The notes under the pieces: model-generated
What the model saw: the letters and a program-made list of their open reading frames with translations, nothing else
Told to the model about the DNA's origin: nothing
Database searches by the model: none
Origin: Chloroflexota bacterium
Lineage (GTDB): Bacteria > Chloroflexota > Dehalococcoidia > UBA2979
Length of the DNA: 64,000 nucleotides
Direction of reading: 5' to 3'
NCBI GenBank assembly: GCA_947472995.1
Contig: CANJBO010000004.1
Span: 34,248-98,247, forward strand
Shown: in pieces, positions 1 to 64,000 of the stretch
How positions within the stretch are numbered: position 1 is the first letter of the stretch
Layout of the letters: each line of letters starts with the position of its first letter
Position numbers and translations under genes: made by a program

Positions 1-99
1 TCGATGGACGAGACGCCCGCGCCGCCGGCGTTCGAGGCACCCGCGTCCAACGCGCCGGCACGCCCGGAGCAGCGCCACCGCGAGATGCCGCTCAACTAG
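1..99 (+). CDS. 3' end of an unidentified gene (partial)
   Basis: The first 33 codons form an open frame ending in TAG. They encode an Ala/Pro-rich tail that finishes in REMPLN. This is the C-terminal end of a protein whose body lies outside the window. The low-complexity, probably disordered tail does not allow a family call. The open frame and G/C-rich third positions fit coding sequence, but the piece is short. Confidence 0.45.
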   Translation, partial: SMDETPAPPAFEAPASNAPARPEQRHREMPLN

Positions 100-158
100 C
101 GGTGCGTGCAGGGCCGCCCTCGACGGCGCGGAAACGCGGCGGGTAGGCTGGTGACGCG

Positions 159-698
159 ATGAGCATCATCTCGCTGAGGCACCTGGACCACCTGATCCAC
201 CGCGATCCGGAGCGGCGTGCGCTGCGCGCGCTCGCGCGTCGCCTCGACCGGCTGCCGGCACGCCGCAGCCCGGACGCCGCGCTCCAGGTGGTGACCGACC
301 TGTCGAAGGATCTGACGACCGCGCGCTACGCCGCGCTGGCGGTCACCGACCGCCACGACCGCACCGAGGGCTTCTACACCGCCGGCGTCGACCCGAAGAT
401 CATGGCGCGGCTGCGCACGCCTCCGCAGGGCCACGGCCCGCTCGGCTCGCTGCGGTACGACGGCAAGCCCGTGCGCTTCGACGACGTGCGCGACCACGCG
501 AAGGCGTTCGGCTTCCCGCCCTCGCACCCGGAGATGCAGCGCCTGTGCGGTGTGGCGATCTGGGCGCGGGGCGAGGTGCGCGGCGCGCTGTACATCGCGG
601 ACCGCACCGACGGCCGCCCGTTCACTGACGACGACGAGGAGACGCTGATCACGCTGGCGGCGCATGCCTCGCACGTTGTCGAGACTGAGTGGTACTAG
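159..698 (+). CDS. GAF domain protein
   Basis: The 179-residue protein has a basic, helical N-terminus (residues 1-40) followed by one GAF-like sensory domain (about 40-175). The domain shows the typical pattern ARYAALAVTD, then GVAIWARGEVRGALYIADR, then a final helix ITLAAHASHVVE. GAF domains bind small ligands or act as dimerisation modules in signalling. No output domain is attached, so the partner is unknown. There is no clear Shine-Dalgarno. A TAGGCT hexamer ends 9 bases before the ATG, which suggests a leaderless transcript. The assignment to GAF is by pattern. Confidence 0.7.
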   Translation: MSIISLRHLDHLIHRDPERRALRALARRLDRLPARRSPDAALQVVTDLSKDLTTARYAALAVTDRHDRTEGFYTAGVDPKIMARLRTPPQGHGPLGSLRYDGKPVRFDDVRDHAKAFGFPPSHPEMQRLCGVAIWARGEVRGALYIADRTDGRPFTDDDEETLITLAAHASHVVETEWY

Positions 699-723
699 CA
701 GGCCGGTACCCGGCGGGGTGGTA

Positions 724-1041
724 CTAGCGGCCGACCTCGGTGCGCTCGACGCGGCGCACCGGCACCAGCTCGGCCTCTTCGAGGACCTGCTCGATCTGCG
801 CGCGGAGGCCGGGGCCGACGTCGGACGCCTGGCAGCGCGGGCAGTTCGGCACCTCGGGCGCGCCGGTGTCGACCAGGGTCACGAGCACGCCGCCCTCGTC
901 GAGGTGGATGCCGCAGATCGTGTCGACGAGCTTCGTGTAGTAGCGGCGCTCTCCGCGCGGCTCGGCGTCGTGCAGGATCACCCAGTGCCAGTCGTCACCG
1001 AAGTCGTCCAGCGCCTTGCCCACGATCCGCATGTCTGACAT
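724..1041 (-). CDS. Conserved hypothetical protein with a CxxC pair
   Basis: A small soluble protein of about 105 residues. I prefer the ATG at residue 9 of the tracked ORF (MSDMRIVGKAL), because a GAGG sits a short distance upstream and the tracked start is a GTG. It has an N-terminal alpha/beta stretch (DDWHWVILHDAE), a middle segment LVTLVDTGAPEVPNCPRCQA with a CxxC that could bind metal, and a helical C-terminus. I do not recognise the family. It is on the minus strand, between the GAF gene and the DUF192 lipoprotein, and converges with the GAF gene. Confidence 0.6.
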   Translation of the reverse strand: MSDMRIVGKALDDFGDDWHWVILHDAEPRGERRYYTKLVDTICGIHLDEGGVLVTLVDTGAPEVPNCPRCQASDVGPGLRAQIEQVLEEAELVPVRRVERTEVGR

Positions 1042-1080
1042 CTCGTGTGTCCTCGAGGAGTGCACCCGCGTCCGAGGCGA

Positions 1081-1755
1081 TCAGCGCCCGGTCGCGGCCT
1101 TCAGGTCCACGTCGAAGGCGACCTTCGCGCCGATCTTCACGCCGTTCGCAGCGTACCAGCCGATCGGCGCCTCGACGGCGGCGATGTACGTGCCGCTCGG
1201 CTGGTGGATGTCGAGCGTGTCCGCGCGCATCGAGCGGATGTCGAGCACCGTCATCGAGCGATCCACGAACGCGATGTCGAGGTCGATGTGCGTGTTCTTC
1301 ATCCAGAACCCGACGTTCACGCCGTCCGGGAACGAGAACAGCATCCCGCGTCCCTCGAGGCTGCGGCGGCCGGACAGGCCGATGCTGTACTCGCGCTCCG
1401 GCGGCACCTCGATCGGCAGGGTCACGCTCGTCGCGCCGGACGTGTACGTCGCGTGCTTCAGCGACGCGAGCGGCAGCGCCCCCGTCGAGGCGGTCGGCTC
1501 GGCGGCGGGCGGCGCACCGGGCGCGCTCGTCGGCGACGAGGCGGCCGGGGTCGAGGCGCCGGGGGCCGCGGTCGCGGGCAGCGGGGCGTTGACCGTCGGC
1601 GTGGGCGCGGTCAGCACCGGCGTCCCGCTCGGCGTCGACGTGGGGGCGGGCCGGTTCGAGGCGCACCCCGCGACGAGGAGCGCGACGAGCACCGTCGCAG
1701 TCGCCGCGCTCAGCGCGACCAGCCGGGCGGGGGATCGAGGGGGGGAGATGGGCAC
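1081..1755 (-). CDS. DUF192 family lipoprotein
   Basis: A 225-residue exported protein. It starts at a GTG with GAGG just upstream (the track extends it by 26 residues). The N-terminus is a lipoprotein signal: hydrophobic stretch LVALSAATATVLVALLVAGC with a cleavage/lipidation box ending in Cys. A Thr/Pro/Ala linker of about 60 residues follows, typical of surface proteins in this window. The C-terminal 110 residues match DUF192: FSFPDGVNVGFWMKNTHIDLDIAFVD and later EAPIGWYAANGVKIG. The function of DUF192 is poorly defined. Export and lipid anchoring are inferred from the signal. Confidence 0.8.
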   Translation of the reverse strand: MPISPPRSPARLVALSAATATVLVALLVAGCASNRPAPTSTPSGTPVLTAPTPTVNAPLPATAAPGASTPAASSPTSAPGAPPAAEPTASTGALPLASLKHATYTSGATSVTLPIEVPPEREYSIGLSGRRSLEGRGMLFSFPDGVNVGFWMKNTHIDLDIAFVDRSMTVLDIRSMRADTLDIHQPSGTYIAAVEAPIGWYAANGVKIGAKVAFDVDLKAATGR

Positions 1756-1857
1756 GTCCTCATCATGGCAGCGCGTCCGCGCCCCGGCAACGAACGCCGA
1801 GCGCGCCGTCATCACGCGGCGGGACGTTGACAACGACCCGCGCGGCAGGGGAGCCTC

Positions 1858-2619
1858 GTGCCGATGACCACCACACCACCCGGCTCACCCGTCCTCGACC
1901 TCGCGATCCGGCTGTGGCCGTCCGTGCGCGACCGCGGCGCGGTCGACGACCCGAACGACCTCGACACGCTGCTCGCCGCGCAGGGCCAGCCGGGCGCGCC
2001 GGGCGTCGAGGGCGGCGTGCGCCGCACGTTCGCGTGCTTCGCCCCGGACGAGGAGGCGACTTTCGTCCTGCCGACCGGCGAGCGCCCGCGCGACGACGCG
2101 GACGCGCGGCTCATCGCGCACATCCTCGTCACGCGCACGCTGCTCGGCGCGGGGCTGTCGGTGGACCGGCGCGTGCAGGGCGCGGTGGGCGACGCGTACG
2201 CGATGACGTGGGCCGTCCGAGGCGCCTACGACGCCTCGCCGCTCGCGCTCGGCACCTCGCTCTGGCTCGCCGCGGTCGACCCGCAGCAGGGCTCCGACCA
2301 CCCGCTGCCGATCGACTGGAGCGCGCCGTACTACGACGACGCCGAGCGCTGGGACCTCGACTACCGCCTGTTCTCGCACTACGACATCCGCGAGCGGATG
2401 CTCGACTGGATCTCCTTCGCCAGCGTTGCGCCCTCGAGGCATCCCGGCTGCTCCGTGTGGACGCTGGTCGAGCCGCTGATGCGCATCAGCGACGGCCGCG
2501 CGCAGATGGCGCTCGCACTCTTCGGCGACGCCTCAGACGAGTCCGAGGAGGCGATCCCGGCCGCCGCCATGCTCGACCGAGCGCGCATCGCCGCGCTGCT
2601 GCGCGCCTACGTGGCGTAG
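1858..2619 (+). CDS. Conserved hypothetical protein
   Basis: The 253-residue soluble protein starts at GTG (GTG-CCG-ATG), preceded by AGGGGAGC, which supports this start or the ATG two codons on. The sequence is acidic and rich in Trp, Tyr and Asp (for example WSAPYYDDAERWDLDYRLFSHYD), with no signal peptide and no membrane segment. I do not recognise the family. It is followed after 9 bases by the DJ-1/PfpI-like gene and is probably cotranscribed with it. Confidence 0.65.
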   Translation: MPMTTTPPGSPVLDLAIRLWPSVRDRGAVDDPNDLDTLLAAQGQPGAPGVEGGVRRTFACFAPDEEATFVLPTGERPRDDADARLIAHILVTRTLLGAGLSVDRRVQGAVGDAYAMTWAVRGAYDASPLALGTSLWLAAVDPQQGSDHPLPIDWSAPYYDDAERWDLDYRLFSHYDIRERMLDWISFASVAPSRHPGCSVWTLVEPLMRISDGRAQMALALFGDASDESEEAIPAAAMLDRARIAALLRAYVA

Positions 2620-2628
2620 GGAGACACG

Positions 2629-3260
2629 ATGACTGCCGAGCGAGCCGAGCCGCGCAGCGTGGGCGTGTTCCTGTTCGACGAGTTCGAGCGCTCGACGTCT
2701 TCGGGCCGGTGCAGATGCTCGGCGCGCTGCGCGATCGGTTCCGCATCGTCATGCTCGGCCCGGAGGCGGACCAGCCGGTGGCGAGCAGCCTTGGTCAGCG
2801 CGTGCTGGCGGATCGCGCGTGGGACGACCCCACGCTGCTCGACATCGTCATGGTGCCGGGCGGGCGCGGGACGCGCGTCGAGGTCACCAACCAGCGGCTG
2901 CTGGACGCCGTGACGCGTCATGCGGAGTCGGCGGAGCTCGTGACGTCCGTGTGCACCGGAGCAGCGATCCTCGCGCGGGCCGGGCTGCTCGACGGCCGGC
3001 GGGCGACGTCCAACAAGCGCGCCTTCGCATGGGTGACGTCACAGGGCCCGAACGTGGAGTGGATCGCCGAGGCGCGCTGGGTCGAGGACGGCAACCGCAT
3101 CACCTCCGGCGGCGTCGCCGCCGGCACCGACATGGCGGTCTACCTGATCGCCCTGCTGCACGATGCCGCGCTGGCCGAGGAGCTCGCCTCGAACCTCGAG
3201 TACCGGTGGAACGCCTCGCCGCTGGACGATCCGTTCGCGGCGTATCAGGGGCTCGTCTAG
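2629..3260 (+). pseudogene. DJ-1/PfpI (GATase1-like) protein, frameshifted
   Basis: The ATG at 2629 (SD GGGAG) begins MTAERAEPRSVGVFLFDEFE. The family continuation LDVFGPVQMLGALRDRFRIV lies in another frame, entered at about 2689-2690. Restoring one base there (GAG-GCG-CTC-GAC for GAG-CG-CTC-GAC) gives an uninterrupted DJ-1/PfpI domain of about 210 residues. That domain has the nucleophile elbow ELVTSVCTGAAILARAGLL and the later segment RRATSNKRAF. The family includes cysteine-dependent amidases, isonitrile hydratases and AraC-type regulator domains. A single missing base means either a recent lesion or an assembly error. Downstream of the shift the frame is intact to the TAG. Confidence 0.75.
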
Positions 3261-3301
3261 TCCTCGACCGTCGATGCCCGGACACAGCGCCCGGACACAC
3301 A

Positions 3302-3330
3302 ACGAGGCCCGGCGGTGAGCCGGGCCTCGT
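3302..3330. terminator. Intrinsic terminator hairpin
   Basis: ACGAGGCCCGGC and GCCGGGCCTCGT form a perfect 12-bp stem around the loop GGTGA. It sits between the convergent DJ-1-like gene and the HAD gene, so it can serve both directions. The T-tract is weak on both sides. Confidence 0.75.
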
Positions 3331-3365
3331 GCGTGTCTGTGATGCACGGTGCGTGGGCGGCGCGA

Positions 3366-3815
3366 CTAGCGCGGGATGACCTTGTCGGGGTCGTGGTCGA
3401 GGAGCGCGAACGCCTTGATGCGCTCCAGCACGGTCAGCAGCTCGGTGTCATCCGGGCCGGCCTCGTCGGGGATGTGGTAGCCGCCGAAGGCGTCCACGAC
3501 GGCCTTGTGGTCGTCGATCACGAAGTCCGGGATCATCGGCACGCCGAGGCCCTCGAGCTTCGCGTGGTGCTCCTCCAGGGGCTTCACGTAGTAGTTCGTG
3601 ATCAGGTCGTGGAGGTTGTGGCGCTTCATGTCCCACTCGCGGATGCCGACACCAGACCAGATGTAAATCTCGTGCCCGGCTTCCTTGAGCGCCTCGAACA
3701 CGTCGCGCACGTGGTTGCGGAGCGATCCGTTCCACATGATCAGCGTGTTGTCGACGTCGAAGAACACGTTCAGCTGGCGCGGCTTGCGCTCGGTGCTGAC
3801 TTCAGTCTCGGTCAT
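3366..3815 (-). CDS. HAD superfamily hydrolase (small, cap-less)
   Basis: A 149-residue HAD-fold protein. Motif I is FFDVDNTLI (catalytic Asp nucleophile and second Asp) near residue 20. Motif II is a Ser in YIWSGVG. A late acidic motif PDFVIDDHK follows. The length and lack of a cap insert indicate a small phosphatase of unknown substrate. It ends near the hairpin at 3302-3330 and starts after a 167-bp gap from the aminopeptidase gene on the same strand. Confidence 0.8.
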   Translation of the reverse strand: MTETEVSTERKPRQLNVFFDVDNTLIMWNGSLRNHVRDVFEALKEAGHEIYIWSGVGIREWDMKRHNLHDLITNYYVKPLEEHHAKLEGLGVPMIPDFVIDDHKAVVDAFGGYHIPDEAGPDDTELLTVLERIKAFALLDHDPDKVIPR

Positions 3816-3982
3816 TGGTGCCTCCGAGGGCGGTGCAGCCGGCGAGGATGGCGGCTGCGTGGCAGGATTCGTGGATCCCCGATGCCCGGGTGACCCCGCT
3901 CCTGCCTCTATCGTACTGCTTCAGGGCGACACATTACACACGGATTCCTCCGCAGTCACGCGCCGCCGCGAGGCGTGGCGGC

Positions 3983-6631
<2,649 letters not shown>

Positions 6632-6655
6632 CTCGATCCCCCGTCCGCCGTCCGC

Positions 6656-7168
6656 CTAGGGCAACGAGTCTACGTAATCGAGGACGAATTGGAGCGCGGC
6701 GTCCGCGGCCTGCCGCTTGTTCTCCTGGCGCGTGCCGGTGAACTGGTGGCGCAGCGCGCGCTCGTAGCCCTCGGCGGCGAGCGCCACGAAGTACATGCCG
6801 GCGGGGCGCAGCGGGTTACCGACGTCGCTGGCGACGCCCGTCTCCGCGATGGCGAGGTCGCTGCGCATCGCCTCGCGCACCCCGCGCGCCAGTGCGAGGA
6901 CGGCCGGCTCGCTCACCGAGCCCTCCGCGAGGAGCATCTCACCGTCCACGCCCAGCAGATCGACCTTCGGCTCCCGCGCGTAGGGGGCGATGCCGCCCAC
7001 GAACACGCGCGAGGCGCCCGGCACGTCGGTCACGAGGTGCCCGATCAGCCCGCCCACGCTGGCCTCGGCGGTCGCGAGGGTGAGGCCGCGCGCGGCAAGC
7101 GCCTCGACGACGCGGGCGGCGAGTTCGCTCGACGGGCCGGGTCGGCCGGGAGGGTCGGGGTCAGGCAC
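6656..7168 (-). CDS. pncC: CinA C-terminal domain protein (nicotinamide-nucleotide amidase family)
   Basis: The domain alone is about 170 residues. I set the start at a GTG preceded by AGGAG (six bases), well inside the tracked ORF, whose first 100 residues are low-complexity shadow. The diagnostic stretch is LATAEASVGGLIGHLVTDVP, followed by GVASDVGNPLRPAGMYFVAL. The family deamidates NMN to NaMN in pyridine nucleotide recycling. The usual TAESCTGG signature reads TAEASVGG here, so the conserved Cys is replaced, and activity should not be assumed. It lies 24 bases upstream of pepN on the same strand and is divergent from the aminotransferase gene at 7263. Confidence 0.75.
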   Translation of the reverse strand: MPDPDPPGRPGPSSELAARVVEALAARGLTLATAEASVGGLIGHLVTDVPGASRVFVGGIAPYAREPKVDLLGVDGEMLLAEGSVSEPAVLALARGVREAMRSDLAIAETGVASDVGNPLRPAGMYFVALAAEGYERALRHQFTGTRQENKRQAADAALQFVLDYVDSLP

Positions 7169-7224
7169 GAGGGCTCCTGCGGGTGCGCGGGCACGGGAGG
7201 TGAGTATCGCGGTGCGGACGTGGC

Positions 7225-7253
7225 TTGTCCTGCGCGGGCGGCGCTCGTAGGCT
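7225..7253 (+). promoter_or_regulatory. Promoter of the first PLP aminotransferase gene (leaderless)
   Basis: TTGTCC (7225-7230), a 17-base spacer, then TAGGCT (7248-7253). The ATG follows only 9 bases later, so transcription should begin at or within a base or two of the start codon. No Shine-Dalgarno precedes this ATG. Confidence 0.6.
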
Positions 7254-7262
7254 GGCGGGACG

Positions 7263-8492
7263 ATGAGCGACACCGGCGGCGGCTTTACCGACGAGGCGAT
7301 CGAGGCGCTGCTGGCGCCTGCGATCCGCCGCCTGCCGCCCCCCACCTCGCTCTCCCCGCTGCCGTACGACCTGAACGCCGGCGTCCCCGACCGCGACACG
7401 CTGCCGTGGGAGATCCTGGCCGACGCCGCGCGCGATGCCCTCGCCGAGGATCCCGGCGGCGCCCTCACCTACGGCGGGACGATGGGCTACGAGCCGCTGC
7501 GCGCGTGGATCGCCGCGCGGCAGTCCGCCGAGACCGGCCTCGACGTCACGTCCGCGCACGTCACGCTGACCGCGGGGAGCGCGCAGGGGATCGACAACAT
7601 CGCGGCGGCGTTCATCGCGCCGGGCGATGTCGTCGTCACGGGTGCGCCCACGTACCCCGGCGCGATCCGCACGTTCCGGGCGCGTGGCGCCGTGGTCATC
7701 GACGTGCCGCAGGACGACGACGGGATGATCATGCCGGCGCTGGAGCGCGTGCTGGAGACGCGCCGCATGACCGGCCAGCAGGCCAAGCTCATCTACGTCA
7801 CCGCGAACTACGACAACCCCTCCGGCAGCACGCTGCCGCTCGAGCGGCGCGAGGCGCTGGTCCGCATCGCGCGCGCCCACGGCGTGCTGATCCTCGAGGA
7901 CGACGCGTACACCGGCATCGACCTCGACGGCCCGCCGCCGCGATCGCTGTTCTCGATCGCCGGGGGCAACGGCATCCTGCGCTGCGGCACGTTCTCCAAG
8001 ACGATCGCGACGGGCCTGCGCGTCGGCTGGACCGTCGCCGACCCCGCGATCACGAGGCGCCTCGCGTTCGCGCGCTTCGACAACGGTGCGTCGCCGTTCC
8101 TGCACCGGATGGTGCTGAAGTACCTCGAGTCCGGCGCGTTCGACCCGCACGTGCAGATGCTGTGCGACCTCTATCGCGAGCGACGCGATGTCTGCGCGCA
8201 GGCGCTGATGGACTTCGCCGAGCCGTACGTCACGTTCCGCCGTCCCGCCGGCGGGTTCTTCTTCTGGCTGCACCTCCGGCCCGGCCTGACCGGCCAGGCG
8301 GTGTTCGAGGCGGCCGCGCGGCATGGCGTCGCGGTCACCCCCGGCACCGGCTACTACGCGAACGGGGGCGGCGAGGATCGTGTACGCCTCGTGTTCTCCG
8401 CGTTGCCGCCGGAGGAGCTGCGGATGGCCATCGCGGCGTTCGCGGAGGGGCTGGCGGAGGCCGCCTCGGCGGTGGGCGCGTCCGCGCGGTAG
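7263..8492 (+). CDS. PLP-dependent aminotransferase, class I/II (LysN/MocR-catalytic-like)
   Basis: A 409-residue fold-type I aminotransferase. Recognisable parts are the substrate loop LNAGVPDRDTLPWE, GYEPLRAWIAAR, the Asn/Asp cofactor contacts NYDNPSGSTLPLERRE and EDDAYTGID, and the PLP-binding lysine in FSKTIATGLRVGW. This subgroup includes 2-aminoadipate and aromatic aminotransferases and the catalytic half of MocR regulators. No winged-helix domain is present, so it is an enzyme rather than a MocR regulator. The substrate cannot be read from the sequence. A paralogue follows at 8618. Confidence 0.85.
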   Translation: MSDTGGGFTDEAIEALLAPAIRRLPPPTSLSPLPYDLNAGVPDRDTLPWEILADAARDALAEDPGGALTYGGTMGYEPLRAWIAARQSAETGLDVTSAHVTLTAGSAQGIDNIAAAFIAPGDVVVTGAPTYPGAIRTFRARGAVVIDVPQDDDGMIMPALERVLETRRMTGQQAKLIYVTANYDNPSGSTLPLERREALVRIARAHGVLILEDDAYTGIDLDGPPPRSLFSIAGGNGILRCGTFSKTIATGLRVGWTVADPAITRRLAFARFDNGASPFLHRMVLKYLESGAFDPHVQMLCDLYRERRDVCAQALMDFAEPYVTFRRPAGGFFFWLHLRPGLTGQAVFEAAARHGVAVTPGTGYYANGGGEDRVRLVFSALPPEELRMAIAAFAEGLAEAASAVGASAR

Positions 8493-8513
8493 GAATATCC
8501 ACGCACAAACGTG

Positions 8514-8542
8514 TTGCCGAGCGATTTCACAGAACATAGGAT
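8514..8542 (+). promoter_or_regulatory. Promoter of the second PLP aminotransferase gene
   Basis: TTGCCG (8514-8519), a 17-base spacer, and TAGGAT (8537-8542) lie in a short AT-richer gap after the first aminotransferase. The predicted transcript has a leader of about 70 bases before the GTG at 8618. Confidence 0.6.
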
Positions 8543-8617
8543 GGGCGGATTCCCACGGGATGACCCGCGCGGCGATCCCATCTAGGGACGGGCCGGCGGG
8601 AGTCAGGGGCGGACAAC

Positions 8618-9907
8618 GTGACGGTGGATTCGACCCGTTCGCTCGCCGACGAGGCCGCCCGGCAGTGGGCGGAGCGTGAACTCGACGACATGACGAGCGC
8701 GGCTGCGAAGTACCTCACCACGGGCTCCGCGACCGACTGGGGCATGGCGACTACCATCGAATCGGTCGTCCCGCCGATCACCCTGGGCAGCGGCATCCCC
8801 GACCCCACGACGCTCCCGCGACAGGCGCTGGCCGAGGCGATGGCGCGCGCCGTGGACACGGACGCCCTCGACGACAGTCCGCTGCGCTACGGAGGGCCCG
8901 AGGGCTACGAGCCGCTGCGCGACATCATCGCCCAGCGCTATACACGCGACCGCGGCTTCGCCGTCGGCCCCGAGTACTTCCTCCTCACCAACGGCTCCGC
9001 GGGGGCCATCGATCAGATCTGCGCCGCGTTCGTCACCCCGGGCGACGTGATCATCACCGAGGCGCCCACCTTCTCCGGCACCCTGCGCACCTTTCGCGGC
9101 CACTCCGCCGAGATCGTCCCGATCGACATGGACGAGCACGGCATGGTCGTCGAGGACCTCGAACCGCTGATCGAGCAGCTCACGGCGCAGGGCAAGCGCG
9201 TGAAGCTCATCTACACGATCAGCAACTTCCACAACCCGATGGGCGTCACGCTCTCCCAGCCGCGCCGCGAGGAACTGATCCGCGTCGCCGCGCGCCACGG
9301 CGCGTTCGTCCTCGACGACGACGCGTACGGCGACCTGTACTTCCCCGGCTGGGACCGCCCCCCGGCACTGTCCGCGCTGTCCGAGTGCAACGGCGTGATC
9401 ACCGTCGGCACGTTCTCCAAGATCATCGCGACCGGCCTGCGCGTCGGCTGGATCCACGCGACGCCCGAGGTCCTCGATCGCGTCACGCGCGTCCGCTTCG
9501 AGATGGGCAACAGCCCGCTGCTCCAGAAGATGCTCTACGAGTTCGCGAAGGACGGGCAGCTGGACCGGCACATTGAGTCGATGCGGAAGCTGTACCTGCG
9601 CAAGCTGGACGCGCTCTGCGACTCGCTGCGCGAGCACTGCGAGCCGTACGTGAAGTTCCGCCGCCCGTACGGCGGGTTCTTCCTCTGGGTCGACCTGCTG
9701 GGCGGCCTCGACGGGCGCGAGGTGCAGCAGGCGGCCATCGCCGAGGGGCTGATCGCCGCTGCGGGCTACGGCTTCTTCCCGGACCGCGTCGACCGCGGCG
9801 ACCACATGCGGCTGTCGTTCTCGTGGGTGTCGGAGGAGGAGCTCGTCGAATCGGCGAAGCGCCTCGCGACCGCGTGCGAGAAGCTCTCGGCGCGCACGAC
9901 GGGCTAG
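8618..9907 (+). CDS. PLP-dependent aminotransferase, class I/II (paralogue)
   Basis: A 429-residue protein related to its neighbour at 7263: LGSGIPDPTTLPRQ, GYEPLRDIIAQRY, SNFHNPMGVTLSQPRRE, LDDDAYGDLYFPG and the lysine motif GTFSKIIATGLRVGW. It has about 35 extra N-terminal residues. The start is GTG, weakly supported by an upstream AGGGGCGG. It probably transaminates an amino acid or 2-oxo acid in the cytoplasm. The tandem arrangement implies duplication followed by divergence, with each copy having its own promoter. Confidence 0.85.
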   Translation: MTVDSTRSLADEAARQWAERELDDMTSAAAKYLTTGSATDWGMATTIESVVPPITLGSGIPDPTTLPRQALAEAMARAVDTDALDDSPLRYGGPEGYEPLRDIIAQRYTRDRGFAVGPEYFLLTNGSAGAIDQICAAFVTPGDVIITEAPTFSGTLRTFRGHSAEIVPIDMDEHGMVVEDLEPLIEQLTAQGKRVKLIYTISNFHNPMGVTLSQPRREELIRVAARHGAFVLDDDAYGDLYFPGWDRPPALSALSECNGVITVGTFSKIIATGLRVGWIHATPEVLDRVTRVRFEMGNSPLLQKMLYEFAKDGQLDRHIESMRKLYLRKLDALCDSLREHCEPYVKFRRPYGGFFLWVDLLGGLDGREVQQAAIAEGLIAAAGYGFFPDRVDRGDHMRLSFSWVSEEELVESAKRLATACEKLSARTTG

Positions 9908-9933
9908 TGGCCCGCGCCGTCGCTTCTCCCGCC

Positions 9934-9962
9934 ATCACATTCGATGTAGCACGACGTACAAT
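9934..9962 (+). promoter_or_regulatory. Possible promoter upstream of the small protein gene at 10025
   Basis: ATCACA (9934-9939), a 17-base spacer and TACAAT (9957-9962) lie in the only AT-richer part of the gap. The -10 element is good. The -35 matches the consensus at four of six positions. Confidence 0.45.
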
Positions 9963-10024
9963 CCTCCCGCTCGGCGAGGCGCGCGGCAGCGCGACCGGTG
10001 CCCGGCGAGGGCTGGAGGTGCGTC

Positions 10025-10315
10025 GTGCCTGAACGTCGGATCCCGCGCGCGTTCAATCTCCCGTGGGGCAGCGGCCTCGTCCTCGAGGAAGCGGCGATCG
10101 AGGGCGGCTTGCACGCGCCCTCGATCCAGCTGCTGCGCTACGAGCTCGGCCAGAACAAGGGGCAGACGGCGGTGCGCTTCGCCGCGTACGGGGTGGAGGG
10201 CACGCTGGAGCAGCGGCCCCTGATCGTGAACGAGCGGGAGATCGCCAGCCTCCGCGCGGAGATATCGCGCTCGCCGCGCCTGAAGGCGCTGCTCAAGCGC
10301 CTCGTCGAGGACTAG
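10025..10315 (+). CDS. Small conserved hypothetical protein
   Basis: A 96-residue soluble protein. The GTG at 10025 has a GGAGG six bases upstream and is preferred over the tracked start nine codons earlier. The sequence begins VPERRIPRAFNLPWGSGLVLEE. It has a probable beta-rich middle (SIQLLRYELGQNKGQTAVRFAAYG) and a basic helical C-terminus (LRAEISRSPRLKALLKRLVED). I do not recognise the family. It stands alone, with its own probable promoter. Confidence 0.65.
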   Translation: MPERRIPRAFNLPWGSGLVLEEAAIEGGLHAPSIQLLRYELGQNKGQTAVRFAAYGVEGTLEQRPLIVNEREIASLRAEISRSPRLKALLKRLVED

Positions 10316-10397
10316 CCGCGCTGCGGGGCGACCGAGGTGACGCGCCGCCGTATCGCGCGAGCCCGTCGCGCCTCTATGCTGCCCGGCGGGGGCACAC

Positions 10398-10868
10398 ATG
10401 ACCGAAATCGAAGACATCCAGCGCGAACTCGCCGATGCACGCGCCGATCTGCTCGACGCGCTCGCGGGCGTGTCGCAGGCCGAGATCGACCGGCGCCCGG
10501 CGGGCGAGATCACCGACGACGAGCAGCGCTGGCCCATCGTCGAGGTGCTCTGGCACATCGGTGTGACCGAGGATCGCTTCCGGCGCACCATCGACCAGGC
10601 GATGGACGAGCGCGAGGTGACCACCGACGCGCCGCGTACGCGCCCGCCGCACATGACGACGCCGCCCTTGCTCCTCGAATGGCTCGACCAGACCCGGCGA
10701 CCGACCGAGGCGCTGCTGCGCCGCATGACCGCGACCGACCTGGCGATCGAGATCCCGCGCCCGGACGGCAGCACGCGCACCCCGGCGCGCTTCCTCGCGA
10801 TCCTGGCCGGTCACGATCGCCAGCACGCGCAGCAGGTGCGCGACCTCCGCGCCCTTGTCGATGCGTGA
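10398..10868 (+). CDS. DinB-fold (DinB_2) putative metal-dependent protein
   Basis: A 156-residue four-helix-bundle protein of the DinB/YfiT superfamily. It is unrelated to DNA polymerase IV despite the name. It shows the spaced histidines of the family, VEVLWHIGVTEDRF near residue 50 and ILAGHDRQHAQQVRDLR near the C-terminus, which usually bind a divalent metal. Members include thiol transferases and uncharacterised stress proteins. The substrate is unknown. A second DinB-fold gene lies at 33765. Confidence 0.8.
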   Translation: MTEIEDIQRELADARADLLDALAGVSQAEIDRRPAGEITDDEQRWPIVEVLWHIGVTEDRFRRTIDQAMDEREVTTDAPRTRPPHMTTPPLLLEWLDQTRRPTEALLRRMTATDLAIEIPRPDGSTRTPARFLAILAGHDRQHAQQVRDLRALVDA

Positions 10869-10956
10869 TGTAATGATCGAGTGACCGGGACGGTCGGTGG
10901 ACGCCGCGTCACGAGGCAACTCGGAGGCCGTGCGCCTCGTACCGTCAGGTAGCCCC

Positions 10957-11796
10957 ATGCCCTCCCGCCCGCCGCGCGCGGTCACCGCGCTCCGCTCCGC
11001 CATGCTGCTCGTGTTGCTCGCGATCGCCCTCGTCGTGCCCGGGGTGGCGGTGGCCCAGACGCCGACCCCCGGAACGCCCGGCTCGCTCCCCACCGCCCGG
11101 CCCACCGACGCCCCGCCTCAGACGAGGACGCCCGCGCCGCCCGCGAACGGCGACATCGTGTGGGCGTTCGGCTCAGAAGTGCCGCTGGTGGACGGGCGCG
11201 TCGCCGGGGCGCTCGGGACGGCGATGGAGCCGTTCATCCAGGACGGCGTCGCGGCCGGCACGCGCGTCGTGCGCGTCGAGCCACAGGGCGCCGCTGTCGT
11301 GCAGGTCGCGCCCGTCTACCCCGCCGGAGACGTGTCGCTGCTGCTGCGCGCGGCCGGATACGGCAACACGCCCCCCTTCGTCGGCGTCGGCGCGTGTCGC
11401 GTGTGGAGTGCGTCGACGCAGAGCGCGGCCCTCGTGCCGCGACTCGATGCGGCGTTGCGTAAGGCGCTCGGAGCGCTGAACGTCGCGATCGAGCCGTGTG
11501 TCACCACGACGAACCCGGCCGAGGCGCACGTGCTCGCCTGGCGGCACGGCATCGACCCGGCGCCGGCGTTCGCGTTCCGACAGCAGGCCACATTCCTCGA
11601 CGCGCCGGCGCAGCTCGGCGCACCGGCCGTTCCACCAACGCAGCCCGGTGGCATGGGCGGGGGCTTCCCGCGCCCGGCCACCACGGGGACCGCAGGTCCT
11701 GAGACGGCCGGGATGTCGAGCGCAGCGCGGGTGATCCTCGTCATATTCGGCGTGATGATGGTGGTCGGCGGACGGCGGATCACCCGACGCAAGTAG
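10957..11796 (+). CDS. Exported hypothetical protein with C-terminal membrane anchor
   Basis: I place the start at the internal ATG (MPSRPPRAVTALRS), which gives a clean signal peptide (MLLVLLAIALVVPGVAVAQ). An upstream in-frame GTG near 10930 with GGAGG very close is an alternative. The mature protein opens with a Thr/Pro linker (TPTPGTPGSLPTARPT) and has a globular region of about 160 residues with two cysteines (VGACRVW, IEPCVTT). It ends in a hydrophobic helix (RVILVIFGVMMVVGG) followed by RRITRRK. That is a sortase-like or simple C-terminal anchor layout, but no LPXTG is seen. The family is unrecognised. It is followed 12 bases later by a methyltransferase gene. Confidence 0.65.
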   Translation: MPSRPPRAVTALRSAMLLVLLAIALVVPGVAVAQTPTPGTPGSLPTARPTDAPPQTRTPAPPANGDIVWAFGSEVPLVDGRVAGALGTAMEPFIQDGVAAGTRVVRVEPQGAAVVQVAPVYPAGDVSLLLRAAGYGNTPPFVGVGACRVWSASTQSAALVPRLDAALRKALGALNVAIEPCVTTTNPAEAHVLAWRHGIDPAPAFAFRQQATFLDAPAQLGAPAVPPTQPGGMGGGFPRPATTGTAGPETAGMSSAARVILVIFGVMMVVGGRRITRRK

Positions 11797-11808
11797 CGAG
11801 GAGCCCCG

Positions 11809-12432
11809 ATGACCCCACCGCGCCGCACGCCCGTCGAGGCGATTGACCTCGCACAGCGCGTCGCCGAGTACCGCCACGACACCGAGTTCGAGGCCACCGT
11901 CCGCGCGCAGCCGTTCCGCTTCCGCGCCACGTGGGGCCTCTTCTCCCCGCGCGAGGTCGACGAGGGCACCGCGATGCTCCTCGACGCCGTCGAGGTGGCA
12001 CCTGACGCCGACTGCTTCGACCTGGGGTGTGGCTACGGGGCGATCGGGCTGACGCTCGCGCGCCTCGCGCCGCAGGGCGAGACGTGGATGGTCGACCGCG
12101 ACTTCGTGGCGGTGGACTACGCGCAGCGCAACGCCGAGGCCAATCGCGTGACCAACGCCCGCGCGCTGCTCTCCAACGGCTTCGACGCCGTCCCCGCCGA
12201 CCGCCGCTTCGACCTCGTCGCCTCGAACCTGCCGGCGAAGGTCGGCAACGAGTTGCTGACGCTGCTGATCGCGGACGCCCACGCGCACCTCAACCCCGGC
12301 GGGCGGCTGGTCGTCGTCACGATCTCGGGGATGCGCCGGTTCATCGAGCGCACCTTCGAGGAGGTGTTCGGGAACTACGAGAAGGCGAAGCAGGGCCGCC
12401 AGCACACCGTGGGCATCGCCACGCGCGTGTAG
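11809..12432 (+). CDS. Class I SAM-dependent methyltransferase (RsmC/RlmG-like)
   Basis: A 207-residue Rossmann-fold methyltransferase. SAM motif I is CFDLGCGYGAIGL (about residue 67). The acidic residue ending strand 2 is in TWMVDRDFVAV. Motif IV is FDLVASNLPAKVG, an N-[L/P]-P-type motif close to the NPPF of base N-methyltransferases. The segment GLFSPREVDEGTAMLL before motif I is typical of the RsmC/RlmG group that methylates guanine in rRNA. The N-terminal pseudo-domain of RsmC is absent. The substrate assignment is inferred from motif similarity only. Confidence 0.8.
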   Translation: MTPPRRTPVEAIDLAQRVAEYRHDTEFEATVRAQPFRFRATWGLFSPREVDEGTAMLLDAVEVAPDADCFDLGCGYGAIGLTLARLAPQGETWMVDRDFVAVDYAQRNAEANRVTNARALLSNGFDAVPADRRFDLVASNLPAKVGNELLTLLIADAHAHLNPGGRLVVVTISGMRRFIERTFEEVFGNYEKAKQGRQHTVGIATRV

Positions 12433-12479
12433 CCCGCGCCGCGATGCGCGAATGGCACCCGCGTCCTAGACTGCGGCAC

Positions 12480-13265
12480 ATGCCCACCTACGCCTCACTC
12501 GCCGGCAAGCGCGCCGTGGTCCTCGGCGGGAGCCGCGGCATCGGCCGTGCGATCGCGCTGCGCCTCGCTGCGGAGGGTGCGCACGTCCTGGTGAACTACG
12601 CACGCTCCGCCGAGGCGGCCGAGCAGACCGCCGCCGACTGCCGCGCGCTCGGCGTGGACGCCGACATCGTCGCCGGGGACGTCGGCGACCTCGACGCGCT
12701 CGGCGCGGTGTTCGATCGCGTGCGCGCATGGGGCGGCCTCGACGTGTTGGTGAACAACGCCGCTCGCGGTCTCGAGCGTCCCCGCCCCGCGATCGAGCAG
12801 AAGCCGCTGCACCTGCACCGCACGATGGACGTGAACGTCTTCGGTCCGTGGCAGGCGATCCAGTTCGCCGCGCCGATGATGGAGGCGCGCGGCACGGGAG
12901 CGATCGTGAACCTGCTGTCACCGGGCGCGTTCCACTACATGCCGGACTACTCCGCCGTGGGCGTGACGAAGGCCGCGCTGGCCTCGCTCACGATGTACAT
13001 GGCCGTGGAGCTGGCGCCGCGCGGCATCCGCGTGAACGCCGTCTCCGCCGGCTGGGTCGAGGGCTCCGAGGGCGAGCACTCCTACCGTTCCGAGGTCAGC
13101 GACCGCGTGCGCCCGCACGTCCCGGCCGGCCGCAACGTCCAGCCCGAGGACATCGCCGCCGCCGTGGCATGGATCGCGAGCGACGAAGCACCGATGCTCG
13201 TCGGGCAGACGGTGCACCTGGACGGCGGGTTCGCCGACAACGCATGGCGCGCGGTCCTCGGATAG
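12480..13265 (+). CDS. Short-chain dehydrogenase/reductase (SDR), FabG-like
   Basis: A 261-residue classical SDR. The start is ATG 12480, inside a longer tracked frame. It has the cofactor loop VVLGGSRGIGRAIAL, NNAARG after strand 4, an Asn in DVNVFGPWQ, and the C-terminal HLDGGFADNAW typical of FabG-like enzymes. The active-site Tyr/Lys pair is YSAVGVTKAA (YxxxxxK rather than the usual YxxxK; the preceding MPDYSAV also supplies a Tyr), so I would check the catalytic residues by structure. Substrate unknown. TAGACT ends 7 bases before the ATG, consistent with a leaderless message. Confidence 0.8.
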   Translation: MPTYASLAGKRAVVLGGSRGIGRAIALRLAAEGAHVLVNYARSAEAAEQTAADCRALGVDADIVAGDVGDLDALGAVFDRVRAWGGLDVLVNNAARGLERPRPAIEQKPLHLHRTMDVNVFGPWQAIQFAAPMMEARGTGAIVNLLSPGAFHYMPDYSAVGVTKAALASLTMYMAVELAPRGIRVNAVSAGWVEGSEGEHSYRSEVSDRVRPHVPAGRNVQPEDIAAAVAWIASDEAPMLVGQTVHLDGGFADNAWRAVLG

Positions 13266-13289
13266 CGCGACGCGGGACGGACGGTACAG

Positions 13290-13781
13290 ATGACACTCAC
13301 CGATGACCTCCTGAGCGCGAACGAGCGCTACCGCGACGCCTTCGACGCCGCCGACCTGCAGGTGCGCCCGCTGCAGCACCTCGCCATCCTGACGTGCATG
13401 GACTCCCGGTACACCTCGCAGGGGGTGCTCGGGCTGTCGCTCGGCGACGCGCACGTCGTGCGGAACGCGGGCGGCCGCGTCACCGAGGACGTCGTGCGCT
13501 CGCTGGCGATCTCGGCGGCGCTGCTGGGCACGCGCGCGTGCATCGTCATCCACCACACCGACTGCGGCCTCCTTGGCCGCTCCGACGAGGAGCTGCGCGA
13601 CCGTGTCGCGACCGCGTCGGGCGCGCGCGCGCCGTTCGGGTTCCTCGGGTTCGCGGACCTCGAGCAGTCCGTCCGCGACGACGTCGCCGCGCTCCGTTCG
13701 ATCCCGTACTTCCCCCCGGAGTACGAGATCCTCGGCTTCACGTACGACGTGCGGACGGGGCGGCTGGCCCCGGTCGAGTAG
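13290..13781 (+). CDS. Beta-class carbonic anhydrase
   Basis: A 163-residue carbonic anhydrase that interconverts CO2 and bicarbonate. Zinc ligands and the catalytic dyad are visible: CMDSR (Cys36, Asp38, Arg40) and IVIHHTDCGL (His89, Cys92). The length fits the short gamma-proteobacterial/actinobacterial Rv1284-like beta enzymes. No signal peptide, so it is cytoplasmic. It starts 24 bases after the SDR gene and is probably cotranscribed with it. Confidence 0.9.
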   Translation: MTLTDDLLSANERYRDAFDAADLQVRPLQHLAILTCMDSRYTSQGVLGLSLGDAHVVRNAGGRVTEDVVRSLAISAALLGTRACIVIHHTDCGLLGRSDEELRDRVATASGARAPFGFLGFADLEQSVRDDVAALRSIPYFPPEYEILGFTYDVRTGRLAPVE

Positions 13782-14053
13782 CGTTGTCACGAACCGTCGT
13801 GATGCGTCGCGGTCGATTGCGATGGAATCGCAACGACCCGCGGACGCGATGGCACGCGCTTCGTACCTGTGTGCGACAACGATGGGTACCGCGATCTTCG
13901 GCAGGCCTCCACGTTGCCCGGTGCAGAACGAACGAGCCCGCGCGCTCTGCCGTTCCCTCTTGGTAAGGTTGGCCGGCGCGGAAGCGCGTTCAGCGACTGT
14001 GACCGCGTGACGAGACGCGGGATTCAACACGTGGATTCAAGAGGAGATCGTTC

Positions 14054-14539
14054 ATGACCAGTTCCAAGGCAATCGCAGGCGTCGCGGCATTCGCCGCCGT
14101 GGTGGTGTTCAGCGTGTCGCTGTTCACCAGCGGCTCCGTGGTGCACGCGCAGACCCCGACGCCGACCGCCACGGCGACCGCCACCGGTACGGCGACCGCC
14201 ACCGCGACTGCGACGGCCACCGCGACCGGCACGGCCACGGCGACCCCGACCGCCACCGCGACGGCCACCGGCACCCCGATCCCCGGCGCCGGCACCTTCG
14301 CCAGCACCCCGGTCTTCTCGACCTCGGGCCTGTCGCAGGTGGTGTTCAACGGCGGCACGATCGCGCAGCTCGAGACCGCGATGCGCGGCGCGAACGCGCA
14401 GGGTGCGTGGGCGCAGACCTCGACCGGCGTGTTCCAGCTGTACATCGTGAACGGCGGCTTCGTGAACGACTCGTTCCGCGCGGCGTTCCCGAACGGCTTC
14501 TCCGGCGTGGTCGCGCTGACGCTCGTCCGCAACCAGTAG
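14054..14539 (+). CDS. Secreted Thr-rich linker protein with a C-terminal beta module
   Basis: A 161-residue exported protein. SD AGGAGA precedes the ATG. The signal peptide (IAGVAAFAAVVVFSVSLFTSG) ends at VVHAQ. The mature protein begins with about 45 residues of near-perfect Thr-Ala/Thr-Pro repeats (DNA repeats of ACGGCGACCGCC type). It then has a 75-residue globular module: VVFNGGTIAQL, RGANAQGAWAQ, YIVNGGFVNDS, AFPNGFSGVVALTLV. The same module pattern appears in the carboxypeptidase gene at 22165. Thr/Pro-rich linkers of this kind are common in secreted proteins of Chloroflexota. The module's function is unknown, and surface or carbohydrate interaction is only a guess. Confidence 0.8.
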   Translation: MTSSKAIAGVAAFAAVVVFSVSLFTSGSVVHAQTPTPTATATATGTATATATATATATGTATATPTATATATGTPIPGAGTFASTPVFSTSGLSQVVFNGGTIAQLETAMRGANAQGAWAQTSTGVFQLYIVNGGFVNDSFRAAFPNGFSGVVALTLVRNQ

Positions 14540-14562
14540 CCTCAGCGAGTCATCGCAGCGTC

Positions 14563-14588
14563 GAGGGCCAGGCAATCGCCTGGCCCTC
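14563..14588 (+). terminator. Intrinsic terminator
   Basis: GAGGGCCAGGC and GCCTGGCCCTC form a perfect 11-bp stem with loop AATC, followed by TTCGTT. It lies 24 bases after the stop of the Thr-rich secreted protein and separates it from the convergent SDR-like gene. Confidence 0.85.
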
Positions 14589-14616
14589 TTCGTTGTGCGG
14601 GTGTCCGAGGTGGCGG

Positions 14617-15531
14617 CTAGCGCCGCGCGAGGACGGCCTGCACGGCCTCCTCGTACGTCACGGGGCGGCGGCCGAGCGGGAAGCGTCGCGAGGGGTCGGC
14701 GCACACGTGGCGCGTGCGCAGCGTCTCCAGCAGCAGGCGCGTCTCGCGGCGCGGCAGCCGCACGAGGCTCCACGCCAGCTGTTCCTCGAACGTCTCGCCC
14801 CAGCCGGGCAGGGGCAGGAACACGCGGTGCTTGCCGGCGGCGCGCGCCCAGCCGCGCACGGCCTCCGCGCACGTCATGCGCTGCGGCCCGGTGATGTCGA
14901 ACGAGCGATCGCGGATGCCGTCGTCGTCGATCGTCGCGACCAGTGCCTCGACGACGTCGGCGAGCGCGACCGGCTCGATCTCCGTGCGCCGCCAGCGGAA
15001 CAGCGGCACGACCGGCGAGCGGTTCACGGTGCGCCGGATCAGCTCGAAGAGGGTGCCCCCGGCGCCGACGATCACCGGCGCGCGCAGCACGGCCCACGTG
15101 AGCCTCGACTGGCGCACGGCCAGCTCCGTCGCCCACCGCGCGACGAGGTGCTGCGACGGCGCGTCCTCGGCGGCGGCGACGTGGCCGAGGAACACGACGC
15201 GCTGCACGCCGGCCGCGCGCGCGGCGATCAGGGCGTTCTGCACCGCGAGCAGGTCGTTCGCGACGACATCGCCGCCGCGGTCCAGCGTGTGCACGAGGTA
15301 GACGAGCGTCCGCACGCCGCGCATCGCGGCATCCAGCCCGCGCCCGTCGATCAGGTCGCCCGTCACCGCCTCGACGCCCTGCGCGCGCAGCCGTACCGCA
15401 TCGAATTCGCGCCGGACGAGCGCGCGCACCGCGCGTGGCGCTGTGCCGTCACTCCCGCTGGCGTGCGTCGCGAGGAGCGCCGGCAGCAGCGCGCTCCCCA
15501 CGAACCCGCTCGCCCCCGCGACGAGGATCAT
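14617..15531 (-). CDS. NAD(P)-binding atypical SDR (NmrA/NDUFA9-like)
   Basis: A 304-residue extended/atypical SDR. The N-terminal nucleotide loop is ILVAGASGFVGSALL. Other family parts are VYLVHTL, RVVFLGHVAA (strand 5), LRAPVIVGAGGTLFELIRR, and the C-terminal ITGPQRMTCAEAVRGWARAAGK. The Tyr of the classical YxxxK dyad is not obvious, as in NmrA-like redox sensors and complex I NDUFA9 relatives. The protein is probably a sensor or a reductase for a quinone or lipid. A second gene of this kind, fused to DUF2867, is at 62274. Confidence 0.75.
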   Translation of the reverse strand: MILVAGASGFVGSALLPALLATHASGSDGTAPRAVRALVRREFDAVRLRAQGVEAVTGDLIDGRGLDAAMRGVRTLVYLVHTLDRGGDVVANDLLAVQNALIAARAAGVQRVVFLGHVAAAEDAPSQHLVARWATELAVRQSRLTWAVLRAPVIVGAGGTLFELIRRTVNRSPVVPLFRWRRTEIEPVALADVVEALVATIDDDGIRDRSFDITGPQRMTCAEAVRGWARAAGKHRVFLPLPGWGETFEEQLAWSLVRLPRRETRLLLETLRTRHVCADPSRRFPLGRRPVTYEEAVQAVLARR

Positions 15532-15602
15532 CGTGCGTCTCGGATCGGAGCGTGCGCGGATGGCGTGTGCTCACGCGGTGAGTGGCGTCGAGGTGTGTGC
15601 GT

Positions 15603-15676
15603 GAGGCGGCCCATCCCCCTGCCCCCTTCCCTGCGCGGGAAGGGGGATGTGATCTGATGGGGTTGCACCCCATCAG
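15603..15676 (-). repeat. Composite palindromic intergenic repeat, copy 1 (minus orientation)
   Basis: Read on the minus strand this is a 10-bp hairpin (CTGATGGGGT / ACCCCATCAG), an 8-9 base spacer, and a second hairpin of CCCCCTTCCC / GGGAAGGGGG type, followed by GGGGGATGGGCCGCC. The same order occurs at 15901-15981 and 43824-43891. It lies in the 520-base gap between the SDR-like gene and ilvD. Confidence 0.75.
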
Positions 15677-15900
15677 GGCTTCGCCCCGTCTCGGACGCTG
15701 AACGCGCCGACGCGCCGACATTGATTTCGGGGGTAGCGCCGGGTAGCGAGTCGTAACTGCGTTCGCCAGTAGAGCAGAATGCACCGCGGTCGGGGCGCTC
15801 GGGCGCGGTGTGCGGCGGCGCGCCGTCCTCGGTTGCGGCGAGTGATGGCATGCGATCGTTGTCATCGGATCCGCAGCGCGAGGTCGGTCCTCCGCCGGGA
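15677..15900. other. Intergenic stretch between two repeat copies
   Basis: Part of the 520-base non-coding gap upstream (in reading direction) of the SDR-like gene and downstream of ilvD. Between the two inverted repeat copies I see no open frame with a ribosome binding site and no recognisable RNA gene. The ORF-track entries here are extensions of shadows. Confidence 0.5.
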
Positions 15901-15981
15901 GTGTGAGGGGCGCTGCTCCTCACACCAATTCCGAATCTCACCCCCTCCCGCGCCGGGAGGGGGCCGGGGGTGGGCCGCCCC
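15901..15981 (+). repeat. Composite palindromic intergenic repeat, copy 2 (plus orientation)
   Basis: A first hairpin GTGTGAGG / CCTCACAC with a GC loop, a 15-16 base spacer, then CCCCTCCCGCGCCGGGAGGGG followed by GGGGTGGGCCGCCCC. The second half is almost identical to the copy at 43850-43891. Copies 1 and 2 face each other about 220 bases apart. Confidence 0.8.
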
Positions 15982-16051
15982 ACGCTCGCGCGATGTCGGT
16001 CCGTGGGCCTCGAGGTCAGCGCACGCACCATGTTCTCCCCGCCTCGCGCGC

Positions 16052-17725
16052 CTAGTGCGTCACGGCGCCGCGCTCGGCGCCGGAGACGAGCTTCGCGTAC
16101 TTGGCGAAGACGCCTCGCGTGTACTGCGGCGGGCGCGGCTGGCGGACGGCGAGGCGGCGCGTGATCTCGATGGGGTTCACGTCGAGGTCGATCCGGCGGT
16201 TCGGGACGTCGAGGATGATGTTGTCGCCGTCGTGCACCGCGCCGATCGGGCCGCCGACGGCGGCCTCCGGGGCAACGTGGCCGATCATGAAGCCGCGCGT
16301 CGCACCCGAGAAGCGGCCGTCCGTCAGCAGCGCGACCGTCTCGCCGAGGCCGGCGCCGACGAGTGCCGCCGTCACGCCGAGCATCTCGCGCATGCCGGGA
16401 CCGCCCACCGGGCCCTCGTTGCGGATCACGACCACGTCGCCGGCGACGATGCGGCGCTCCAGCACGGCGTGCATCGCGTCCTCCTCGGACTCGAAGACGC
16501 GCGCGGGGCCGCTGTGCGTCGGGCGCTCGTGGCCCGTCACCTTGATCACGCAGCCCTCGGGCGCCAGCGAGCCCTTGAGGATGACGAGGCCGCCCGTCGG
16601 CGTGATCGCGCGGTCGAGGGGGAGGATGACGTCCTGTCCGGGCGTCTCCTGCGCCGTCGAGGCCTCCTCGGCGATGGTCTTGCCGGTGACAGTGCGCACA
16701 CCGCCGTGCAGGATGCCGGCCTCGAGAAGCCGCTTCGCGAGGACGGGCGTGCCACCGGCGCGGTCCCAGTCCAGCGCGACGTAGCGGCCGCCGGGGCGCA
16801 GGTCGCCGATGAGCGGCGTGCGCTCGCTGATCGTGTCGAAGTCGTCGATGTTCAGCTCGACACCGGCCTCCGAGGCGATCGCGAGCAGGTGCAGCACCAC
16901 GTTCGTCGAGCCGCCCGTCGAGGCGGCGCACATGATGCCGTTCTCCAGCGACTCGCGCGTGATCAGGTCGCGCGCGCTCTCGCCGCGCTGGAGCATCTCC
17001 ATCACGATGCGTCCGGCGTCCTCGCCCACGTCGTCCTTGCGCGGGTCGGTCGCGCCGACGGTGGCGCTGCGCATGGGGGAGAGGCCCATGAACTCCATGA
17101 CGGTCGCCATCGTGTTCGCGGTGTACTGCGCGCCGCACGCGCCGGCGCCCGGGCAGGCGGCCTGCTCGAGGGCGGCGAGGCGCTCGTCGCTCATGTTGCC
17201 CGCGGCGTGCTGGCCGACGCCCTCGAACACATCCTGGATCGTGACGTCGTGACCCTCCCACGTGCCGGGGGCGATCGAGCCGGAGTAGAGCACGAGGCCG
17301 GGGAGGTTCAGCCGCGCGAGCGCCATCGCGCCCGCCGGGATCGTCTTGTCGCACCCGACGATGACCACGGCCGCGTCGAAGGCGTACGCCATGCCGGTCA
17401 GCTCGATCGAGTCGGCGATCACCTCGCGCGAGATGAGCGAGGCCTTCATGCCCTGCGTGCCCATCGTGATGCCGTCGCTGATCGAGATCGTGTTGACCTC
17501 CATTGGCGTGCCGCCGGCGGCGCGGATGCCGGCCATCACCCGCTGGGCGAGGGCGCGCTGGCTCAGGTTGCACGGCATGGTGCCGATCCACTCGTGGGCG
17601 ACCATCACCAGCGGCTTCTTGAGGTCGTCCGGCGTGAACCCGACCGAGTAGAGGTAGGACCGGGCGGCGGCGCGGTCCGGACCGTCCAGGAGCGTGCGGC
17701 TGTGCTGGCGGGCGTCGGTGGTCAT
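16052..17725 (-). CDS. ilvD: Dihydroxy-acid dehydratase
   Basis: A 557-residue enzyme of branched-chain amino acid synthesis that dehydrates 2,3-dihydroxy-isovalerate and its methylvalerate homologue to the 2-oxo acids. The ATG at 17725 (AGGAGG about 9 bases upstream) replaces the longer tracked start. Iron-sulfur ligands lie in VGCDKTIPAGAMA and GACGAQYTANTMATVMEFMG. The C-terminal GRFSGATRGFMIGHVAPEA with the catalytic serine region is intact, and the length is normal for the family. It stands alone. No other ilv or leu gene is in the window. Confidence 0.95.
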   Translation of the reverse strand: MTTDARQHSRTLLDGPDRAAARSYLYSVGFTPDDLKKPLVMVAHEWIGTMPCNLSQRALAQRVMAGIRAAGGTPMEVNTISISDGITMGTQGMKASLISREVIADSIELTGMAYAFDAAVVIVGCDKTIPAGAMALARLNLPGLVLYSGSIAPGTWEGHDVTIQDVFEGVGQHAAGNMSDERLAALEQAACPGAGACGAQYTANTMATVMEFMGLSPMRSATVGATDPRKDDVGEDAGRIVMEMLQRGESARDLITRESLENGIMCAASTGGSTNVVLHLLAIASEAGVELNIDDFDTISERTPLIGDLRPGGRYVALDWDRAGGTPVLAKRLLEAGILHGGVRTVTGKTIAEEASTAQETPGQDVILPLDRAITPTGGLVILKGSLAPEGCVIKVTGHERPTHSGPARVFESEEDAMHAVLERRIVAGDVVVIRNEGPVGGPGMREMLGVTAALVGAGLGETVALLTDGRFSGATRGFMIGHVAPEAAVGGPIGAVHDGDNIILDVPNRRIDLDVNPIEITRRLAVRQPRPPQYTRGVFAKYAKLVSGAERGAVTH

Positions 17726-17892
17726 CGGGGGCTCCTCCTGCGATCGGGGCGCGAAGCGGTCGCGCGGGCGAAATCGTAGCAGGGGGCCTCGGCGGAGGCG
17801 ACGCGCCACCCGCTGCCGAACGACGCGGCGTCGAGGCGCACGCGCGCGCGATCGTTACGGCGGCAGCATGGCGGATGCGTCCGGGACGCGCC

Positions 17893-17898
17893 TATGAT
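17893..17898 (+). promoter_or_regulatory. -10 element upstream of the UspA gene
   Basis: TATGAT at 17893-17898 is a near-consensus -10. The tracked ORF start (ATG 17894) lies inside it and so cannot be the real translation start. No good -35 was found at the expected spacing. Confidence 0.4.
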
Positions 17899-17936
17899 TC
17901 GGGCGCAGCCGAGAGTCCGGATTGGAGACGGCAGTT

Positions 17937-18418
17937 ATGTACAAGAGATCGTGCTCACGCTTGATGGGTCCGACGTGTCGCGGCAGGCGATCCCCCACGC
18001 GGTGACCCTCGCGAAGCAGACCGGCGCCTCGGTGGTGCTGGTGCAGGTCACGGACTCGGAGGCGCAGATCATGATGCGCACGGCCGGGGTCGGCATGGAG
18101 CAGATGGCCGCGGGCCAGATCACGGCCGACATCGCCGCGGAGTCCGTCGCCGCCGAGCGCGCCGAGGCGGAGAAGAACCTTGCGACCGTGAAGGCGCAGC
18201 TGGCGTCCGAGGGCGTCACGAGCGTCACCACGGTGATCCGCCAGGGCTACGCCGGCGACGAGATCGTGGCCGTCGCGAACGAGGAGAACGCGGACGTGGT
18301 CGTCATCGCGACGCACGGCCGCAGCGGCCTCTCGCGGGTGATCATGGGCTCCGTTGCCGACCACGTGGTGCGGAACGCCTCGACGGCGTCCGTGCTGCTG
18401 GTGCGCGCCGCGGAGTAG
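17937..18418 (+). pseudogene. UspA-family universal stress protein, apparent frameshift at codon 4
   Basis: The protein is a single UspA domain: EIVLTLDGSDVSRQAIPHAV, then DVVVIATHGRSGLSRVIMGSVADHVVRNASTASVLLV, which contains the ATP-binding G-x2-G-x9-G-S/T pattern. The natural start is ATG 17937, with GGAG about 8 bases upstream, reading MYK. The conserved frame, however, runs one base out of register just after, as if one base were missing (MYK-K/R-IVLTLDGS expected). The tracked alternative start at 17894 overlaps a -10 box and adds a non-homologous leader. It is either an assembly indel or a damaged start. The rest of the gene is intact. Confidence 0.7.
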
Positions 18419-18441
18419 CGACGCGGGCGGACGGTCGAGGG

Positions 18442-18972
18442 CTAGTCGGACTCGAGCGGCGGCAGCGGGATCTCCACCGTGTGGCCGTTCTGGCCCGGGC
18501 AGAAGTGCGACTGGCCCGCGTATTCGAGCGCCTCGTGGCAGAGCGCGCAGATGGGCCGGCCGCCGACGACCACCTCGTGGAACTGGTCCACGCAGTGCAG
18601 CGCGTGGGAGCGGTCGACGGCCATGCGGAACGCGGTGTCGCCGCTCTCCACGGCCGCCGCGTCGTCCGCGATCACGATGATGTGCTCGAGGTCGCCGTTC
18701 CAGTCCAGGCCGAGGCGCGCGACCTGCAGGTCGACGTGCGCGGCCTGCGGGAAGTTCCCGACATCCTCGACCGGATCGGCGGGCTGGCCTCGACGTTTCG
18801 AGCGCTCGGCCAGCAGCGCCGAGAACGACCGGCCGAGGGCGGCCACGGACTCCTTCTCCAGCCAGAGGGACGCGTAGCGGTCGCCCACGCGCGCGCGCAG
18901 GCGGAACACCCGGCGGCCCGGCGGCCCGATGGCCTCCGCGTCCAGCGCGTCGAGGAGCCCGAAGTCGATCAT
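18442..18972 (-). CDS. DUF3090 family protein
   Basis: A 176-residue protein matching DUF3090. It opens with DFGLLDALDAEAIGPPGRRVFRLRARVG, has LEKESVAALGRSFSALL, and closes with a small Cys/His cluster (GGRPICALCHEALEYAGQSHFCPGQNGH) that probably binds zinc. The family was first defined in Actinobacteria and also occurs in Chloroflexota. Its function is not established. It converges with the UspA gene, 24 bases from it. Confidence 0.85.
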   Translation of the reverse strand: MIDFGLLDALDAEAIGPPGRRVFRLRARVGDRYASLWLEKESVAALGRSFSALLAERSKRRGQPADPVEDVGNFPQAAHVDLQVARLGLDWNGDLEHIIVIADDAAAVESGDTAFRMAVDRSHALHCVDQFHEVVVGGRPICALCHEALEYAGQSHFCPGQNGHTVEIPLPPLESD

Positions 18973-19077
18973 CCGTCGCCGCCTCGTCTGGTGGGGTGCG
19001 CGAGCGGGTCGCTCGGCTGCGTCCGGCGAGCGTAGCCACGGGCCGCATCGAGGGTCAATGCGACACGGGCGCCAGCG

Positions 19078-19083
19078 TATGAT
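19078..19083 (+). promoter_or_regulatory. -10 element of the amidase-murB operon
   Basis: TATGAT lies 38 bases before the amidase ATG, leaving a leader of about 30 bases that contains a GGAG ribosome binding site. The -35 region is weak. Confidence 0.4.
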
Positions 19084-19121
19084 CCGCGCGACGATCGCCG
19101 CCCCGGGAACCCTGGAGTCCG

Positions 19122-20528
19122 ATGCCTGACGACGACCTCGCTTATTTGACGATCGCCGAGGCCAGCGCGCGCATCGAGGCGGGCACGTTCACGCCGACCG
19201 CGCTCCTCGACGCCACGCTCGCGCGGATCGACGCGCACGACCGGCAGGTGCACGCCTACGTGCGGCTGATGCGCGAGTCGGCCGTCGCGGAGGCGGCTGC
19301 TGCGACGCAGCGCGCCGCAATGGGACAGCGCCGTGGCCCGCTGGACGGCATCCCGATCGCGCTGAAGGACCTCTTCGACACCGCGGGCGTGGTCACCGCC
19401 GGTGGCACCAGTGCCTACCTCGACCGTGTGCCGGAGCAGGACGCGACGGTGGTGCGCCGGCTGCGCGAGGCGGGCGCGGTGATCGTCGGCAAGGCGAACA
19501 CGCACGAGCTGGCGCTGGGCGGGACGACGAACAACGTGCACTTCGGCGCGACGCACAACCCGTGGCGGCTCACGCACGTGCCGGGGGGATCCTCGGGCGG
19601 TTCGGGGGCGGCGGTCGCGGCCGGCGAGGCGCTCGGCGCGCTGGGCACGGACACGGGCGGATCGATCCGCATCCCCGCCGCGTTCTGCGGCGTGACGGGG
19701 TTCAAGCCCACGTACGGCCTCGTCGGGCGCGGGGGGGTGCTGCCGCTGTCGATGACGCTGGACCACGCCGGCCCGCTCGCGCGCAGTGCCGAGGACTGCG
19801 CGCTGCTGCTGAACGTCCTCGCCGGCCACGACCCGGCCGACCACGACTCCGTCGCGCGCCCCGTCGAGGACTACGCTGCGGGCCTGGGCGACGGCATCCG
19901 GGGGCTGCGGATCGCGGTCGTCCAGTCGCTCCTCGACGGCTGCGGCGACGAGACGCTCGCCGCGTTCGCGCGCGCCATCGCGACGCTGCAGGAGCAGGGC
20001 GCCGTGCTGACCACGGTCGAGCCGATGGCGGACATCGAGGGCTGGGAGTACCGCACGGCGCCGCTGATCGTCACGGAGGGCGCGACCGTGTCCGAGGCGA
20101 TTCTGCGCGAGCGCCCGGAGGCGATCGGTGAGCCCGTGCGCACGCGCATCCGCAGCGGCCTCGATGCGAACGTGCACGACTACATCCGCGCGATCGAGTT
20201 TCGCAAGGAGCTGGAGGCGCGCTTCGAGCGGGTGCTGGGTGAGGGCGGCGTCGCGGACGCGATCGTGCTGCCGACGGCGCAGGACACCGCCGAGCCGATC
20301 GGCGAGACGGCATGGGACGAGGTCTCGCCGACGGACAAGTTCCGCTACACGCGGATCTTCAACCACACGCACCAGCCGTCCCTGAGCGTGCCGTGCGGCT
20401 TCGATGCGGACGGCCTGCCGATCGGGCTGATGATCTCGACGGCGCGCTGGCGCGACGCGCTGGCGCTGCGCATCGGCCATGCGTTCCAGCAGGCGACCGA
20501 CTACCACACGCAGCGCCCGCCCCTGTGA
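19122..20528 (+). CDS. Amidase signature family protein (GatA-like)
   Basis: A 468-residue amidase. The Ser-cisSer-Lys triad is present: Lys in IALKDLFDTAG, cis-Ser in PGGSSGGSGAAVAAG, and nucleophilic Ser in GTDTGGSIRIPAAFCG. The family covers GatA of the tRNA amidotransferase and free amidases. No gatB or gatC is nearby, and the C-terminus (LSVPCGFDADGLPIGLMI) fits either. I call it a generic amidase. The ATG has GGAG five bases upstream. Its TGA overlaps the murB GTG, implying translational coupling. Confidence 0.85.
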   Translation: MPDDDLAYLTIAEASARIEAGTFTPTALLDATLARIDAHDRQVHAYVRLMRESAVAEAAAATQRAAMGQRRGPLDGIPIALKDLFDTAGVVTAGGTSAYLDRVPEQDATVVRRLREAGAVIVGKANTHELALGGTTNNVHFGATHNPWRLTHVPGGSSGGSGAAVAAGEALGALGTDTGGSIRIPAAFCGVTGFKPTYGLVGRGGVLPLSMTLDHAGPLARSAEDCALLLNVLAGHDPADHDSVARPVEDYAAGLGDGIRGLRIAVVQSLLDGCGDETLAAFARAIATLQEQGAVLTTVEPMADIEGWEYRTAPLIVTEGATVSEAILRERPEAIGEPVRTRIRSGLDANVHDYIRAIEFRKELEARFERVLGEGGVADAIVLPTAQDTAEPIGETAWDEVSPTDKFRYTRIFNHTHQPSLSVPCGFDADGLPIGLMISTARWRDALALRIGHAFQQATDYHTQRPPL

Positions 20529-21445
20529 GCCTCGACCCGCCCGCCGACCTCGGGCTGCGGCGCGACGTGCTCCTCGCGCGGCACACGTACCTGCGCATCG
20601 GCGGGCCGGCCGCCTGGTTCGGCACGCCCGAGGACCTCGACCAGCTCGACCGCATCGCGACGTGGGCGCGCGCGCAGGCGCTGCGGCTGCGCGTGATCGG
20701 TGGCGGCTCGAACATGCTCGTCGCGGACGAGGGCGTGCCCGACGTCGTGCTGTCGCTGCGCCGCGTCGCGAACGTGATCGCATTCGACGATGCCGAGGTC
20801 AGCGCGGGCGCGGCGATCATGCTGCCGTCGCTGGCGCGCGCCGCGGCGGAGCGGCAGCTTGGCGGCCTCGAGTTCGCGATCGGCATCCCCGGGAGCATCG
20901 GCGGCGCGCTGCAGACGAATGCCGGCATCGGCGACGGACGGTGCATCGGCGACCTCGTGCGGAGCGTTCAGGTGCTGCGCGACGGCGCGCGCGTGACGCT
21001 GCACGCCGACGTGCCGGGCGACCTCGAGTTCGTGTACCGCGAGACGTCGCTGCGCGGGTCGGGCGACGTCGTTCTCGGCGCCACGCTGGCGCTGACGCCG
21101 CGACCGCGCGAGGAGATCGACGCGGAGATGCGGCGGCTGCTGGAGACGCGGCAGCGCACGCAGCCGACCGCAGAGCCGAACGCCGGGTCGATCTTCCGCA
21201 ACCCCGACGGCGACAGCGCCGGACGGCTGATCGAGACGGCCGGCTGCAAGGACCTCGCCATCGGTCATGTGCACGTCAGCGCGCTGCACGCGAACTTCAT
21301 CGTGCACGACGGGCAGGGCACCGCGACGGACTACGCCGCGCTTATGGCGGAGGTGCAGCGGCGCGTCCTCGCGATGAGCGGGGTACGGCTGCGCCCGGAG
21401 ATCGAGTGGTGGGGCCCCGGCGATCTGCCCGAGGCCTGGCGCTAG
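20525..21445 (+). CDS. murB: UDP-N-acetylenolpyruvoylglucosamine reductase
   Basis: A 306-residue FAD enzyme that reduces the enolpyruvyl group to give UDP-MurNAc in peptidoglycan synthesis. The start is GTG 20525, in a GTGA overlap with the amidase stop (the track begins earlier in shadow). It has the FAD-binding motifs TYLRIGGPAAWFG and VIGGGSNMLV, the loop GIPGSIGGALQTNAG, and the catalytic region PNAGSIFRNPDGDSAGRLIETAGCKD, which carries the Ser proton donor. No other mur gene is nearby, so a wall gene is split from the usual cluster. A peptidoglycan cell wall is implied. Confidence 0.93.
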   Translation: MSLDPPADLGLRRDVLLARHTYLRIGGPAAWFGTPEDLDQLDRIATWARAQALRLRVIGGGSNMLVADEGVPDVVLSLRRVANVIAFDDAEVSAGAAIMLPSLARAAAERQLGGLEFAIGIPGSIGGALQTNAGIGDGRCIGDLVRSVQVLRDGARVTLHADVPGDLEFVYRETSLRGSGDVVLGATLALTPRPREEIDAEMRRLLETRQRTQPTAEPNAGSIFRNPDGDSAGRLIETAGCKDLAIGHVHVSALHANFIVHDGQGTATDYAALMAEVQRRVLAMSGVRLRPEIEWWGPGDLPEAWR

Positions 21446-21687
21446 CGCGCGTCCAGCATCGTGCGCACGGCGTCGAGGTCTGCGCCACCGGCCATCGTCT
21501 CGATGCGCTCGAGGAGGCGGGCACGGTTGGTCTCCCACGCGCCGAGCGAGGACATGCGCGCCGTGCGCTCACCCGACCCGCGGTCATCCTCGTGCGAGAG
21601 TCGCGCGATCTCGTGCGTCGCGCGGTCGACGTCCGCGATCAGCGCGCGCAGGGCCTCGAGGTCGGCGGGGTCGAGGGGCTCAGCCAA
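21442..21687 (-). CDS. Small helical hypothetical protein
   Basis: An 81-residue, acidic, all-helical protein (LEALRALIADVDRATHEIARLSHEDD...). Its stop overlaps the murB stop by four bases on the opposite strand, and its start overlaps the 3' end of the LapA-like gene by eight bases, so the two are probably cotranslated. No family recognised. The coding status rests on good third-position GC and the tight packing. Confidence 0.55.
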   Translation of the reverse strand: MAEPLDPADLEALRALIADVDRATHEIARLSHEDDRGSGERTARMSSLGAWETNRARLLERIETMAGGADLDAVRTMLDAR

Positions 21688-21988
21688 GCAGGCGGAAGCC
21701 GTCGTCGTCGCGCATGCTGCGCAGCACCCAGCCGATGACGGCGCCGATGACGAGCAGCGCGAACACGAGCAGCGCGCGCGACAGCGTGACCGTCCACACG
21801 AAGAGGTTGAGGCTCACCGGGTCGGTGTTCTGCAGCGTCAGGACGATCAGCAGCCCCATCGCCACGACGATGCCGAGGATCCGCAGCAGCCCGCCGACGC
21901 GGCTGCGCCGCGCCGGCTCGAGGCGGGGCGCGTCGTGGACCTCGATCGGCGCGGGTGGGTCGGCAGTCGTGTCGGTGGGCTCGTTCAT
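21680..21988 (-). CDS. LapA (DUF1049) family membrane protein
   Basis: About 102 residues from the internal ATG (MNEPTDTTAD), preferred over the tracked start, which adds 20 non-homologous residues. An acidic, Pro-rich cytoplasmic N-terminus is followed by two membrane helices (ILGIVVAMGLLIVLTLQNTD and ALLVFALLVIGAVIGWVLRSM). Between them is the LQNTDPVSLNLFVWTVTLS signature of the LapA/DUF1049 family. That family is linked to lipopolysaccharide assembly in Gram-negatives and is of unclear role elsewhere. Confidence 0.75.
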   Translation of the reverse strand: MNEPTDTTADPPAPIEVHDAPRLEPARRSRVGGLLRILGIVVAMGLLIVLTLQNTDPVSLNLFVWTVTLSRALLVFALLVIGAVIGWVLRSMRDDDGFRLLG

Positions 21989-22101
21989 GCACGCATCGTA
22001 CTCCGCACGGCCGAGCGGCGAGGGTGTCCGGAGTGACGTGGCGACCATTGTGATTCGTCCGATATGAACAGCGAGGTTGGTAAACCTGTGCGTAATGTCG
22101 G

Positions 22102-22129
22102 TTGCGTGGCGAGCGCGGCTGACTATGCT
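22102..22129 (+). promoter_or_regulatory. Promoter of the SH3/D-Ala-D-Ala carboxypeptidase gene
   Basis: TTGCGT (22102-22107), a 16-base spacer and TATGCT (22124-22129). The tracked ATG at 22132 lies only two bases past the -10, too close to be transcribed. This supports a start at 22165 or 22168. Confidence 0.6.
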
Positions 22130-22164
22130 GGATGAAGCGGGGTGAGAGGCGAGAACGCGCGTCC

Positions 22165-23655
22165 ATGATGCATCGATTCCGCTCGCTCGCCCTCGTCGCC
22201 ATGGTGCTGCTGCTCGCGATCTCCGCCGGCGCGGCGCTGCCCGCCCGATCCGCCGAGGCGGCCGACCCCTTCACCCCCGGTTCCACCGTCGTCGTCCGCG
22301 CGCAGGGTGACTGCCTGCGCGTGCGCGAGACGCCGGGCCTCTCCGGGCGGCAGCTGACCTGCCTCGCGGAGGGCACCGCCGTCGTCGTGCTGCCCTCGGT
22401 CGTCATGGCGGACGGCGTGCGCTGGCAGTACGTGAACACCGGCGCGGTGAGCGGGTACGTCTCCGACCAGTACCTCGCGCCGTACACGGCGCCGTCCACG
22501 CCGCCCCCGGCTGCGACCCCGCCGCCGGTCGCCGCGCCCTCGTGCTCCGCGATGAAGCCGACCTCGTACCGGCCGGGGCTCACGGGCTTCGTGCCCTCGG
22601 GCGGCGGTACCGGCATGGTCGTGTGGGGCGGCGGGACGCTGGCCGGCGTCGAGCTCGACGCGGCCACGCGCGGCTGCACGCCGAAGGCGGTGTGGACCAG
22701 TCGCGCCGACGGCGAGCTGGTGGGCTACCTCTACGGCGCGCCCGACTTCGTCAACGTCACGTGGCACAACGCGTTCCCCGACGGCTGGCTATCCGGCGGC
22801 CGCGTGCTGCTGATCGTCTGCGATGACCCGTCGAACGGCCTTGTCAGCGCGGCGTCGGTGAAGACGCCGGGGGGCCTGGCGCCCACGGCCGCGCCCCCGA
22901 CGGTGGTCGCCGGCGCGAAGCCGGCGCCGGCCGTCAGCGCCGCCGCCGTGGCGATCGTCGACGAGGCGTCCGGCGCGCTGCTGTACCAGAAGAACGGGAA
23001 CAAGAAGCTCGGCCCGGCGAGCCTCACGAAGATCGCCACGGCGATCATCGCGATCGAGGGCATGGAACCCGCGGCCGTCATCAACTCGGACGTGGACAGC
23101 CGCACGATGATCACGAGCAGCGTCATGGGGCTACTGCCCGGCGACTGCTTCGTCGCGAACGACCTGCTGTATGGGCTCATGCTGCCGTCGGGCAACGACG
23201 TCGCGCTCGCGATCGCGCGATACGAGGCGGGCTCCGACGCGGCGTTCGTGAACGAGATGAACACGCTGGTGAAGCGCCTCGGCCTGAACGACACGTCGTT
23301 CGTCGACCCGCACGGGCTGATCGAGCCGGGCAACATGTCGTCGGCGTACGACATCGCGATGCTGTCGCGCTACGGGATGTCGCTCTCGCGCTTCCGCACC
23401 GTCGTGAAGGCGACCTCGTACACCGCGCGCGGCGGGCGCACGCTGACGATGTACAACACGAACTCGCTGCTCACGACCTACTCGAGCGCCGACGGCGTGA
23501 AGACCGGCTTCAACGACGACGCCGGGCGCACGCTTTCCGTCTCCGCGACGAAGAACGGCCACCGCATCTACGTGGTGCTGCTGAACGCCCCGAACCGCGA
23601 GGTGGACGGGACGGCGCTGCTCGACTGGGCGTTCGCCAACCACAAGTGGCCGTAG
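22165..23655 (+). CDS. Secreted D-alanyl-D-alanine carboxypeptidase (S11) with SH3 and beta module
   Basis: About 496 residues, starting at MMHRFRSLALVAMVLLLAIS (signal peptide cleaved after RSAEA). The layout is: SH3-like domain (CLRVRETPGLSG to GYVSDQYLAPY), a Pro-rich linker, a 75-residue module (VVWGGGTLAGV, APDFVNVTWHNAFPDGWLSGG) shared with the protein at 14054, a second linker, and a C-terminal S11 peptidase. Active-site motifs are SxxK in PASLTKIATA, SxN in PSGNDVALAI and KTG in GVKTGFNDD. It trims peptidoglycan stem peptides outside the membrane. No C-terminal anchor helix is seen, so it may be held by SH3-wall contact. Confidence 0.9.
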   Translation: MMHRFRSLALVAMVLLLAISAGAALPARSAEAADPFTPGSTVVVRAQGDCLRVRETPGLSGRQLTCLAEGTAVVVLPSVVMADGVRWQYVNTGAVSGYVSDQYLAPYTAPSTPPPAATPPPVAAPSCSAMKPTSYRPGLTGFVPSGGGTGMVVWGGGTLAGVELDAATRGCTPKAVWTSRADGELVGYLYGAPDFVNVTWHNAFPDGWLSGGRVLLIVCDDPSNGLVSAASVKTPGGLAPTAAPPTVVAGAKPAPAVSAAAVAIVDEASGALLYQKNGNKKLGPASLTKIATAIIAIEGMEPAAVINSDVDSRTMITSSVMGLLPGDCFVANDLLYGLMLPSGNDVALAIARYEAGSDAAFVNEMNTLVKRLGLNDTSFVDPHGLIEPGNMSSAYDIAMLSRYGMSLSRFRTVVKATSYTARGGRTLTMYNTNSLLTTYSSADGVKTGFNDDAGRTLSVSATKNGHRIYVVLLNAPNREVDGTALLDWAFANHKWP

Positions 23656-23695
23656 TCAGCGCCACCGGGACGTCGAGGCGCCAGTCCCCGAAGCG

Positions 23696-24214
23696 CTAGC
23701 CCTCGAACTGCTGGCGGACGTTCGCGTCCTTCTCCTCCACCAGCGACACCAGCGCCCGTTGTGCCTCGGCGAGCCGGGCGCGGAGCGCGTCATCCGAGGT
23801 GCCGAGGATGCGCGCGGCCAGCAGGCCGGCGTTGCGCGCGTTGCCGACGCCGACGGTCGCGACGGGGATGCCGGCCGGCATCTGCACGATCGACAGCATG
23901 GAGTCGAGGCCGTCGAGGTACTGGAGCGGCACCGGCACGCCGATCACCGGCAGCGTCGTCACCGAGGCGAGCATGCCGGGCAGGTGCGCCGCGCCCCCCG
24001 CGCCCGCGATGATCACGCGCAGCCCGCGCGCCTCGGCGGTCTTGCCGTACTCGATCATCGCCTCCGGCGTGCGGTGCGCGGAGACGACGCGCACCTCGAA
24101 CGGGATGCCGAGCTCCGTCAACGTGTCGGCCGCGGCGCGCATGACGCCGAGGTCGGAGTCGCTGCCCATCGCGATGCCGACGAGTGGCCCGCTTCCCGCA
24201 GTCGAGTCGGTCAT
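23696..24214 (-). CDS. purE: N5-carboxyaminoimidazole ribonucleotide mutase
   Basis: A 172-residue PurE, class I. It converts N5-CAIR to CAIR in purine synthesis. The ATG at 24214 overlaps the purK stop (ATGA) and has GGGAGGAC upstream. Motifs are [25 protein letters not shown] (catalytic His) and [16 protein letters not shown]. The C-terminal [12 protein letters not shown] completes the octamer contact. The length is normal. Confidence 0.95.
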
Positions 24215-25380
24215 GGTGTCCTCCCGGTGAGCCGCGCGGCGGCCTGTGCCGCGCGTGCCCGCGTCTCGTCGAGGGTATCGCCCAGCGCGTTGACGTGGCC
24301 GATCTTGCGGCCGGGCCGCACGTCCTTGCCGTACAGGTGCGGATGCACGCCCGGTGCGCCTGCCAGCAGCGCATGCCGCATCCTGGGCGCGAGGCTCGCG
24401 TGGTCCTCGCCCAACAGGTTCGCCATGACGACGACCGGCGCGAGCAGGTCCGTGCTGCCGAGCGGCCAATCGAGGACGGCGCGCAGGTGGTTCGCGAACT
24501 GCGAGGTCGCGCAACCGTCGATGGTGAAGTGGCCGGAGTTGTGAGGCCTCGTCGCGACCTCGTTGATGAGCAGCTCGTCGCCGACGAGGAACAGCTCCGT
24601 CGCGATGATCCCCACCGCGCCGGTGAGCGCCGCGATCTGCTCGCCGAGGTCACGCGCGCGGGCGGCGATCTCGGGCGCGATCGGCGCGGGCGCGATCACC
24701 TCGTGGCAGATGCCGTCACGCTGCACGGTCTCGACGGCGGGGTACGTCACGAACTCGCCACCCGGCCGCCGCGCGACGAGCACCGCGATCTCGTGGTCGA
24801 TGCGGACCCACTGCTCCAGCATCAACGCGACGTTGCTGTCCGCGACCGAGGCGAACAGCGCGCGCGCCTCGTCGAGGTCGTGGAGCACCCAGACGCCGCG
24901 CCCGTCGTAGCCGCCCGTCTGGGACTTCGCCACGACCGGCCAGCCGTGGCGGGCGGTGAAGGCCTCGACGGCGTCGAGGGTGGGGGCATCGACGAAGTCG
25001 GGCACCGGCAGGCCGGCGCGCTGGAAGGCGGAGCGCTGGTACAGCTTGTCCTTCGCGTAGCGCAGCGTCGTCGCGCCGGGCCGCACCACGCCGCCGGCCT
25101 CCTCGATCGCGACCAGCGCGTCGAGGTCCACGAGCTCGTGGTCCAGCGTCACGACGTCGCACCTCGACGCGAAGTCGCGGAGCGCGGCAGCATCGTCCGG
25201 TGAGCCGAGGTCGACGTTCGGAGTGATGAGCGCGGCGGATTCGGTGGCGTGTTCGGCGAGCACGCGGACGCCGATGCCGAGCGGGATCGCGGCCTGGATC
25301 ATCATCCGCGCGAGCTGCCCTGCGCCGATGATCCCCACGACGGGGAAGCGATCTGTCGCTGGGGTGGTGGAGGAGGTCAC
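24211..25380 (-). CDS. purK: N5-carboxyaminoimidazole ribonucleotide synthetase
   Basis: A 389-residue ATP-grasp enzyme that makes N5-CAIR from AIR, ATP and bicarbonate, feeding PurE. The N-terminal Rossmann-like part is [26 protein letters not shown]-grasp parts are [16 protein letters not shown] and [27 protein letters not shown]. It is upstream of purE with a 4-base overlap, the common purK-purE order on one transcript. No other pur genes are present in the window. Confidence 0.95.
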
Positions 25381-25459
25381 GCGTCGTCCTCGCTGCGGTG
25401 CCGCTGAGCGATCACCTTACGCGACCGCTCGCGTGTGCGCAGCGCGAGCGCCCTCGACG

Positions 25460-26818
25460 CTACGTGAGGCGCAACAGCGCGATCGCCTCGCCGAGGATCG
25501 AGCGGCGCAGCTCGCCGAGGTCCTGGCTCTCGTCCGGGCCGTGGATGCGGCTGGTCGGCTCGCCGACGCCAGTGACCAACACGGCGGCCTGCGGGAACCG
25601 CGCCGCGAGCAGCGAGATCAGCGGGATCGTGCCGCCCACGCCGATCTCCGCCGGGGTGGTCCCCCACGCCTCGCGCATCCCGGCCGCGAAGGCATCGAAC
25701 GCCGCGCCGCGCTCCTGCAGCGCGAACCCCGGCGCGCTGGAGCCGCGCGTCACCGTGACCTGCGCCCCCCACGGCACGGCCGCCTCGAGGTGCGCGACCA
25801 GCGCGTCGAGGGCGCTCGCGTCGTCCTGCCCGGGCGGTACGCGCAGCGACACCTTCGCGCGCGCCACGGGGATCAGCTGGTTGATCGCCTCGGACACCGG
25901 CGGCGCGTCGATGGCGAGGATCGAGATCGCGGGACGCGCCCACAGCCGCGCGGCGATCGGCCCGCTGCCGACGAGCGCGACGCCCTCGAGGACGCCGGCG
26001 CTGGAGCGCAGCTCTGCCTCGTCCACCTCGACGGCCGGGTCGGGCGCGTGCACGAGGCCGCGGACTGCCACCGTGCCGGCGTCGTCGTGCAGCGTCGCCA
26101 GCGTGCGCACGAGCGCGCTCAGCGCGTCGGGGAGCGCGCCGCCGAACTGGCCGCTGTGCACGCCATGCTCCAGCGTGCGCACCTCGATGACGCAGTCCAC
26201 GAGGCCGCGCAGCGTTGTCGTGAGCGCGGGTGTGCCGACGTTCCAGTGCTCCGAGTCCGCGATCACGATCATGTCCGCCGCGAGCAGGTCGCCGTGGCGC
26301 GCCAGCAGGTCGAGGATGTGCGGCGAGCCCAGCTCCTCCTCGCCCTCGACGATCACCTTCACGCCGACCGGGAACGCGCCCGGCCCGCGCAGCGCCGCGA
26401 GCGCCCGCAGGGCGCCGAGGTGGATCGCGATGCCGGCCTTGTCGTCGGAGGCGCCGCGCCCGTAGAGGCGCCCGTCGCGCTCCATCGGCTCGAACGGCGC
26501 GACGCTCCACAGCGCGGGATCGCCGGGGGGCTGCACGTCGTAGTGCGCGTACAGCAGCACGGTCGGCGCTCCGGGCGGCGCGGGTGCGGTCGCGAGGATC
26601 GCGGGCGGGCCGCCCTCGACCTCCAGTCGCTGCACGTCGAGGCCCTCCGCCGCGAGCAGCGCCTCGACGCGGGCGGCGCACGCCTGCATGCCCTCGGTCG
26701 CCGGCCCCTCCGCGCTCACGGAGCGCAGCCGCACGAGACCCTCGAGGTCCGTGCGTACGCCGGCGAACAGCCGGTCGACGTGCTCGCTCAGCCCCGTGGT
26801 GTCGGTTGCCTCGGCCAT
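25460..26818 (-). CDS. M20 family dipeptidase
   Basis: About 452 residues, starting at the second Met ([10 protein letters not shown]), which has a GGAG-type site upstream. The first Met at 26851 is an alternative. M20 features are [13 protein letters not shown] (metal His/Asp), [10 protein letters not shown] (bridging Asp), [13 protein letters not shown] (catalytic Glu pair) and RIHGPDESQ near the C-terminus. The dimerisation insert lies about residues 210-330. It is a cytoplasmic di-zinc peptidase of the CNDP/PepV-like group. The substrate is probably short peptides. Confidence 0.9.
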
Positions 26819-27037
26819 CGGTGGGCGCTCCCTCGACTGCTCGTCGTGCATCGGTACGCGGGCATTCTATCGGCGCGCGGGCGAGCACAGCTGCGCAACG
26901 CGAGGGCGTCCATTACGCACGTCGTGCTGCGATGCAACCGCGAGGTCGCTGCAACCGTCGCTCGCTCGTCGGCACGCGAGCGCCACGGACGCGCCGGTAG
27001 CGTCTGGGTGCCCACTGTTCACATCGAGGTATGCACC

Positions 27038-28618
27038 GTGCAACGACATCGCCGTCCTGCGTCGCCCCGTCCCGTCCCGATCGCGCGCGAGCTGCGCGAG
27101 CGCATGCACCAGCGTGGCGAGGCGTTCGTGGACGAGCGCGTGATCGAGCGCATCTGGGAGCGCGACCACTCGCTGTGGCGACCGGAGCCGACGGAGGTCG
27201 CGGACCGCCTCGGCTGGCTCGAGGTCGACCGCGAGATGTCGGCCGCGATCGGCGACCTCGAGCAGTTCGCCGCGGCAGCGCGCGCCGACGGCTACACGAC
27301 CGCTGTCGTGCTGGGCATGGGCGGCAGCAGCCTCGCGCCACGCGTGCTGGCGGAGGCGTTCGCGCGGGAGACGCGGGGCCTCGAGGTGCTCGTGCTCGAC
27401 TCGACGGTGCCCGCGGCGATCCGCGCCGTCGAGGCGCGCGCGCCACGTGGCCGCACGCTGTTCATCGCGTCGAGCAAGTCCGGCACGACGCTGGAGACCG
27501 CGACGCTCCTCGACTACTTCTGGCTGCGCGAGCCGGACGGCCGCCACTTCGTCGCGATCACCGACGCCGCGTCGCCGCTGGAGGACCTCGCCCGCGAGCG
27601 CGAGTTCCGGCGCGTCTTCCTGAACCGCGCGGATATCGGCGGGCGCTTCTCCGCGCTCTCCTACGTCGGCCTCGTCCCGGCGGCGCTGCTCGGCATCGAC
27701 CTCGCGCGACTCCTCGACGGCGCGCGCCGCATGCGCGAGGCGTGCGAGGCGACGGCGAACCCGCTGGCGAACCCCGGCGCGCAGCTCGGCATCCTGATCG
27801 CGGAGGCGGCGCTGCTCGACCGCGACGCGCTCACGCTGCGCGTTGCCCCGGCGATCGGCGTCTTCGGCGCGTGGCTAGAGCAGTTGATCGCGGAGTCCAC
27901 CGGCAAGGACGGGCGCGGCATCCTCCCCGTCTGCGACGAGCCCCTCGGCGCGCCGGAGGTCTACGACGACTCGCGCTTCTTCATGGCGATCGGCGCCGCC
28001 GATGGCGAGGGCACGCTGCAGGCGCTGACCGACCACGGGCGGCTCCCGGTCGCCTCGTACTCGCCGGGGGACACCTACGGGATCGGCGGCGAGTTCTTCC
28101 GCTGGGAGTTCGCCGCCGCCGTCGCCGGGCGCATCCTGGGCATCAACCCCTTCGATCAGCCCGACGTCGAGGCGACCAAGCGCGAGACCGCGCGCCTGCT
28201 GGCCGACGGCGCGCCCGCGCGCGACACGCCGTGCGTCCACGACGTCATCGAGGACGTCGACGCGCACGAGTACCTCGCGATCCACGCGTACCTGCCGCGA
28301 TCGCGCGACAATGACCGTCGCCTGCGCACCGTGCGCGCGCGCCTGCGCAACCGCTTCCGTGTGCCGACGACCGTCGAGTATGGCCCGTCGCTGCTGCACT
28401 CGACGGGGCAGTACCACAAGGGCGGGCGCCGCCGCGGCGCCTTCGTGCAGGTGGTCGAGGATGCGACGCGCGATCACGCGCTGGCGATCCCGGGACGCGC
28501 GTACGACTTCGCCGAGCTCGCCCGCGCGCAGGCCGAGGGCGACCGCGTGGCGCTCGATGATCGTGGGCGCATCGTGGCGCGCGCGACACTGGCCGACCTC
28601 GAGGCGATCGGGGCGTAG
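27038..28618 (+). CDS. pgi: Phosphoglucose isomerase (tal-pgi type domain)
   Basis: About 526 residues, from a GTG with GAGG nine bases upstream. The exact start is uncertain because the frame stays open far upstream. SIS/PGI motifs are VVLGMGGSSLAPRVLAEAF, IASSKSGTTLETATLLDYFW, LIAESTGKDGRG (catalytic Glu region) and LLHSTGQYHKGGRRRGAF. The sequence resembles the isomerase half of bifunctional transaldolase/PGI proteins more than classical Pgi. No transaldolase domain is attached. It interconverts glucose-6-phosphate and fructose-6-phosphate. A TAGCGT hexamer at 26998 could be its -10. Confidence 0.88.
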   Translation: MQRHRRPASPRPVPIARELRERMHQRGEAFVDERVIERIWERDHSLWRPEPTEVADRLGWLEVDREMSAAIGDLEQFAAAARADGYTTAVVLGMGGSSLAPRVLAEAFARETRGLEVLVLDSTVPAAIRAVEARAPRGRTLFIASSKSGTTLETATLLDYFWLREPDGRHFVAITDAASPLEDLAREREFRRVFLNRADIGGRFSALSYVGLVPAALLGIDLARLLDGARRMREACEATANPLANPGAQLGILIAEAALLDRDALTLRVAPAIGVFGAWLEQLIAESTGKDGRGILPVCDEPLGAPEVYDDSRFFMAIGAADGEGTLQALTDHGRLPVASYSPGDTYGIGGEFFRWEFAAAVAGRILGINPFDQPDVEATKRETARLLADGAPARDTPCVHDVIEDVDAHEYLAIHAYLPRSRDNDRRLRTVRARLRNRFRVPTTVEYGPSLLHSTGQYHKGGRRRGAFVQVVEDATRDHALAIPGRAYDFAELARAQAEGDRVALDDRGRIVARATLADLEAIGA

Positions 28619-28961
28619 CGAGCGGGTAGCGCGATCTGTACGGGGCGTGGGCAAGACGACGTCCCGCGAGCCTCGGTGGCCGTTCGGCTCCGGGCTCGGC
28701 GGGACGTCGCCGGAACTGGGATGGCGGTCCTCTGCGGCCGCATCTCCACGATCGCTGCGGCGGCATCGCGGGCGAATGAACGGGCTGCGCTGCGCCGTGC
28801 CAGACGGCTCCTGATCACGAAACACCGAGGTTCGCGCCATTTCGCGATCGTGCGGCACGTGCAATGCGCTCGTGCGCCTCGTTGCGGCCGTGCAAGCGTG
28901 CGCTCCGTACGCTCCGGGCAGACGGACGAGGCGGCAGGGCTGCCGCTACGAGGAGCGACGT
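28619..28961. other. Intergenic region downstream of pgi
   Basis: 343 bases of mixed composition, less GC-rich near 28800-28850. I see no gene with a plausible ribosome binding site, no terminator with a T-tract and no tRNA. A TACGCT hexamer at 28908-28913 could be a -10 for the small ORF that follows. Confidence 0.4.
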
Positions 28962-29123
28962 ATGAGGCGCACAGGCATCCGCTGTTCCGGCACCCCCATC
29001 GTGAGCGCGGCGTGCCCGCGTGTCGGCCGGGTCGCCCCCACGCATGGTCGCGAGCCGCACCTGCACCGCCGGCTGCCCCGGATCGTGGTGCGCAGCTACC
29101 CCGAGGGCGGCCCGATCGAGTAG
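28962..29123 (+). CDS. Possible small protein (53 residues)
   Basis: The ORF MRRTGIRCSGTPIVSAACP... ends in RSYPEGGPIE. Its ATG is preceded by AGGAG at a spacing of seven bases, one of the better ribosome binding sites in the window, which is the main support. The product is basic, with two cysteines and several histidines, and has no recognised domain. It could also be a decayed fragment. It ends 25 bases before the -10-like TATCCT of the next gene. Confidence 0.35.
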   Translation: MRRTGIRCSGTPIVSAACPRVGRVAPTHGREPHLHRRLPRIVVRSYPEGGPIE

Positions 29124-29183
29124 TCACCCTTCCGCGCGTCCACGGGCTATCCTGCGCGTGCGACGTGAGCCCGGGAGGGTGCC

Positions 29184-29657
29184 GTGACTGCCTCGAACCG
29201 CTGGCTCGTGATCGTGGCTGTGGGCATCGTCCTCGCGGTGGCCGCCGGGGTCGTCGTGACGATGGTCGCCGGCGGCGAGCGCCGTTACGCCGAGGGCACG
29301 CCGGAGCGCACGGTGCAGGACTACCTCCGCGCGGTGAGCGAGCGTGACGCCACGCGTGCGCTGTCCTACGTGGCTCCCAGCGTGACGGCGCAGTGCACCG
29401 AGATCCCGCGCGACGTCATCAGCAACCGCGGCACGAGCTCCATCCGCGCCGCCCTCGACCGCTCGACGCTCCAGGCTGATCGCACCGCCGAGGTGCGCGT
29501 GCGCATCACCGAGTCGTACGGCGACGGCGGGCCGTTCGGCGGCGGCGAGAGCTCGCACTCGCAGGTGTTCCTGCTCGCGCAGGACCAGGGGCAGTGGCGC
29601 TTCAGCGAGGCGCCGTGGCCGATCTACTGTCCGAAGATCGCGCCGCCGTTCCGATGA
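29184..29657 (+). CDS. Membrane-anchored or exported NTF2-like small protein
   Basis: A 157-residue protein with a GTG start after GGGAGGG. The N-terminal hydrophobic helix (WLVIVAVGIVLAVAAGVVVTMVAGG) acts as a signal anchor. The outer domain of about 120 residues begins ERTVQDYLRAVSERDATRALSYVAP, the pattern of NTF2-like/DUF4878 domains, and has two cysteines. The ATGA overlap with the following membrane protein indicates coupled translation and a likely shared complex. Confidence 0.65.
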   Translation: MTASNRWLVIVAVGIVLAVAAGVVVTMVAGGERRYAEGTPERTVQDYLRAVSERDATRALSYVAPSVTAQCTEIPRDVISNRGTSSIRAALDRSTLQADRTAEVRVRITESYGDGGPFGGGESSHSQVFLLAQDQGQWRFSEAPWPIYCPKIAPPFR

Positions 29658-31465
29658 TCCGCGCGATCGTCTTCAACCTCGTCTGGTTCGTGCTGCCGCT
29701 GGCCGTGATCGCCGGATCGGCGAGCGCGCTCTCGACCGCGCGCGAGGAGGACGAGCGCGACGGCGACGCGGACGAGGGCATCGGCACGGTGCGCCGGCTG
29801 TTCATCTACGTGCTGGCGTTCGTGGGCGTCGTGTTCGCGGCCGTCGGCGTGTCGATGCTCATCGGCGGGGTGATCGACGCGGTCACCGGCGAGGCGTTGA
29901 TTCTCGATCGGCGCCAGTCGCTTGCCATCGCGCTTGCGTTCACTGTGGTCGGCACGCCGGCGGCGCTGCTGTTCATGCTGCTGGCCCAGCGATCGATCCG
30001 CGCGCACGAGTTGGAACGTCGATCGCAGGCGCGTCGCCTGTACCTCGCCGTCACGCGCTCTGTCGCGCTCGTCATGGTCGCGTGGAACACGGTGAACGCC
30101 GCGCGCATGATCCTCGGCCTCGAGCCCGTCGAGGGCGGCCCGTGGGGCGCGCTGCTCGCGTGGGGCGCCGTGTGGGCGATCCACGAGCGTCTCGCCGTCG
30201 CGGAGCCCGCACCGACGAGGATGACGCGGCTCCTCGACCGCCTCGCGCTGTACTTCGGCGCGCTGCTCGGGTTGCTGATGCTGCTGCAGGGGATGATCGG
30301 CGTCGTCGCCGCGCCGCTGTCCGCCGCGTACGACCGGATGACGAACGCCAGTCTGCTCGCGGTGGGCGGGGACAACGGCCTGCGCGCGGCGATCGTCCCG
30401 TGCCTTGTCGGCGGCGCGATCTGGGCGTGGTACTGGTGGCGACAGCTCGCGCAGCGCGACCGCCTGACCACGCTGTGGCGCGTCCACGTCTTCCTCTTCG
30501 GCACGCTGCTGGCCGCCGCGCTCACGATCGTCCCCGCGGCGACCGCCCTGTACCTCGTCGCCGAGTGGTTCGCCGGCACGCCGGGCTCCGACACCGCCGC
30601 CGCGCACTTCGCGGGTATGCCGGTCGCGCTCGCCACGCTCGTCACCGGCGTCGCGACGTGGGGCTACCACCGCGCCGTGATCGTCGAAGCCGGCGACGCC
30701 GGCCGGCACAGCGGCCCGGAGCGCGTGTACCGCTATCTCCTGTCGGCCGCCGGGCTGCTGGCGACCGCCATCGGCGTCGCGACGCTCATCGCGCTCGGCG
30801 CGGAGGGGCTGGGCAGCGCGGGCGGGGCCTTCGTGACGGGCGCGGACTGGTGGCGCAACCAGCTGCTGCGCGGGATCGTCGAGGTCGTCGTCGGCGCGCC
30901 CATCTGGGCGCTGCACTGGGGCGCGACGCAGCAGGCGCTGCGTGACGGACGTGACGAGCGCGGTGCGCCGTCGCGGCGCGTGTACGTGTTCGGCACGGTG
31001 GGCGCGGCGATCCTCGCGCTGCTCGTCAGCCTGACGATCGTGCTGTACCAGGTGTTCGAGGCGGTGCTCGCCAACAACATCTCGCTGGCGCTGCTGCGCG
31101 ACGGCGACTGGGCGCTCGGCGTCGCGATCACCGCGGGCGCGATCGCTTACTACCAGTTCCTCGTCCTGCGCGAGGACCAGGCGGCGCTCCCCGCGACCGA
31201 CGCCACCACGCGGGCCCGCGCGCGGCAGGTCGTGCTGCTCGCGCCTGCCGGCGCTGAGGCGATCGTCGAGGCGCTCGAGCGCGTGGAGGGCGTGCGCGTC
31301 CGCGCGTGGCGTCGCCTCGACGGCGCTGCCACCACCGCGGCGCTGAGCGACGAGCGCCGCGCGGCACTCGTCGCGGCGGTCACGGCGACGGACGCGGAGC
31401 GCGTGCTGATCGCGGTCTCGGACGACGACTTCGACGTCGTCCCGTACGCCGAGGACGCGCGCTAG
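29654..31465 (+). CDS. Polytopic membrane protein with DUF5671-like repeats
   Basis: About 603 residues, starting at ATG 29654, which overlaps the previous stop. It has roughly twelve to fourteen membrane helices arranged as repeated blocks of the pattern RRLFIYVLAFVGVVFAAVGVSMLI...VTGE (helix pair, then a loop with Arg/Tyr). This recurs at VYRYLLSAAGLLATAIGVATLI and RRVYVFGTVGAAILALLVSLTIVLY, matching DUF5671-type repeats. The C-terminal 100 residues are soluble. Role unknown. A transport or structural function cannot be assigned. Confidence 0.75.
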   Translation: MIRAIVFNLVWFVLPLAVIAGSASALSTAREEDERDGDADEGIGTVRRLFIYVLAFVGVVFAAVGVSMLIGGVIDAVTGEALILDRRQSLAIALAFTVVGTPAALLFMLLAQRSIRAHELERRSQARRLYLAVTRSVALVMVAWNTVNAARMILGLEPVEGGPWGALLAWGAVWAIHERLAVAEPAPTRMTRLLDRLALYFGALLGLLMLLQGMIGVVAAPLSAAYDRMTNASLLAVGGDNGLRAAIVPCLVGGAIWAWYWWRQLAQRDRLTTLWRVHVFLFGTLLAAALTIVPAATALYLVAEWFAGTPGSDTAAAHFAGMPVALATLVTGVATWGYHRAVIVEAGDAGRHSGPERVYRYLLSAAGLLATAIGVATLIALGAEGLGSAGGAFVTGADWWRNQLLRGIVEVVVGAPIWALHWGATQQALRDGRDERGAPSRRVYVFGTVGAAILALLVSLTIVLYQVFEAVLANNISLALLRDGDWALGVAITAGAIAYYQFLVLREDQAALPATDATTRARARQVVLLAPAGAEAIVEALERVEGVRVRAWRRLDGAATTAALSDERRAALVAAVTATDAERVLIAVSDDDFDVVPYAEDAR

Positions 31466-31474
31466 CCTCGTGCG

Positions 31475-32464
31475 CTAGGCCGCCTCGATCGACGGAGTGA
31501 CGAGGCGGCGGCGGTGGCGCACGAGCAGCACCGCGCCCACGACGCTCCCCGCGAGGATGATCCACCACCCGTAGACCACGATCACGACCAGCGCCGTGGC
31601 CAGGGTCGTGAGCGTCGCGAGCGAGGCGGTCCACGCCGCGCGCGCCGAGGCCCACACGCCGCCGCCGTCCGGCACGATCTTCGACGGTGCGGCCACTGGC
31701 CGCAGCGACACGGTGATCGTCGACATCGCGGCCTGCGAGGCGAGTGACTGGCGGCGCGCCTCGGTGCGGTCGATCTGGAGGCGCACCTGGTTGAGGCGGT
31801 CCTGCACCTGCAGCACCTCACCGATCGTCGAGGCGCGCCCGAGCAGCGTCACGTACTGCGACTCCACGGCGCGGAGGTTCGCGATCGTCGCCTGCGTGTC
31901 GGTGTATTCGTCGGTCACGTCCTTCGAGCCGGTGTCGATCGTGCGCACCTCGACGGCGACGTCGCGCAGCTTGCCGATCGTCTCGTCGAAGCGGGCGGAG
32001 GGGACGCGCAGCGTCAGCGTGGCGTTCTGCTCCGCCGCGCGCCCACTGAACGAGGAGCCGACGACCATGCCGCCGACCCCGGCCGCGATCTGCTGCACCG
32101 ACGTGAACGACTCGGTGACCGAACGCACCTCGAGGTCGACGCTGCCGTTGCGCACGATCTGGCGGGGTGCCTCGGCCGGCGGGAGCGTCGAGTCGACCAC
32201 GACGCCACCGGGCGCCCCGTTCGCGCCGGCGGAAGCCGCCGGGGGTGCGCCGGGCGCGCTTCCGCCCTTCGATCCCTCGGTCTGTGCCATGTCCCGCGCC
32301 GGGCTCGAGGCGGTCGAGCTGCCGCCGCCGGCCAGGCTGCGCCCCGCGCTGCACGCGCTGAGCCCGGCGATGAGCAGCGCCGCGACCGCGATGCCGAGGC
32401 TCGCGCGCACCGCGCGCATGGTCACGCGTCGTCGAACCCCACGCGTCGCCAGTCGATGCGTCAT
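31475..32464 (-). CDS. DUF4349 family lipoprotein
   Basis: About 329 residues from the ATG at 32464 (the track extends it). It has a lipoprotein signal with the box ALLIAGLSAC. A low-complexity linker is followed by the DUF4349 domain: RQIVRNGSVDLEVRSVTESFTSVQQIAAG, LTLRVPSARFDETIGKLRDV and LQVQDRLNQVRLQIDRTEARRQSL (coiled coil). It ends in one membrane helix (LATLTTLATALVVIVVYGWWIILAGSVV) and a basic tail. The family is of unknown function. It is lipid-anchored at one end and membrane-spanning at the other. Confidence 0.85.
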   Translation of the reverse strand: MTHRLATRGVRRRVTMRAVRASLGIAVAALLIAGLSACSAGRSLAGGGSSTASSPARDMAQTEGSKGGSAPGAPPAASAGANGAPGGVVVDSTLPPAEAPRQIVRNGSVDLEVRSVTESFTSVQQIAAGVGGMVVGSSFSGRAAEQNATLTLRVPSARFDETIGKLRDVAVEVRTIDTGSKDVTDEYTDTQATIANLRAVESQYVTLLGRASTIGEVLQVQDRLNQVRLQIDRTEARRQSLASQAAMSTITVSLRPVAAPSKIVPDGGGVWASARAAWTASLATLTTLATALVVIVVYGWWIILAGSVVGAVLLVRHRRRLVTPSIEAA

Positions 32465-32620
32465 GATCGTGTCCTCGCACTGCCCGGGAGCCGGGATTCG
32501 TCCGGTCCTGTCTGCTATACGTCGCGCGGCCTCGTTCGGTTCCCGATCGCGCGGACGTGACACCGGTCGCGGCGAGGTGCCACACTGGTGCACACGCATC
32601 GACCGCGCGGAGCGTCACGC

Positions 32621-32932
32621 ATGGACACACAGCGACCCGGCATCTCGATCACGTACTGCACGAAGTGCCACTTCCGCCCGCGCGCCGTCTGGATCGCCGA
32701 GGAGCTGCTGCACACGTTCGAGGATCACGTCTCGGGCGTGACGCTCGTCCCCGGTGGCGGCGGCCAGTTCGACATCGCGCTGGACGGCGAGCTGCTGTTC
32801 TCGAACCAGGCGGAGGGGCGCTTCCCGGAGACGCGCGAGCTCCGCGAGCTGCTCGCCGCGCGCATCGACGGGGCGCCGCGCCCGCGCCACGCCACGAACC
32901 CCGCCGTCCCGTCCTCGACGGCGCACGCCTAG
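32621..32932 (+). CDS. SelT/SelW/SelH (Rdx) family protein, Cys form
   Basis: About 103 residues from ATG 32621 (GGAG nine bases upstream). The thioredoxin-like redox motif sits in ISITYCTKCHFRPRAVWIAEELL, CxxC where selenoproteins carry CxxU. The second family segment is VSGVTLVPGGGGQFDIALDGELLFSNQAEGRFPE. Members are small oxidoreductases of unclear partner. No selenocysteine (TGA) is used here. It is divergent from the DUF4349 gene. Confidence 0.9.
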   Translation: MDTQRPGISITYCTKCHFRPRAVWIAEELLHTFEDHVSGVTLVPGGGGQFDIALDGELLFSNQAEGRFPETRELRELLAARIDGAPRPRHATNPAVPSSTAHA

Positions 32933-32971
32933 CCGCCGCGGCCCGTCGCGAGCATCCTTCGATGCTTCGCC

Positions 32972-32988
32972 GCGCCCTGCGAGGGCGC
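32972..32988 (+). terminator. Short GC hairpin after the Rdx gene
   Basis: GCGCCCT and AGGGCGC form a 7-bp stem with loop GCG, 40 bases after the stop codon. No T-tract follows, so it is only a weak terminator candidate. Confidence 0.35.
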
Positions 32989-33004
32989 CGCGCGCCGCGG
33001 TCGC

Positions 33005-33010
33005 TATCCT
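33005..33010 (+). promoter_or_regulatory. -10 element of a leaderless gene
   Basis: TATCCT ends six bases before the ATG at 33017. No Shine-Dalgarno is present and no convincing -35 is seen. Confidence 0.45.
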
Positions 33011-33016
33011 GAGCGC

Positions 33017-33754
33017 ATGGAAGCAGCCGTCCCCGACTACACCGCACTCGAGTTCCCCGACCCGCCCGAGGATCGCCCCTACGTCATCCTGAACATGGTG
33101 AGCAGCCTCGACGGCCGCGTGGTCGTCGAGGGCACCGAGAAGGGGCTCGGGTCGCCGCGCGACCAGCGGTTGATGCGCGAGCTGCGGGTGCACGCGGACG
33201 TCACGCTGAACGGCGCCGGGACGCTGCGTGCCAGCGGCACGTCGTCGCGCCTCGGCGATCCGGTCCTCGAGGAGCTGCGCGTCGCGCGCGGCATGCCGCG
33301 CACGCCGATCGCCGCCGTGCTCAGCCGCAGCGGCGACCTGCCGCTCGACCGCCTGTTCTTCACCGCGACCGACTTCGAGGCCGTCGTCTACCTGTCGGAG
33401 GAGGCGTCCGACGTGCGCCGCCACGCGGTGCAGGCGACCGGTCGCCGCGTCATCCCGCTCCCCGCCGGCGACGAGGTGCCCGCGATGCTCGCGCACATGC
33501 GGAGCGAGCTGGGTGCGCGCCTGCTGCTCGTCGAGGGCGGCCCGACCACCAACGGCGAGCTGTTCGACCGCGACCTCGTCGACGAGTTCTTCCTCACGCT
33601 CGGCGGGGTGGTCGTGAGCGGCGCGCCGACGAAGCCGACGGTGGTGAGCGACCGTGCGCCCTCGATCGACGCGCTCAAGCACCTCGAGCTGCTGTCGGCG
33701 ACGCCCAATGGTGAGACCGACGAGGTCTACCTGCGCTATCGCGTGCGTCGGTAG
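33017..33754 (+). CDS. RibD C-terminal domain (pyrimidine/dihydrofolate reductase-like) protein
   Basis: A 245-residue stand-alone reductase of the RibD_C/DHFR-like fold. The N-terminus is RPYVILNMVSSLDGRVVVEG. Then come LRVHADVTLNGAGTLRASG and the NADPH-binding LLLVEGGPTTNGELFDRDLVDEFFLTLGG. It is distinct from the full RibD at 39633. The reduction substrate could be the riboflavin precursor or another pyrimidine-like compound and cannot be settled from the sequence. A DinB-fold gene follows after ten bases. Confidence 0.85.
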   Translation: MEAAVPDYTALEFPDPPEDRPYVILNMVSSLDGRVVVEGTEKGLGSPRDQRLMRELRVHADVTLNGAGTLRASGTSSRLGDPVLEELRVARGMPRTPIAAVLSRSGDLPLDRLFFTATDFEAVVYLSEEASDVRRHAVQATGRRVIPLPAGDEVPAMLAHMRSELGARLLLVEGGPTTNGELFDRDLVDEFFLTLGGVVVSGAPTKPTVVSDRAPSIDALKHLELLSATPNGETDEVYLRYRVRR

Positions 33755-33764
33755 CGATCGAGCG

Positions 33765-34268
33765 ATGAGCGACGTCATCCTCCCGGCGTACGCGAACTGG
33801 GCGCGCTACAACCAGCGACTGCGCGAGGCGGTCGCACCACTCACGGTGGAGCAGCTGTCGCTTCAGCCCGCGCCCGACCGGTGGCCGCTCTGGGCGACGA
33901 TCGGGCACCTCGCATGCCAGCGCGTCTCGGCGCTGTGCGGGCTGGCGGGCGAGCCCGGCGCCGACACCACGCCGTTCCCGAACGCGCTGTACGAGTGCCC
34001 CGGCGACGAGGACCTCGATCACCCGCTGGACGCCGCTGCGCTGGTCGCCTCGATCGACTCGACGTTTCACATCATCGAGCGCTGCCTGACGACGTGGACG
34101 CTGGCGATGCTGTCCGAGGAGATCAGGCACACGTTCGACGACGGGGAGTGGGCGCGCACGCGCGGCGCGATCCTGCACGGCGCCGCCGCGCACGACATGT
34201 ACCACTGCGCGGAGCTCAACGAGTCGTTCGGGCGTCTCGGGCTGCCCCAGATCGATCTCTGGAGCTGA
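33765..34268 (+). CDS. DinB-fold putative metal-dependent protein
   Basis: A 167-residue protein with start ATG 33765 (the track is longer). DinB/YfiT-like features are WPLWATIGHLACQRVSALCGLAG (first His) and RTRGAILHGAAAHDMYHCAELNESFG, where H..HDMYHCAE gives the second and third metal-binding histidines. It differs clearly from the DinB-fold protein at 10398. It is probably cotranscribed with the reductase upstream. Substrate unknown. Confidence 0.8.
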   Translation: MSDVILPAYANWARYNQRLREAVAPLTVEQLSLQPAPDRWPLWATIGHLACQRVSALCGLAGEPGADTTPFPNALYECPGDEDLDHPLDAAALVASIDSTFHIIERCLTTWTLAMLSEEIRHTFDDGEWARTRGAILHGAAAHDMYHCAELNESFGRLGLPQIDLWS

Positions 34269-34277
34269 CCGCGCGGG

Positions 34278-34497
34278 CTAGAGCAGCCGTCGCAGCAGCG
34301 CGAGCAGCACGCTGCCCGCGATCGACACGAGCAGCATCGAGGTGATCGGGACGTTGACGCGCGCGTGCTCGCGCTCGATGCGGATGTCGCCGGGGAGGCG
34401 GCCGAACCACCCCAGCGCGCCCGTCGCCGATCAGCAGTCCGATGACCACGATCCCCACGCCCAGCGCCACGATGAGCGGCCCGGCCTGCCGGTCCAC
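34278..34497 (-). pseudogene. DUF2905 small membrane protein, frameshifted
   Basis: The ATG at 34497 starts MDRQAGPLIVALGVGIVVIGLLI, the first helix of DUF2905. The family core LGWFGRLPGDIRIERE and the second helix (ITSMLLVSIAGSVLLALLRRLL, then TAG) are in another frame. They are joined if one base is removed near 34428 (ATC-GGC-GAC for ATC-GCG-ACG). The repaired protein is about 72 residues, the normal length. The gene begins four bases after the UDP-glucose dehydrogenase-like stop. The family is of unknown function and is widespread in Chloroflexota and Firmicutes. It is either a lesion or an assembly insertion. Confidence 0.75.
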
Positions 34498-34501
34498 CTC
34501 G

Positions 34502-35275
34502 CTACGACTCGTCGCGGAGGCGACGGTTCTCCTCGGCGACCGCCGCGAGCATGCCGGGCGTCACGCCGAGCGCCTCCGCGGCGCGGAGCAGCGCGTCGAG
34601 GTCCTTCGGCAGGCACTTGCCGCCGAAGCCTCGATCGTCCGGGTGCACCCACGTGTGGGAGCGGCCCATGCGCGGGTCGAGGAGCCACAGCTCGCGCAGC
34701 TCGTTGTAGTCCACGTCCAGCGCCTGCGCGAGGTCGTAGAACTCGTTGCAGAACAGCACCTTCGTCGCGAGGAAGGCGTTCTCCATGTACTTCGCCAGCT
34801 CGGCGGTGGTCGCGTCGGTCTGCTGGATCGTGACGCTGGAGGGCAGCACGCGCTTGTAGAGGTCGTGCACCGGCACGGTCCATGCTCGCGGCCCGCCGAG
34901 GATCGCCCAGCCGATGTCGCGCACGTCGGCGTAGGGGTGGCCGGGCGTCTCGCCGGGGCCGTACTCCGGCTGGAACACGATGCGCTTGCCGGTGCTGCTC
35001 GCGAGCCGGTCGGTCGTGCCGGGCGGTACCGTCGAGCGCAGCACGATCGTGTCGCACGCGATCCACGCCACGACCGCCTCGACGATCGAGGTGTCGCAGG
35101 CGCCGGTGGCGTCGGGCGGCGTGGGGACGCACACGAATGCGAAGGCGCAGGCGTTCACGGCCTCGCGCGTGCCCAGGCCGAGCGGCTCGTCGTACATCAC
35201 GGCGTCGGGGAACAGCGTCTGCATCGCGCGGCCGACGGCGCCGGCGCCGATGATCGCCACGGGCGGTTGAGTCAT
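34502..35275 (-). CDS. UDP-glucose/GDP-mannose dehydrogenase family, C-terminally short
   Basis: A 257-residue protein with start ATG 35275 (the track runs 167 residues further upstream as shadow). The N-terminal Rossmann domain begins VAIIGAGAVGRAM. Then come FVCVPTPPDATGACD, LRSTVPPGTTDRLA, YMENAFLATKVLFCNEFY and the catalytic-cysteine motif GFGGKCLPKDLDALL. It ends soon after, so the C-terminal UDP-binding domain of ordinary enzymes (about 430 residues) is absent. The TAG looks genuine. It lies directly downstream of a nucleotide-sugar epimerase on the same strand and probably acts on its product, or has lost catalysis. Confidence 0.82.
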   Translation of the reverse strand: MTQPPVAIIGAGAVGRAMQTLFPDAVMYDEPLGLGTREAVNACAFAFVCVPTPPDATGACDTSIVEAVVAWIACDTIVLRSTVPPGTTDRLASSTGKRIVFQPEYGPGETPGHPYADVRDIGWAILGGPRAWTVPVHDLYKRVLPSSVTIQQTDATTAELAKYMENAFLATKVLFCNEFYDLAQALDVDYNELRELWLLDPRMGRSHTWVHPDDRGFGGKCLPKDLDALLRAAEALGVTPGMLAAVAEENRRLRDES

Positions 35276-35322
35276 CGCATCCTCGCTCTCACGCCGCGCT
35301 CGCGCTGCGGCATCGTTCGAGG

Positions 35323-36237
35323 CTACAGCTGCTCGCGGAACGACTGCACGGTGCGCGCCAGACCCTCGTCCAGCGGCACCTGCGGCGTCCAGCCCCACAC
35401 GTCGCGCGCGCGTGTCGAGTCGAGCGCGATGCGCGCGATGTCGCCGGCGCGCGGCGGCCCCATGACGGGCGCGCGCTCGTAGGCGCAGTGCTGTGCCAGG
35501 AGGTCGAAGATGCGGCGCGTGCTCGTCTCCTCGCCCGTGCCGATCACGCACATCTCGCCGCCCGGCGCCTCGGACGCGCGGACCTGGGCCTCCACGACGT
35601 CGTCCACGTACACGTAGTCGCGCGTGTCGGTGCCGGAGCCGAAGATCGTGACGGGCTCGCCGCGGAGCATCCGCTGCGCGAAGATCGCCACCACGCCCGC
35701 CTCGCCGTGGGGGTCCTGGTACGGGCCGTACACGTTGGCCGGCCGCACCGAGGCGACCGTCATGCCGGTCTCCCACTCCACGATCTTCAGGTACTTCTCC
35801 GCCGACGCCTTCGAGGCGCCGTAGAACGATCGCGGCTCAACCGGCGTGTCGTCGCCCGCCGGCACGATCTCCGGTGCGCCGAACATCGCGCCGCCGGACG
35901 ATGTGAACACGAACCGTCGCGTGCCCGCCTCCGCCGCCGCGCGCGCCAGCGTCAGGGACGCGATCACGTTCGTCTCGATGTCCAGTCGCGGCTCGCGCAT
36001 CGACACGGACACGGACGCCTGCGCGGCGAGGTGGAACACGACCTCCGGCCGCGCCTCCGCGACCACGCGCGCGACGCCCTCGTCGTCACGCAGATCGAGG
36101 CGCACGTCGCGCCAGCCCTCGACGGGTCGCCGGGGCTCGGCGACGTCGAGGCCGGTCACCTCGTGCCCCGCAGCCGCGAGCCGCCGCACCAGGTGGCCCG
36201 CGATGAAGCCGGAGCTGCCGGTGACCAGTACGCGCAT
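35323..36237 (-). CDS. NAD-dependent nucleotide-sugar epimerase/dehydratase (extended SDR)
   Basis: A 304-residue GalE-like protein with start ATG 36237 (AGGAGG close upstream). NAD loop VTGSSGFIAGHLVRRLAAAGH, VFHLAAQASVSVSMREP, active-site SerSer in FTSSGGAMFG and YGASK (YxxxK), then RPANVYGPYQDPHGEAGVVAIF. It belongs with UDP-glucose 4-epimerases and related dehydratases. The exact sugar is unknown. It heads a minus-strand set with the short UDP-glucose dehydrogenase and DUF2905, suggesting cell-envelope polysaccharide work. Confidence 0.85.
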   Translation of the reverse strand: MRVLVTGSSGFIAGHLVRRLAAAGHEVTGLDVAEPRRPVEGWRDVRLDLRDDEGVARVVAEARPEVVFHLAAQASVSVSMREPRLDIETNVIASLTLARAAAEAGTRRFVFTSSGGAMFGAPEIVPAGDDTPVEPRSFYGASKASAEKYLKIVEWETGMTVASVRPANVYGPYQDPHGEAGVVAIFAQRMLRGEPVTIFGSGTDTRDYVYVDDVVEAQVRASEAPGGEMCVIGTGEETSTRRIFDLLAQHCAYERAPVMGPPRAGDIARIALDSTRARDVWGWTPQVPLDEGLARTVQSFREQL

Positions 36238-36588
36238 AGTCCTCCTCAGGCCGCGTGTGCCGCGCAGGAGCCGATTGGGGACGGCCTCGGACTCGATCCT
36301 ACCGCCATGGCTGCGTACGCGGCGCATGTGACTGGAGCCACCGAGGAGCAAGTCCCCGACTCGGCACGCTGCGCGAGGTGCGAACTGCTCTACAACTAGT
36401 CGTGGGAGGACATGTCTAAGGTCGAGACCTTCAAGGCATAAGCACCAACCGCGAACGCGGCGGCGTAGCCGTCGAGATTCTCATCACCGCCGACAAGGGC
36501 AGCGCGCAATCCGCGACGGGGTGTGCTCGGGCCATGCGTGCGGCACACTTGGGCTCGGACGGGCACGCGACGCGAGAGAGGGACGCCG
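36238..36588. other. Divergent intergenic region before the aldolase gene
   Basis: A 351-base gap between divergently oriented genes, with composition below the window average. It contains a 9-codon ORF (ATG 36412, SD GGGAGG, peptide MSKVETFKA) and a 30-codon frame ending in CARCELLYN (36307-36399), neither convincing. On the minus strand, a frame ending LKVSTLDMSSHD at 36396 reads like the tail of a decayed gene. No clear promoter pair was found. Confidence 0.35.
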
Positions 36589-37419
36589 ATGCCGCTCACC
36601 GGGGCGATCGAATTGCTGGCGGCCGCCGAGCGCGGCGGGTACGCGGTGCCCGGCTTCAACGTTTCGAACGTGGAGATGGTGCTCGGCGTCGTTGCCGCCG
36701 CCGAAGAGTTGCGCGCGCCGCTGTTTCTCCAGTTCAACCCTGCCAACTTCGAGCACATTGGCGGCATCGAGGTCGCGGCGGCAATTGGGCGGGCGATCGG
36801 GGCGCGCGCGACCGTACCGGTGGCGCTGCACCTGGACCACGCGCCAACGGTGGCGCTTGTGCGGCAGGGTGTCCGCCTCGGCTTCACGTCGCTGATGTTC
36901 GATGGATCGACGTTTCCGCTCGAGCGGAACCGTCGCGAGACGATGGAGGCCTATGCCGCCGCGCAGGAGGGCCAGCTCGCGCTCGAGGCCGAGCTCGGCC
37001 ACGTCGGTGGCCGCGAGCCGGGTGTCCGCACCTCGGAGACGATCCTCACCGACCCGGAGGCGGCGGCGCGCTTCGTCACCGAGACGCGCGTCGACTCGCT
37101 CGCGGTGTCGGTGGGCACGGCGCACGGGCTGGCGGGGGAGATCCGCCTCGACCTGGTGCGCGAGCTGCGGATCGCGACGCGGCAGCTGCCGTTGGTGCTG
37201 CACGGCGGCTCCGGCGCGACGCCACACGACCTGCGCGAGGCGGTGCGAGCGGGCATCCGCAAGGTGAACATCGGCACGGAGGTGCACTCGGCGTTCGCGC
37301 GCGGGCTGCAGGAGGCCGGCGGCAACGACCCGCGCCCTGCGCTGCGCGCCGGCCGGGACGCTGTCGCCACCATGGCCGCCGACCGCATCAAGCTCCTGGG
37401 CGCCGCGCACCAGGCGTGA
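36589..37419 (+). CDS. fba: Class II fructose/tagatose-bisphosphate aldolase family protein
   Basis: A 276-residue zinc aldolase with start ATG 36589, preceded by GAGAGGGA (the track has 22 extra residues). Zinc and phosphate motifs are YAVPGFNVSNVEM, VALHLDHAPTV (His pair), AVSVGTAHGL (His), LVLHGGSGAT (His) and VNIGTEV. It cleaves a ketose-1,6-bisphosphate to DHAP and an aldehyde. Fructose versus tagatose specificity is not decidable here. It is followed 66 bases later by the lepB promoter. Confidence 0.88.
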   Translation: MPLTGAIELLAAAERGGYAVPGFNVSNVEMVLGVVAAAEELRAPLFLQFNPANFEHIGGIEVAAAIGRAIGARATVPVALHLDHAPTVALVRQGVRLGFTSLMFDGSTFPLERNRRETMEAYAAAQEGQLALEAELGHVGGREPGVRTSETILTDPEAAARFVTETRVDSLAVSVGTAHGLAGEIRLDLVRELRIATRQLPLVLHGGSGATPHDLREAVRAGIRKVNIGTEVHSAFARGLQEAGGNDPRPALRAGRDAVATMAADRIKLLGAAHQA

Positions 37420-37472
37420 TCGACACCGCCGCGCGCCTCGCACATCCCGCGGGGCCATACGGCGGTCATCGG

Positions 37473-37478
37473 TATACT
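37473..37478 (+). promoter_or_regulatory. -10 element of lepB (leaderless)
   Basis: TATACT ends seven bases before the ATG at 37486. No Shine-Dalgarno is visible. Transcription should begin at about the start codon. Confidence 0.5.
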
Positions 37479-37485
37479 CGAAGTG

Positions 37486-38301
37486 ATGACCAACGACCTG
37501 ACCGACGACGCATCGCCCGCGACCGCGGACACCTACTCTTACTTCGAGGCGCCGCAGATCGTGTTCAGCCACAGCGGACTGAGCAGCATCGACCCATGGG
37601 AGGCGCCACGCCGTCCGCTGGGACAGGCGCTCTGGCCGTGGGGCCTGCGCGGCCTCTCCGAGACGCTCGAGGTAATCGCGCTCGCGATGATTATGTTCGT
37701 CGCGGTGCGCGGCGTCGCGCACAACTACCGCGTCGACGGCTCCTCGATGGTGCCGACGTTCCACGACGGGGACGCGCTGATCGTGAACCGGCTGGCGTAC
37801 CGCACCTTCGACCTCGGGTGGGTCCCGGTCGTCGGACGGGACGGATGGCGGCCGTTCGGGGCGCCGCAGCAGGGCGACGTGGTGATCTTCGTGGCGCAGA
37901 AGGTGCCGGCGGAGCGCGACTTCGTGAAGCGCATCGTCGGTACGCCGGGCGACACGGTCGAGGTGCGCAACGGCCGCGTGATCGTGAACGGCGTCGCGTA
38001 CGAGGAGTCCTACATCGCCTCGCCCCCGACGTATGAATACAAGCCGCAGGTCGTGCCGCCGGGCAAGCTGTTCGTGCTGGGCGACAACCGCAACAACTCG
38101 CAGGACTCGCACCTGATCGGCATGGTCGACCAGGCCGAGCTGATCGGTCGTGTCGACCTGCGCTACTGGCCGCCCGGATCCGCCGAGCTGATCCGCGGCG
38201 AGTTCGGCACGCCGGTCGCCGCTGGCAGCACTCTCACGCCCACCGCCGTCCCCGCGCGGCGCAGCATGCTCATCCGACCGGAGGTGCCATCATTCCCGTA
38301 G
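37486..38301 (+). CDS. lepB: Signal peptidase I
   Basis: A 271-residue membrane protease that cleaves signal peptides on the outer face. I start at ATG 37486, one codon after the tracked GTG. One membrane helix (TLEVIALAMIMFVAVRGV, about residues 60-77) is followed by the catalytic Ser in VDGSSMVPTF (Ser87), the catalytic Lys in ERDFVKRIVGTPGDTVEV (Lys148), and box E GDNRNNSQDSHLIGMV. The first 50 residues form an extra cytoplasmic segment. The last 12 bases overlap the start of pyrE. Confidence 0.93.
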   Translation: MTNDLTDDASPATADTYSYFEAPQIVFSHSGLSSIDPWEAPRRPLGQALWPWGLRGLSETLEVIALAMIMFVAVRGVAHNYRVDGSSMVPTFHDGDALIVNRLAYRTFDLGWVPVVGRDGWRPFGAPQQGDVVIFVAQKVPAERDFVKRIVGTPGDTVEVRNGRVIVNGVAYEESYIASPPTYEYKPQVVPPGKLFVLGDNRNNSQDSHLIGMVDQAELIGRVDLRYWPPGSAELIRGEFGTPVAAGSTLTPTAVPARRSMLIRPEVPSFP

Positions 38302-38858
38302 ATTCCGAAGTCGTCGAAGCGCTCCGCGCGTCCGGCGCATACCTCGAAGGCCACTTCCAGCTGACCTCCGGCCGGCACTCGGCGCACTACCTGGAGAAGT
38401 TCAACCTGCTCCAGTGGCCGCAGTACACCGAGCTGGTGTGCAAGAAGATGGCCGAGCACGGCCGCTCGTTCGCTCCAACCACCGTCGCCGGCCCCACCAC
38501 GGGCGGTGTGCTGCTCGCGTACGAGGTTGCGCGTCAGCTGGGTGTGCGCGGCATTTTCTGCGAGACGGACGAGGCGGGTGGACGCTCGTTCCAGCGCGGC
38601 TTCAAGCTGCAGCCGGGCGAGAAGGTGATGATCGTCGACGACATCGTCACGACCGGCGGCTCCCTCGTCGACACGATCGAGGCAGTGCGCAAGGCGGGTG
38701 GCGTGCCCGTGTGCGTATCGGCACTCGCCGACCGGACCGGCGGCAAGATCACGTTCGGTGACGTCCCCTTCCTCCCGGCCACCGAGGTCGTCATGGAGTC
38801 CTACCCGCCCGAGGACTGCCCGCTGTGCAAACAGGGCGTCGTGCTGAAGGTCACCTAG
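38292..38858 (+). CDS. pyrE: Orotate phosphoribosyltransferase with non-standard start codon
   Basis: About 188 residues. The track shows only the last 140, because upstream the frame has no ATG, GTG or TTG. The reading frame clearly continues: PVDSEVVEALRASGAYLEGH, then FQLTSGRHSAHYLEKFNLLQW, the normal N-terminus of PyrE. A strong GGAGGT is followed by ATC-ATT, so translation probably starts at ATT 38292 (or ATC 38289). The PRPP loop is VMIVDDIVTTGGS. The family segment VAGPTTGGVLLAYEVARQL and C-terminal CPLCK are also present. It makes OMP in pyrimidine synthesis. It overlaps the end of lepB. Confidence 0.88.
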   Translation: MPVDSEVVEALRASGAYLEGHFQLTSGRHSAHYLEKFNLLQWPQYTELVCKKMAEHGRSFAPTTVAGPTTGGVLLAYEVARQLGVRGIFCETDEAGGRSFQRGFKLQPGEKVMIVDDIVTTGGSLVDTIEAVRKAGGVPVCVSALADRTGGKITFGDVPFLPATEVVMESYPPEDCPLCKQGVVLKVT

Positions 38859-38985
38859 CGCCAAATCACTCCTCGACACGTCCCTTATGCACCACTGATC
38901 GGCCTCGATACGGTTTTGCGCGCTTTAAGCTTTGCGTAAGGGTGCCCAAAATCGGGCCAGTACCCATGGGTTGGGGTGAGGGCCT

Positions 38986-39009
38986 CCGGCGGCGGCTCCG
39001 GGCCGCCGG
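38986..39009 (+). other. GC hairpin upstream of dcd
   Basis: CCGGCGGC and GCCGCCGG form an 8-bp stem with an 8-base loop, 128 bases after pyrE and just before a TACGCT hexamer (39013-39018) that may be the dcd -10. It could be a weak terminator for the lepB-pyrE transcript. The rest of this 202-base gap is unusually AT-rich for the window (TTTAAGCTTTGCGTAAG) with no clear -35/-10 pair. Confidence 0.35.
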
Positions 39010-39060
39010 TGGTACGCTCGGGCCTCGACCCGCCGCCTCTCCCCGACCGAGGTAGCCCCC

Positions 39061-39633
39061 GTGGTTCTGAGTGACCGATCCATCCGCGAAGCGCTGGAAA
39101 CCGGCCGTCTGATCGTCGACCCGATCGGCGAGAATGCCGTCCAGCCCGCCTCGCTCGATATCCGCCTCGACGCGCACTTCCGCGTGTTCCGGAACCACCA
39201 GCAGGCCTACATCGACATCCGCGAGGAGATGCAGGAGCTCACCGAGCCGCACTCGATCGCGCCCGACGAGCCGTTCGTGCTGCACCCCGGCGAGTTCGTC
39301 CTCGGCTCCACCGTCGAGCGCGTCGAGCTGGCCGACGACCTCGTCGCACGCGTCGAGGGGAAGTCGTCGCTCGGGCGCCTCGGCCTGCTCGTGCACGCGA
39401 CGGCGGGCTTCGTGGACCCGGGGTGGAAGGGCAACCTCACGCTGGAGCTGTCCAACGTCGCGACGCTGCCGATCCGGCTGTACTACGGCATGAAGATCGG
39501 CCAGCTGTCGTTCCAGAACCTCACCACGGCTGCCGAGCGCCCCTACGGCCACCCCGACCTCAAGTCGAGGTACCAGGGCCAGTCGATGCCGACCGCCAGC
39601 CGCATCTACCGCGACTTCCAGCCGCGCAGCTAG
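39061..39633 (+). CDS. dcd: dCTP deaminase
   Basis: A 190-residue trimeric dCTP deaminase that supplies dUTP for thymidylate. Start GTG ([17 protein letters not shown]), with GAGG nine bases upstream. Motifs are [37 protein letters not shown], and the catalytic Glu in LTLELSN, with [12 protein letters not shown]. The C-terminal [18 protein letters not shown] closes the active site. The stop overlaps the ribD GTG by one base (TAGTG). The size is normal for the mono-functional enzyme. Confidence 0.95.
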
Positions 39634-40790
39634 TGAGCCACAGCGCGCCCTCCGAGTTCATGCGCGCGGCCCTGGACGAGTCACGCGCCGCGCTCGGGCA
39701 CACCTCGCCGAACCCCGCGGTCGGCGCGGTCGTCGTGCGCGACGGGCGCATCGTCGGGGGCGGGCGCACGCAGCCGCCGGGGCAGGCGCACGCCGAGGTG
39801 ATGGCGCTCCTCGAGGCGGGCGACCTCGCCCGCGGCGCCGAGGTCTACGTCACGCTGGAGCCCTGCTCGCACCACGGCCGCACGCCGCCGTGCACCGACG
39901 CCCTGATCGCCGCCGGCGTCGCCGCCGTCCACTACGCGATCGAGGACCCCGACCGCCGTGTGTCCGGGGCCGGAGCGGCGGCGCTCCGCGCTGCCGGCAT
40001 CGCGACGACCGAGGGCGACGGCGCCGCGGAGGCCGCCCGCGTCAACGAGGCGTTCCTGAAGCACCGCCGCACCGGCCTCCCCTTCGTGATCGCGAAGTTC
40101 GCCGCGAGCCTCGACGGGCGCATCGCTGCCGCCTCGGGCGACGCGCGCTGGATCTCGGGCGAGGAGGCGCGCGACTGGGCGCACGACCTGCGGACGGTGG
40201 TCGACGCGATCATGGTCGGCTCCGGGACGGTGTTCGCCGACGATCCCTCGCTGACGGCGCGTCCCGGTGGCCGGCTGGCGCGGGTCCAGCCCCTGCGGGT
40301 GGTCGTCGACGGCCTCGGCCGGCTGCCCGGCGCCGCGCAGGTCTTCGACGAGGACGCCCCCACCCTCGTCGCCACGACCGAGGCCAGCCCGCTCGCCTGG
40401 CGCGAGATGCTCGCCGCCCGCGACGTCGAGGTCGCCGTGCTCCCGGCGGCCCCCGACGGGCGGCACGTGGACCTGGAGGCGCTGCTGCGGCTCCTCGGCG
40501 AGCACGACATCCTCAGCGTGCTGGTGGAGGGCGGCGGCGAGCTGCTGGGGGCGTGCTTCGACCAGCGTTACGTCGATCGCCTTTATGCTGTGATCGCACC
40601 CGTGATCATCGGGGCGACCGCTGCCCCCGCCGCCGTGGCGGGGCAGGGCGCTGAGATGATGCGCGAAGCGCCTCGACTCCGGGACGTGACGATGACCCAG
40701 CTCGGCGAGGACGTCCTGTTCGATGGCGTCCCGGTCTGGCCCGACCTGTTCGACGAAGAGATCCCGCACACGCACGACGACGAAGAGTAG
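39633..40790 (+). CDS. ribD: Bifunctional riboflavin deaminase/reductase
   Basis: A 385-residue RibD. The start is GTG 39633 ([14 protein letters not shown]), overlapping the dcd stop. The internal ATG at residue 10 is an alternative. The N-terminal deaminase has zinc ligands HAEVMALL (His53, Glu55) and PCSHHGRTPPC (Cys78, Cys87). The C-terminal reductase (from about residue 155) has FAASLDGRIAAASGDARWISG, DAIMVGSGTVFADDP and LVEGGGELLGACFD. It turns the GTP cyclohydrolase II product into the ribitylamino-uracil phosphate. First gene of the rib operon. Confidence 0.95.
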   Translation: MSHSAPSEFMRAALDESRAALGHTSPNPAVGAVVVRDGRIVGGGRTQPPGQAHAEVMALLEAGDLARGAEVYVTLEPCSHHGRTPPCTDALIAAGVAAVHYAIEDPDRRVSGAGAAALRAAGIATTEGDGAAEAARVNEAFLKHRRTGLPFVIAKFAASLDGRIAAASGDARWISGEEARDWAHDLRTVVDAIMVGSGTVFADDPSLTARPGGRLARVQPLRVVVDGLGRLPGAAQVFDEDAPTLVATTEASPLAWREMLAARDVEVAVLPAAPDGRHVDLEALLRLLGEHDILSVLVEGGGELLGACFDQRYVDRLYAVIAPVIIGATAAPAAVAGQGAEMMREAPRLRDVTMTQLGEDVLFDGVPVWPDLFDEEIPHTHDDEE

Positions 40791-40792
40791 CG

Positions 40793-41401
40793 ATGTTCAC
40801 TGGCATCATCGAGGAGCTGGGCACCGTGCGCCGCCGCGAAGGCGGGGTGCTGGTGATCGGCTGCTCGACGATCCTCGAGGACTCGCGCCTCGGCGACTCG
40901 ATCGCGGTGAACGGCGTGGACCTCACGGTGCGCGCGATGGACGGCTGGTCGATGACCTTCGACGTGATGAACGAGACGTTCATGCGCTCGAACCTCGGCG
41001 AGCTCGTCGAGGGCGACCTCGTGAACCTCGAGCGGTCCGTCACGGGCGCGACGCGCATGTCGGGGCACATCGTGCGCGGCGTCGTGGAGACCACGTGCCG
41101 GCTGATGAGCCTCACGCCGGACGCCGACGCGATCATCGCACGCTACGCCGTGCCGCCGGAGTACCTGCCGTACATCGCGATGAAAGGCCCCGTGTGCGTG
41201 GACGGCGCGTCGCTCACCGTCATGGGCCGCGACGCCGAGTCGTTCTCCGTGTCGCTGGTGCAGTACACGCAGGAGCACACGAACCTCACGCGCCGCCAGC
41301 CCGGCGACGCGATCAACCTCGAGACCGACATCTTCGCCCGGTACGTGGAGCAGATCCTGGAAGCGCGCGCCACGCAGGCCGCGGGAGGCATCGATGGCTA
41401 G
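40793..41401 (+). CDS. ribE: Riboflavin synthase alpha chain
   Basis: A 202-residue trimeric riboflavin synthase that dismutates two 6,7-dimethyl-8-ribityllumazines to riboflavin. It opens with the invariant [12 protein letters not shown]. The two lumazine-binding repeats run from about 1-97 ([26 protein letters not shown]) and 98-195 ([33 protein letters not shown]). It starts two bases after ribD, and its end overlaps the ribBA start by eight bases. Confidence 0.95.
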
Positions 41402-42797
41402 TACGAGACCCGCTGCGAAGTCGGCGGCGAAGGCCGTCGCCAAGCCAGCCACGAAGCCGGCCGCGAAGCCCGCTGCGAAGCGCCCCGCCGCAAAGGCCCC
41501 GGCCGCCTCGAAGGCCCCGCGCCGCAGCACGACGCGTGCCACCGTAGAGGAGGCGATCGCGGAGCTGCAGGCCGGCCGCTCGATCATCATCACCGACGAC
41601 GAGGACCGCGAGAACGAGGGCGACGTGATGATCGCCGCGCAGTTCTGCACGCCGGAGGTCATCACCTTCTTCGCGCGCTACGCGAAGGGCCTGATCTGCG
41701 CCCCGCTGACCGAGGCGCGCGCCGACGCGCTCGACCTCCCGCCGATGACGCAGCACAACACCGCGCCGCTCGGCACCGCGTTCACGGTCACCGTCGAGGC
41801 GGCCGTCGGCGTCACCACCGGCATTTCCGCCGCCGACCGCGCGACCACCGTGCAGCGGCTCGCGGACCCCGACTCCACCGCCACCGACTTCACGCGGCCG
41901 GGCCACATCTTCCCGCTGCGCGCCCGCGACGGCGGCGTCCTCGTCCGCGCCGGGCAGACCGAGGCCTCCGTCGACCTGTGCCGCCTCGCCGGCCTCGAGC
42001 CGGTCGCCGTGATCTGCGAGGTCATGAAGGACGACGGCACGATGGCGCGCATGCCGGACCTCGAGCGGTTCGCGAAGCGCCACACGCTGAAGATCATCAC
42101 CGTCGCCGACCTCATCGCGTACCGCATGGCGCACGAGCGCCTCGTCGAGCGTGTCGAGGACGAGGCCGTGCTGCCGACGAGCTACGGCGAGTTCCGCGCG
42201 ATCGGCTACCGCACGCTGATCGACACGCGGGAGCACGTCGCGCTGGTCATGGGCGACGTCACCACCGACGAGCCGGTGCTGGTGCGCGTGCACGACAAGT
42301 GCGTGACCGGCGACGTCTTCCAGTCGCTGCGCTGCGACTGCGGCGAGCAGCTGGACGCCGCGATGCGCCTCGTCACCGCGGCCGGGCGCGGGGTCATCGT
42401 CTACATGGACCAGGAGGGGCGCGGCATCGGCCTGCACAACAAGCTGCGCGCCTACAAGCTCCAGGAGCAGGGCCTCGACACCGTCGAGGCGAACGTCGCG
42501 CTGGGCCTGCCCGCGGAGAGCCGCGAGTACGGCATCGGCGCGCAGATCCTCGTCGACCTCGGCGTGCGCCAGATGCGGCTGATGACGAACAACCCCGTGA
42601 AGATCCAGGAGCTGGACCAGTTCGGCGCCTTGCGCGGAGCGGGCCTCGATGGGTACGGTCTGGCAGTGGTCGAGCGCGTCCCGCTCGAGGTGCCGGCGAA
42701 CGCACATAACGTGCGGTACCTCGCGACCAAGCGGGACAAGATGGGCCACTTCCTCGACCAGCCGATGCCCGGTCGCGGGACTGATTCGCGGAAGTAG
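41394..42797 (+). CDS. ribBA: 3,4-DHBP synthase / GTP cyclohydrolase II fusion
   Basis: A 467-residue two-domain enzyme that supplies both precursors of riboflavin. The first 48 residues are an unusual Lys/Ala/Pro tail ([19 protein letters not shown]) resembling histone H1 C-termini. The RibB domain (about 50-250) has [28 protein letters not shown] and [12 protein letters not shown]. The RibA domain (about 255-460) has the zinc cysteines [15 protein letters not shown] and the catalytic [13 protein letters not shown], ending in [15 protein letters not shown] start inside the end of ribE. Confidence 0.95.
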
Positions 42798-42809
42798 GGG
42801 AGCCTCCAC

Positions 42810-43313
42810 ATGCCGAACACCTACGGCGAGGGCACCCCGGACGCTTCCGGCATGCGCGTCGCCATCGTCGCGGCGCTCTTCAATGATCAATTCACGAAAC
42901 GCCTGTGCAACGGTGCGGTAACGACCGCGCGCGAGCATGGCGTGGACGACGGCGCGATCGACGTCTACTGGGTCCCCGGCGCGTTCGAGATTCCGCTGAT
43001 GGCGGGCGAGCTCGCGGCCACGGGTGCCTACGACGCGATCGCCTGTGTCGGCGCGGTCGTGCGGGGCGAGACGCCCCACTTCGACTTCGTCGCCGGCGAG
43101 ACCGCGCGGGGGATCATGGAGGTCGGTCGCGAGTCCGGTGTGCCCGTGGGGTTCGGCGTCATCACCGCCGACACCCTGGCGCAGGCCGAGGAGCGATCGG
43201 GCGGCAGGGTCGGCAACAAGGGGAGCGAGGCGATGTACGCCGCGCTCGCCGTCGCCGCACTGCTGCGCGACGTCACCGTAGACACCGGTGGCGAAGAGGA
43301 GGACGAGGCATGA
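42810..43313 (+). CDS. ribH: 6,7-Dimethyl-8-ribityllumazine synthase
   Basis: A 167-residue lumazine synthase that joins DHBP and the ribitylamino-uracil. Motifs are VAIVAALFNDQFTKRL, VYWVPGAFEIPLMA, CVGAVVRGETPHFDFVAGETARGIM (catalytic His in THFD-like PHFD) and PVGFGVITADTLAQAEERSGG. ATG after AGGGGAG. The length fits the icosahedral or pentameric enzymes. It completes the operon. The TGA overlaps the next ATG. Confidence 0.95.
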   Translation: MPNTYGEGTPDASGMRVAIVAALFNDQFTKRLCNGAVTTAREHGVDDGAIDVYWVPGAFEIPLMAGELAATGAYDAIACVGAVVRGETPHFDFVAGETARGIMEVGRESGVPVGFGVITADTLAQAEERSGGRVGNKGSEAMYAALAVAALLRDVTVDTGGEEEDEA

Positions 43314-43708
43314 GCGTCCGAGAGCAGAGCGTCGATCAACTGGAGAAGCTGGCCGGGGAGGTCCTCGACGGGGCCATCCGCCTCGGCCAGGACGACGCGA
43401 TCCGGCTCGCGCACCGCGTGCTGGAGCGCTTCCCCGGCATGCGCAAGAAGCACATGTTCATCGCCGGCGGGGCCGCGCTGTCCTCGGCGGTGCTCATCGG
43501 CGCCGCGGTCGCCATCGCCCGTCGCGTGCGGCAGGGCCAGTCCGCCGTCGACGCCGCCGAGGAGATCACCGAGGACGAGCTCGAGAACCTGAGCCTCCTC
43601 GACCGCCGCCGTCGCCCCTCGCGCGACACCGCCGAGGTGGAGGCCGTCCCGACCGAGGGTAACGGCGACACCGCGGAGCCCCCGCCCCCGACCGCCATCC
43701 ACGGGTAG
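43310..43708 (+). CDS. Small single-pass membrane protein in the rib operon
   Basis: A 132-residue protein, ATG 43310 overlapping the ribH stop (ATGA). An amphipathic N-terminus (DQLEKLAGEVLDGAIRLGQDDAIRLAHRVLERF) is followed by one membrane helix (HMFIAGGAALSSAVLIGAAVAIA) and an acidic, Pro-rich, probably disordered C-terminus. I do not recognise the family. Its position suggests cotranscription with the riboflavin genes, but there is no sequence sign that it transports flavins. Confidence 0.65.
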   Translation: MSVREQSVDQLEKLAGEVLDGAIRLGQDDAIRLAHRVLERFPGMRKKHMFIAGGAALSSAVLIGAAVAIARRVRQGQSAVDAAEEITEDELENLSLLDRRRRPSRDTAEVEAVPTEGNGDTAEPPPPTAIHG

Positions 43709-43730
43709 CTCGCGCCTCAGGCCGCGAGCC

Positions 43731-43780
43731 GGAGGCCCTCACCCCCGCCCTCTCCCACTGCGTGGGCGAGGGCGGCCGGA
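43731..43780 (-). repeat. Palindromic intergenic repeat, second family
   Basis: On the minus strand this reads CTCGCCCACGCAGTGGGAGAG followed by GCGGGGGTGAGGGCCTCC. It is a hairpin plus a conserved GGGGTGAGGGC tail, similar in layout to the composite repeat but with a different sequence. It lies just after the stop of the small membrane protein gene. Confidence 0.55.
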
Positions 43781-43823
43781 GCGGTCCAGTCGAACGCCGC
43801 GGTCGAGTCCGCCGTCGGGGAGT

Positions 43824-43891
43824 TTGAAGGGCGCAGCCCCTCAAGAAGGACATCCCCTCCCGCGCCGGGAGGGGCAGGGGTGGGCCGCCCC
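43824..43891 (+). repeat. Composite palindromic intergenic repeat, copy 3 (plus orientation)
   Basis: An imperfect hairpin (TTGAAGGG / CCCCTCAA around CGCAG), a 9-base spacer, then CCCCTCCCGCGCCGGGAGGGG and GGGGTGGGCCGCCCC. The second hairpin and tail match copy 2 (15901-15981) nearly base for base. Confidence 0.8.
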
Positions 43892-43960
43892 GCTCAAGCC
43901 CCCGCGACGCCGCTCGCCAGCTCGAACCTCGCGCTCCGCTCCCCGTGGGCGGCAAAGAGA

Positions 43961-43986
43961 ACAGGCCCCTCTCACGAGGGGCCTGT
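43961..43986 (-). terminator. Intrinsic terminator of the RNA-binding protein gene
   Basis: ACAGGCCCCTC and GAGGGGCCTGT form a perfect 11-bp stem around TCAC. On the minus strand it is followed by TCTCTTTGCC, a T-rich tail. It lies 114 bases downstream of the stop of the minus-strand RRM gene. Confidence 0.8.
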
Positions 43987-44099
43987 CCGGTTGTGCAACT
44001 GAGGAGCGAATCGCCGCCGGCCGGCCTGCAGACGTCGCCGCGAGCGATCCTCGGCACGGCCCGGCGCTCCCGCGCGGGGCACGTCGAGCGGTCGAGGCG

Positions 44100-44561
44100 C
44101 TAGTAGCGCCCGCCGCGGCCGCCGCCACCACGGTCGTCGCGGCGTCCGCCGCCACCACCGCCGTAGCCACCGCCACCGCCGCCGCCGTAACCACCACCAC
44201 CGGCACCGCCACCGTAGCCGTCGCGGTCACCACCGCCGCCGCCACGAGAGCCGCCGCCGTAGCCACCGCCACCACCACCGTAGCCGCCGCCACCCCCGCC
44301 GCCGAAGCCACGCTGCTCACGAGGCTGTGCCTCGTTCACGCGCAGCGCACGGCCGCCGAAGTCCTTGCCGTCCAGGGCGGAGATCGCCTTCTTGGCGTCC
44401 TCGTCCTCCATCTCCACGAAGCCGAAGCCGCGCGGGCGGCCGGTCTCGCGGTCCTTGGGCAGTGAGCACGAGACGACCTCGCCGTACTGCCCGAACAACT
44501 CGCCGATCTCGCCTTCAGTGGCCGAGAAGGGGAGATTCCCCACGTAAATCCTCTGCGTCAA
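44100..44561 (-). CDS. RRM RNA-binding protein with glycine-rich tail
   Basis: A 153-residue protein with a TTG start (TTG-ACG-CAG-AGG), preceded by GGAGAG eight bases away. One RRM domain fills residues 1-80: RNP2 is IYVGNLPF and RNP1 is RGFGFVEM. The remaining 70 residues are Gly-rich with Tyr, Arg and Asp (GGGGGYGGGG type), like cold-induced RNA chaperones of cyanobacteria and plants. It binds single-stranded RNA and probably acts as an RNA chaperone. A TAGAAT hexamer on the minus strand at 44699-44694 may be the -10. If so, the 5' leader is about 125 bases, as in cold-shock genes. Confidence 0.92.
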   Translation of the reverse strand: MTQRIYVGNLPFSATEGEIGELFGQYGEVVSCSLPKDRETGRPRGFGFVEMEDEDAKKAISALDGKDFGGRALRVNEAQPREQRGFGGGGGGGYGGGGGGYGGGSRGGGGGDRDGYGGGAGGGGYGGGGGGGYGGGGGGRRDDRGGGGRGGRY

Positions 44562-44693
44562 CGTCCGAACTCTCCTACTGACGCCATGCGCCAGATCACT
44601 GGCTGCCCCCGCGGGCGGGCCATCACCATTCCCTCAGATACCACTATGACGTTGCAGGTCTCGGACGCCGTCGAGGATGCTGAGTACGCGCGA

Positions 44694-44699
44694 ATTCTA
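44694..44699 (-). promoter_or_regulatory. Possible -10 element of the RRM gene
   Basis: TAGAAT on the minus strand is close to the TATAAT consensus. No good -35 was found. A long leader (about 125 bases) would lie between it and the TTG start. Confidence 0.35.
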
Positions 44700-44774
44700 G
44701 CATCGGCGGGGGCGCCCTTCACGCCTCCGCGGGTGTGTGGAACGCATCGCCGCGCCCGTCGAGCGAGCGCGCGC

Positions 44775-44842
44775 GTGGCGTTGACGCGCCAGAACGAGCG
44801 TTCTAGCGTGGCAGCAAGCGCCGCCGGCAAGCGGGCGCGCGC
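44775..44842 (+). repeat. 68-bp tandem direct repeat, unit 1 (promoter plus SOS-box-like operator)
   Basis: The unit begins GTGGCGTTGACGCGCC. It contains TTGACG (44781-44786), a 17-base spacer and TAGCGT (44804-44809). The spacer ends with GAACGAGCGTTC (44792-44803), the GAAC-N4-GTTC pattern of Gram-positive-type LexA boxes. Unit 2 follows directly with one mismatch (G to T in the -10). Confidence 0.8.
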
Positions 44843-44910
44843 GTGGCGTTGACGCGCCAGAACGAGCGTTCTAGCTTGGCAGCAAGCGCCGCCGGCAAGC
44901 GGGCGCGCGC
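44843..44910 (+). repeat. 68-bp tandem direct repeat, unit 2 (promoter plus SOS-box-like operator)
   Basis: A near-identical copy of unit 1: TTGACG 44849-44854, GAACGAGCGTTC 44860-44871, TAGCTT 44872-44877. It ends 13 bases before the polymerase ATG, and the predicted start site is about 40 bases upstream of that ATG. Confidence 0.8.
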
Positions 44911-44923
44911 GGAGGACGCTCGC

Positions 44924-46138
<1,215 letters not shown>

Positions 46139-46324
46139 CAGCGGCGTGCGGTCCCGTCCCCAGCACGTGCGAAATCTCCTCGACCGCGAGGCATGTTCCA
46201 GAATTCCACGTTCGAAAATCTACCGAAATCGACAGAACCGGCACATTTCGCGATTGCCGGTCACTCGGTTCCGCCAGACCGTGTGTGAGGCCCGCCACGA
46301 GGCCGCTCCGCTAGAGGGGGATCC
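46139..46324. other. AT-richer leader region of the tetrapyrrole locus
   Basis: A 186-base gap that is less GC-rich than its surroundings (for example TTCGAAAATCTACCGAAATCG) and contains an inverted repeat CCGGCA/TGCCGG around 46234-46258. It probably holds the promoter and regulator site of the AKR-ahbAB-hemQ operon, but no convincing -35/-10 pair could be picked. The AKR start has AGAGGGGGA upstream. Confidence 0.4.
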
Positions 46325-47353
46325 ATGCGCTACCGACCGATCGGCGACTCCGGTGTAACGGTCTCCGAGGTGGGATTTGGCGTCTGGACCATGGCGGCGG
46401 GGTGGTGGGGCGAGTACACCGACGACGAGGCCGCCGCGCTGATGCGCGCCGCCTTCGACCGCGGCGTCACCTTCTTCGACACCGCCGACACCTACGGCCA
46501 CGGTCGAGGCGAGACGATCCTGCAGCACGCGTTCCCGGGCGCCGAGCGTGACCGCATCGTCATTGGTGCGAAGTTCGGCTACGACTGGGCCTCGCGCGAC
46601 CCCAACGACGCCGGTCACCGCGAGGCGCCGCACCGCACCGACCTCGCGTTCCTCGAGGGTGCGCTCGACGCGTCGCTCAAGCGCCTCGGCACGGACCGCA
46701 TCGACTTCTACCAGCTGCACAACCCGCGCATGGAGATGATGCTGCACGACGACATCTGGACCTTCGTCGAGCGCGCGCGTGCCGCCGGCAAGGTGCGCAC
46801 CGTCGGCGTCGCCCTCGGCCCGGCCATCGGCTGGGAGGAGGAGGGGCGCTACGCGATGGAGCACCTGCCGATCGACGGCATCCAGATGATCTACAACGCG
46901 CTGGAGCTCGACCCCGGCCGCCCGCTGATCGAGGTCGCCGAGCGCAAGAAGATGTCGATCGTCGTCCGCGTCCCGCACTCCTCGGGCATGCTCGAGGGCC
47001 ACTACACGAAGGACACGGTCTTCGCGGAGAACGACCACCGCCGCCACCGCCCCGCGAACTGGCTGCCCGAGGGCCTCGAAAAGATCAAGCAGCTCGAGTT
47101 CCTGACGGACGAGAACCAGTGCACGCTGGGCCAGGCCGCGCTGCGCTTCGCGCTGCACAGCCCGCAGATCGTCTCCGTGCTGCCGAACATCTACAACCTC
47201 GACCAGATCGAGGAGTTCACGGCCGCGAGCGACGCGCGCGACGTCACTGACGCGCAGGCCCGCCGCGTGAACGAGCTGTACGACGCGAACTTCGGCCTGC
47301 CGAGGACCGCGCCTGCGAATGCCGTCGCCGCCGGTACGGAGGTGGCCCGATGA
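46325..47353 (+). CDS. Aldo/keto reductase coupled to siroheme decarboxylase gene
   Basis: A 342-residue aldo/keto reductase of the TIM-barrel type. The N-terminus is YRPIGDSGVTVSEVGFGVWTMA. Catalytic Asp and Tyr are in FFDTADTYGHGRGE, Lys in IVIGAKFGYDW, and the region HRTDLAFLEGALDASLKRLGTDRIDFYQLHNPRMEM is family-typical. The NADPH site lies near LGQAALRFAL...SVLPNIYN. It has no Fe-S cluster motif. It overlaps the next gene by four bases (ATGA), so a role linked to tetrapyrrole metabolism is suggested, but none is known to me for this family. Confidence 0.85.
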   Translation: MRYRPIGDSGVTVSEVGFGVWTMAAGWWGEYTDDEAAALMRAAFDRGVTFFDTADTYGHGRGETILQHAFPGAERDRIVIGAKFGYDWASRDPNDAGHREAPHRTDLAFLEGALDASLKRLGTDRIDFYQLHNPRMEMMLHDDIWTFVERARAAGKVRTVGVALGPAIGWEEEGRYAMEHLPIDGIQMIYNALELDPGRPLIEVAERKKMSIVVRVPHSSGMLEGHYTKDTVFAENDHRRHRPANWLPEGLEKIKQLEFLTDENQCTLGQAALRFALHSPQIVSVLPNIYNLDQIEEFTAASDARDVTDAQARRVNELYDANFGLPRTAPANAVAAGTEVAR

Positions 47354-48423
47354 CCGCGACGCCCGTGAAGCCCAGCGAGCTCGACGCGACCACGCTCCAG
47401 CTCCTCGACCTGATGCAGGACCACTACCCGCTGGTGGAGCGACCGTACGAGGCACTCGGCGAGCAACTCGGCCTATCCGAGAGCGAAGTCCTCGAGCGGC
47501 TCGCGCGGGCGCGTTCGGCCGGGGTGGTGCGCCAGATCTGCGCCATCTACGACACGAAGGCGCTGGGGTACTCCTCCGCGCTGGTCGCCATGCGCATCGC
47601 GCCGGAGCTGCTGAAGCGCGCGGTCCGCGTGCTGAACGCGCACCCCGGCGTCTCGCACAACTACCGCCGCAACCACGAGTTCAACGTCTGGTTCACCGTC
47701 GCGATGCCGCCCGGCGCCGACCTCGACGTCGTGATCCAGAAGCTGCACGAGATGACGCTGGCGGAGTCGACGCGGCCGATGCCGACGCTCCACCTGTTCA
47801 AGATCGCCGTCACGCTGGACCTCGCCGGTGCGCGCGCCCTCGATGCGCGCGGCACGCCGGAGTACACCGAGGAGCGCCGCATCGAGGCGAAGCGCCACGA
47901 GGTGACGGCGGAGGACATCGCGTTCATCCGCGCGACGCAGAACGACATGCCCGACGTGCCGGAGCCGTACGCCGCGCTCGGCGCGCCCCTCGGCATGACG
48001 GGCGCGGAGGTCATCGAGTACGGCAAGCGGATGATCGAGCACGGCCACCTGCGCCGCTTCGCGGGGATCATCAACCACCGGCAGGCCGGGTTCCGCGCCA
48101 ACGGCATGGCCGTGTGGAACGTCCCGCCGGAGCAGATCCAGGAGTTCGGGGAGTACGTCGCGGGCTACCGCGGCGTGTCGCACTGCTACCAGCGCCCCAC
48201 GTACCCGGACTGGCCGTACTCCGTGTTCTCCATGCTCCACAACGCGAAGGTGACCGGCGTCGAGGAATCCGCAGCCGCCATCTCCAGCGCCACCGGCGTC
48301 ACCGACTTCCGGATCCTCTACTCGACCACCGAGTACAAGAAGATCCGCCTGCCGTACTTCGTGCCGGAGTACGACGTGTGGGAGTCGCTCTGCACCGCCG
48401 CCGCCGAGGAGCCCGCGTCATGA
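47350..48423 (+). CDS. ahbAB: Siroheme decarboxylase-like protein, AhbA-AhbB fusion (Lrp/AsnC family)
   Basis: A 357-residue protein made of two Lrp/AsnC-type halves. Each has a winged helix and a ferredoxin-like alpha/beta domain. Half 1 (about 1-165) carries GVSHNYRRNHEFNVWFTVAM. Half 2 (about 180-350) carries GVSHCYQRPTYPDWPYSVFSM (His278 begins HCYQRP). These are the signature segments of AhbA and AhbB, which together remove two acetate carboxyls from siroheme to give 12,18-didecarboxysiroheme. In most organisms they are two separate proteins. ATGA overlaps on both sides put it between the aldo/keto reductase and HemQ. NirD/L-type heme d1 function is an alternative, but no other nir genes are seen. 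Confidence 0.88.
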   Translation: MTATPVKPSELDATTLQLLDLMQDHYPLVERPYEALGEQLGLSESEVLERLARARSAGVVRQICAIYDTKALGYSSALVAMRIAPELLKRAVRVLNAHPGVSHNYRRNHEFNVWFTVAMPPGADLDVVIQKLHEMTLAESTRPMPTLHLFKIAVTLDLAGARALDARGTPEYTEERRIEAKRHEVTAEDIAFIRATQNDMPDVPEPYAALGAPLGMTGAEVIEYGKRMIEHGHLRRFAGIINHRQAGFRANGMAVWNVPPEQIQEFGEYVAGYRGVSHCYQRPTYPDWPYSVFSMLHNAKVTGVEESAAAISSATGVTDFRILYSTTEYKKIRLPYFVPEYDVWESLCTAAAEEPAS

Positions 48424-49322
48424 CGACGACCGAGTCGACCCACTCCTCGGGGACGGGCGAGGGCGAGACATCCGACCTCGTCCCGGCGCACCCGCACAGC
48501 GCACCGTCTCCGCACGTCGCGCCCACGCCTGCCTCGTCGCACCCGCACGCGGCCGCGCCCGCCGGCACGGAGCAGGGCGCGACCCCGGGCGCGCGGCCCG
48601 CGTTCACGTACGGCGAGGGCAGCCCGCGCGGCGTGCAGAGCGTGAAGTTCTCGTTCTACCGCGTCGCCGACCGCGTGCGGCGCGGATCGACGAAGGACCG
48701 CGGCGCGCTGGGCAAGGAGCTGACGAAGCTCCTCGAGGCGTCCAGCCGCGAGATGCTCACGCGCGTGTACTCGACGGTGGGGACGCGTGGCGACACGGAC
48801 TTCCTCGTGTGGCAGGCGCACGACGACCTGCGCCCGATCACCGACTGGCACGCGGAACTGCTGCGATCGCCCCTCGGCGGGGCGCTGGAGCGTCCGCACT
48901 CGTTCCTCAGCATGACCATGCGCTCGATCTACACGAACGACCTGCACGAGGGCGCCGAGCAGCGCTCGCGCCTGCGGAGCGACGGCGGCACGAACCAGTA
49001 CCTGTTCGTCTACCCGATGGCGAAGACGCGCGCCTGGTACGAGCTGCCGACCGCCGAGCGGCAGCAGATCATGAGCGAGCACATCGCGATCGGCCACAAG
49101 TACCACGGCATCAAGATCAACACGACGTACTCGTACGGCCTGGACGACCAGGAGTTCGTCGTCGCGTTCGAGGGCGACGACCCGGGCGAATTCCTCGCAC
49201 TGGTACGAGAACTACGCGATTCTCGGTCTTCGTCCTACACCCTCTTCGACACGCCGATGTTCACGTGCCGCATGCTCGATCTGTCGGAGCTGGCGGAGCA
49301 CATCGGTCTGTCGGCCCGGTAG
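48420..49322 (+). CDS. hemQ: Coproheme decarboxylase (HemQ/ChdC), chlorite dismutase family
   Basis: A 300-residue protein, start ATG 48420 overlapping the ahbAB stop. Residues 1-62 are disordered and rich in His, Pro, Ser and Ala. The chlorite dismutase-type double ferredoxin domain begins VQSVKFSFYRVADRVRR. The coproheme decarboxylase signature is complete: FVYPMAKTRAWYELP (radical Tyr198 and Lys202), IMSEHIAIGHKY (axial His221), GLDDQEFVVAFEGDDP. The chlorite dismutase distal Arg context is not seen. It oxidatively decarboxylates coproheme (Fe-coproporphyrin III) to heme b. Third gene of the overlapping operon. Confidence 0.9.
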   Translation: MTTTESTHSSGTGEGETSDLVPAHPHSAPSPHVAPTPASSHPHAAAPAGTEQGATPGARPAFTYGEGSPRGVQSVKFSFYRVADRVRRGSTKDRGALGKELTKLLEASSREMLTRVYSTVGTRGDTDFLVWQAHDDLRPITDWHAELLRSPLGGALERPHSFLSMTMRSIYTNDLHEGAEQRSRLRSDGGTNQYLFVYPMAKTRAWYELPTAERQQIMSEHIAIGHKYHGIKINTTYSYGLDDQEFVVAFEGDDPGEFLALVRELRDSRSSSYTLFDTPMFTCRMLDLSELAEHIGLSAR

Positions 49323-49332
49323 ATCGGCGAGG

Positions 49333-49361
49333 TTGCCGATCGTGCCGGACCGGAATATCGT
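49333..49361 (+). promoter_or_regulatory. Promoter of the regulator-met8-hemA gene set
   Basis: TTGCCG (49333-49338), a 17-base spacer, TATCGT (49356-49361). It begins 11 bases after the hemQ stop and would give a leader of about 85 bases before the regulator ATG at 49455. Confidence 0.6.
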
Positions 49362-49454
49362 TGAATCTAGCGAGCGCCGAGGCAATTTGATCAGATTCCC
49401 TTCGGGTCGCGCCCGCTTGGTCCCGATCGGACGCAGGGCAGCTAGGACCGACGA

Positions 49455-50114
49455 ATGCAGGTCGAAGACTCGCCGAGCGGCAGCGCCAGCAGTCACGGCG
49501 GCGTCGTGCGCCCGACCCGGTGGGTCAGCCTCGCACGTGCCTGTGAGCTGCTGGGCGTGAACGAGTCCACGGTGCGCCGCTGGGCCGACTCCGGCGAGAT
49601 CCAGGTGTTCCGCACTCCCGGCGGCCACCGCCGGTTCGCCGAGGCCGAGCTGCTCCAGATGATCCAGGGCGGTGGCGGCCGGCGCTCTGACCGTCCGCTC
49701 TCCGACGCCGCGACCTCGAGGATCCGCCGTCAGCTCCACTCCGGGAGCGCCGACGAGTGGTACGGCGAGATCGAGCAGGCACAACGCGACGCGCTGCGTC
49801 CGCTCGGACGCCGCCTCGTCGAGATCGTGGACGACTACATCTCGCGTCGCGGGCGCCGCCCGGAGCTCGAGGAAGAAGTGAGCGGCATCGGCGAGCAGTA
49901 CGGGCAGGAGCTGCGCCGCCGCGGCATGCCGCTGGCGCAGGCCGTGCAGGCGTTCACGTTCTTCCGCAAGTCGCTGGATGAGACCGCCAAGCAGCTGTCC
50001 GAGCGCAACCGCCTCACGTCCGAGGACGCTGCGAAGGCGCGCGAGGCGATTGCCGGACTGGCCGACCGCGTGTTGATCGGCCTGACCTCCGTCTACGACC
50101 ACGAATCTCGCTAG
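49455..50114 (+). CDS. MerR/BldC-like HTH regulator with C-terminal helical domain
   Basis: A 219-residue protein. Residues 22-70 form a MerR-type winged helix of the BldC/excisionase kind: VSLARACELLGVNESTVRRWADSGEIQVFRTPGGHRRF. The C-terminal 130 residues are all-helical (YGEIEQAQRDALRPLGRRLVEIVDDYI ... EEVSGIGEQYGQELRRRGMPLAQAVQAFTFFRKSL), similar in shape to RsbRD-like or globin-like sensor domains. Its place between hemQ and met8-hemA, with its own promoter, suggests control of tetrapyrrole genes. The ligand is unknown. Confidence 0.8.
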   Translation: MQVEDSPSGSASSHGGVVRPTRWVSLARACELLGVNESTVRRWADSGEIQVFRTPGGHRRFAEAELLQMIQGGGGRRSDRPLSDAATSRIRRQLHSGSADEWYGEIEQAQRDALRPLGRRLVEIVDDYISRRGRRPELEEEVSGIGEQYGQELRRRGMPLAQAVQAFTFFRKSLDETAKQLSERNRLTSEDAAKAREAIAGLADRVLIGLTSVYDHESR

Positions 50115-50199
50115 GAATCCCGCCAGGTCTCGCTAGCCCCTCGCGCGGCGGCGCGCGAGAATTCCCGCAGCGCGCACGTCGAATCGAAAGCCACGCCCG

Positions 50200-50934
50200 A
50201 TGATCTACTACCCGATCTTCCTCGACGTGCAGGGCAAGCCCGTGCTGCTCGTCGGTGGCGGTCACGTGGCCGATGAGAAGCTCGGCAAGCTCGTCGACCA
50301 CGGCGCGGACGTCACGATCGTCGCGCCCGAGCTGATCGCGCCGGTGCGCGCGATCGTCGAGGCGGGCCGTGCGCGCTGGGAGCAGCGCGAGGTCCGCGCC
50401 GGTGACACCGCCGGCTACTTCCTCGTCATGGTCGCCACGGACAACGGCGCGGTGAACCGCACCGTCGCCGACGAGGCGCGCGGGAACGGCATCCTCGTCA
50501 ACGCGGCGGATGACGCCGACAACTGCGACTTCATCCTGCCCTCGCTCGTGCGTCGCGGCGAGATCGCGATCGCTGCCTCGACGGGCGGTACCAGCCCCGC
50601 GATGGCACGCTGGCTGCGCGAGCGCCTCGAGGAGTTCCTGTCCGACGACGTGCTCGCGCTGGCCGCGCTGCTCGCGGACGTGCGGCGCGAGGTGCGCGTG
50701 GGCGACCACGCGTGCGCCGCGCACTGCTCGCGCGCGGAGACGCCGCCGCCGCTGCTGTGCAAGGAGTGCCCGAACCGCATCCCGACCGACCGCTGGCAGG
50801 AGGCGATCGACGCCGAGCTGATGGCGATGATCAACCTCGGCGACATGGACGGTGCGCGCGAGCACCTCGTCGAGTCGCTCGGGCGCACCGAACTCGTGCC
50901 CTCGCCGTTCTGGGTCGAGGAAGTGCGCGGATGA
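50200..50934 (+). CDS. Precorrin-2 dehydrogenase / sirohydrochlorin ferrochelatase (Met8/CysG-N-like)
   Basis: A 244-residue NAD-dependent enzyme that oxidises precorrin-2 to sirohydrochlorin and may insert iron to make siroheme. It starts with MIYYPIFLDVQGKPVLLVGGGHVADEKLGKLVDHGADVTIVAPE. The catalytic-Asp segment is VNAADDADNCDFILPSLVRRGEIAIAASTGGTSPAMARWLRE. The C-terminal part differs from Met8/CysG and holds a cysteine/histidine cluster (DHACAAHCSRAE ... LLCKECPNRIP). The gene overlaps hemA by four bases and precedes it, as in many Gram-positive hem operons. Confidence 0.88.
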   Translation: MIYYPIFLDVQGKPVLLVGGGHVADEKLGKLVDHGADVTIVAPELIAPVRAIVEAGRARWEQREVRAGDTAGYFLVMVATDNGAVNRTVADEARGNGILVNAADDADNCDFILPSLVRRGEIAIAASTGGTSPAMARWLRERLEEFLSDDVLALAALLADVRREVRVGDHACAAHCSRAETPPPLLCKECPNRIPTDRWQEAIDAELMAMINLGDMDGAREHLVESLGRTELVPSPFWVEEVRG

Positions 50935-52193
50935 TCACGCTCGCCGGCATGAGCCACCTCACCGCGCCGCTCGATGTGCGCGAGCGCGTCGCGATCGACG
51001 CCGAGGCGCTCCCCGGCGTGCTCCAGCGCGCGACGGAGGCCTTCGGCGCCGCGACGATCATCAACACCTGCAACCGGCTGGAGCTGTACCTCTCCGGCAT
51101 CCACGAGCCGGAGGCCGCGCTCGGCTTCCTCGCGACGGAACTCGGCGTCGATCGCGACGTGATGCAGCGGCACTTCCGTGTCGCCTACGGCGCGGACGCC
51201 GTGCGCCACCTGTACGCCGTCGCGTCCGGCATCGACTCGATGGTGATCGGCGAGACCGAGGTCCTCGGGCAGGTGCGCGCGGCGTTCTCGGCGACCGTCG
51301 CCGCGGGCTCCGACAGCGCGATGCTCTCCCGCCTGTTCCACACCGCGATCCGCACCGGCCGCCGCGCGCGCAACGAGACCGCGATCGGCGAGCGGTCGAT
51401 CTCGGCGTCCTCGATCGCCGCGCAGCAGGCGCGCGAGCTGTTCCCCGACCTCGCGCGCGCCTCGGTGCTCGTCGTCGGTGCGGGCGAGGCTGGGCGCCTC
51501 GCTGCCGAGGCGATCGTCGCGTATGGCGCGACGCGCGTGACGGTCGCGAACCGCACCTTCGAGCGCGCGGAAGCCCTCGCCGAAGCCCTCAGCGGCACGG
51601 CGATCCCGTTCGCGGGCGCCGTCGAGGCGCTGCGGTCGGCGGACATCGTGATCGCCGCGAGTGGCGCGCCCGACGCGCTGTTCGAGGACGCCGCCGTCGC
51701 GGAGGCGACCACGCATCGCGACGGCCAGCCGCTGTTGATCATCGACATCGGTGTCCCGCGCGACTTCCACTCGACCGTCCGTGACGTACCGGGGGTCTCG
51801 TACCACGACCTCGACGACCTGCAGGAGATCGCGTCCCGCAACACCGAGGCGCGCGCGAGCGAGGTCGCGGCGGTGCAGGCGATCGTCGACCAGGAGACGA
51901 GCCGCTTCACCGAGTGGTGGAGCCAGCTCCAGATCGTCCCGACGATCAGCGCGATCACCGACCGTGCCGAGGACGTGCGCCGCGCCGAGCTGGCGAAGAC
52001 GATGCGCCGCCTGAAGATCAGCGACCAGGACCGCGCGCACGTCGAGGAGCTGGCCGACGTGCTGACGCGCGCGCTGGTGAAGCAGATCCTGCACGCTCCG
52101 ATCGCCACGCTGCGCGAGCGCGGCGACCGCGACACCTACCTGGACACCGCACGCACGCTGTTCCGGCTGGACGAGCCCGTCGAGGACGCATGA
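50931..52193 (+). CDS. hemA: Glutamyl-tRNA reductase
   Basis: A 420-residue enzyme that reduces glutamyl-tRNA to glutamate-1-semialdehyde, the first committed step of the C5 pathway. ATG 50931 overlaps the met8 stop. The catalytic domain has the thioester cysteine in IINTCNRLELY (Cys47). VASGIDSMVIGETEVLGQVRAAF, NADPH domain SVLVVGAGEAGRLAAEAI, and DIVIAASGAPDALF. The C-terminal helical dimerisation domain starts near residue 315. It is cytoplasmic and partners HemL (56481). HemA in other bacteria is feedback-regulated by heme. No degradation tag is evident here. Confidence 0.95.
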   Translation: MITLAGMSHLTAPLDVRERVAIDAEALPGVLQRATEAFGAATIINTCNRLELYLSGIHEPEAALGFLATELGVDRDVMQRHFRVAYGADAVRHLYAVASGIDSMVIGETEVLGQVRAAFSATVAAGSDSAMLSRLFHTAIRTGRRARNETAIGERSISASSIAAQQARELFPDLARASVLVVGAGEAGRLAAEAIVAYGATRVTVANRTFERAEALAEALSGTAIPFAGAVEALRSADIVIAASGAPDALFEDAAVAEATTHRDGQPLLIIDIGVPRDFHSTVRDVPGVSYHDLDDLQEIASRNTEARASEVAAVQAIVDQETSRFTEWWSQLQIVPTISAITDRAEDVRRAELAKTMRRLKISDQDRAHVEELADVLTRALVKQILHAPIATLRERGDRDTYLDTARTLFRLDEPVEDA

Positions 52194-53128
52194 CCGCCGC
52201 GACCCCGGTGCGCTGCGCCACCCGCGGCTCGGCGCTCGCCCTCGCGCAGGTCGAACTGGTGATCGCCGCGCTCCGCGCCCACCATGCCAGCCTCGACGTT
52301 CCGATCATCGAGATCACGACGCAGGGCGACCGTGACCGCGTGACGCCGCTCACGGTGCTCGGCGGGCAGGGCGTGTTCGCCGCCGCCGTGCGCGAGGCGG
52401 TGTTCGACGGCCGCGCAGAGATCGCCGTGCACTCGCTGAAGGACGTGCCCACGACGCCCGTCGAGGGCCTCACCATCGCCGCGATCCTCGAGCGTGCCGA
52501 CCCGCGTGACGCGTTCGTGGGCAGCGACGGGCGACGCCTCGCCGCACTGCCCGCCGGCGCGCGCATCGGCACCAGCGCGAGCCGCCGCATCGCGATGATC
52601 CGTGCGCTGCGCCCCGACCTGCTGCCCGTCGAGATTCGCGGCAACGTCGACACGCGCCTCGCGAAGCTCGCGGCCGGCGACTACGACGGCATCCTGCTCG
52701 CCGCCGCCGGGCTCGCGCGCCTCGGCCGTATCGACGAGGCGACCCAGCTGTTCGAGGCACGAGAGTTCCTGCCGTCGCCCGGGCAGGGCGCGATCGCCGT
52801 CGAGTGCCGCACGGACGACGAGGCGACGCGCGCGCTCCTCGCACGGATCGACCACGCCGCGACGCGCGCGGCCGTCACGGCGGAGCGCGGCGTGCTGGCG
52901 GCGCTCGGCTCGGGCTGCGATCTCGCCGTCGGCGCGTACGCCGAGATCGACGGCGACCTGATCACGCTGCGCGCGATGCTCGGCGGGGACGTCGAGGGCG
53001 AGGCCCCCGTCTTCGGCGAGGGTACCGGTCGCGTCACCGACGCCGAGGGCCTCGGCCGTGGCCTCGGCGAGCGCCTGCGCGAGGGCTACGCGACCGCGGG
53101 CGGCACGCGGCTGGAGGCAGCGCGATGA
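52190..53128 (+). CDS. hemC: Porphobilinogen deaminase (hydroxymethylbilane synthase)
   Basis: A 312-residue enzyme that links four porphobilinogens into hydroxymethylbilane. Start ATG 52190 in an ATGA overlap with hemA. Motifs are CATRGSALALAQVELV, EIAVHSLKDVPT (catalytic Asp region), IGTSASRRIAMIRALRPDL, EIRGNVDTRLAKL, FLPSPGQGAIAVEC, and the dipyrromethane cofactor Cys in ALGSGCDLAVGAYA. The common GGC-S-x-P around the cofactor Cys is LGSGCDLAVGA here, a tolerated variation. It overlaps cobA-hemD at the 3' end. Confidence 0.95.
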   Translation: MTAATPVRCATRGSALALAQVELVIAALRAHHASLDVPIIEITTQGDRDRVTPLTVLGGQGVFAAAVREAVFDGRAEIAVHSLKDVPTTPVEGLTIAAILERADPRDAFVGSDGRRLAALPAGARIGTSASRRIAMIRALRPDLLPVEIRGNVDTRLAKLAAGDYDGILLAAAGLARLGRIDEATQLFEAREFLPSPGQGAIAVECRTDDEATRALLARIDHAATRAAVTAERGVLAALGSGCDLAVGAYAEIDGDLITLRAMLGGDVEGEAPVFGEGTGRVTDAEGLGRGLGERLREGYATAGGTRLEAAR

Positions 53129-54684
53129 GCGCGGCATCCCTCGGGCATGTCTGGCTCGTCGGCGCCGGCCCCGGCAACCCCGACTACATCACCGTCGCCG
53201 GCATGAACGCGCTGCGCCGCGCGGAGGTCGTCGTGTACGACCGGCTCTCCGCGCCCGAGCTGCTGGCGTACGCGCCGGACGACGCGCTGCTCATCGACGC
53301 CGGCAAGGCCGCGGACAACCACACGCTGACGCAGGACGAGATCAACGCGCTGCTGCTGGGGCACGGTCGTGGCGGCAAGCGTGTCGTGCGCCTCAAGGGC
53401 GGCGACCCGTACGTCTTCGGGCGCGGCGGCGAGGAAGCTGTCGTCCTCGCGGACGCGGGCGTGCCGTGCACGGTCATCCCCGGCGTCACCTCGGCGATCG
53501 GTGGGCTGGCGGCGGGCGGCGTGCCGGTCACGCACCGCGCGGTCGCGACCTCGTTCGCGGTGATCACCGGCCACGAGGACCCGACGAAGCCTGAGGCGGG
53601 CGTGCACTGGGATCGCCTCGCCACCGCCGTCGACACGCTCGTCATCCTCATGGGCGTCGGCCGCCTCGACGGCATCGCGCGCGCGCTGATCGAGGGCGGC
53701 CGGGACGCCTCGACGCCCGCGGCGCTCGTGCAGGAGGCCAGCACGCCGCGCCAGCGCGTCGTCACCGGCACGCTCGCCACGATCGCGGACGTCGCACGCG
53801 ACGTGGGGATCGAGGCGCCTGCGCTGTTCGTCGTCGGCGACGTCGCCGCGCTGCAATCGACGCTCGACCCGCGCCGCCTCGCACCGCTCGCGGGGAAGCG
53901 CGTGCTCGTCACGCGATCGCGCGCGCAATCCTCGACGCTGGTCGACGCGCTCCGCGCCGAGGGGGCATGGCCCATCGTGCTCCCCGCGCTGGAGATGGAG
54001 CGCCGCGTGGACGCGACGGCCGTGCGCGACGCGCGCGCGAAGCTCGAGGCGGGCGAGTACAACTGGACCATCTTCACCTCGTCGAACGCCGTCGATACGT
54101 TCCTCGACGAGCTGTGGGGCGTGGGCGGCGACCTCCGCGCGCTGACCCGCGTCAGCATCGCTGCGATCGGCCCCGGCACGGCGCAGGCGCTCGTGCGGCG
54201 CGGCCTGCGGGCCGACATCATCGCGGAGGACGCCATCGGCGAAGGCCTCCTCGCGCTGCTCGCCGAGAACCGCATGATCGAGGGCTGGCGCGTCCTCCTC
54301 CCCCGCGCCGAGGGTGCGCGCGACGTGCTGCCCGAGGGGCTCCGCGCCGCCGGCGTGATCCTCGACGAGCTCACGCTGTACCTCGCCGCCCCGCCCGCCG
54401 AGGCACCGCCGGAGGCGCTGGCCGCGATCCGCAACGGCGAGATCGACGTCGTCACGTTCGCGTCGTCCTCGACGGTGCGGAACCTAGCGACGCTGCTCGG
54501 GGGCGACCTGTCGGCGCTCGCCAGCGCGACCGTCGCGTGCATCGGCCCGATCGCCGCGCAGACCGCGCGGGAGTACGGCCTCGAACCCCACGTGGTGGCA
54601 GAGGTGCACACGATCGACGGCATGGTCGCGGCGCTCCGCGCGCATCTACACTCGCTCCCGGAAGCGTCGCCGGGCACCCGGTAG
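53125..54684 (+). CDS. cobA-hemD: Uroporphyrinogen-III C-methyltransferase / uroporphyrinogen-III synthase fusion
   Basis: A 519-residue bifunctional protein. The CobA/SUMT domain (about 1-245) has [51 protein letters not shown] and [22 protein letters not shown]. It adds two SAM methyls to uroporphyrinogen III, giving precorrin-2. The HemD domain (about 255-510) has [43 protein letters not shown] and [16 protein letters not shown]. It closes the tetrapyrrole ring. The fusion channels uroporphyrinogen III towards precorrin-2 and siroheme. Start ATG overlaps the hemC stop. Confidence 0.95.
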
Positions 54685-54694
54685 GAGGCTGGTC

Positions 54695-55696
54695 ATGGTC
54701 GCGATCACCCGCAACACCGCGTTCACCCGCACGCGTCGCACCCGCCGCACCGAGGCGCTCCGCTCCCTGGTGCGCGAGACGCGCCTCGACCCCGCGCAGT
54801 TCATCTACCCGCTGTTCGTGACGCACGGCAGTGACGTGCGCACGCACATCGACTCGATGCCCGGGCAGTACCAGCTGTCGATCGACCAGCTGGAGCGCGA
54901 GGCGCGCGAGCTGGCCGAGGTCGGCGTGCGCGCCGTGCTGCTGTTCGGGCTCCCTGCTGCGAAGGACCCCGAGGGCACCGAGGCGTACGCGCCTGACGGC
55001 ATCGTGCAGCAGGCCGTGCGCGAGCTGAAGCGCGTCGACCCGAGCCTCGTCGTCGTCGTCGACGTGTGCCTCTGCGAGTACACCGACCACGGCCACTGCG
55101 GCCTGCTCACCCCCGCCGGTGAGGTGGACAACGACCCGTCGCTCACGCTGCTCTGCCGCATGGCGGTGACCTGTGCCGAGGCGGGCGCCGATGTGATCGC
55201 GCCGTCCGACATGATGGACGGCCGCATCGGCGCGATCCGCGCGGCGCTGGACGACGCGGGGTTCACCTCGACGCCGATCATGGCGTACAGCGCGAAGTAC
55301 GCGTCGGGCTTCTACGGCCCGTTCCGCGATGCCGCCGACTCCACGCCGCAGTTCGGCGACCGGCGCGGCTACCAGATGGACCCGGCGAACGGTCGCGAGG
55401 CACGCCGCGAGGTGGCCGCCGACACCGAGGAGTTCGCCGACATCACCATGGTGAAGCCTGCGCTCGCCTACCTCGACGTGATCCGCGACGTGCGCGAGCA
55501 CACCGACCTGCCGCTCGCGGCGTACAACGTCTCGGGCGAGTACGCGATGGTGAAGGCCGCCGCGCAGAACGACTGGATCGAGGAGCGCCGCATCGTCCTC
55601 GAGATCCTGACCGCGATCGCGCGCGCGGGCGCCTCGATCATCATCACGTACCACGCGAAGGACGCGGCCCGCTGGATCCGCGAGGACCGCGCGTGA
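54695..55696 (+). CDS. hemB: Delta-aminolevulinic acid dehydratase (porphobilinogen synthase)
   Basis: A 333-residue HemB that condenses two ALA into porphobilinogen. ATG after TAGGAGG. Zinc cysteines are present in [18 protein letters not shown] (Cys125, Cys127, Cys135), so it is of the zinc-dependent type. Schiff-base lysines are in [20 protein letters not shown] and [16 protein letters not shown]. Residues typical of the allosteric magnesium site (RxxD, E near GFYGP) were not checked. It starts ten bases after cobA-hemD, and its stop overlaps the HAD gene start (GTGA). Confidence 0.95.
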
Positions 55697-56480
55697 CCCA
55701 GCCCGTCGAGGACGCCCGCCCGCCGTTCGACGCCTCGACGATCCGTGCCGTCGCGTTCGACGGCTACGGGACGCTGTTCAACTTCGTGAACCGCGACTTC
55801 CACTTCGCCGTCACGACGATCCTCGCGGAGCAGGGCATCGAGACGGACATCGACGCGTTCTTCCAGACGTGGGTCAGCTCGTACAGCAAGGCCGGCGTGT
55901 GGGCCGACGCGCGCGTCGGCGACGAGCGCCCCGACCCGAACCACGTGCTCAACGGCCCGCTGCCCGACTGGCACTCGACGCGCGAGATCTGGCGCCGCCA
56001 GTTCAACGTGGCGTTCGAGCACTACGGTCTGACCGGCGATGGCGCTGCCGCCGCCGACTACCTGCGTGCGCAGCTCTCGCACGTCGACGCCTACCCCGAC
56101 GCGCACGACACGATCGAGGAGCTCGCGCGGCGCGGCTACCTGATGGCGCTGCTCTCCAACGCCGACGAGGACTTCCTGCAGAGCGCGCTGTCGCGCGCGC
56201 GCCTGCGCTTCTCGATCATCCAGTCGTCCGAGTCGATCCGCGCGTACAAGCCGCACCGCGCGATCTTCGCCGCGCTCTGCGCGCGTGCCTCGTGCGAGCC
56301 GAACGAGGTGCTGTACGTCGGTGACTCCGCGAACGCGGACGTCAGCGGCGCGCAGAACGCCGGACTGCGCACCGCTTGGGTGCGCCGTGACGAGCGCCCG
56401 TACCCGGAGCGCATCGCCCCGCCCGACCTCACGATCGACCAGCTCGCCGAACTGCTGCCGATGCTGCCTGGAGTCCCTGC

Positions 56481-56484
<4 letters not shown>
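55693..56484 (+). CDS. HAD superfamily hydrolase (haloacid dehalogenase-like) in the hem cluster
   Basis: A 263-residue HAD hydrolase with GTG start in a GTGA overlap with hemB. Motif I is [14 protein letters not shown] (nucleophile Asp; the usual second Asp is replaced by Gly-Tyr, as in dehalogenase-type and some phosphatase members). Motif II is [10 protein letters not shown], motif III Lys in [11 protein letters not shown], and motif [22 protein letters not shown] helical cap lies about residues 30-130. It overlaps hemL by four bases, so it is translated with the heme genes. Its substrate is unknown. It could be a housecleaning enzyme. Confidence 0.85.
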
Positions 56485-57800
<1,316 letters not shown>

Positions 57801-57815
57801 CCTCGACAGGCGGGG

Positions 57816-58826
57816 TCAGACTTCTGAGCTCGACACGCCCTCGTACCAGGAGTGGAGGAGGTCGACGAACGTCGTCGCCTGCTGCTGGGATGCGATCCGA
57901 TAGACGGCCCGCCTCGATCCTGGGTAGTTCCAGACAAGCGGCAGACCGGCGGACTCCATCGGAGCGAGTAACTCGGTTTCGGGGTCGCGATCCGTGGCAT
58001 TCGCCCAGCTGCCGTACATCACCCAGACGTCAATCGCTCCGTGCGGCGCTTCCCAGTGCTGGGAGACGTTGACCCCGCACAGCACCTTTGAGAACCCCCA
58101 GTACCGAAACGATCCATCGAAGGTCGACAACGGTTGCTCCCACAGGAAGCTCGCCAGTCCTCGGAGCGTCCCGACTAGGGATACGGTGCCATGCGTGCTT
58201 GCGAGGTTCATGAGCTGGGTGGCAATCGGAGAATCGGCCGGCGTGACGGTCTCCTGGCCGACGGAAATCCGCGTCAACAGGCGCGCTCCACTGGACAGCG
58301 TCGCGATGCGCAGAACGATGCCGTCGATGTCCATCGAGTACTCCGACCGCAGATGGTCGATCATGCGTTCGGTCGATGAATCGAGTCGGGATCCGACGAT
58401 GCGAATCGCTGGGGCTCGCAGGCTGATCTCAGGCAGGTGCTGATCGAATCGCTCGTAGAAAGCCTCGCCCAGTGGCCGGCGCAGATACTCCTGGGCGGTC
58501 TGCTGCACCCAGTCGTGTTGCTGCTGACCGATGAACGAGGCGTAGTCCAGGGCCTGGGCAATCGCCTCACGCGGTGCTCGGTCTCGCTTCAGTTCAATCA
58601 CCACCAGCCGGCCATCTGACATGATCCCCAGGAGATCGAGGGGGCCAGAATCCGTCCGGACCTGCCTCCCGATGAGAAGTAGATCATCGACGGCGGCGCT
58701 GGGATCGGCCACGATCCAGCCTTCGAGGTCTCGTTCTGTCGTCCCTTGATCCTGTGTCGAGAGTTGAGGCACTTCCACGAGTTGGTCGGCGGTCGTGATC
58801 TCCCAGATTCGAATGACGTTCGCCAT
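57816..58826 (-). CDS. PD-(D/E)XK nuclease-like protein (NucS/DUF91-like N-terminus)
   Basis: About 336 residues from MANVIRIWEITTADQLVEV (an ATG eight codons upstream is the tracked start). The N-terminal 110 residues contain a restriction-endonuclease-type core: acidic GPLDLLGIMSDGRLVVIELKRDRAPREAIAQALDYASFIG, where D...ELK fits the PD-(D/E)XK metal site. This arrangement is seen in NucS/DUF91 and related defence or repair nucleases. The rest (PAIRIVGSRLDSSTERMIDHLRSEY...) has no recognised domain. Codon use is less GC-biased than its neighbours, which hints at transfer. It converges with hemL and is divergent from dnaN. Confidence 0.75.
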   Translation of the reverse strand: MANVIRIWEITTADQLVEVPQLSTQDQGTTERDLEGWIVADPSAAVDDLLLIGRQVRTDSGPLDLLGIMSDGRLVVIELKRDRAPREAIAQALDYASFIGQQQHDWVQQTAQEYLRRPLGEAFYERFDQHLPEISLRAPAIRIVGSRLDSSTERMIDHLRSEYSMDIDGIVLRIATLSSGARLLTRISVGQETVTPADSPIATQLMNLASTHGTVSLVGTLRGLASFLWEQPLSTFDGSFRYWGFSKVLCGVNVSQHWEAPHGAIDVWVMYGSWANATDRDPETELLAPMESAGLPLVWNYPGSRRAVYRIASQQQATTFVDLLHSWYEGVSSSEV

Positions 58827-58859
58827 ATGACGCAGCCTCCGGATGGGCATTGGAACACA

Positions 58860-58888
58860 TTGCCGGGCGCCTCACACGCACGTATACT
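58860..58888 (+). promoter_or_regulatory. dnaN promoter
   Basis: TTGCCG (58860-58865), a 17-base spacer, TATACT (58883-58888). One of the best sigma-70-like promoters in the window. The leader to the dnaN ATG is about 25-30 bases, with no clear Shine-Dalgarno. Confidence 0.7.
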
Positions 58889-58920
58889 CCCGACAAAGAT
58901 CGGTGTAATTGTTCGATCGG

Positions 58921-60060
58921 ATGATCATGCGTCTCGCCTGCCAGCAGGAAGACCTGAACCGGGGCCTCGCCGCGGTCTCTCGTGCCATCCCCGCTCGATC
59001 GACCCTCCCGATCACGCAGCACGTCCTCCTGGAGGCCGCGGACGACGCGATCGTGCTCTCCGCGACCGACGCCGAGACGATCGCGATCACCTACCGCATC
59101 AAGGCGTCGATCACCGAGCCCGGCTCGATCACGATGCCGTCCAGGCTCCTCGCGGACTTCGTGAGCACGCTCCCGCACGACGAAATCACCATGACGCTGG
59201 CGGACCGCTCGCGGCAGGTCAGCCTCGCCTGCGCACGCAACACCGCTTCCGTCGGCGGCATGGACCCCGACGACTTCCCGCCGATTCCCGTCGTCTCCGG
59301 AGGCGACGCCATTAACATCCCCGCCGCGCGCCTGCGCGCCGGCATCCTCCAGACCGGCTTCTCAGCCGCGACCGACGACTCGCGCCCGGTGCTCACCGGC
59401 GTGCACTTCGGCTTCGCCGGCGGCAAGCTCCGCCTCGCCGCCGCGGACGGCTTCCGTCTCTCCGTGCACACGATGGACATCGACTCGCAGATTGACCGTC
59501 AGGCGATCGTCCCCGCGCGCGCGCTCAACGAGCTCGGCCGGCTCCTCGGCGAGGCCGGCGACAACGACGTCGCGATCACCTTCAACCAGGCCGGCACGCA
59601 GGTGCAGTTCGACGTCGGCCACGCGAAGCTCATCGCGAACCTCATCCAGGGCACGTTCCCGAACTACGAGCAGCTCATCCCCGCCACCTCCGGCACGCGC
59701 ACTGAGGTGAACGTCAGCGAGTTCACGCGCGAGACGCGCATCGCCTCGATCTTCGCGCGCGACGGCTCCGGCATCGTCCGTGTCATCGCGACGCCGGGCG
59801 AAGGCGGCGCCCCGGGCCGCCTCGTCATCACCGCGCGCGCCGAGGAAGTCGGCGACAACGAGGGCGTCATCGACGCCGTCGTGCAGGGCACCGAGGCGAA
59901 GATCGCCTTCAACGGCCGCTACCTCACGGACGTCCTCGGCGTCATGGACGCCGACCGCGTCGCCATCGAGACGTCATCCCCCTCGAGCCCGGGCGTCCTC
60001 CGCCCCGTCGGCAACGACCGCTTCGTCCACGTCGTCATGCCTATGTTCGTGACCTGGTGA
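58921..60060 (+). CDS. dnaN: DNA polymerase III subunit beta (sliding clamp)
   Basis: About 379 residues. I place the start at ATG 58921 or 58927 (MIMRLACQQEDLNRGL), as the tracked TTG is less likely. Three clamp domains: the first ends near residue 125 (LACQQEDLNRGLAAVSRAIPARSTLPITQHVLLEA), the second begins about INIPAARLRAGILQTGFSAATDDSRPVLTGVHF, and the third about RTEVNVSEFTRETRIASIFARDGSGIV. The C-terminal hydrophobic pocket segment is VHVVMPMFVTW. It encircles DNA and tethers replicative and translesion polymerases. No dnaA, recF or gyrB is beside it. The last 25 coding bases recur at 62183. Confidence 0.93.
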   Translation: MIMRLACQQEDLNRGLAAVSRAIPARSTLPITQHVLLEAADDAIVLSATDAETIAITYRIKASITEPGSITMPSRLLADFVSTLPHDEITMTLADRSRQVSLACARNTASVGGMDPDDFPPIPVVSGGDAINIPAARLRAGILQTGFSAATDDSRPVLTGVHFGFAGGKLRLAAADGFRLSVHTMDIDSQIDRQAIVPARALNELGRLLGEAGDNDVAITFNQAGTQVQFDVGHAKLIANLIQGTFPNYEQLIPATSGTRTEVNVSEFTRETRIASIFARDGSGIVRVIATPGEGGAPGRLVITARAEEVGDNEGVIDAVVQGTEAKIAFNGRYLTDVLGVMDADRVAIETSSPSSPGVLRPVGNDRFVHVVMPMFVTW

Positions 60061-60064
60061 TGAC
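60036..60064 (+). repeat. dnaN 3'-end direct repeat, copy A
   Basis: The last 25 bases of dnaN plus four bases match 62183-62211 at 25 of 29 positions, and all four differences are transitions. Read as codons both end PMFVTW-stop (MPMFVTW here, IPMFVTW there). Confidence 0.75.
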
Positions 60065-60186
60065 CGTCTAGCCTTACCGGTGACGCCCTCCAGAACCTCG
60101 GCCATCTGCCACGCCGGATCGTCACAAGGCCGCTAGCCCCCACGCCTCACCAGCGGCGTTCAGAAGGTGCTCGTCAGCCCCATCAC

Positions 60187-60231
60187 ACTTGCTTTTCGCA
60201 AGTCCGTATGGTTTGCTTGCGAAAAGCAAGT
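60187..60231. promoter_or_regulatory. Paired dyad operator upstream of the HxlR gene
   Basis: Two 16-base arms (60187-60202 and 60216-60231) are exact inverted copies. Each arm is itself a dyad CTTGC-N5-GCAAG. The array ends 15 bases before the HxlR ATG. This is a typical arrangement for autoregulation by a dimeric winged-helix repressor. Confidence 0.75.
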
Positions 60232-60246
60232 CGAGCGAGACGGCCC

Positions 60247-60738
60247 ATGAAGCAACACCGCCGGAAATCAGACTGCCCCGTCCATTTCGGCCTGGACGTG
60301 TTTGGCGACGCGTGGACGCTCCTCATCGTCCGTGACCTGATGTTCAAGGGACGGACGAGCTACACCGACTTCCTGCGCGCCGAGGAAGGCATCGCGACGA
60401 ACGTCCTCGCGGATCGTCTGCTCAGATTGGAGGAGGACGGGATCGTCGCGAAAGACTCCGACCCCGCTCGCGCGGGAGGAAGTCGGTACCGATTGACCGC
60501 AAAGGGCGTCGACCTGTTGCCGATCATGCTCGAGATCATCAGCTGGAGCGCGAAGCATGATCCCGAGACGGCCGCCGATCGTGCCTTTGTTCGTCGGTTG
60601 CGGACCAACCGCCAAGCGCTTGAATTCGAGATTCGGGCGTCGCTTCTCCCGCCGAGGCGGTCGGTGGTTCCCACCCAGCGCACAGCCAGCACGCGCCCCG
60701 CGCGTCGAGAGCAGGACACGGCGGAGGTCGCAAGATGA
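60247..60738 (+). CDS. HxlR family winged-helix regulator
   Basis: About 163 residues from ATG 60247 (MKQHRRKSDCPVHFGLDVFGDAWTLLIVRDL). The HxlR domain occupies residues 1-100: conserved DCPV Cys, GDAWTLLIVRDLMFKGRTSYTDFL, EGIATNVLADRLLRLEEDGIV (recognition helix) and SRYRLTAKGVDLLPIML. A basic tail follows. Family members are dimeric repressors or activators sensing thiol or aldehyde stress through the N-terminal Cys. The double dyad just upstream is its likely operator. The stop overlaps the SRPBCC gene by four bases. Confidence 0.9.
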   Translation: MKQHRRKSDCPVHFGLDVFGDAWTLLIVRDLMFKGRTSYTDFLRAEEGIATNVLADRLLRLEEDGIVAKDSDPARAGGSRYRLTAKGVDLLPIMLEIISWSAKHDPETAADRAFVRRLRTNRQALEFEIRASLLPPRRSVVPTQRTASTRPARREQDTAEVAR

Positions 60739-61211
60739 CCGTCCTTGAGAACTGGATTCGCATCAACGCGACTCCGGCGCAAGTGTGGGGAGTACTGGCT
60801 TCTCTCGATACGCTCGACCGATACGACCCCGGTGTGACGAAATCCGAGCTGATTTCGCAGGTGCCGGCGGGACCTGGGGCAGAGCGGCGATGCGACCTTG
60901 CACCGGGCGGCTGGTTCAAGGAACGCGTGGCGGACTGGGAGCCTGCGCGGTCGCTCTCCTTCGAACTCTTCGACTGCAGTCTGCCCGTCCGCCGCCTGAA
61001 ACACAGCTATGCACTCACGCCGGACGGCGACGGCACCATTGTTCGCCAGCGAATGGAATACGAACTGAAGTTCGGCGTCCTCGGGAAGGTGATGGATGCG
61101 GTTATGGTTCGGAAGAAGTGGGACGCGGGAATCAAGGGATTCTTCGGCGGACTGAAGGGCTACGTCGAAAGTAACGAGCATCCCGCTGCGCGACCGAACC
61201 CGGGACGATGA
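60735..61211 (+). CDS. SRPBCC (START/Bet v1-like) family protein
   Basis: A 158-residue helix-grip protein: IRINATPAQVWGVLASLDTLDRYDPGVTKSELIS at the N-terminus, a central beta sheet (RSLSFELFDCSLPVRRLKHSYALTPDGDGTIVRQRMEYELKF), and the long C-terminal helix MDAVMVRKKWDAGIKGFFGGLKGYVES. Such proteins bind hydrophobic ligands. The polyketide cyclase/dehydrase-like subgroup is the nearest by pattern. It is coupled to the HxlR regulator upstream (ATGA). Confidence 0.85.
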   Translation: MTVLENWIRINATPAQVWGVLASLDTLDRYDPGVTKSELISQVPAGPGAERRCDLAPGGWFKERVADWEPARSLSFELFDCSLPVRRLKHSYALTPDGDGTIVRQRMEYELKFGVLGKVMDAVMVRKKWDAGIKGFFGGLKGYVESNEHPAARPNPGR

Positions 61212-61327
61212 CTCGCGATAGAACGGCAGAGGGCGTACCGCGCTGGGCGGTCGCTGCGCAGATCCGGTCTCGCCAACACAGTTTCATGCTGCGGCTCACG
61301 GACGAGCCCTTGGAAGGAACAACTGAA

Positions 61328-61675
61328 GTGAAGAAATTCGTCGTTCTCTACCACGCCTCCCCTTCGGCCATGGAAGAGATGGCCAAGAGGATGGCCACCA
61401 ATACCCCTGCCGACATGGCGAAAGAAATGGAACCATGGATGGCATGGGCCGCGCGCTGCGGCAGCGGGCTCGTCGACATCGGATCGCCGCTGACTGCAGG
61501 ACTCCGACTCAGCGTCGCCGGAAGCGCTCCAACCAGCGGTGATGTGATCGGCTACTCAATCCTTCAGGCGGAGGACATGGAGTCCGCTAAGGCGCTGATG
61601 GACGGCCACCCGCATCTCGGATGGGCTGACGGCTGCGAAATCGCAATCCACGAATCCGCACCGAATGGCATGTAA
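61328..61675 (+). CDS. YCII-like small protein
   Basis: About 115 residues from a GTG (VKKFVVLYHASPSAMEEMAKRM), with AAGGA nine bases upstream. The tracked ATG at 61208 overlaps the previous stop but adds 40 non-homologous residues. The ferredoxin-like fold of YCII/DGPF-type proteins is suggested by VVLYHAS, GDVIGYSILQAEDMESAKALMDGHPHLGWADGCEIAIHE. Substrate and function are unknown. It is the third gene in the HxlR set. Confidence 0.75.
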   Translation: MKKFVVLYHASPSAMEEMAKRMATNTPADMAKEMEPWMAWAARCGSGLVDIGSPLTAGLRLSVAGSAPTSGDVIGYSILQAEDMESAKALMDGHPHLGWADGCEIAIHESAPNGM

Positions 61676-61747
61676 TCCTCGCCGAGCGATCGCGCGGACG
61701 GTTAACAGGGCACCACCGCCCCATTCTGCCGCTGCGAGCCTGACGTC

Positions 61748-62080
61748 GTGCCGGCCGGTGTGCGAGTGAGTACGGAGGACATGTTCTGGGAGCTCGCCGA
61801 GGAGCTCAGCGCAGAAGATCCTCGTGTCGTCGAGGGCACGATCATGAAGGGACGCTGCCTACGAGTCGGCAGGGAGTTCCTCGCGCTCGCCAACTTCAAC
61901 GATGCCGGTCTGGTCGTGAAGCTCCCGAGAGCGCGCGTGGCGGACCTGATTGAGCAGGGGAAGGGATTCCCGTTCGCGCCAGCAGGTCGGGTCTTCCATG
62001 AATGGCTCTCCGTGCCACTCCCCGATCGAAAACTCTGGCGGGCGTTGCTACGCGAGGGAATCGCCTTCGTCAGCAGGTGA
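61748..62080 (+). CDS. TfoX N-terminal-like small protein
   Basis: A 110-residue protein beginning at a GTG (VPAGVRVSTEDMFWELAEEL). The middle and end match the TfoX N-terminal fold: GTIMKGRCLRVGREFLALANFNDAGLVVKLPRARVADLIEQGKGFPFAPAGRVFHEWLSVP. TfoX regulates competence in Vibrio. Short stand-alone relatives are widespread with unknown roles. This gene is the last one before the dnaN 3'-end copy at 62183. Confidence 0.75.
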   Translation: MPAGVRVSTEDMFWELAEELSAEDPRVVEGTIMKGRCLRVGREFLALANFNDAGLVVKLPRARVADLIEQGKGFPFAPAGRVFHEWLSVPLPDRKLWRALLREGIAFVSR

Positions 62081-62182
62081 CTCGTTGCTCCCCGACCCCG
62101 GAGCGGCTCCTCCCTTAAAGCGGGAAAGTGCATCGAAACCGGAGCGCATTCCCGGTCATGCTGTTTGTGAGCGATGAACTGA

Positions 62183-62211
62183 CATACCCATGTTCGTGAC
62201 TTGGTAATGAC
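62183..62211 (+). repeat. dnaN 3'-end direct repeat, copy B (remnant)
   Basis: A degenerate copy of the end of dnaN including the stop (TAA rather than TGA). It lies outside any gene, about 100 bases after the TfoX-like gene. See copy A at 60036. Confidence 0.75.
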
Positions 62212-62273
62212 GACGCCAACCTAACGACAACGCGAGAGAGATCGGGCGATGATCGCCGCAGCTGCTCCGATAT

Positions 62274-63695
62274 CTACTCACCCTCTGCCCGTCGCGCCAA
62301 CCCGCCTGCAAGCTCTGCGAAGATACGGCGATGGATGGGGATGAGCGCGAGCCAGTACAGCAGCCCCCAAACACCGGCCGGATTGAAGTACGCGGCAACC
62401 GTGATGGTCGCGCCACCTGCCGCATTAGGCGTCGCTTCCAATTCGAGCACAGCGGATCCAGGCATCCGCATCTCAGCGAGCAGCGTGATCCGGCGTCCTG
62501 GTTCCAGTGCAACCACGCGCCACCAATCGATGATGTCACCGACGTGAACGTCGGTCGGATGCCGCCGCCCACGACGCATGCCCGGCCCTCCGATCAGGCG
62601 GTCGAATAGGGCCCGCAATCGCCACAGCCAGCTGTAGGCGGGCCAGCCGCGTCGCCCGCCCAGCGCGGTGATCGCCAACCACGCCGCCGCGACCGAGGCG
62701 GTCGTCGTCGTGGTAGCGCCCGTCCGCTTGGAGAAATACGAGACATCGGGACGCGCTGCGCGGTATGCGAGCGACCCCTCGGTCCATCGGGCGGGCGTCG
62801 CCTCTGCACGCTCCGTTTCGAGCGCCTGGCGGATCGCGTCAGAGTACGAATGCATATCCAGTGGGATAAGCGCACGAATCGCTTCGTCGCTCGCCAACAG
62901 GTCGTGACGCAAGCCATCGATCAGGGGACGAGCGATATTGGCTGGCACGGCCGTGACGAGGTCGAGCCAGTACGCGGAGAGGCGAGGCGTCAGCACTGGG
63001 AGTGGCAGAATCCAGATGCGCTTGCCGTTCACATGCGCAAACTGCTGCATCATCTCGGCGTAGCTCAGCATCTCCGGCCCACCGACATCGTAGATGTGTC
63101 CAGCCGTCTCCGGAATCTCGGCGACGCGGACGAGGTATTCGAGCAGGTCGCAAAGCGCGATGGGCTGCGTTCGCGAGCGCACCCAGCGGGGTGTGACCAT
63201 CACCGGCAGGTGGAAGACGAGGTCTCGGATGACCTCGAATGCCGCGCTACCGGCACCGACGACGATACCAGCACGGAACTCGGTAACCAGTATCGGCCCA
63301 CCTCGGAGGATCTCACCGGTTTCGGCACGCGATTCGAGGTGCGCTGACGGCTCGCCCGGTGGCTGCAAGCCCCCTAGGTAGACGATACGGTGAACCCCGG
63401 CACGCTCTGCCGCGCGGCGGAAGTTGCGCGCCCCCTCGCGATCGAGCCGGGCAAAGTCGGAACCGCTTCCCATGGCGTGAACGAGGTAATAGGCGACCTC
63501 GATGCCGGCGAGCGCAGCATCGAGCGTGTCCTCGCGAAGCACATCGGCACCCACGCACTCCACCCCTGGCCAGACTCGCGCCTCGAGCACCGCGTGATTG
63601 CGGGCTGCCGCGCGCACGGTGTGGCCGCGATCCGTCAGCAGCGTTACAAGGTGGGTCCCGATATAACCGCTAGCACCCATAACCAGTGTTCGCAT
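62274..63695 (-). CDS. NAD(P)-binding SDR-like protein fused to DUF2867
   Basis: A 473-residue protein, ATG after AAGGAGAG. The N-terminal atypical SDR (1-290) has TLVMGASGYIGTHLVTLLTDRGHTV, VAYYLVHAMGSGSDF, RIVYLGGLQPPGEPSAHLESR, FRAGIVVGAGSAAFEVIRDLV, and YDVGGPEMLSYAEMMQQFA. The C-terminal part (about 310-470) matches DUF2867: VGDIIDWWRVVALEPGRRITLLAEMRMPGSAVLELE and a membrane-associated end. Substrate unknown. It lies 41 bases downstream of the tspO gene on the same strand and is probably cotranscribed with it. Confidence 0.85.
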   Translation of the reverse strand: MRTLVMGASGYIGTHLVTLLTDRGHTVRAAARNHAVLEARVWPGVECVGADVLREDTLDAALAGIEVAYYLVHAMGSGSDFARLDREGARNFRRAAERAGVHRIVYLGGLQPPGEPSAHLESRAETGEILRGGPILVTEFRAGIVVGAGSAAFEVIRDLVFHLPVMVTPRWVRSRTQPIALCDLLEYLVRVAEIPETAGHIYDVGGPEMLSYAEMMQQFAHVNGKRIWILPLPVLTPRLSAYWLDLVTAVPANIARPLIDGLRHDLLASDEAIRALIPLDMHSYSDAIRQALETERAEATPARWTEGSLAYRAARPDVSYFSKRTGATTTTTASVAAAWLAITALGGRRGWPAYSWLWRLRALFDRLIGGPGMRRGRRHPTDVHVGDIIDWWRVVALEPGRRITLLAEMRMPGSAVLELEATPNAAGGATITVAAYFNPAGVWGLLYWLALIPIHRRIFAELAGGLARRAEGE

Positions 63696-63735
63696 TGTCG
63701 CTCTCCTTCCGCTCGTGCGTTGCGCAGCCTTGGCG

Positions 63736-64000
63736 TTACCGGTTGAGCTGCCAGATGGTCGCGTTCAGGACGGTCGCGAAGGTGACCCACGCGAGATAGG
63801 GAGCGAGCAGGAGCCCCGCCAGGCGGTTCACCTGATAGAAACGACGGATCGTTGCGACGATCAACGCGAGCAGCACCGCTATTACTGCCAGCGCGATGTC
63901 GATGCGCTTTGCCCCGAAGAATATCGGCGACCACGCGGCGTTTGCCCCGAGCTGGGCTGCGTACACAAGGAGGGCTGTCCTGACGCGATGCTCGCCCGCA
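63736..64000 (-). CDS. tspO: TspO/MBR family protein (partial, start outside window)
   Basis: The C-terminal 87 residues of a TspO protein. The frame continues beyond the tracked GTG to the window edge (EHRVRTALLVYAAQLGANAAWSPIFFG). It has membrane helices 3-5, with ANAAWSPIFFGAKRIDIALAVIAVLLALIV and LLAPYLAWVTFATVLNATIWQLN, the last matching the family consensus PY..W..fA..LN. TspO binds porphyrins and heme intermediates and is a stress or light-linked membrane sensor. The start is outside the window. It is paired with the SDR/DUF2867 gene. Confidence 0.9.
   Translation of the reverse strand, partial: AGEHRVRTALLVYAAQLGANAAWSPIFFGAKRIDIALAVIAVLLALIVATIRRFYQVNRLAGLLLAPYLAWVTFATVLNATIWQLNR

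Follow-up and report, generated by a model that had tools for sequence, protein, structure and literature searches.

Two near-identical copies of a predicted SOS promoter-operator precede dinB in a Dehalococcoidia-like Chloroflexota genome

The window analyzed here, a stretch of 64,000 nucleotides, carries two adjacent and almost identical promoter-like units ahead of a gene for a translesion DNA polymerase, and each unit contains a palindrome of LexA-box form. The locus raises the question of whether these units are an SOS switch of the polymerase gene and, if so, what the presence of two of them would do. Judged from the sequence, the locus is probably (at a probability of about 0.82) an SOS promoter-operator of dinB that is truly duplicated. 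The features of this array and its gene given below lie on the forward strand.

The distal (44776-44843) and proximal (44844-44911) units are 68 bp each and are identical at 67 of 68 positions, as the preliminary description of this DNA had it, and its coordinates are right as well. Tandem Repeats Finder reports an array at 44762-44911 with a period of 68, 2.2 copies, 97% matches and a score of 286. When the sequence was compared with itself at an offset of 68, the segment 44762-44843 was identical save at 44766 and 44808. The mismatch at 44766 (A/G) falls in the flank outside the 68-bp units and that at 44808/44876 (G/T), the fifth base of the -10 hexamer, is the sole difference between the units. 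The chance of such a tandem match in the window is about 1e-31 for offsets up to 500, with base composition alone considered. Three copies of the repeat AGCG(A/G)GCGCGCGCG, which start at 44762, 44830 and 44898, border the array. The first (AGCGAGCGCGCGCG, 44762-44775) was found by self-comparison and pattern search, and the second (44830-44843) and third (AGCGGGCGCGCGCG, 44898-44911) by self-comparison; the third adjoins the ribosome-binding site, a probable Shine-Dalgarno GGAGG at 44911-44915.

Each unit has a TTGACG, a 17-nt spacer ending in GAACGAGCGTTC and then TAGC(G/T)T, the layout that the preliminary description had proposed. In the distal unit the -35 hexamer is at 44781-44786, the predicted LexA box AGAACGAGCGTTCT at 44791-44804 (core GAACGAGCGTTC at 44792-44803) and the -10 hexamer TAGCGT, the one commonest in relatives, at 44804-44809. 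The corresponding features of the proximal unit are the TTGACG at 44849-44854, the predicted box AGAACGAGCGTTCT at 44859-44872 (core GAACGAGCGTTC at 44860-44871) and the -10 hexamer TAGCTT at 44872-44877, which is one base off the TAGCGT of relatives. The boxes were located by pattern search and by comparison with relatives, in which the TTGAC of the -35 hexamer is also conserved before dinB. Both -10 hexamers have only three of six matches to TATAAT, and a consensus promoter scan that required four of six called no promoter. GAACN4GTTC is seen three times in the window versus 0.47 expected; the third occurrence is GAACTGAAGTTC at 61062-61073, with no obvious gene directly downstream. Structure prediction for the leader RNAs of the two predicted transcripts gave no excess stability (z values of 0.79 and 0.50). 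The dinB leader of one relative, G003 (L023:1454-1530), begins with a strong hairpin (z of -2.66) that is absent from the leader in the window.

The gene downstream (44924-46138) encodes an intact dinB-type protein of 404 residues. The product matches PF00817 (IMS, 2.7e-42) and PF11799 (IMS_C, 1.5e-30) as well as DNA polymerase IV models, in agreement with the Y-family polymerase named in the preliminary description. The IMS catalytic domain with its acidic residues and the C-terminal little-finger domain are both present, and the motifs DLDTFF and GIDEAYVD are intact. Compared with known DinB (DNA polymerase IV) proteins, it has the same full-length IMS and IMS_C arrangement and the protein itself shows nothing unusual. 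Its closest homologues are 81-84% identical and come from Chloroflexi metagenome-assembled genomes, some of them labelled Dehalococcoides or Dehalococcoidia. In a viral collection neither a relative of the polymerase nor a copy of the unit core was found. An in-frame GTG at 44843, which would give an ORF of 431 residues, was set aside as a start codon, since the proximal operator would then fall in the coding region.

The genome that holds the window (G000) is a draft metagenome assembly of 1.78 Mb in 55 contigs, 72.84% complete. It encodes a single RecA (516 bits) and a single LexA, which scores 170 bits with TIGR00498, over the curated cut-off. An alignment with LexA repressors of solved structure covers the full length of this LexA; the Ala-Gly cleavage site is kept, as are the dyad residues Ser and Lys. 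GAACN4GTTC occurs at 20 sites in this genome versus 2 for a reversed-pattern control, and the longer AGAACN4GTTCT at 8 versus 0; the latter pattern is also commoner than its control across most of the family's genomes. Several of the other GAACN4GTTC sites sit within coding sequence and are probably chance occurrences. A box lies about 58 bp ahead of the predicted recA start (C19:17548), and boxes are found just upstream of ruvB (C7:23907), of the B12-dependent ribonucleotide reductase gene nrdJ (C19:24183) and of a second Y-family polymerase gene (C2:1055). Upstream of lexA there is only an imperfect box, AGAACATATGTACC, with two mismatches in ten, which is conserved in the genus. One canonical LexA together with boxes before recA and other SOS genes argues for the LexA-box identity that the preliminary description had assigned to the operator. 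The designation of the box as Gram-positive in that description holds for the box class, which is identical, and fails for the organism, which is Chloroflexota/Dehalococcoidia-like and not a classical Gram-positive. A limited search of the literature found no description of a GAAC-N4-GTTC LexA box or SOS regulon in Dehalococcoidia. The present data provide evidence, at the level of sequence, that uncultured Dehalococcoidia-like Chloroflexota have an SOS regulon of the GAAC-N4-GTTC class, with a conserved promoter layout in which the operator lies in the spacer.

LexA boxes were also noted at several other loci of the genome. At C6:64866-64910 (L010:4667-4711) two boxes 33 bp apart are flanked on one side by the gene of a small zinc-ribbon protein, which resembles the C-terminus of the B12-dependent ribonucleotide reductase (E of 1.8e-6), and on the other by the gene of an 85-residue membrane protein. 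Three relatives (L201, L202 and L203) retain the pair with a spacing of 31-35 bp when one mismatch per box is allowed, even though identity of the membrane protein within the genus is only about 44%. With its spacing of 31-35 bp, about three helical turns, this pair has a better claim than the dinB units to be a candidate two-operator design that is built in. Boxes at C7:30755 and C55:218 (L013 and L020), and in a relative (L166), precede similar acidic proteins in phage-like surroundings that include a major head protein and a DNA methyltransferase with a terminase-small-subunit-like stretch, which suggests SOS-induced prophage genes. At C7:9255 (L011:2056) and, in a different family of the class, in one genome (L167) a box is followed by a small cysteine-containing helix-turn-helix protein. 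At C8:47987 (L014:2088), AGAACGCACGTTCG lies directly ahead of a two-gene unit encoding proteins of 317 and 368 residues without Pfam matches.

Exactly one perfect core box was found before dinB in 12 relatives (4 in the genus and 8 more in the family), and in about fifteen other family members no perfect box precedes the dinB homologue. The single boxes lie 39 to 76 bp ahead of the start of the dinB match, and in 10 of the 12 relatives the box stands behind TTGA(C/T) with a spacer of 17-18 nt. The -10 hexamer is TAGCGT in five of those and varied in the rest; in G005 the box is kept and the hexamers are not, and G020 is truncated by the end of its contig. The composite pattern TTGAC-N7-GAACN4GTTCTA has matches in 17 of 40 relatives, and the reversed control gave no match at all, a count that concerns relatives only since the 7-base gap misses the units of the window itself (spacer of 17 versus 18). 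In two AT-rich relatives the composite pattern lies before recA and reads TTGACA-N18-TATTAT, which makes the assignment of the GC-rich -10 hexamers convincing: these look weak as predicted -10 elements, and conservation in the relatives backs them. As read, a LexA-type composite promoter also stands before an apparent ribosomal protein L9 gene in six relatives (L155, L156, L157, L158, L160 and L165).

Two units were seen in this genome only, and all 12 relatives that carry the box have one, which answers the one-versus-two comparison that the preliminary description had proposed. No other copy of the 68-bp unit was found in the genome, so a generic repeat element, which would recur at other places, was ruled out. 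Slippage or recombination between short AGCGNGCGCGCGCG direct repeats is the most likely origin of the doubling, and the repeats that bound the duplication fit this. From the sequence the doubling has the look of a minor change that is recent and confined to the lineage. As the distal unit retains the TAGCGT of the relatives, the proximal -10 hexamer (TAGCTT) is probably the altered one.

We infer LexA binding, promoter activity and an effect of the doubling from the sequence, and the following scheme is proposed. In each unit, AGAACGAGCGTTCT would be occupied by a LexA dimer, which would lie between the -35 and -10 hexamers and exclude RNA polymerase. Upon DNA damage, RecA-stimulated self-cleavage of LexA would open both promoters, for which transcript starts near 44816 and 44884 are predicted. 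Provided that the doubling matters at all, its effect is most likely additive, in that the two separately repressed promoters would add their outputs to give more dinB mRNA upon induction. LexA at the proximal box could also act as a roadblock to leakage from the distal promoter. Taken alone, an additive effect of the two units is close to an even bet, falling slightly short of it. The preliminary description had expected a duplicated operator to strengthen repression. That the operator is doubled stands; however, each operator lies within its own promoter, so the promoter is doubled too, and tighter repression is no more likely than a higher output upon induction.

The doubling could instead be a neutral and recent tandem duplication of a real operator, in which the proximal unit alone matters and the distal unit is silent or redundant, and we regard this as quite possible, although at odds noticeably below even. 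Among the genomes examined only this one has two units, their identity at 67 of 68 positions points to recent origin and the short GC repeats at the borders provide a mutational route. Moreover, the distance from the start of the proximal core to the ATG is 64 bp, that from the start of the box to the matched coding region in the genus relatives is 59-76 bp, and hence the proximal box would be in the ancestral position. Silence of the distal unit is not what its sequence predicts, however, given that its -35 hexamer, 17-nt spacer, box and TAGCGT hexamer are all intact. The opposite reading, in which selection favored the doubling as a change in SOS mutagenesis, with two stacked LexA-repressed promoters that give translesion polymerase expression a higher peak and a different timing, seems unlikely. 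If it were true, the damage-induced mutation rate would be higher than in relatives with one unit. The close relatives offer a natural contrast of one unit with two.

A second unit that exists only as an assembly artefact or through a mixture of strains, with one unit in the organism, is improbable. The genome is a single draft metagenome assembly of limited completeness (72.84%) in 55 contigs and the repeat is short and GC-rich, but a short read or read pair normally spans a 68-bp repeat (the array is about 150 bp), and an exact copying error would give none of the one-base differences seen between the units and between the border repeats. We consider equally doubtful a cooperative operator pair, in which two LexA dimers, separated by 68 bp, make contact or form a loop and give tighter, switch-like repression. 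Two perfect boxes are present and a pair of operators at one gene has been reported for C. difficile (PMC4234289), yet a distance of 68 bp from center to center is 6.48 helical turns, which puts the boxes on opposite faces of the DNA and too far apart for dimer contact; the conserved tandem pair elsewhere in the genome is spaced at 33 bp, about three turns. The cooperative induction put forward in the preliminary description is therefore unlikely. A generic repeat, or the palindromic site of an unrelated regulator outside the SOS response, is scarcely credible: the analysis turned up nothing in support of such a reading, the unit occurs at a single locus in the genome and the box is found at recA, ruvB and the second Y-family polymerase gene and is conserved before dinB.

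Both the regulator and the way in which it works follow the textbook, and the switch is an ordinary one of a known kind that is common to the relatives. GAAC-N4-GTTC is the LexA motif of Firmicutes and Actinobacteria such as Bacillus and Mycobacterium (PMC3323433). The core palindrome found here is identical to that of the Bacillus subtilis and Mycobacterium tuberculosis LexA boxes and likewise occurs at recA and at translesion polymerase genes. In contrast to those cases, the host is Chloroflexota/Dehalococcoidia-like, the flanks favor A...T (AGAACN4GTTCT) and the position of the box is between the -35 and -10 hexamers, so placed that its final T also serves as the first -10 base. More than one LexA operator is known for E. 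coli lexA and recN, and E. coli lexA has two boxes at short spacing that serve one promoter. In C. difficile one gene has two LexA operators (PMC4234289). The dinB locus described here shares with all of these the presence of more than one LexA box before a single gene. Unlike the arrangement at E. coli lexA, however, the whole promoter and operator are repeated here, almost exactly, at 68 bp.
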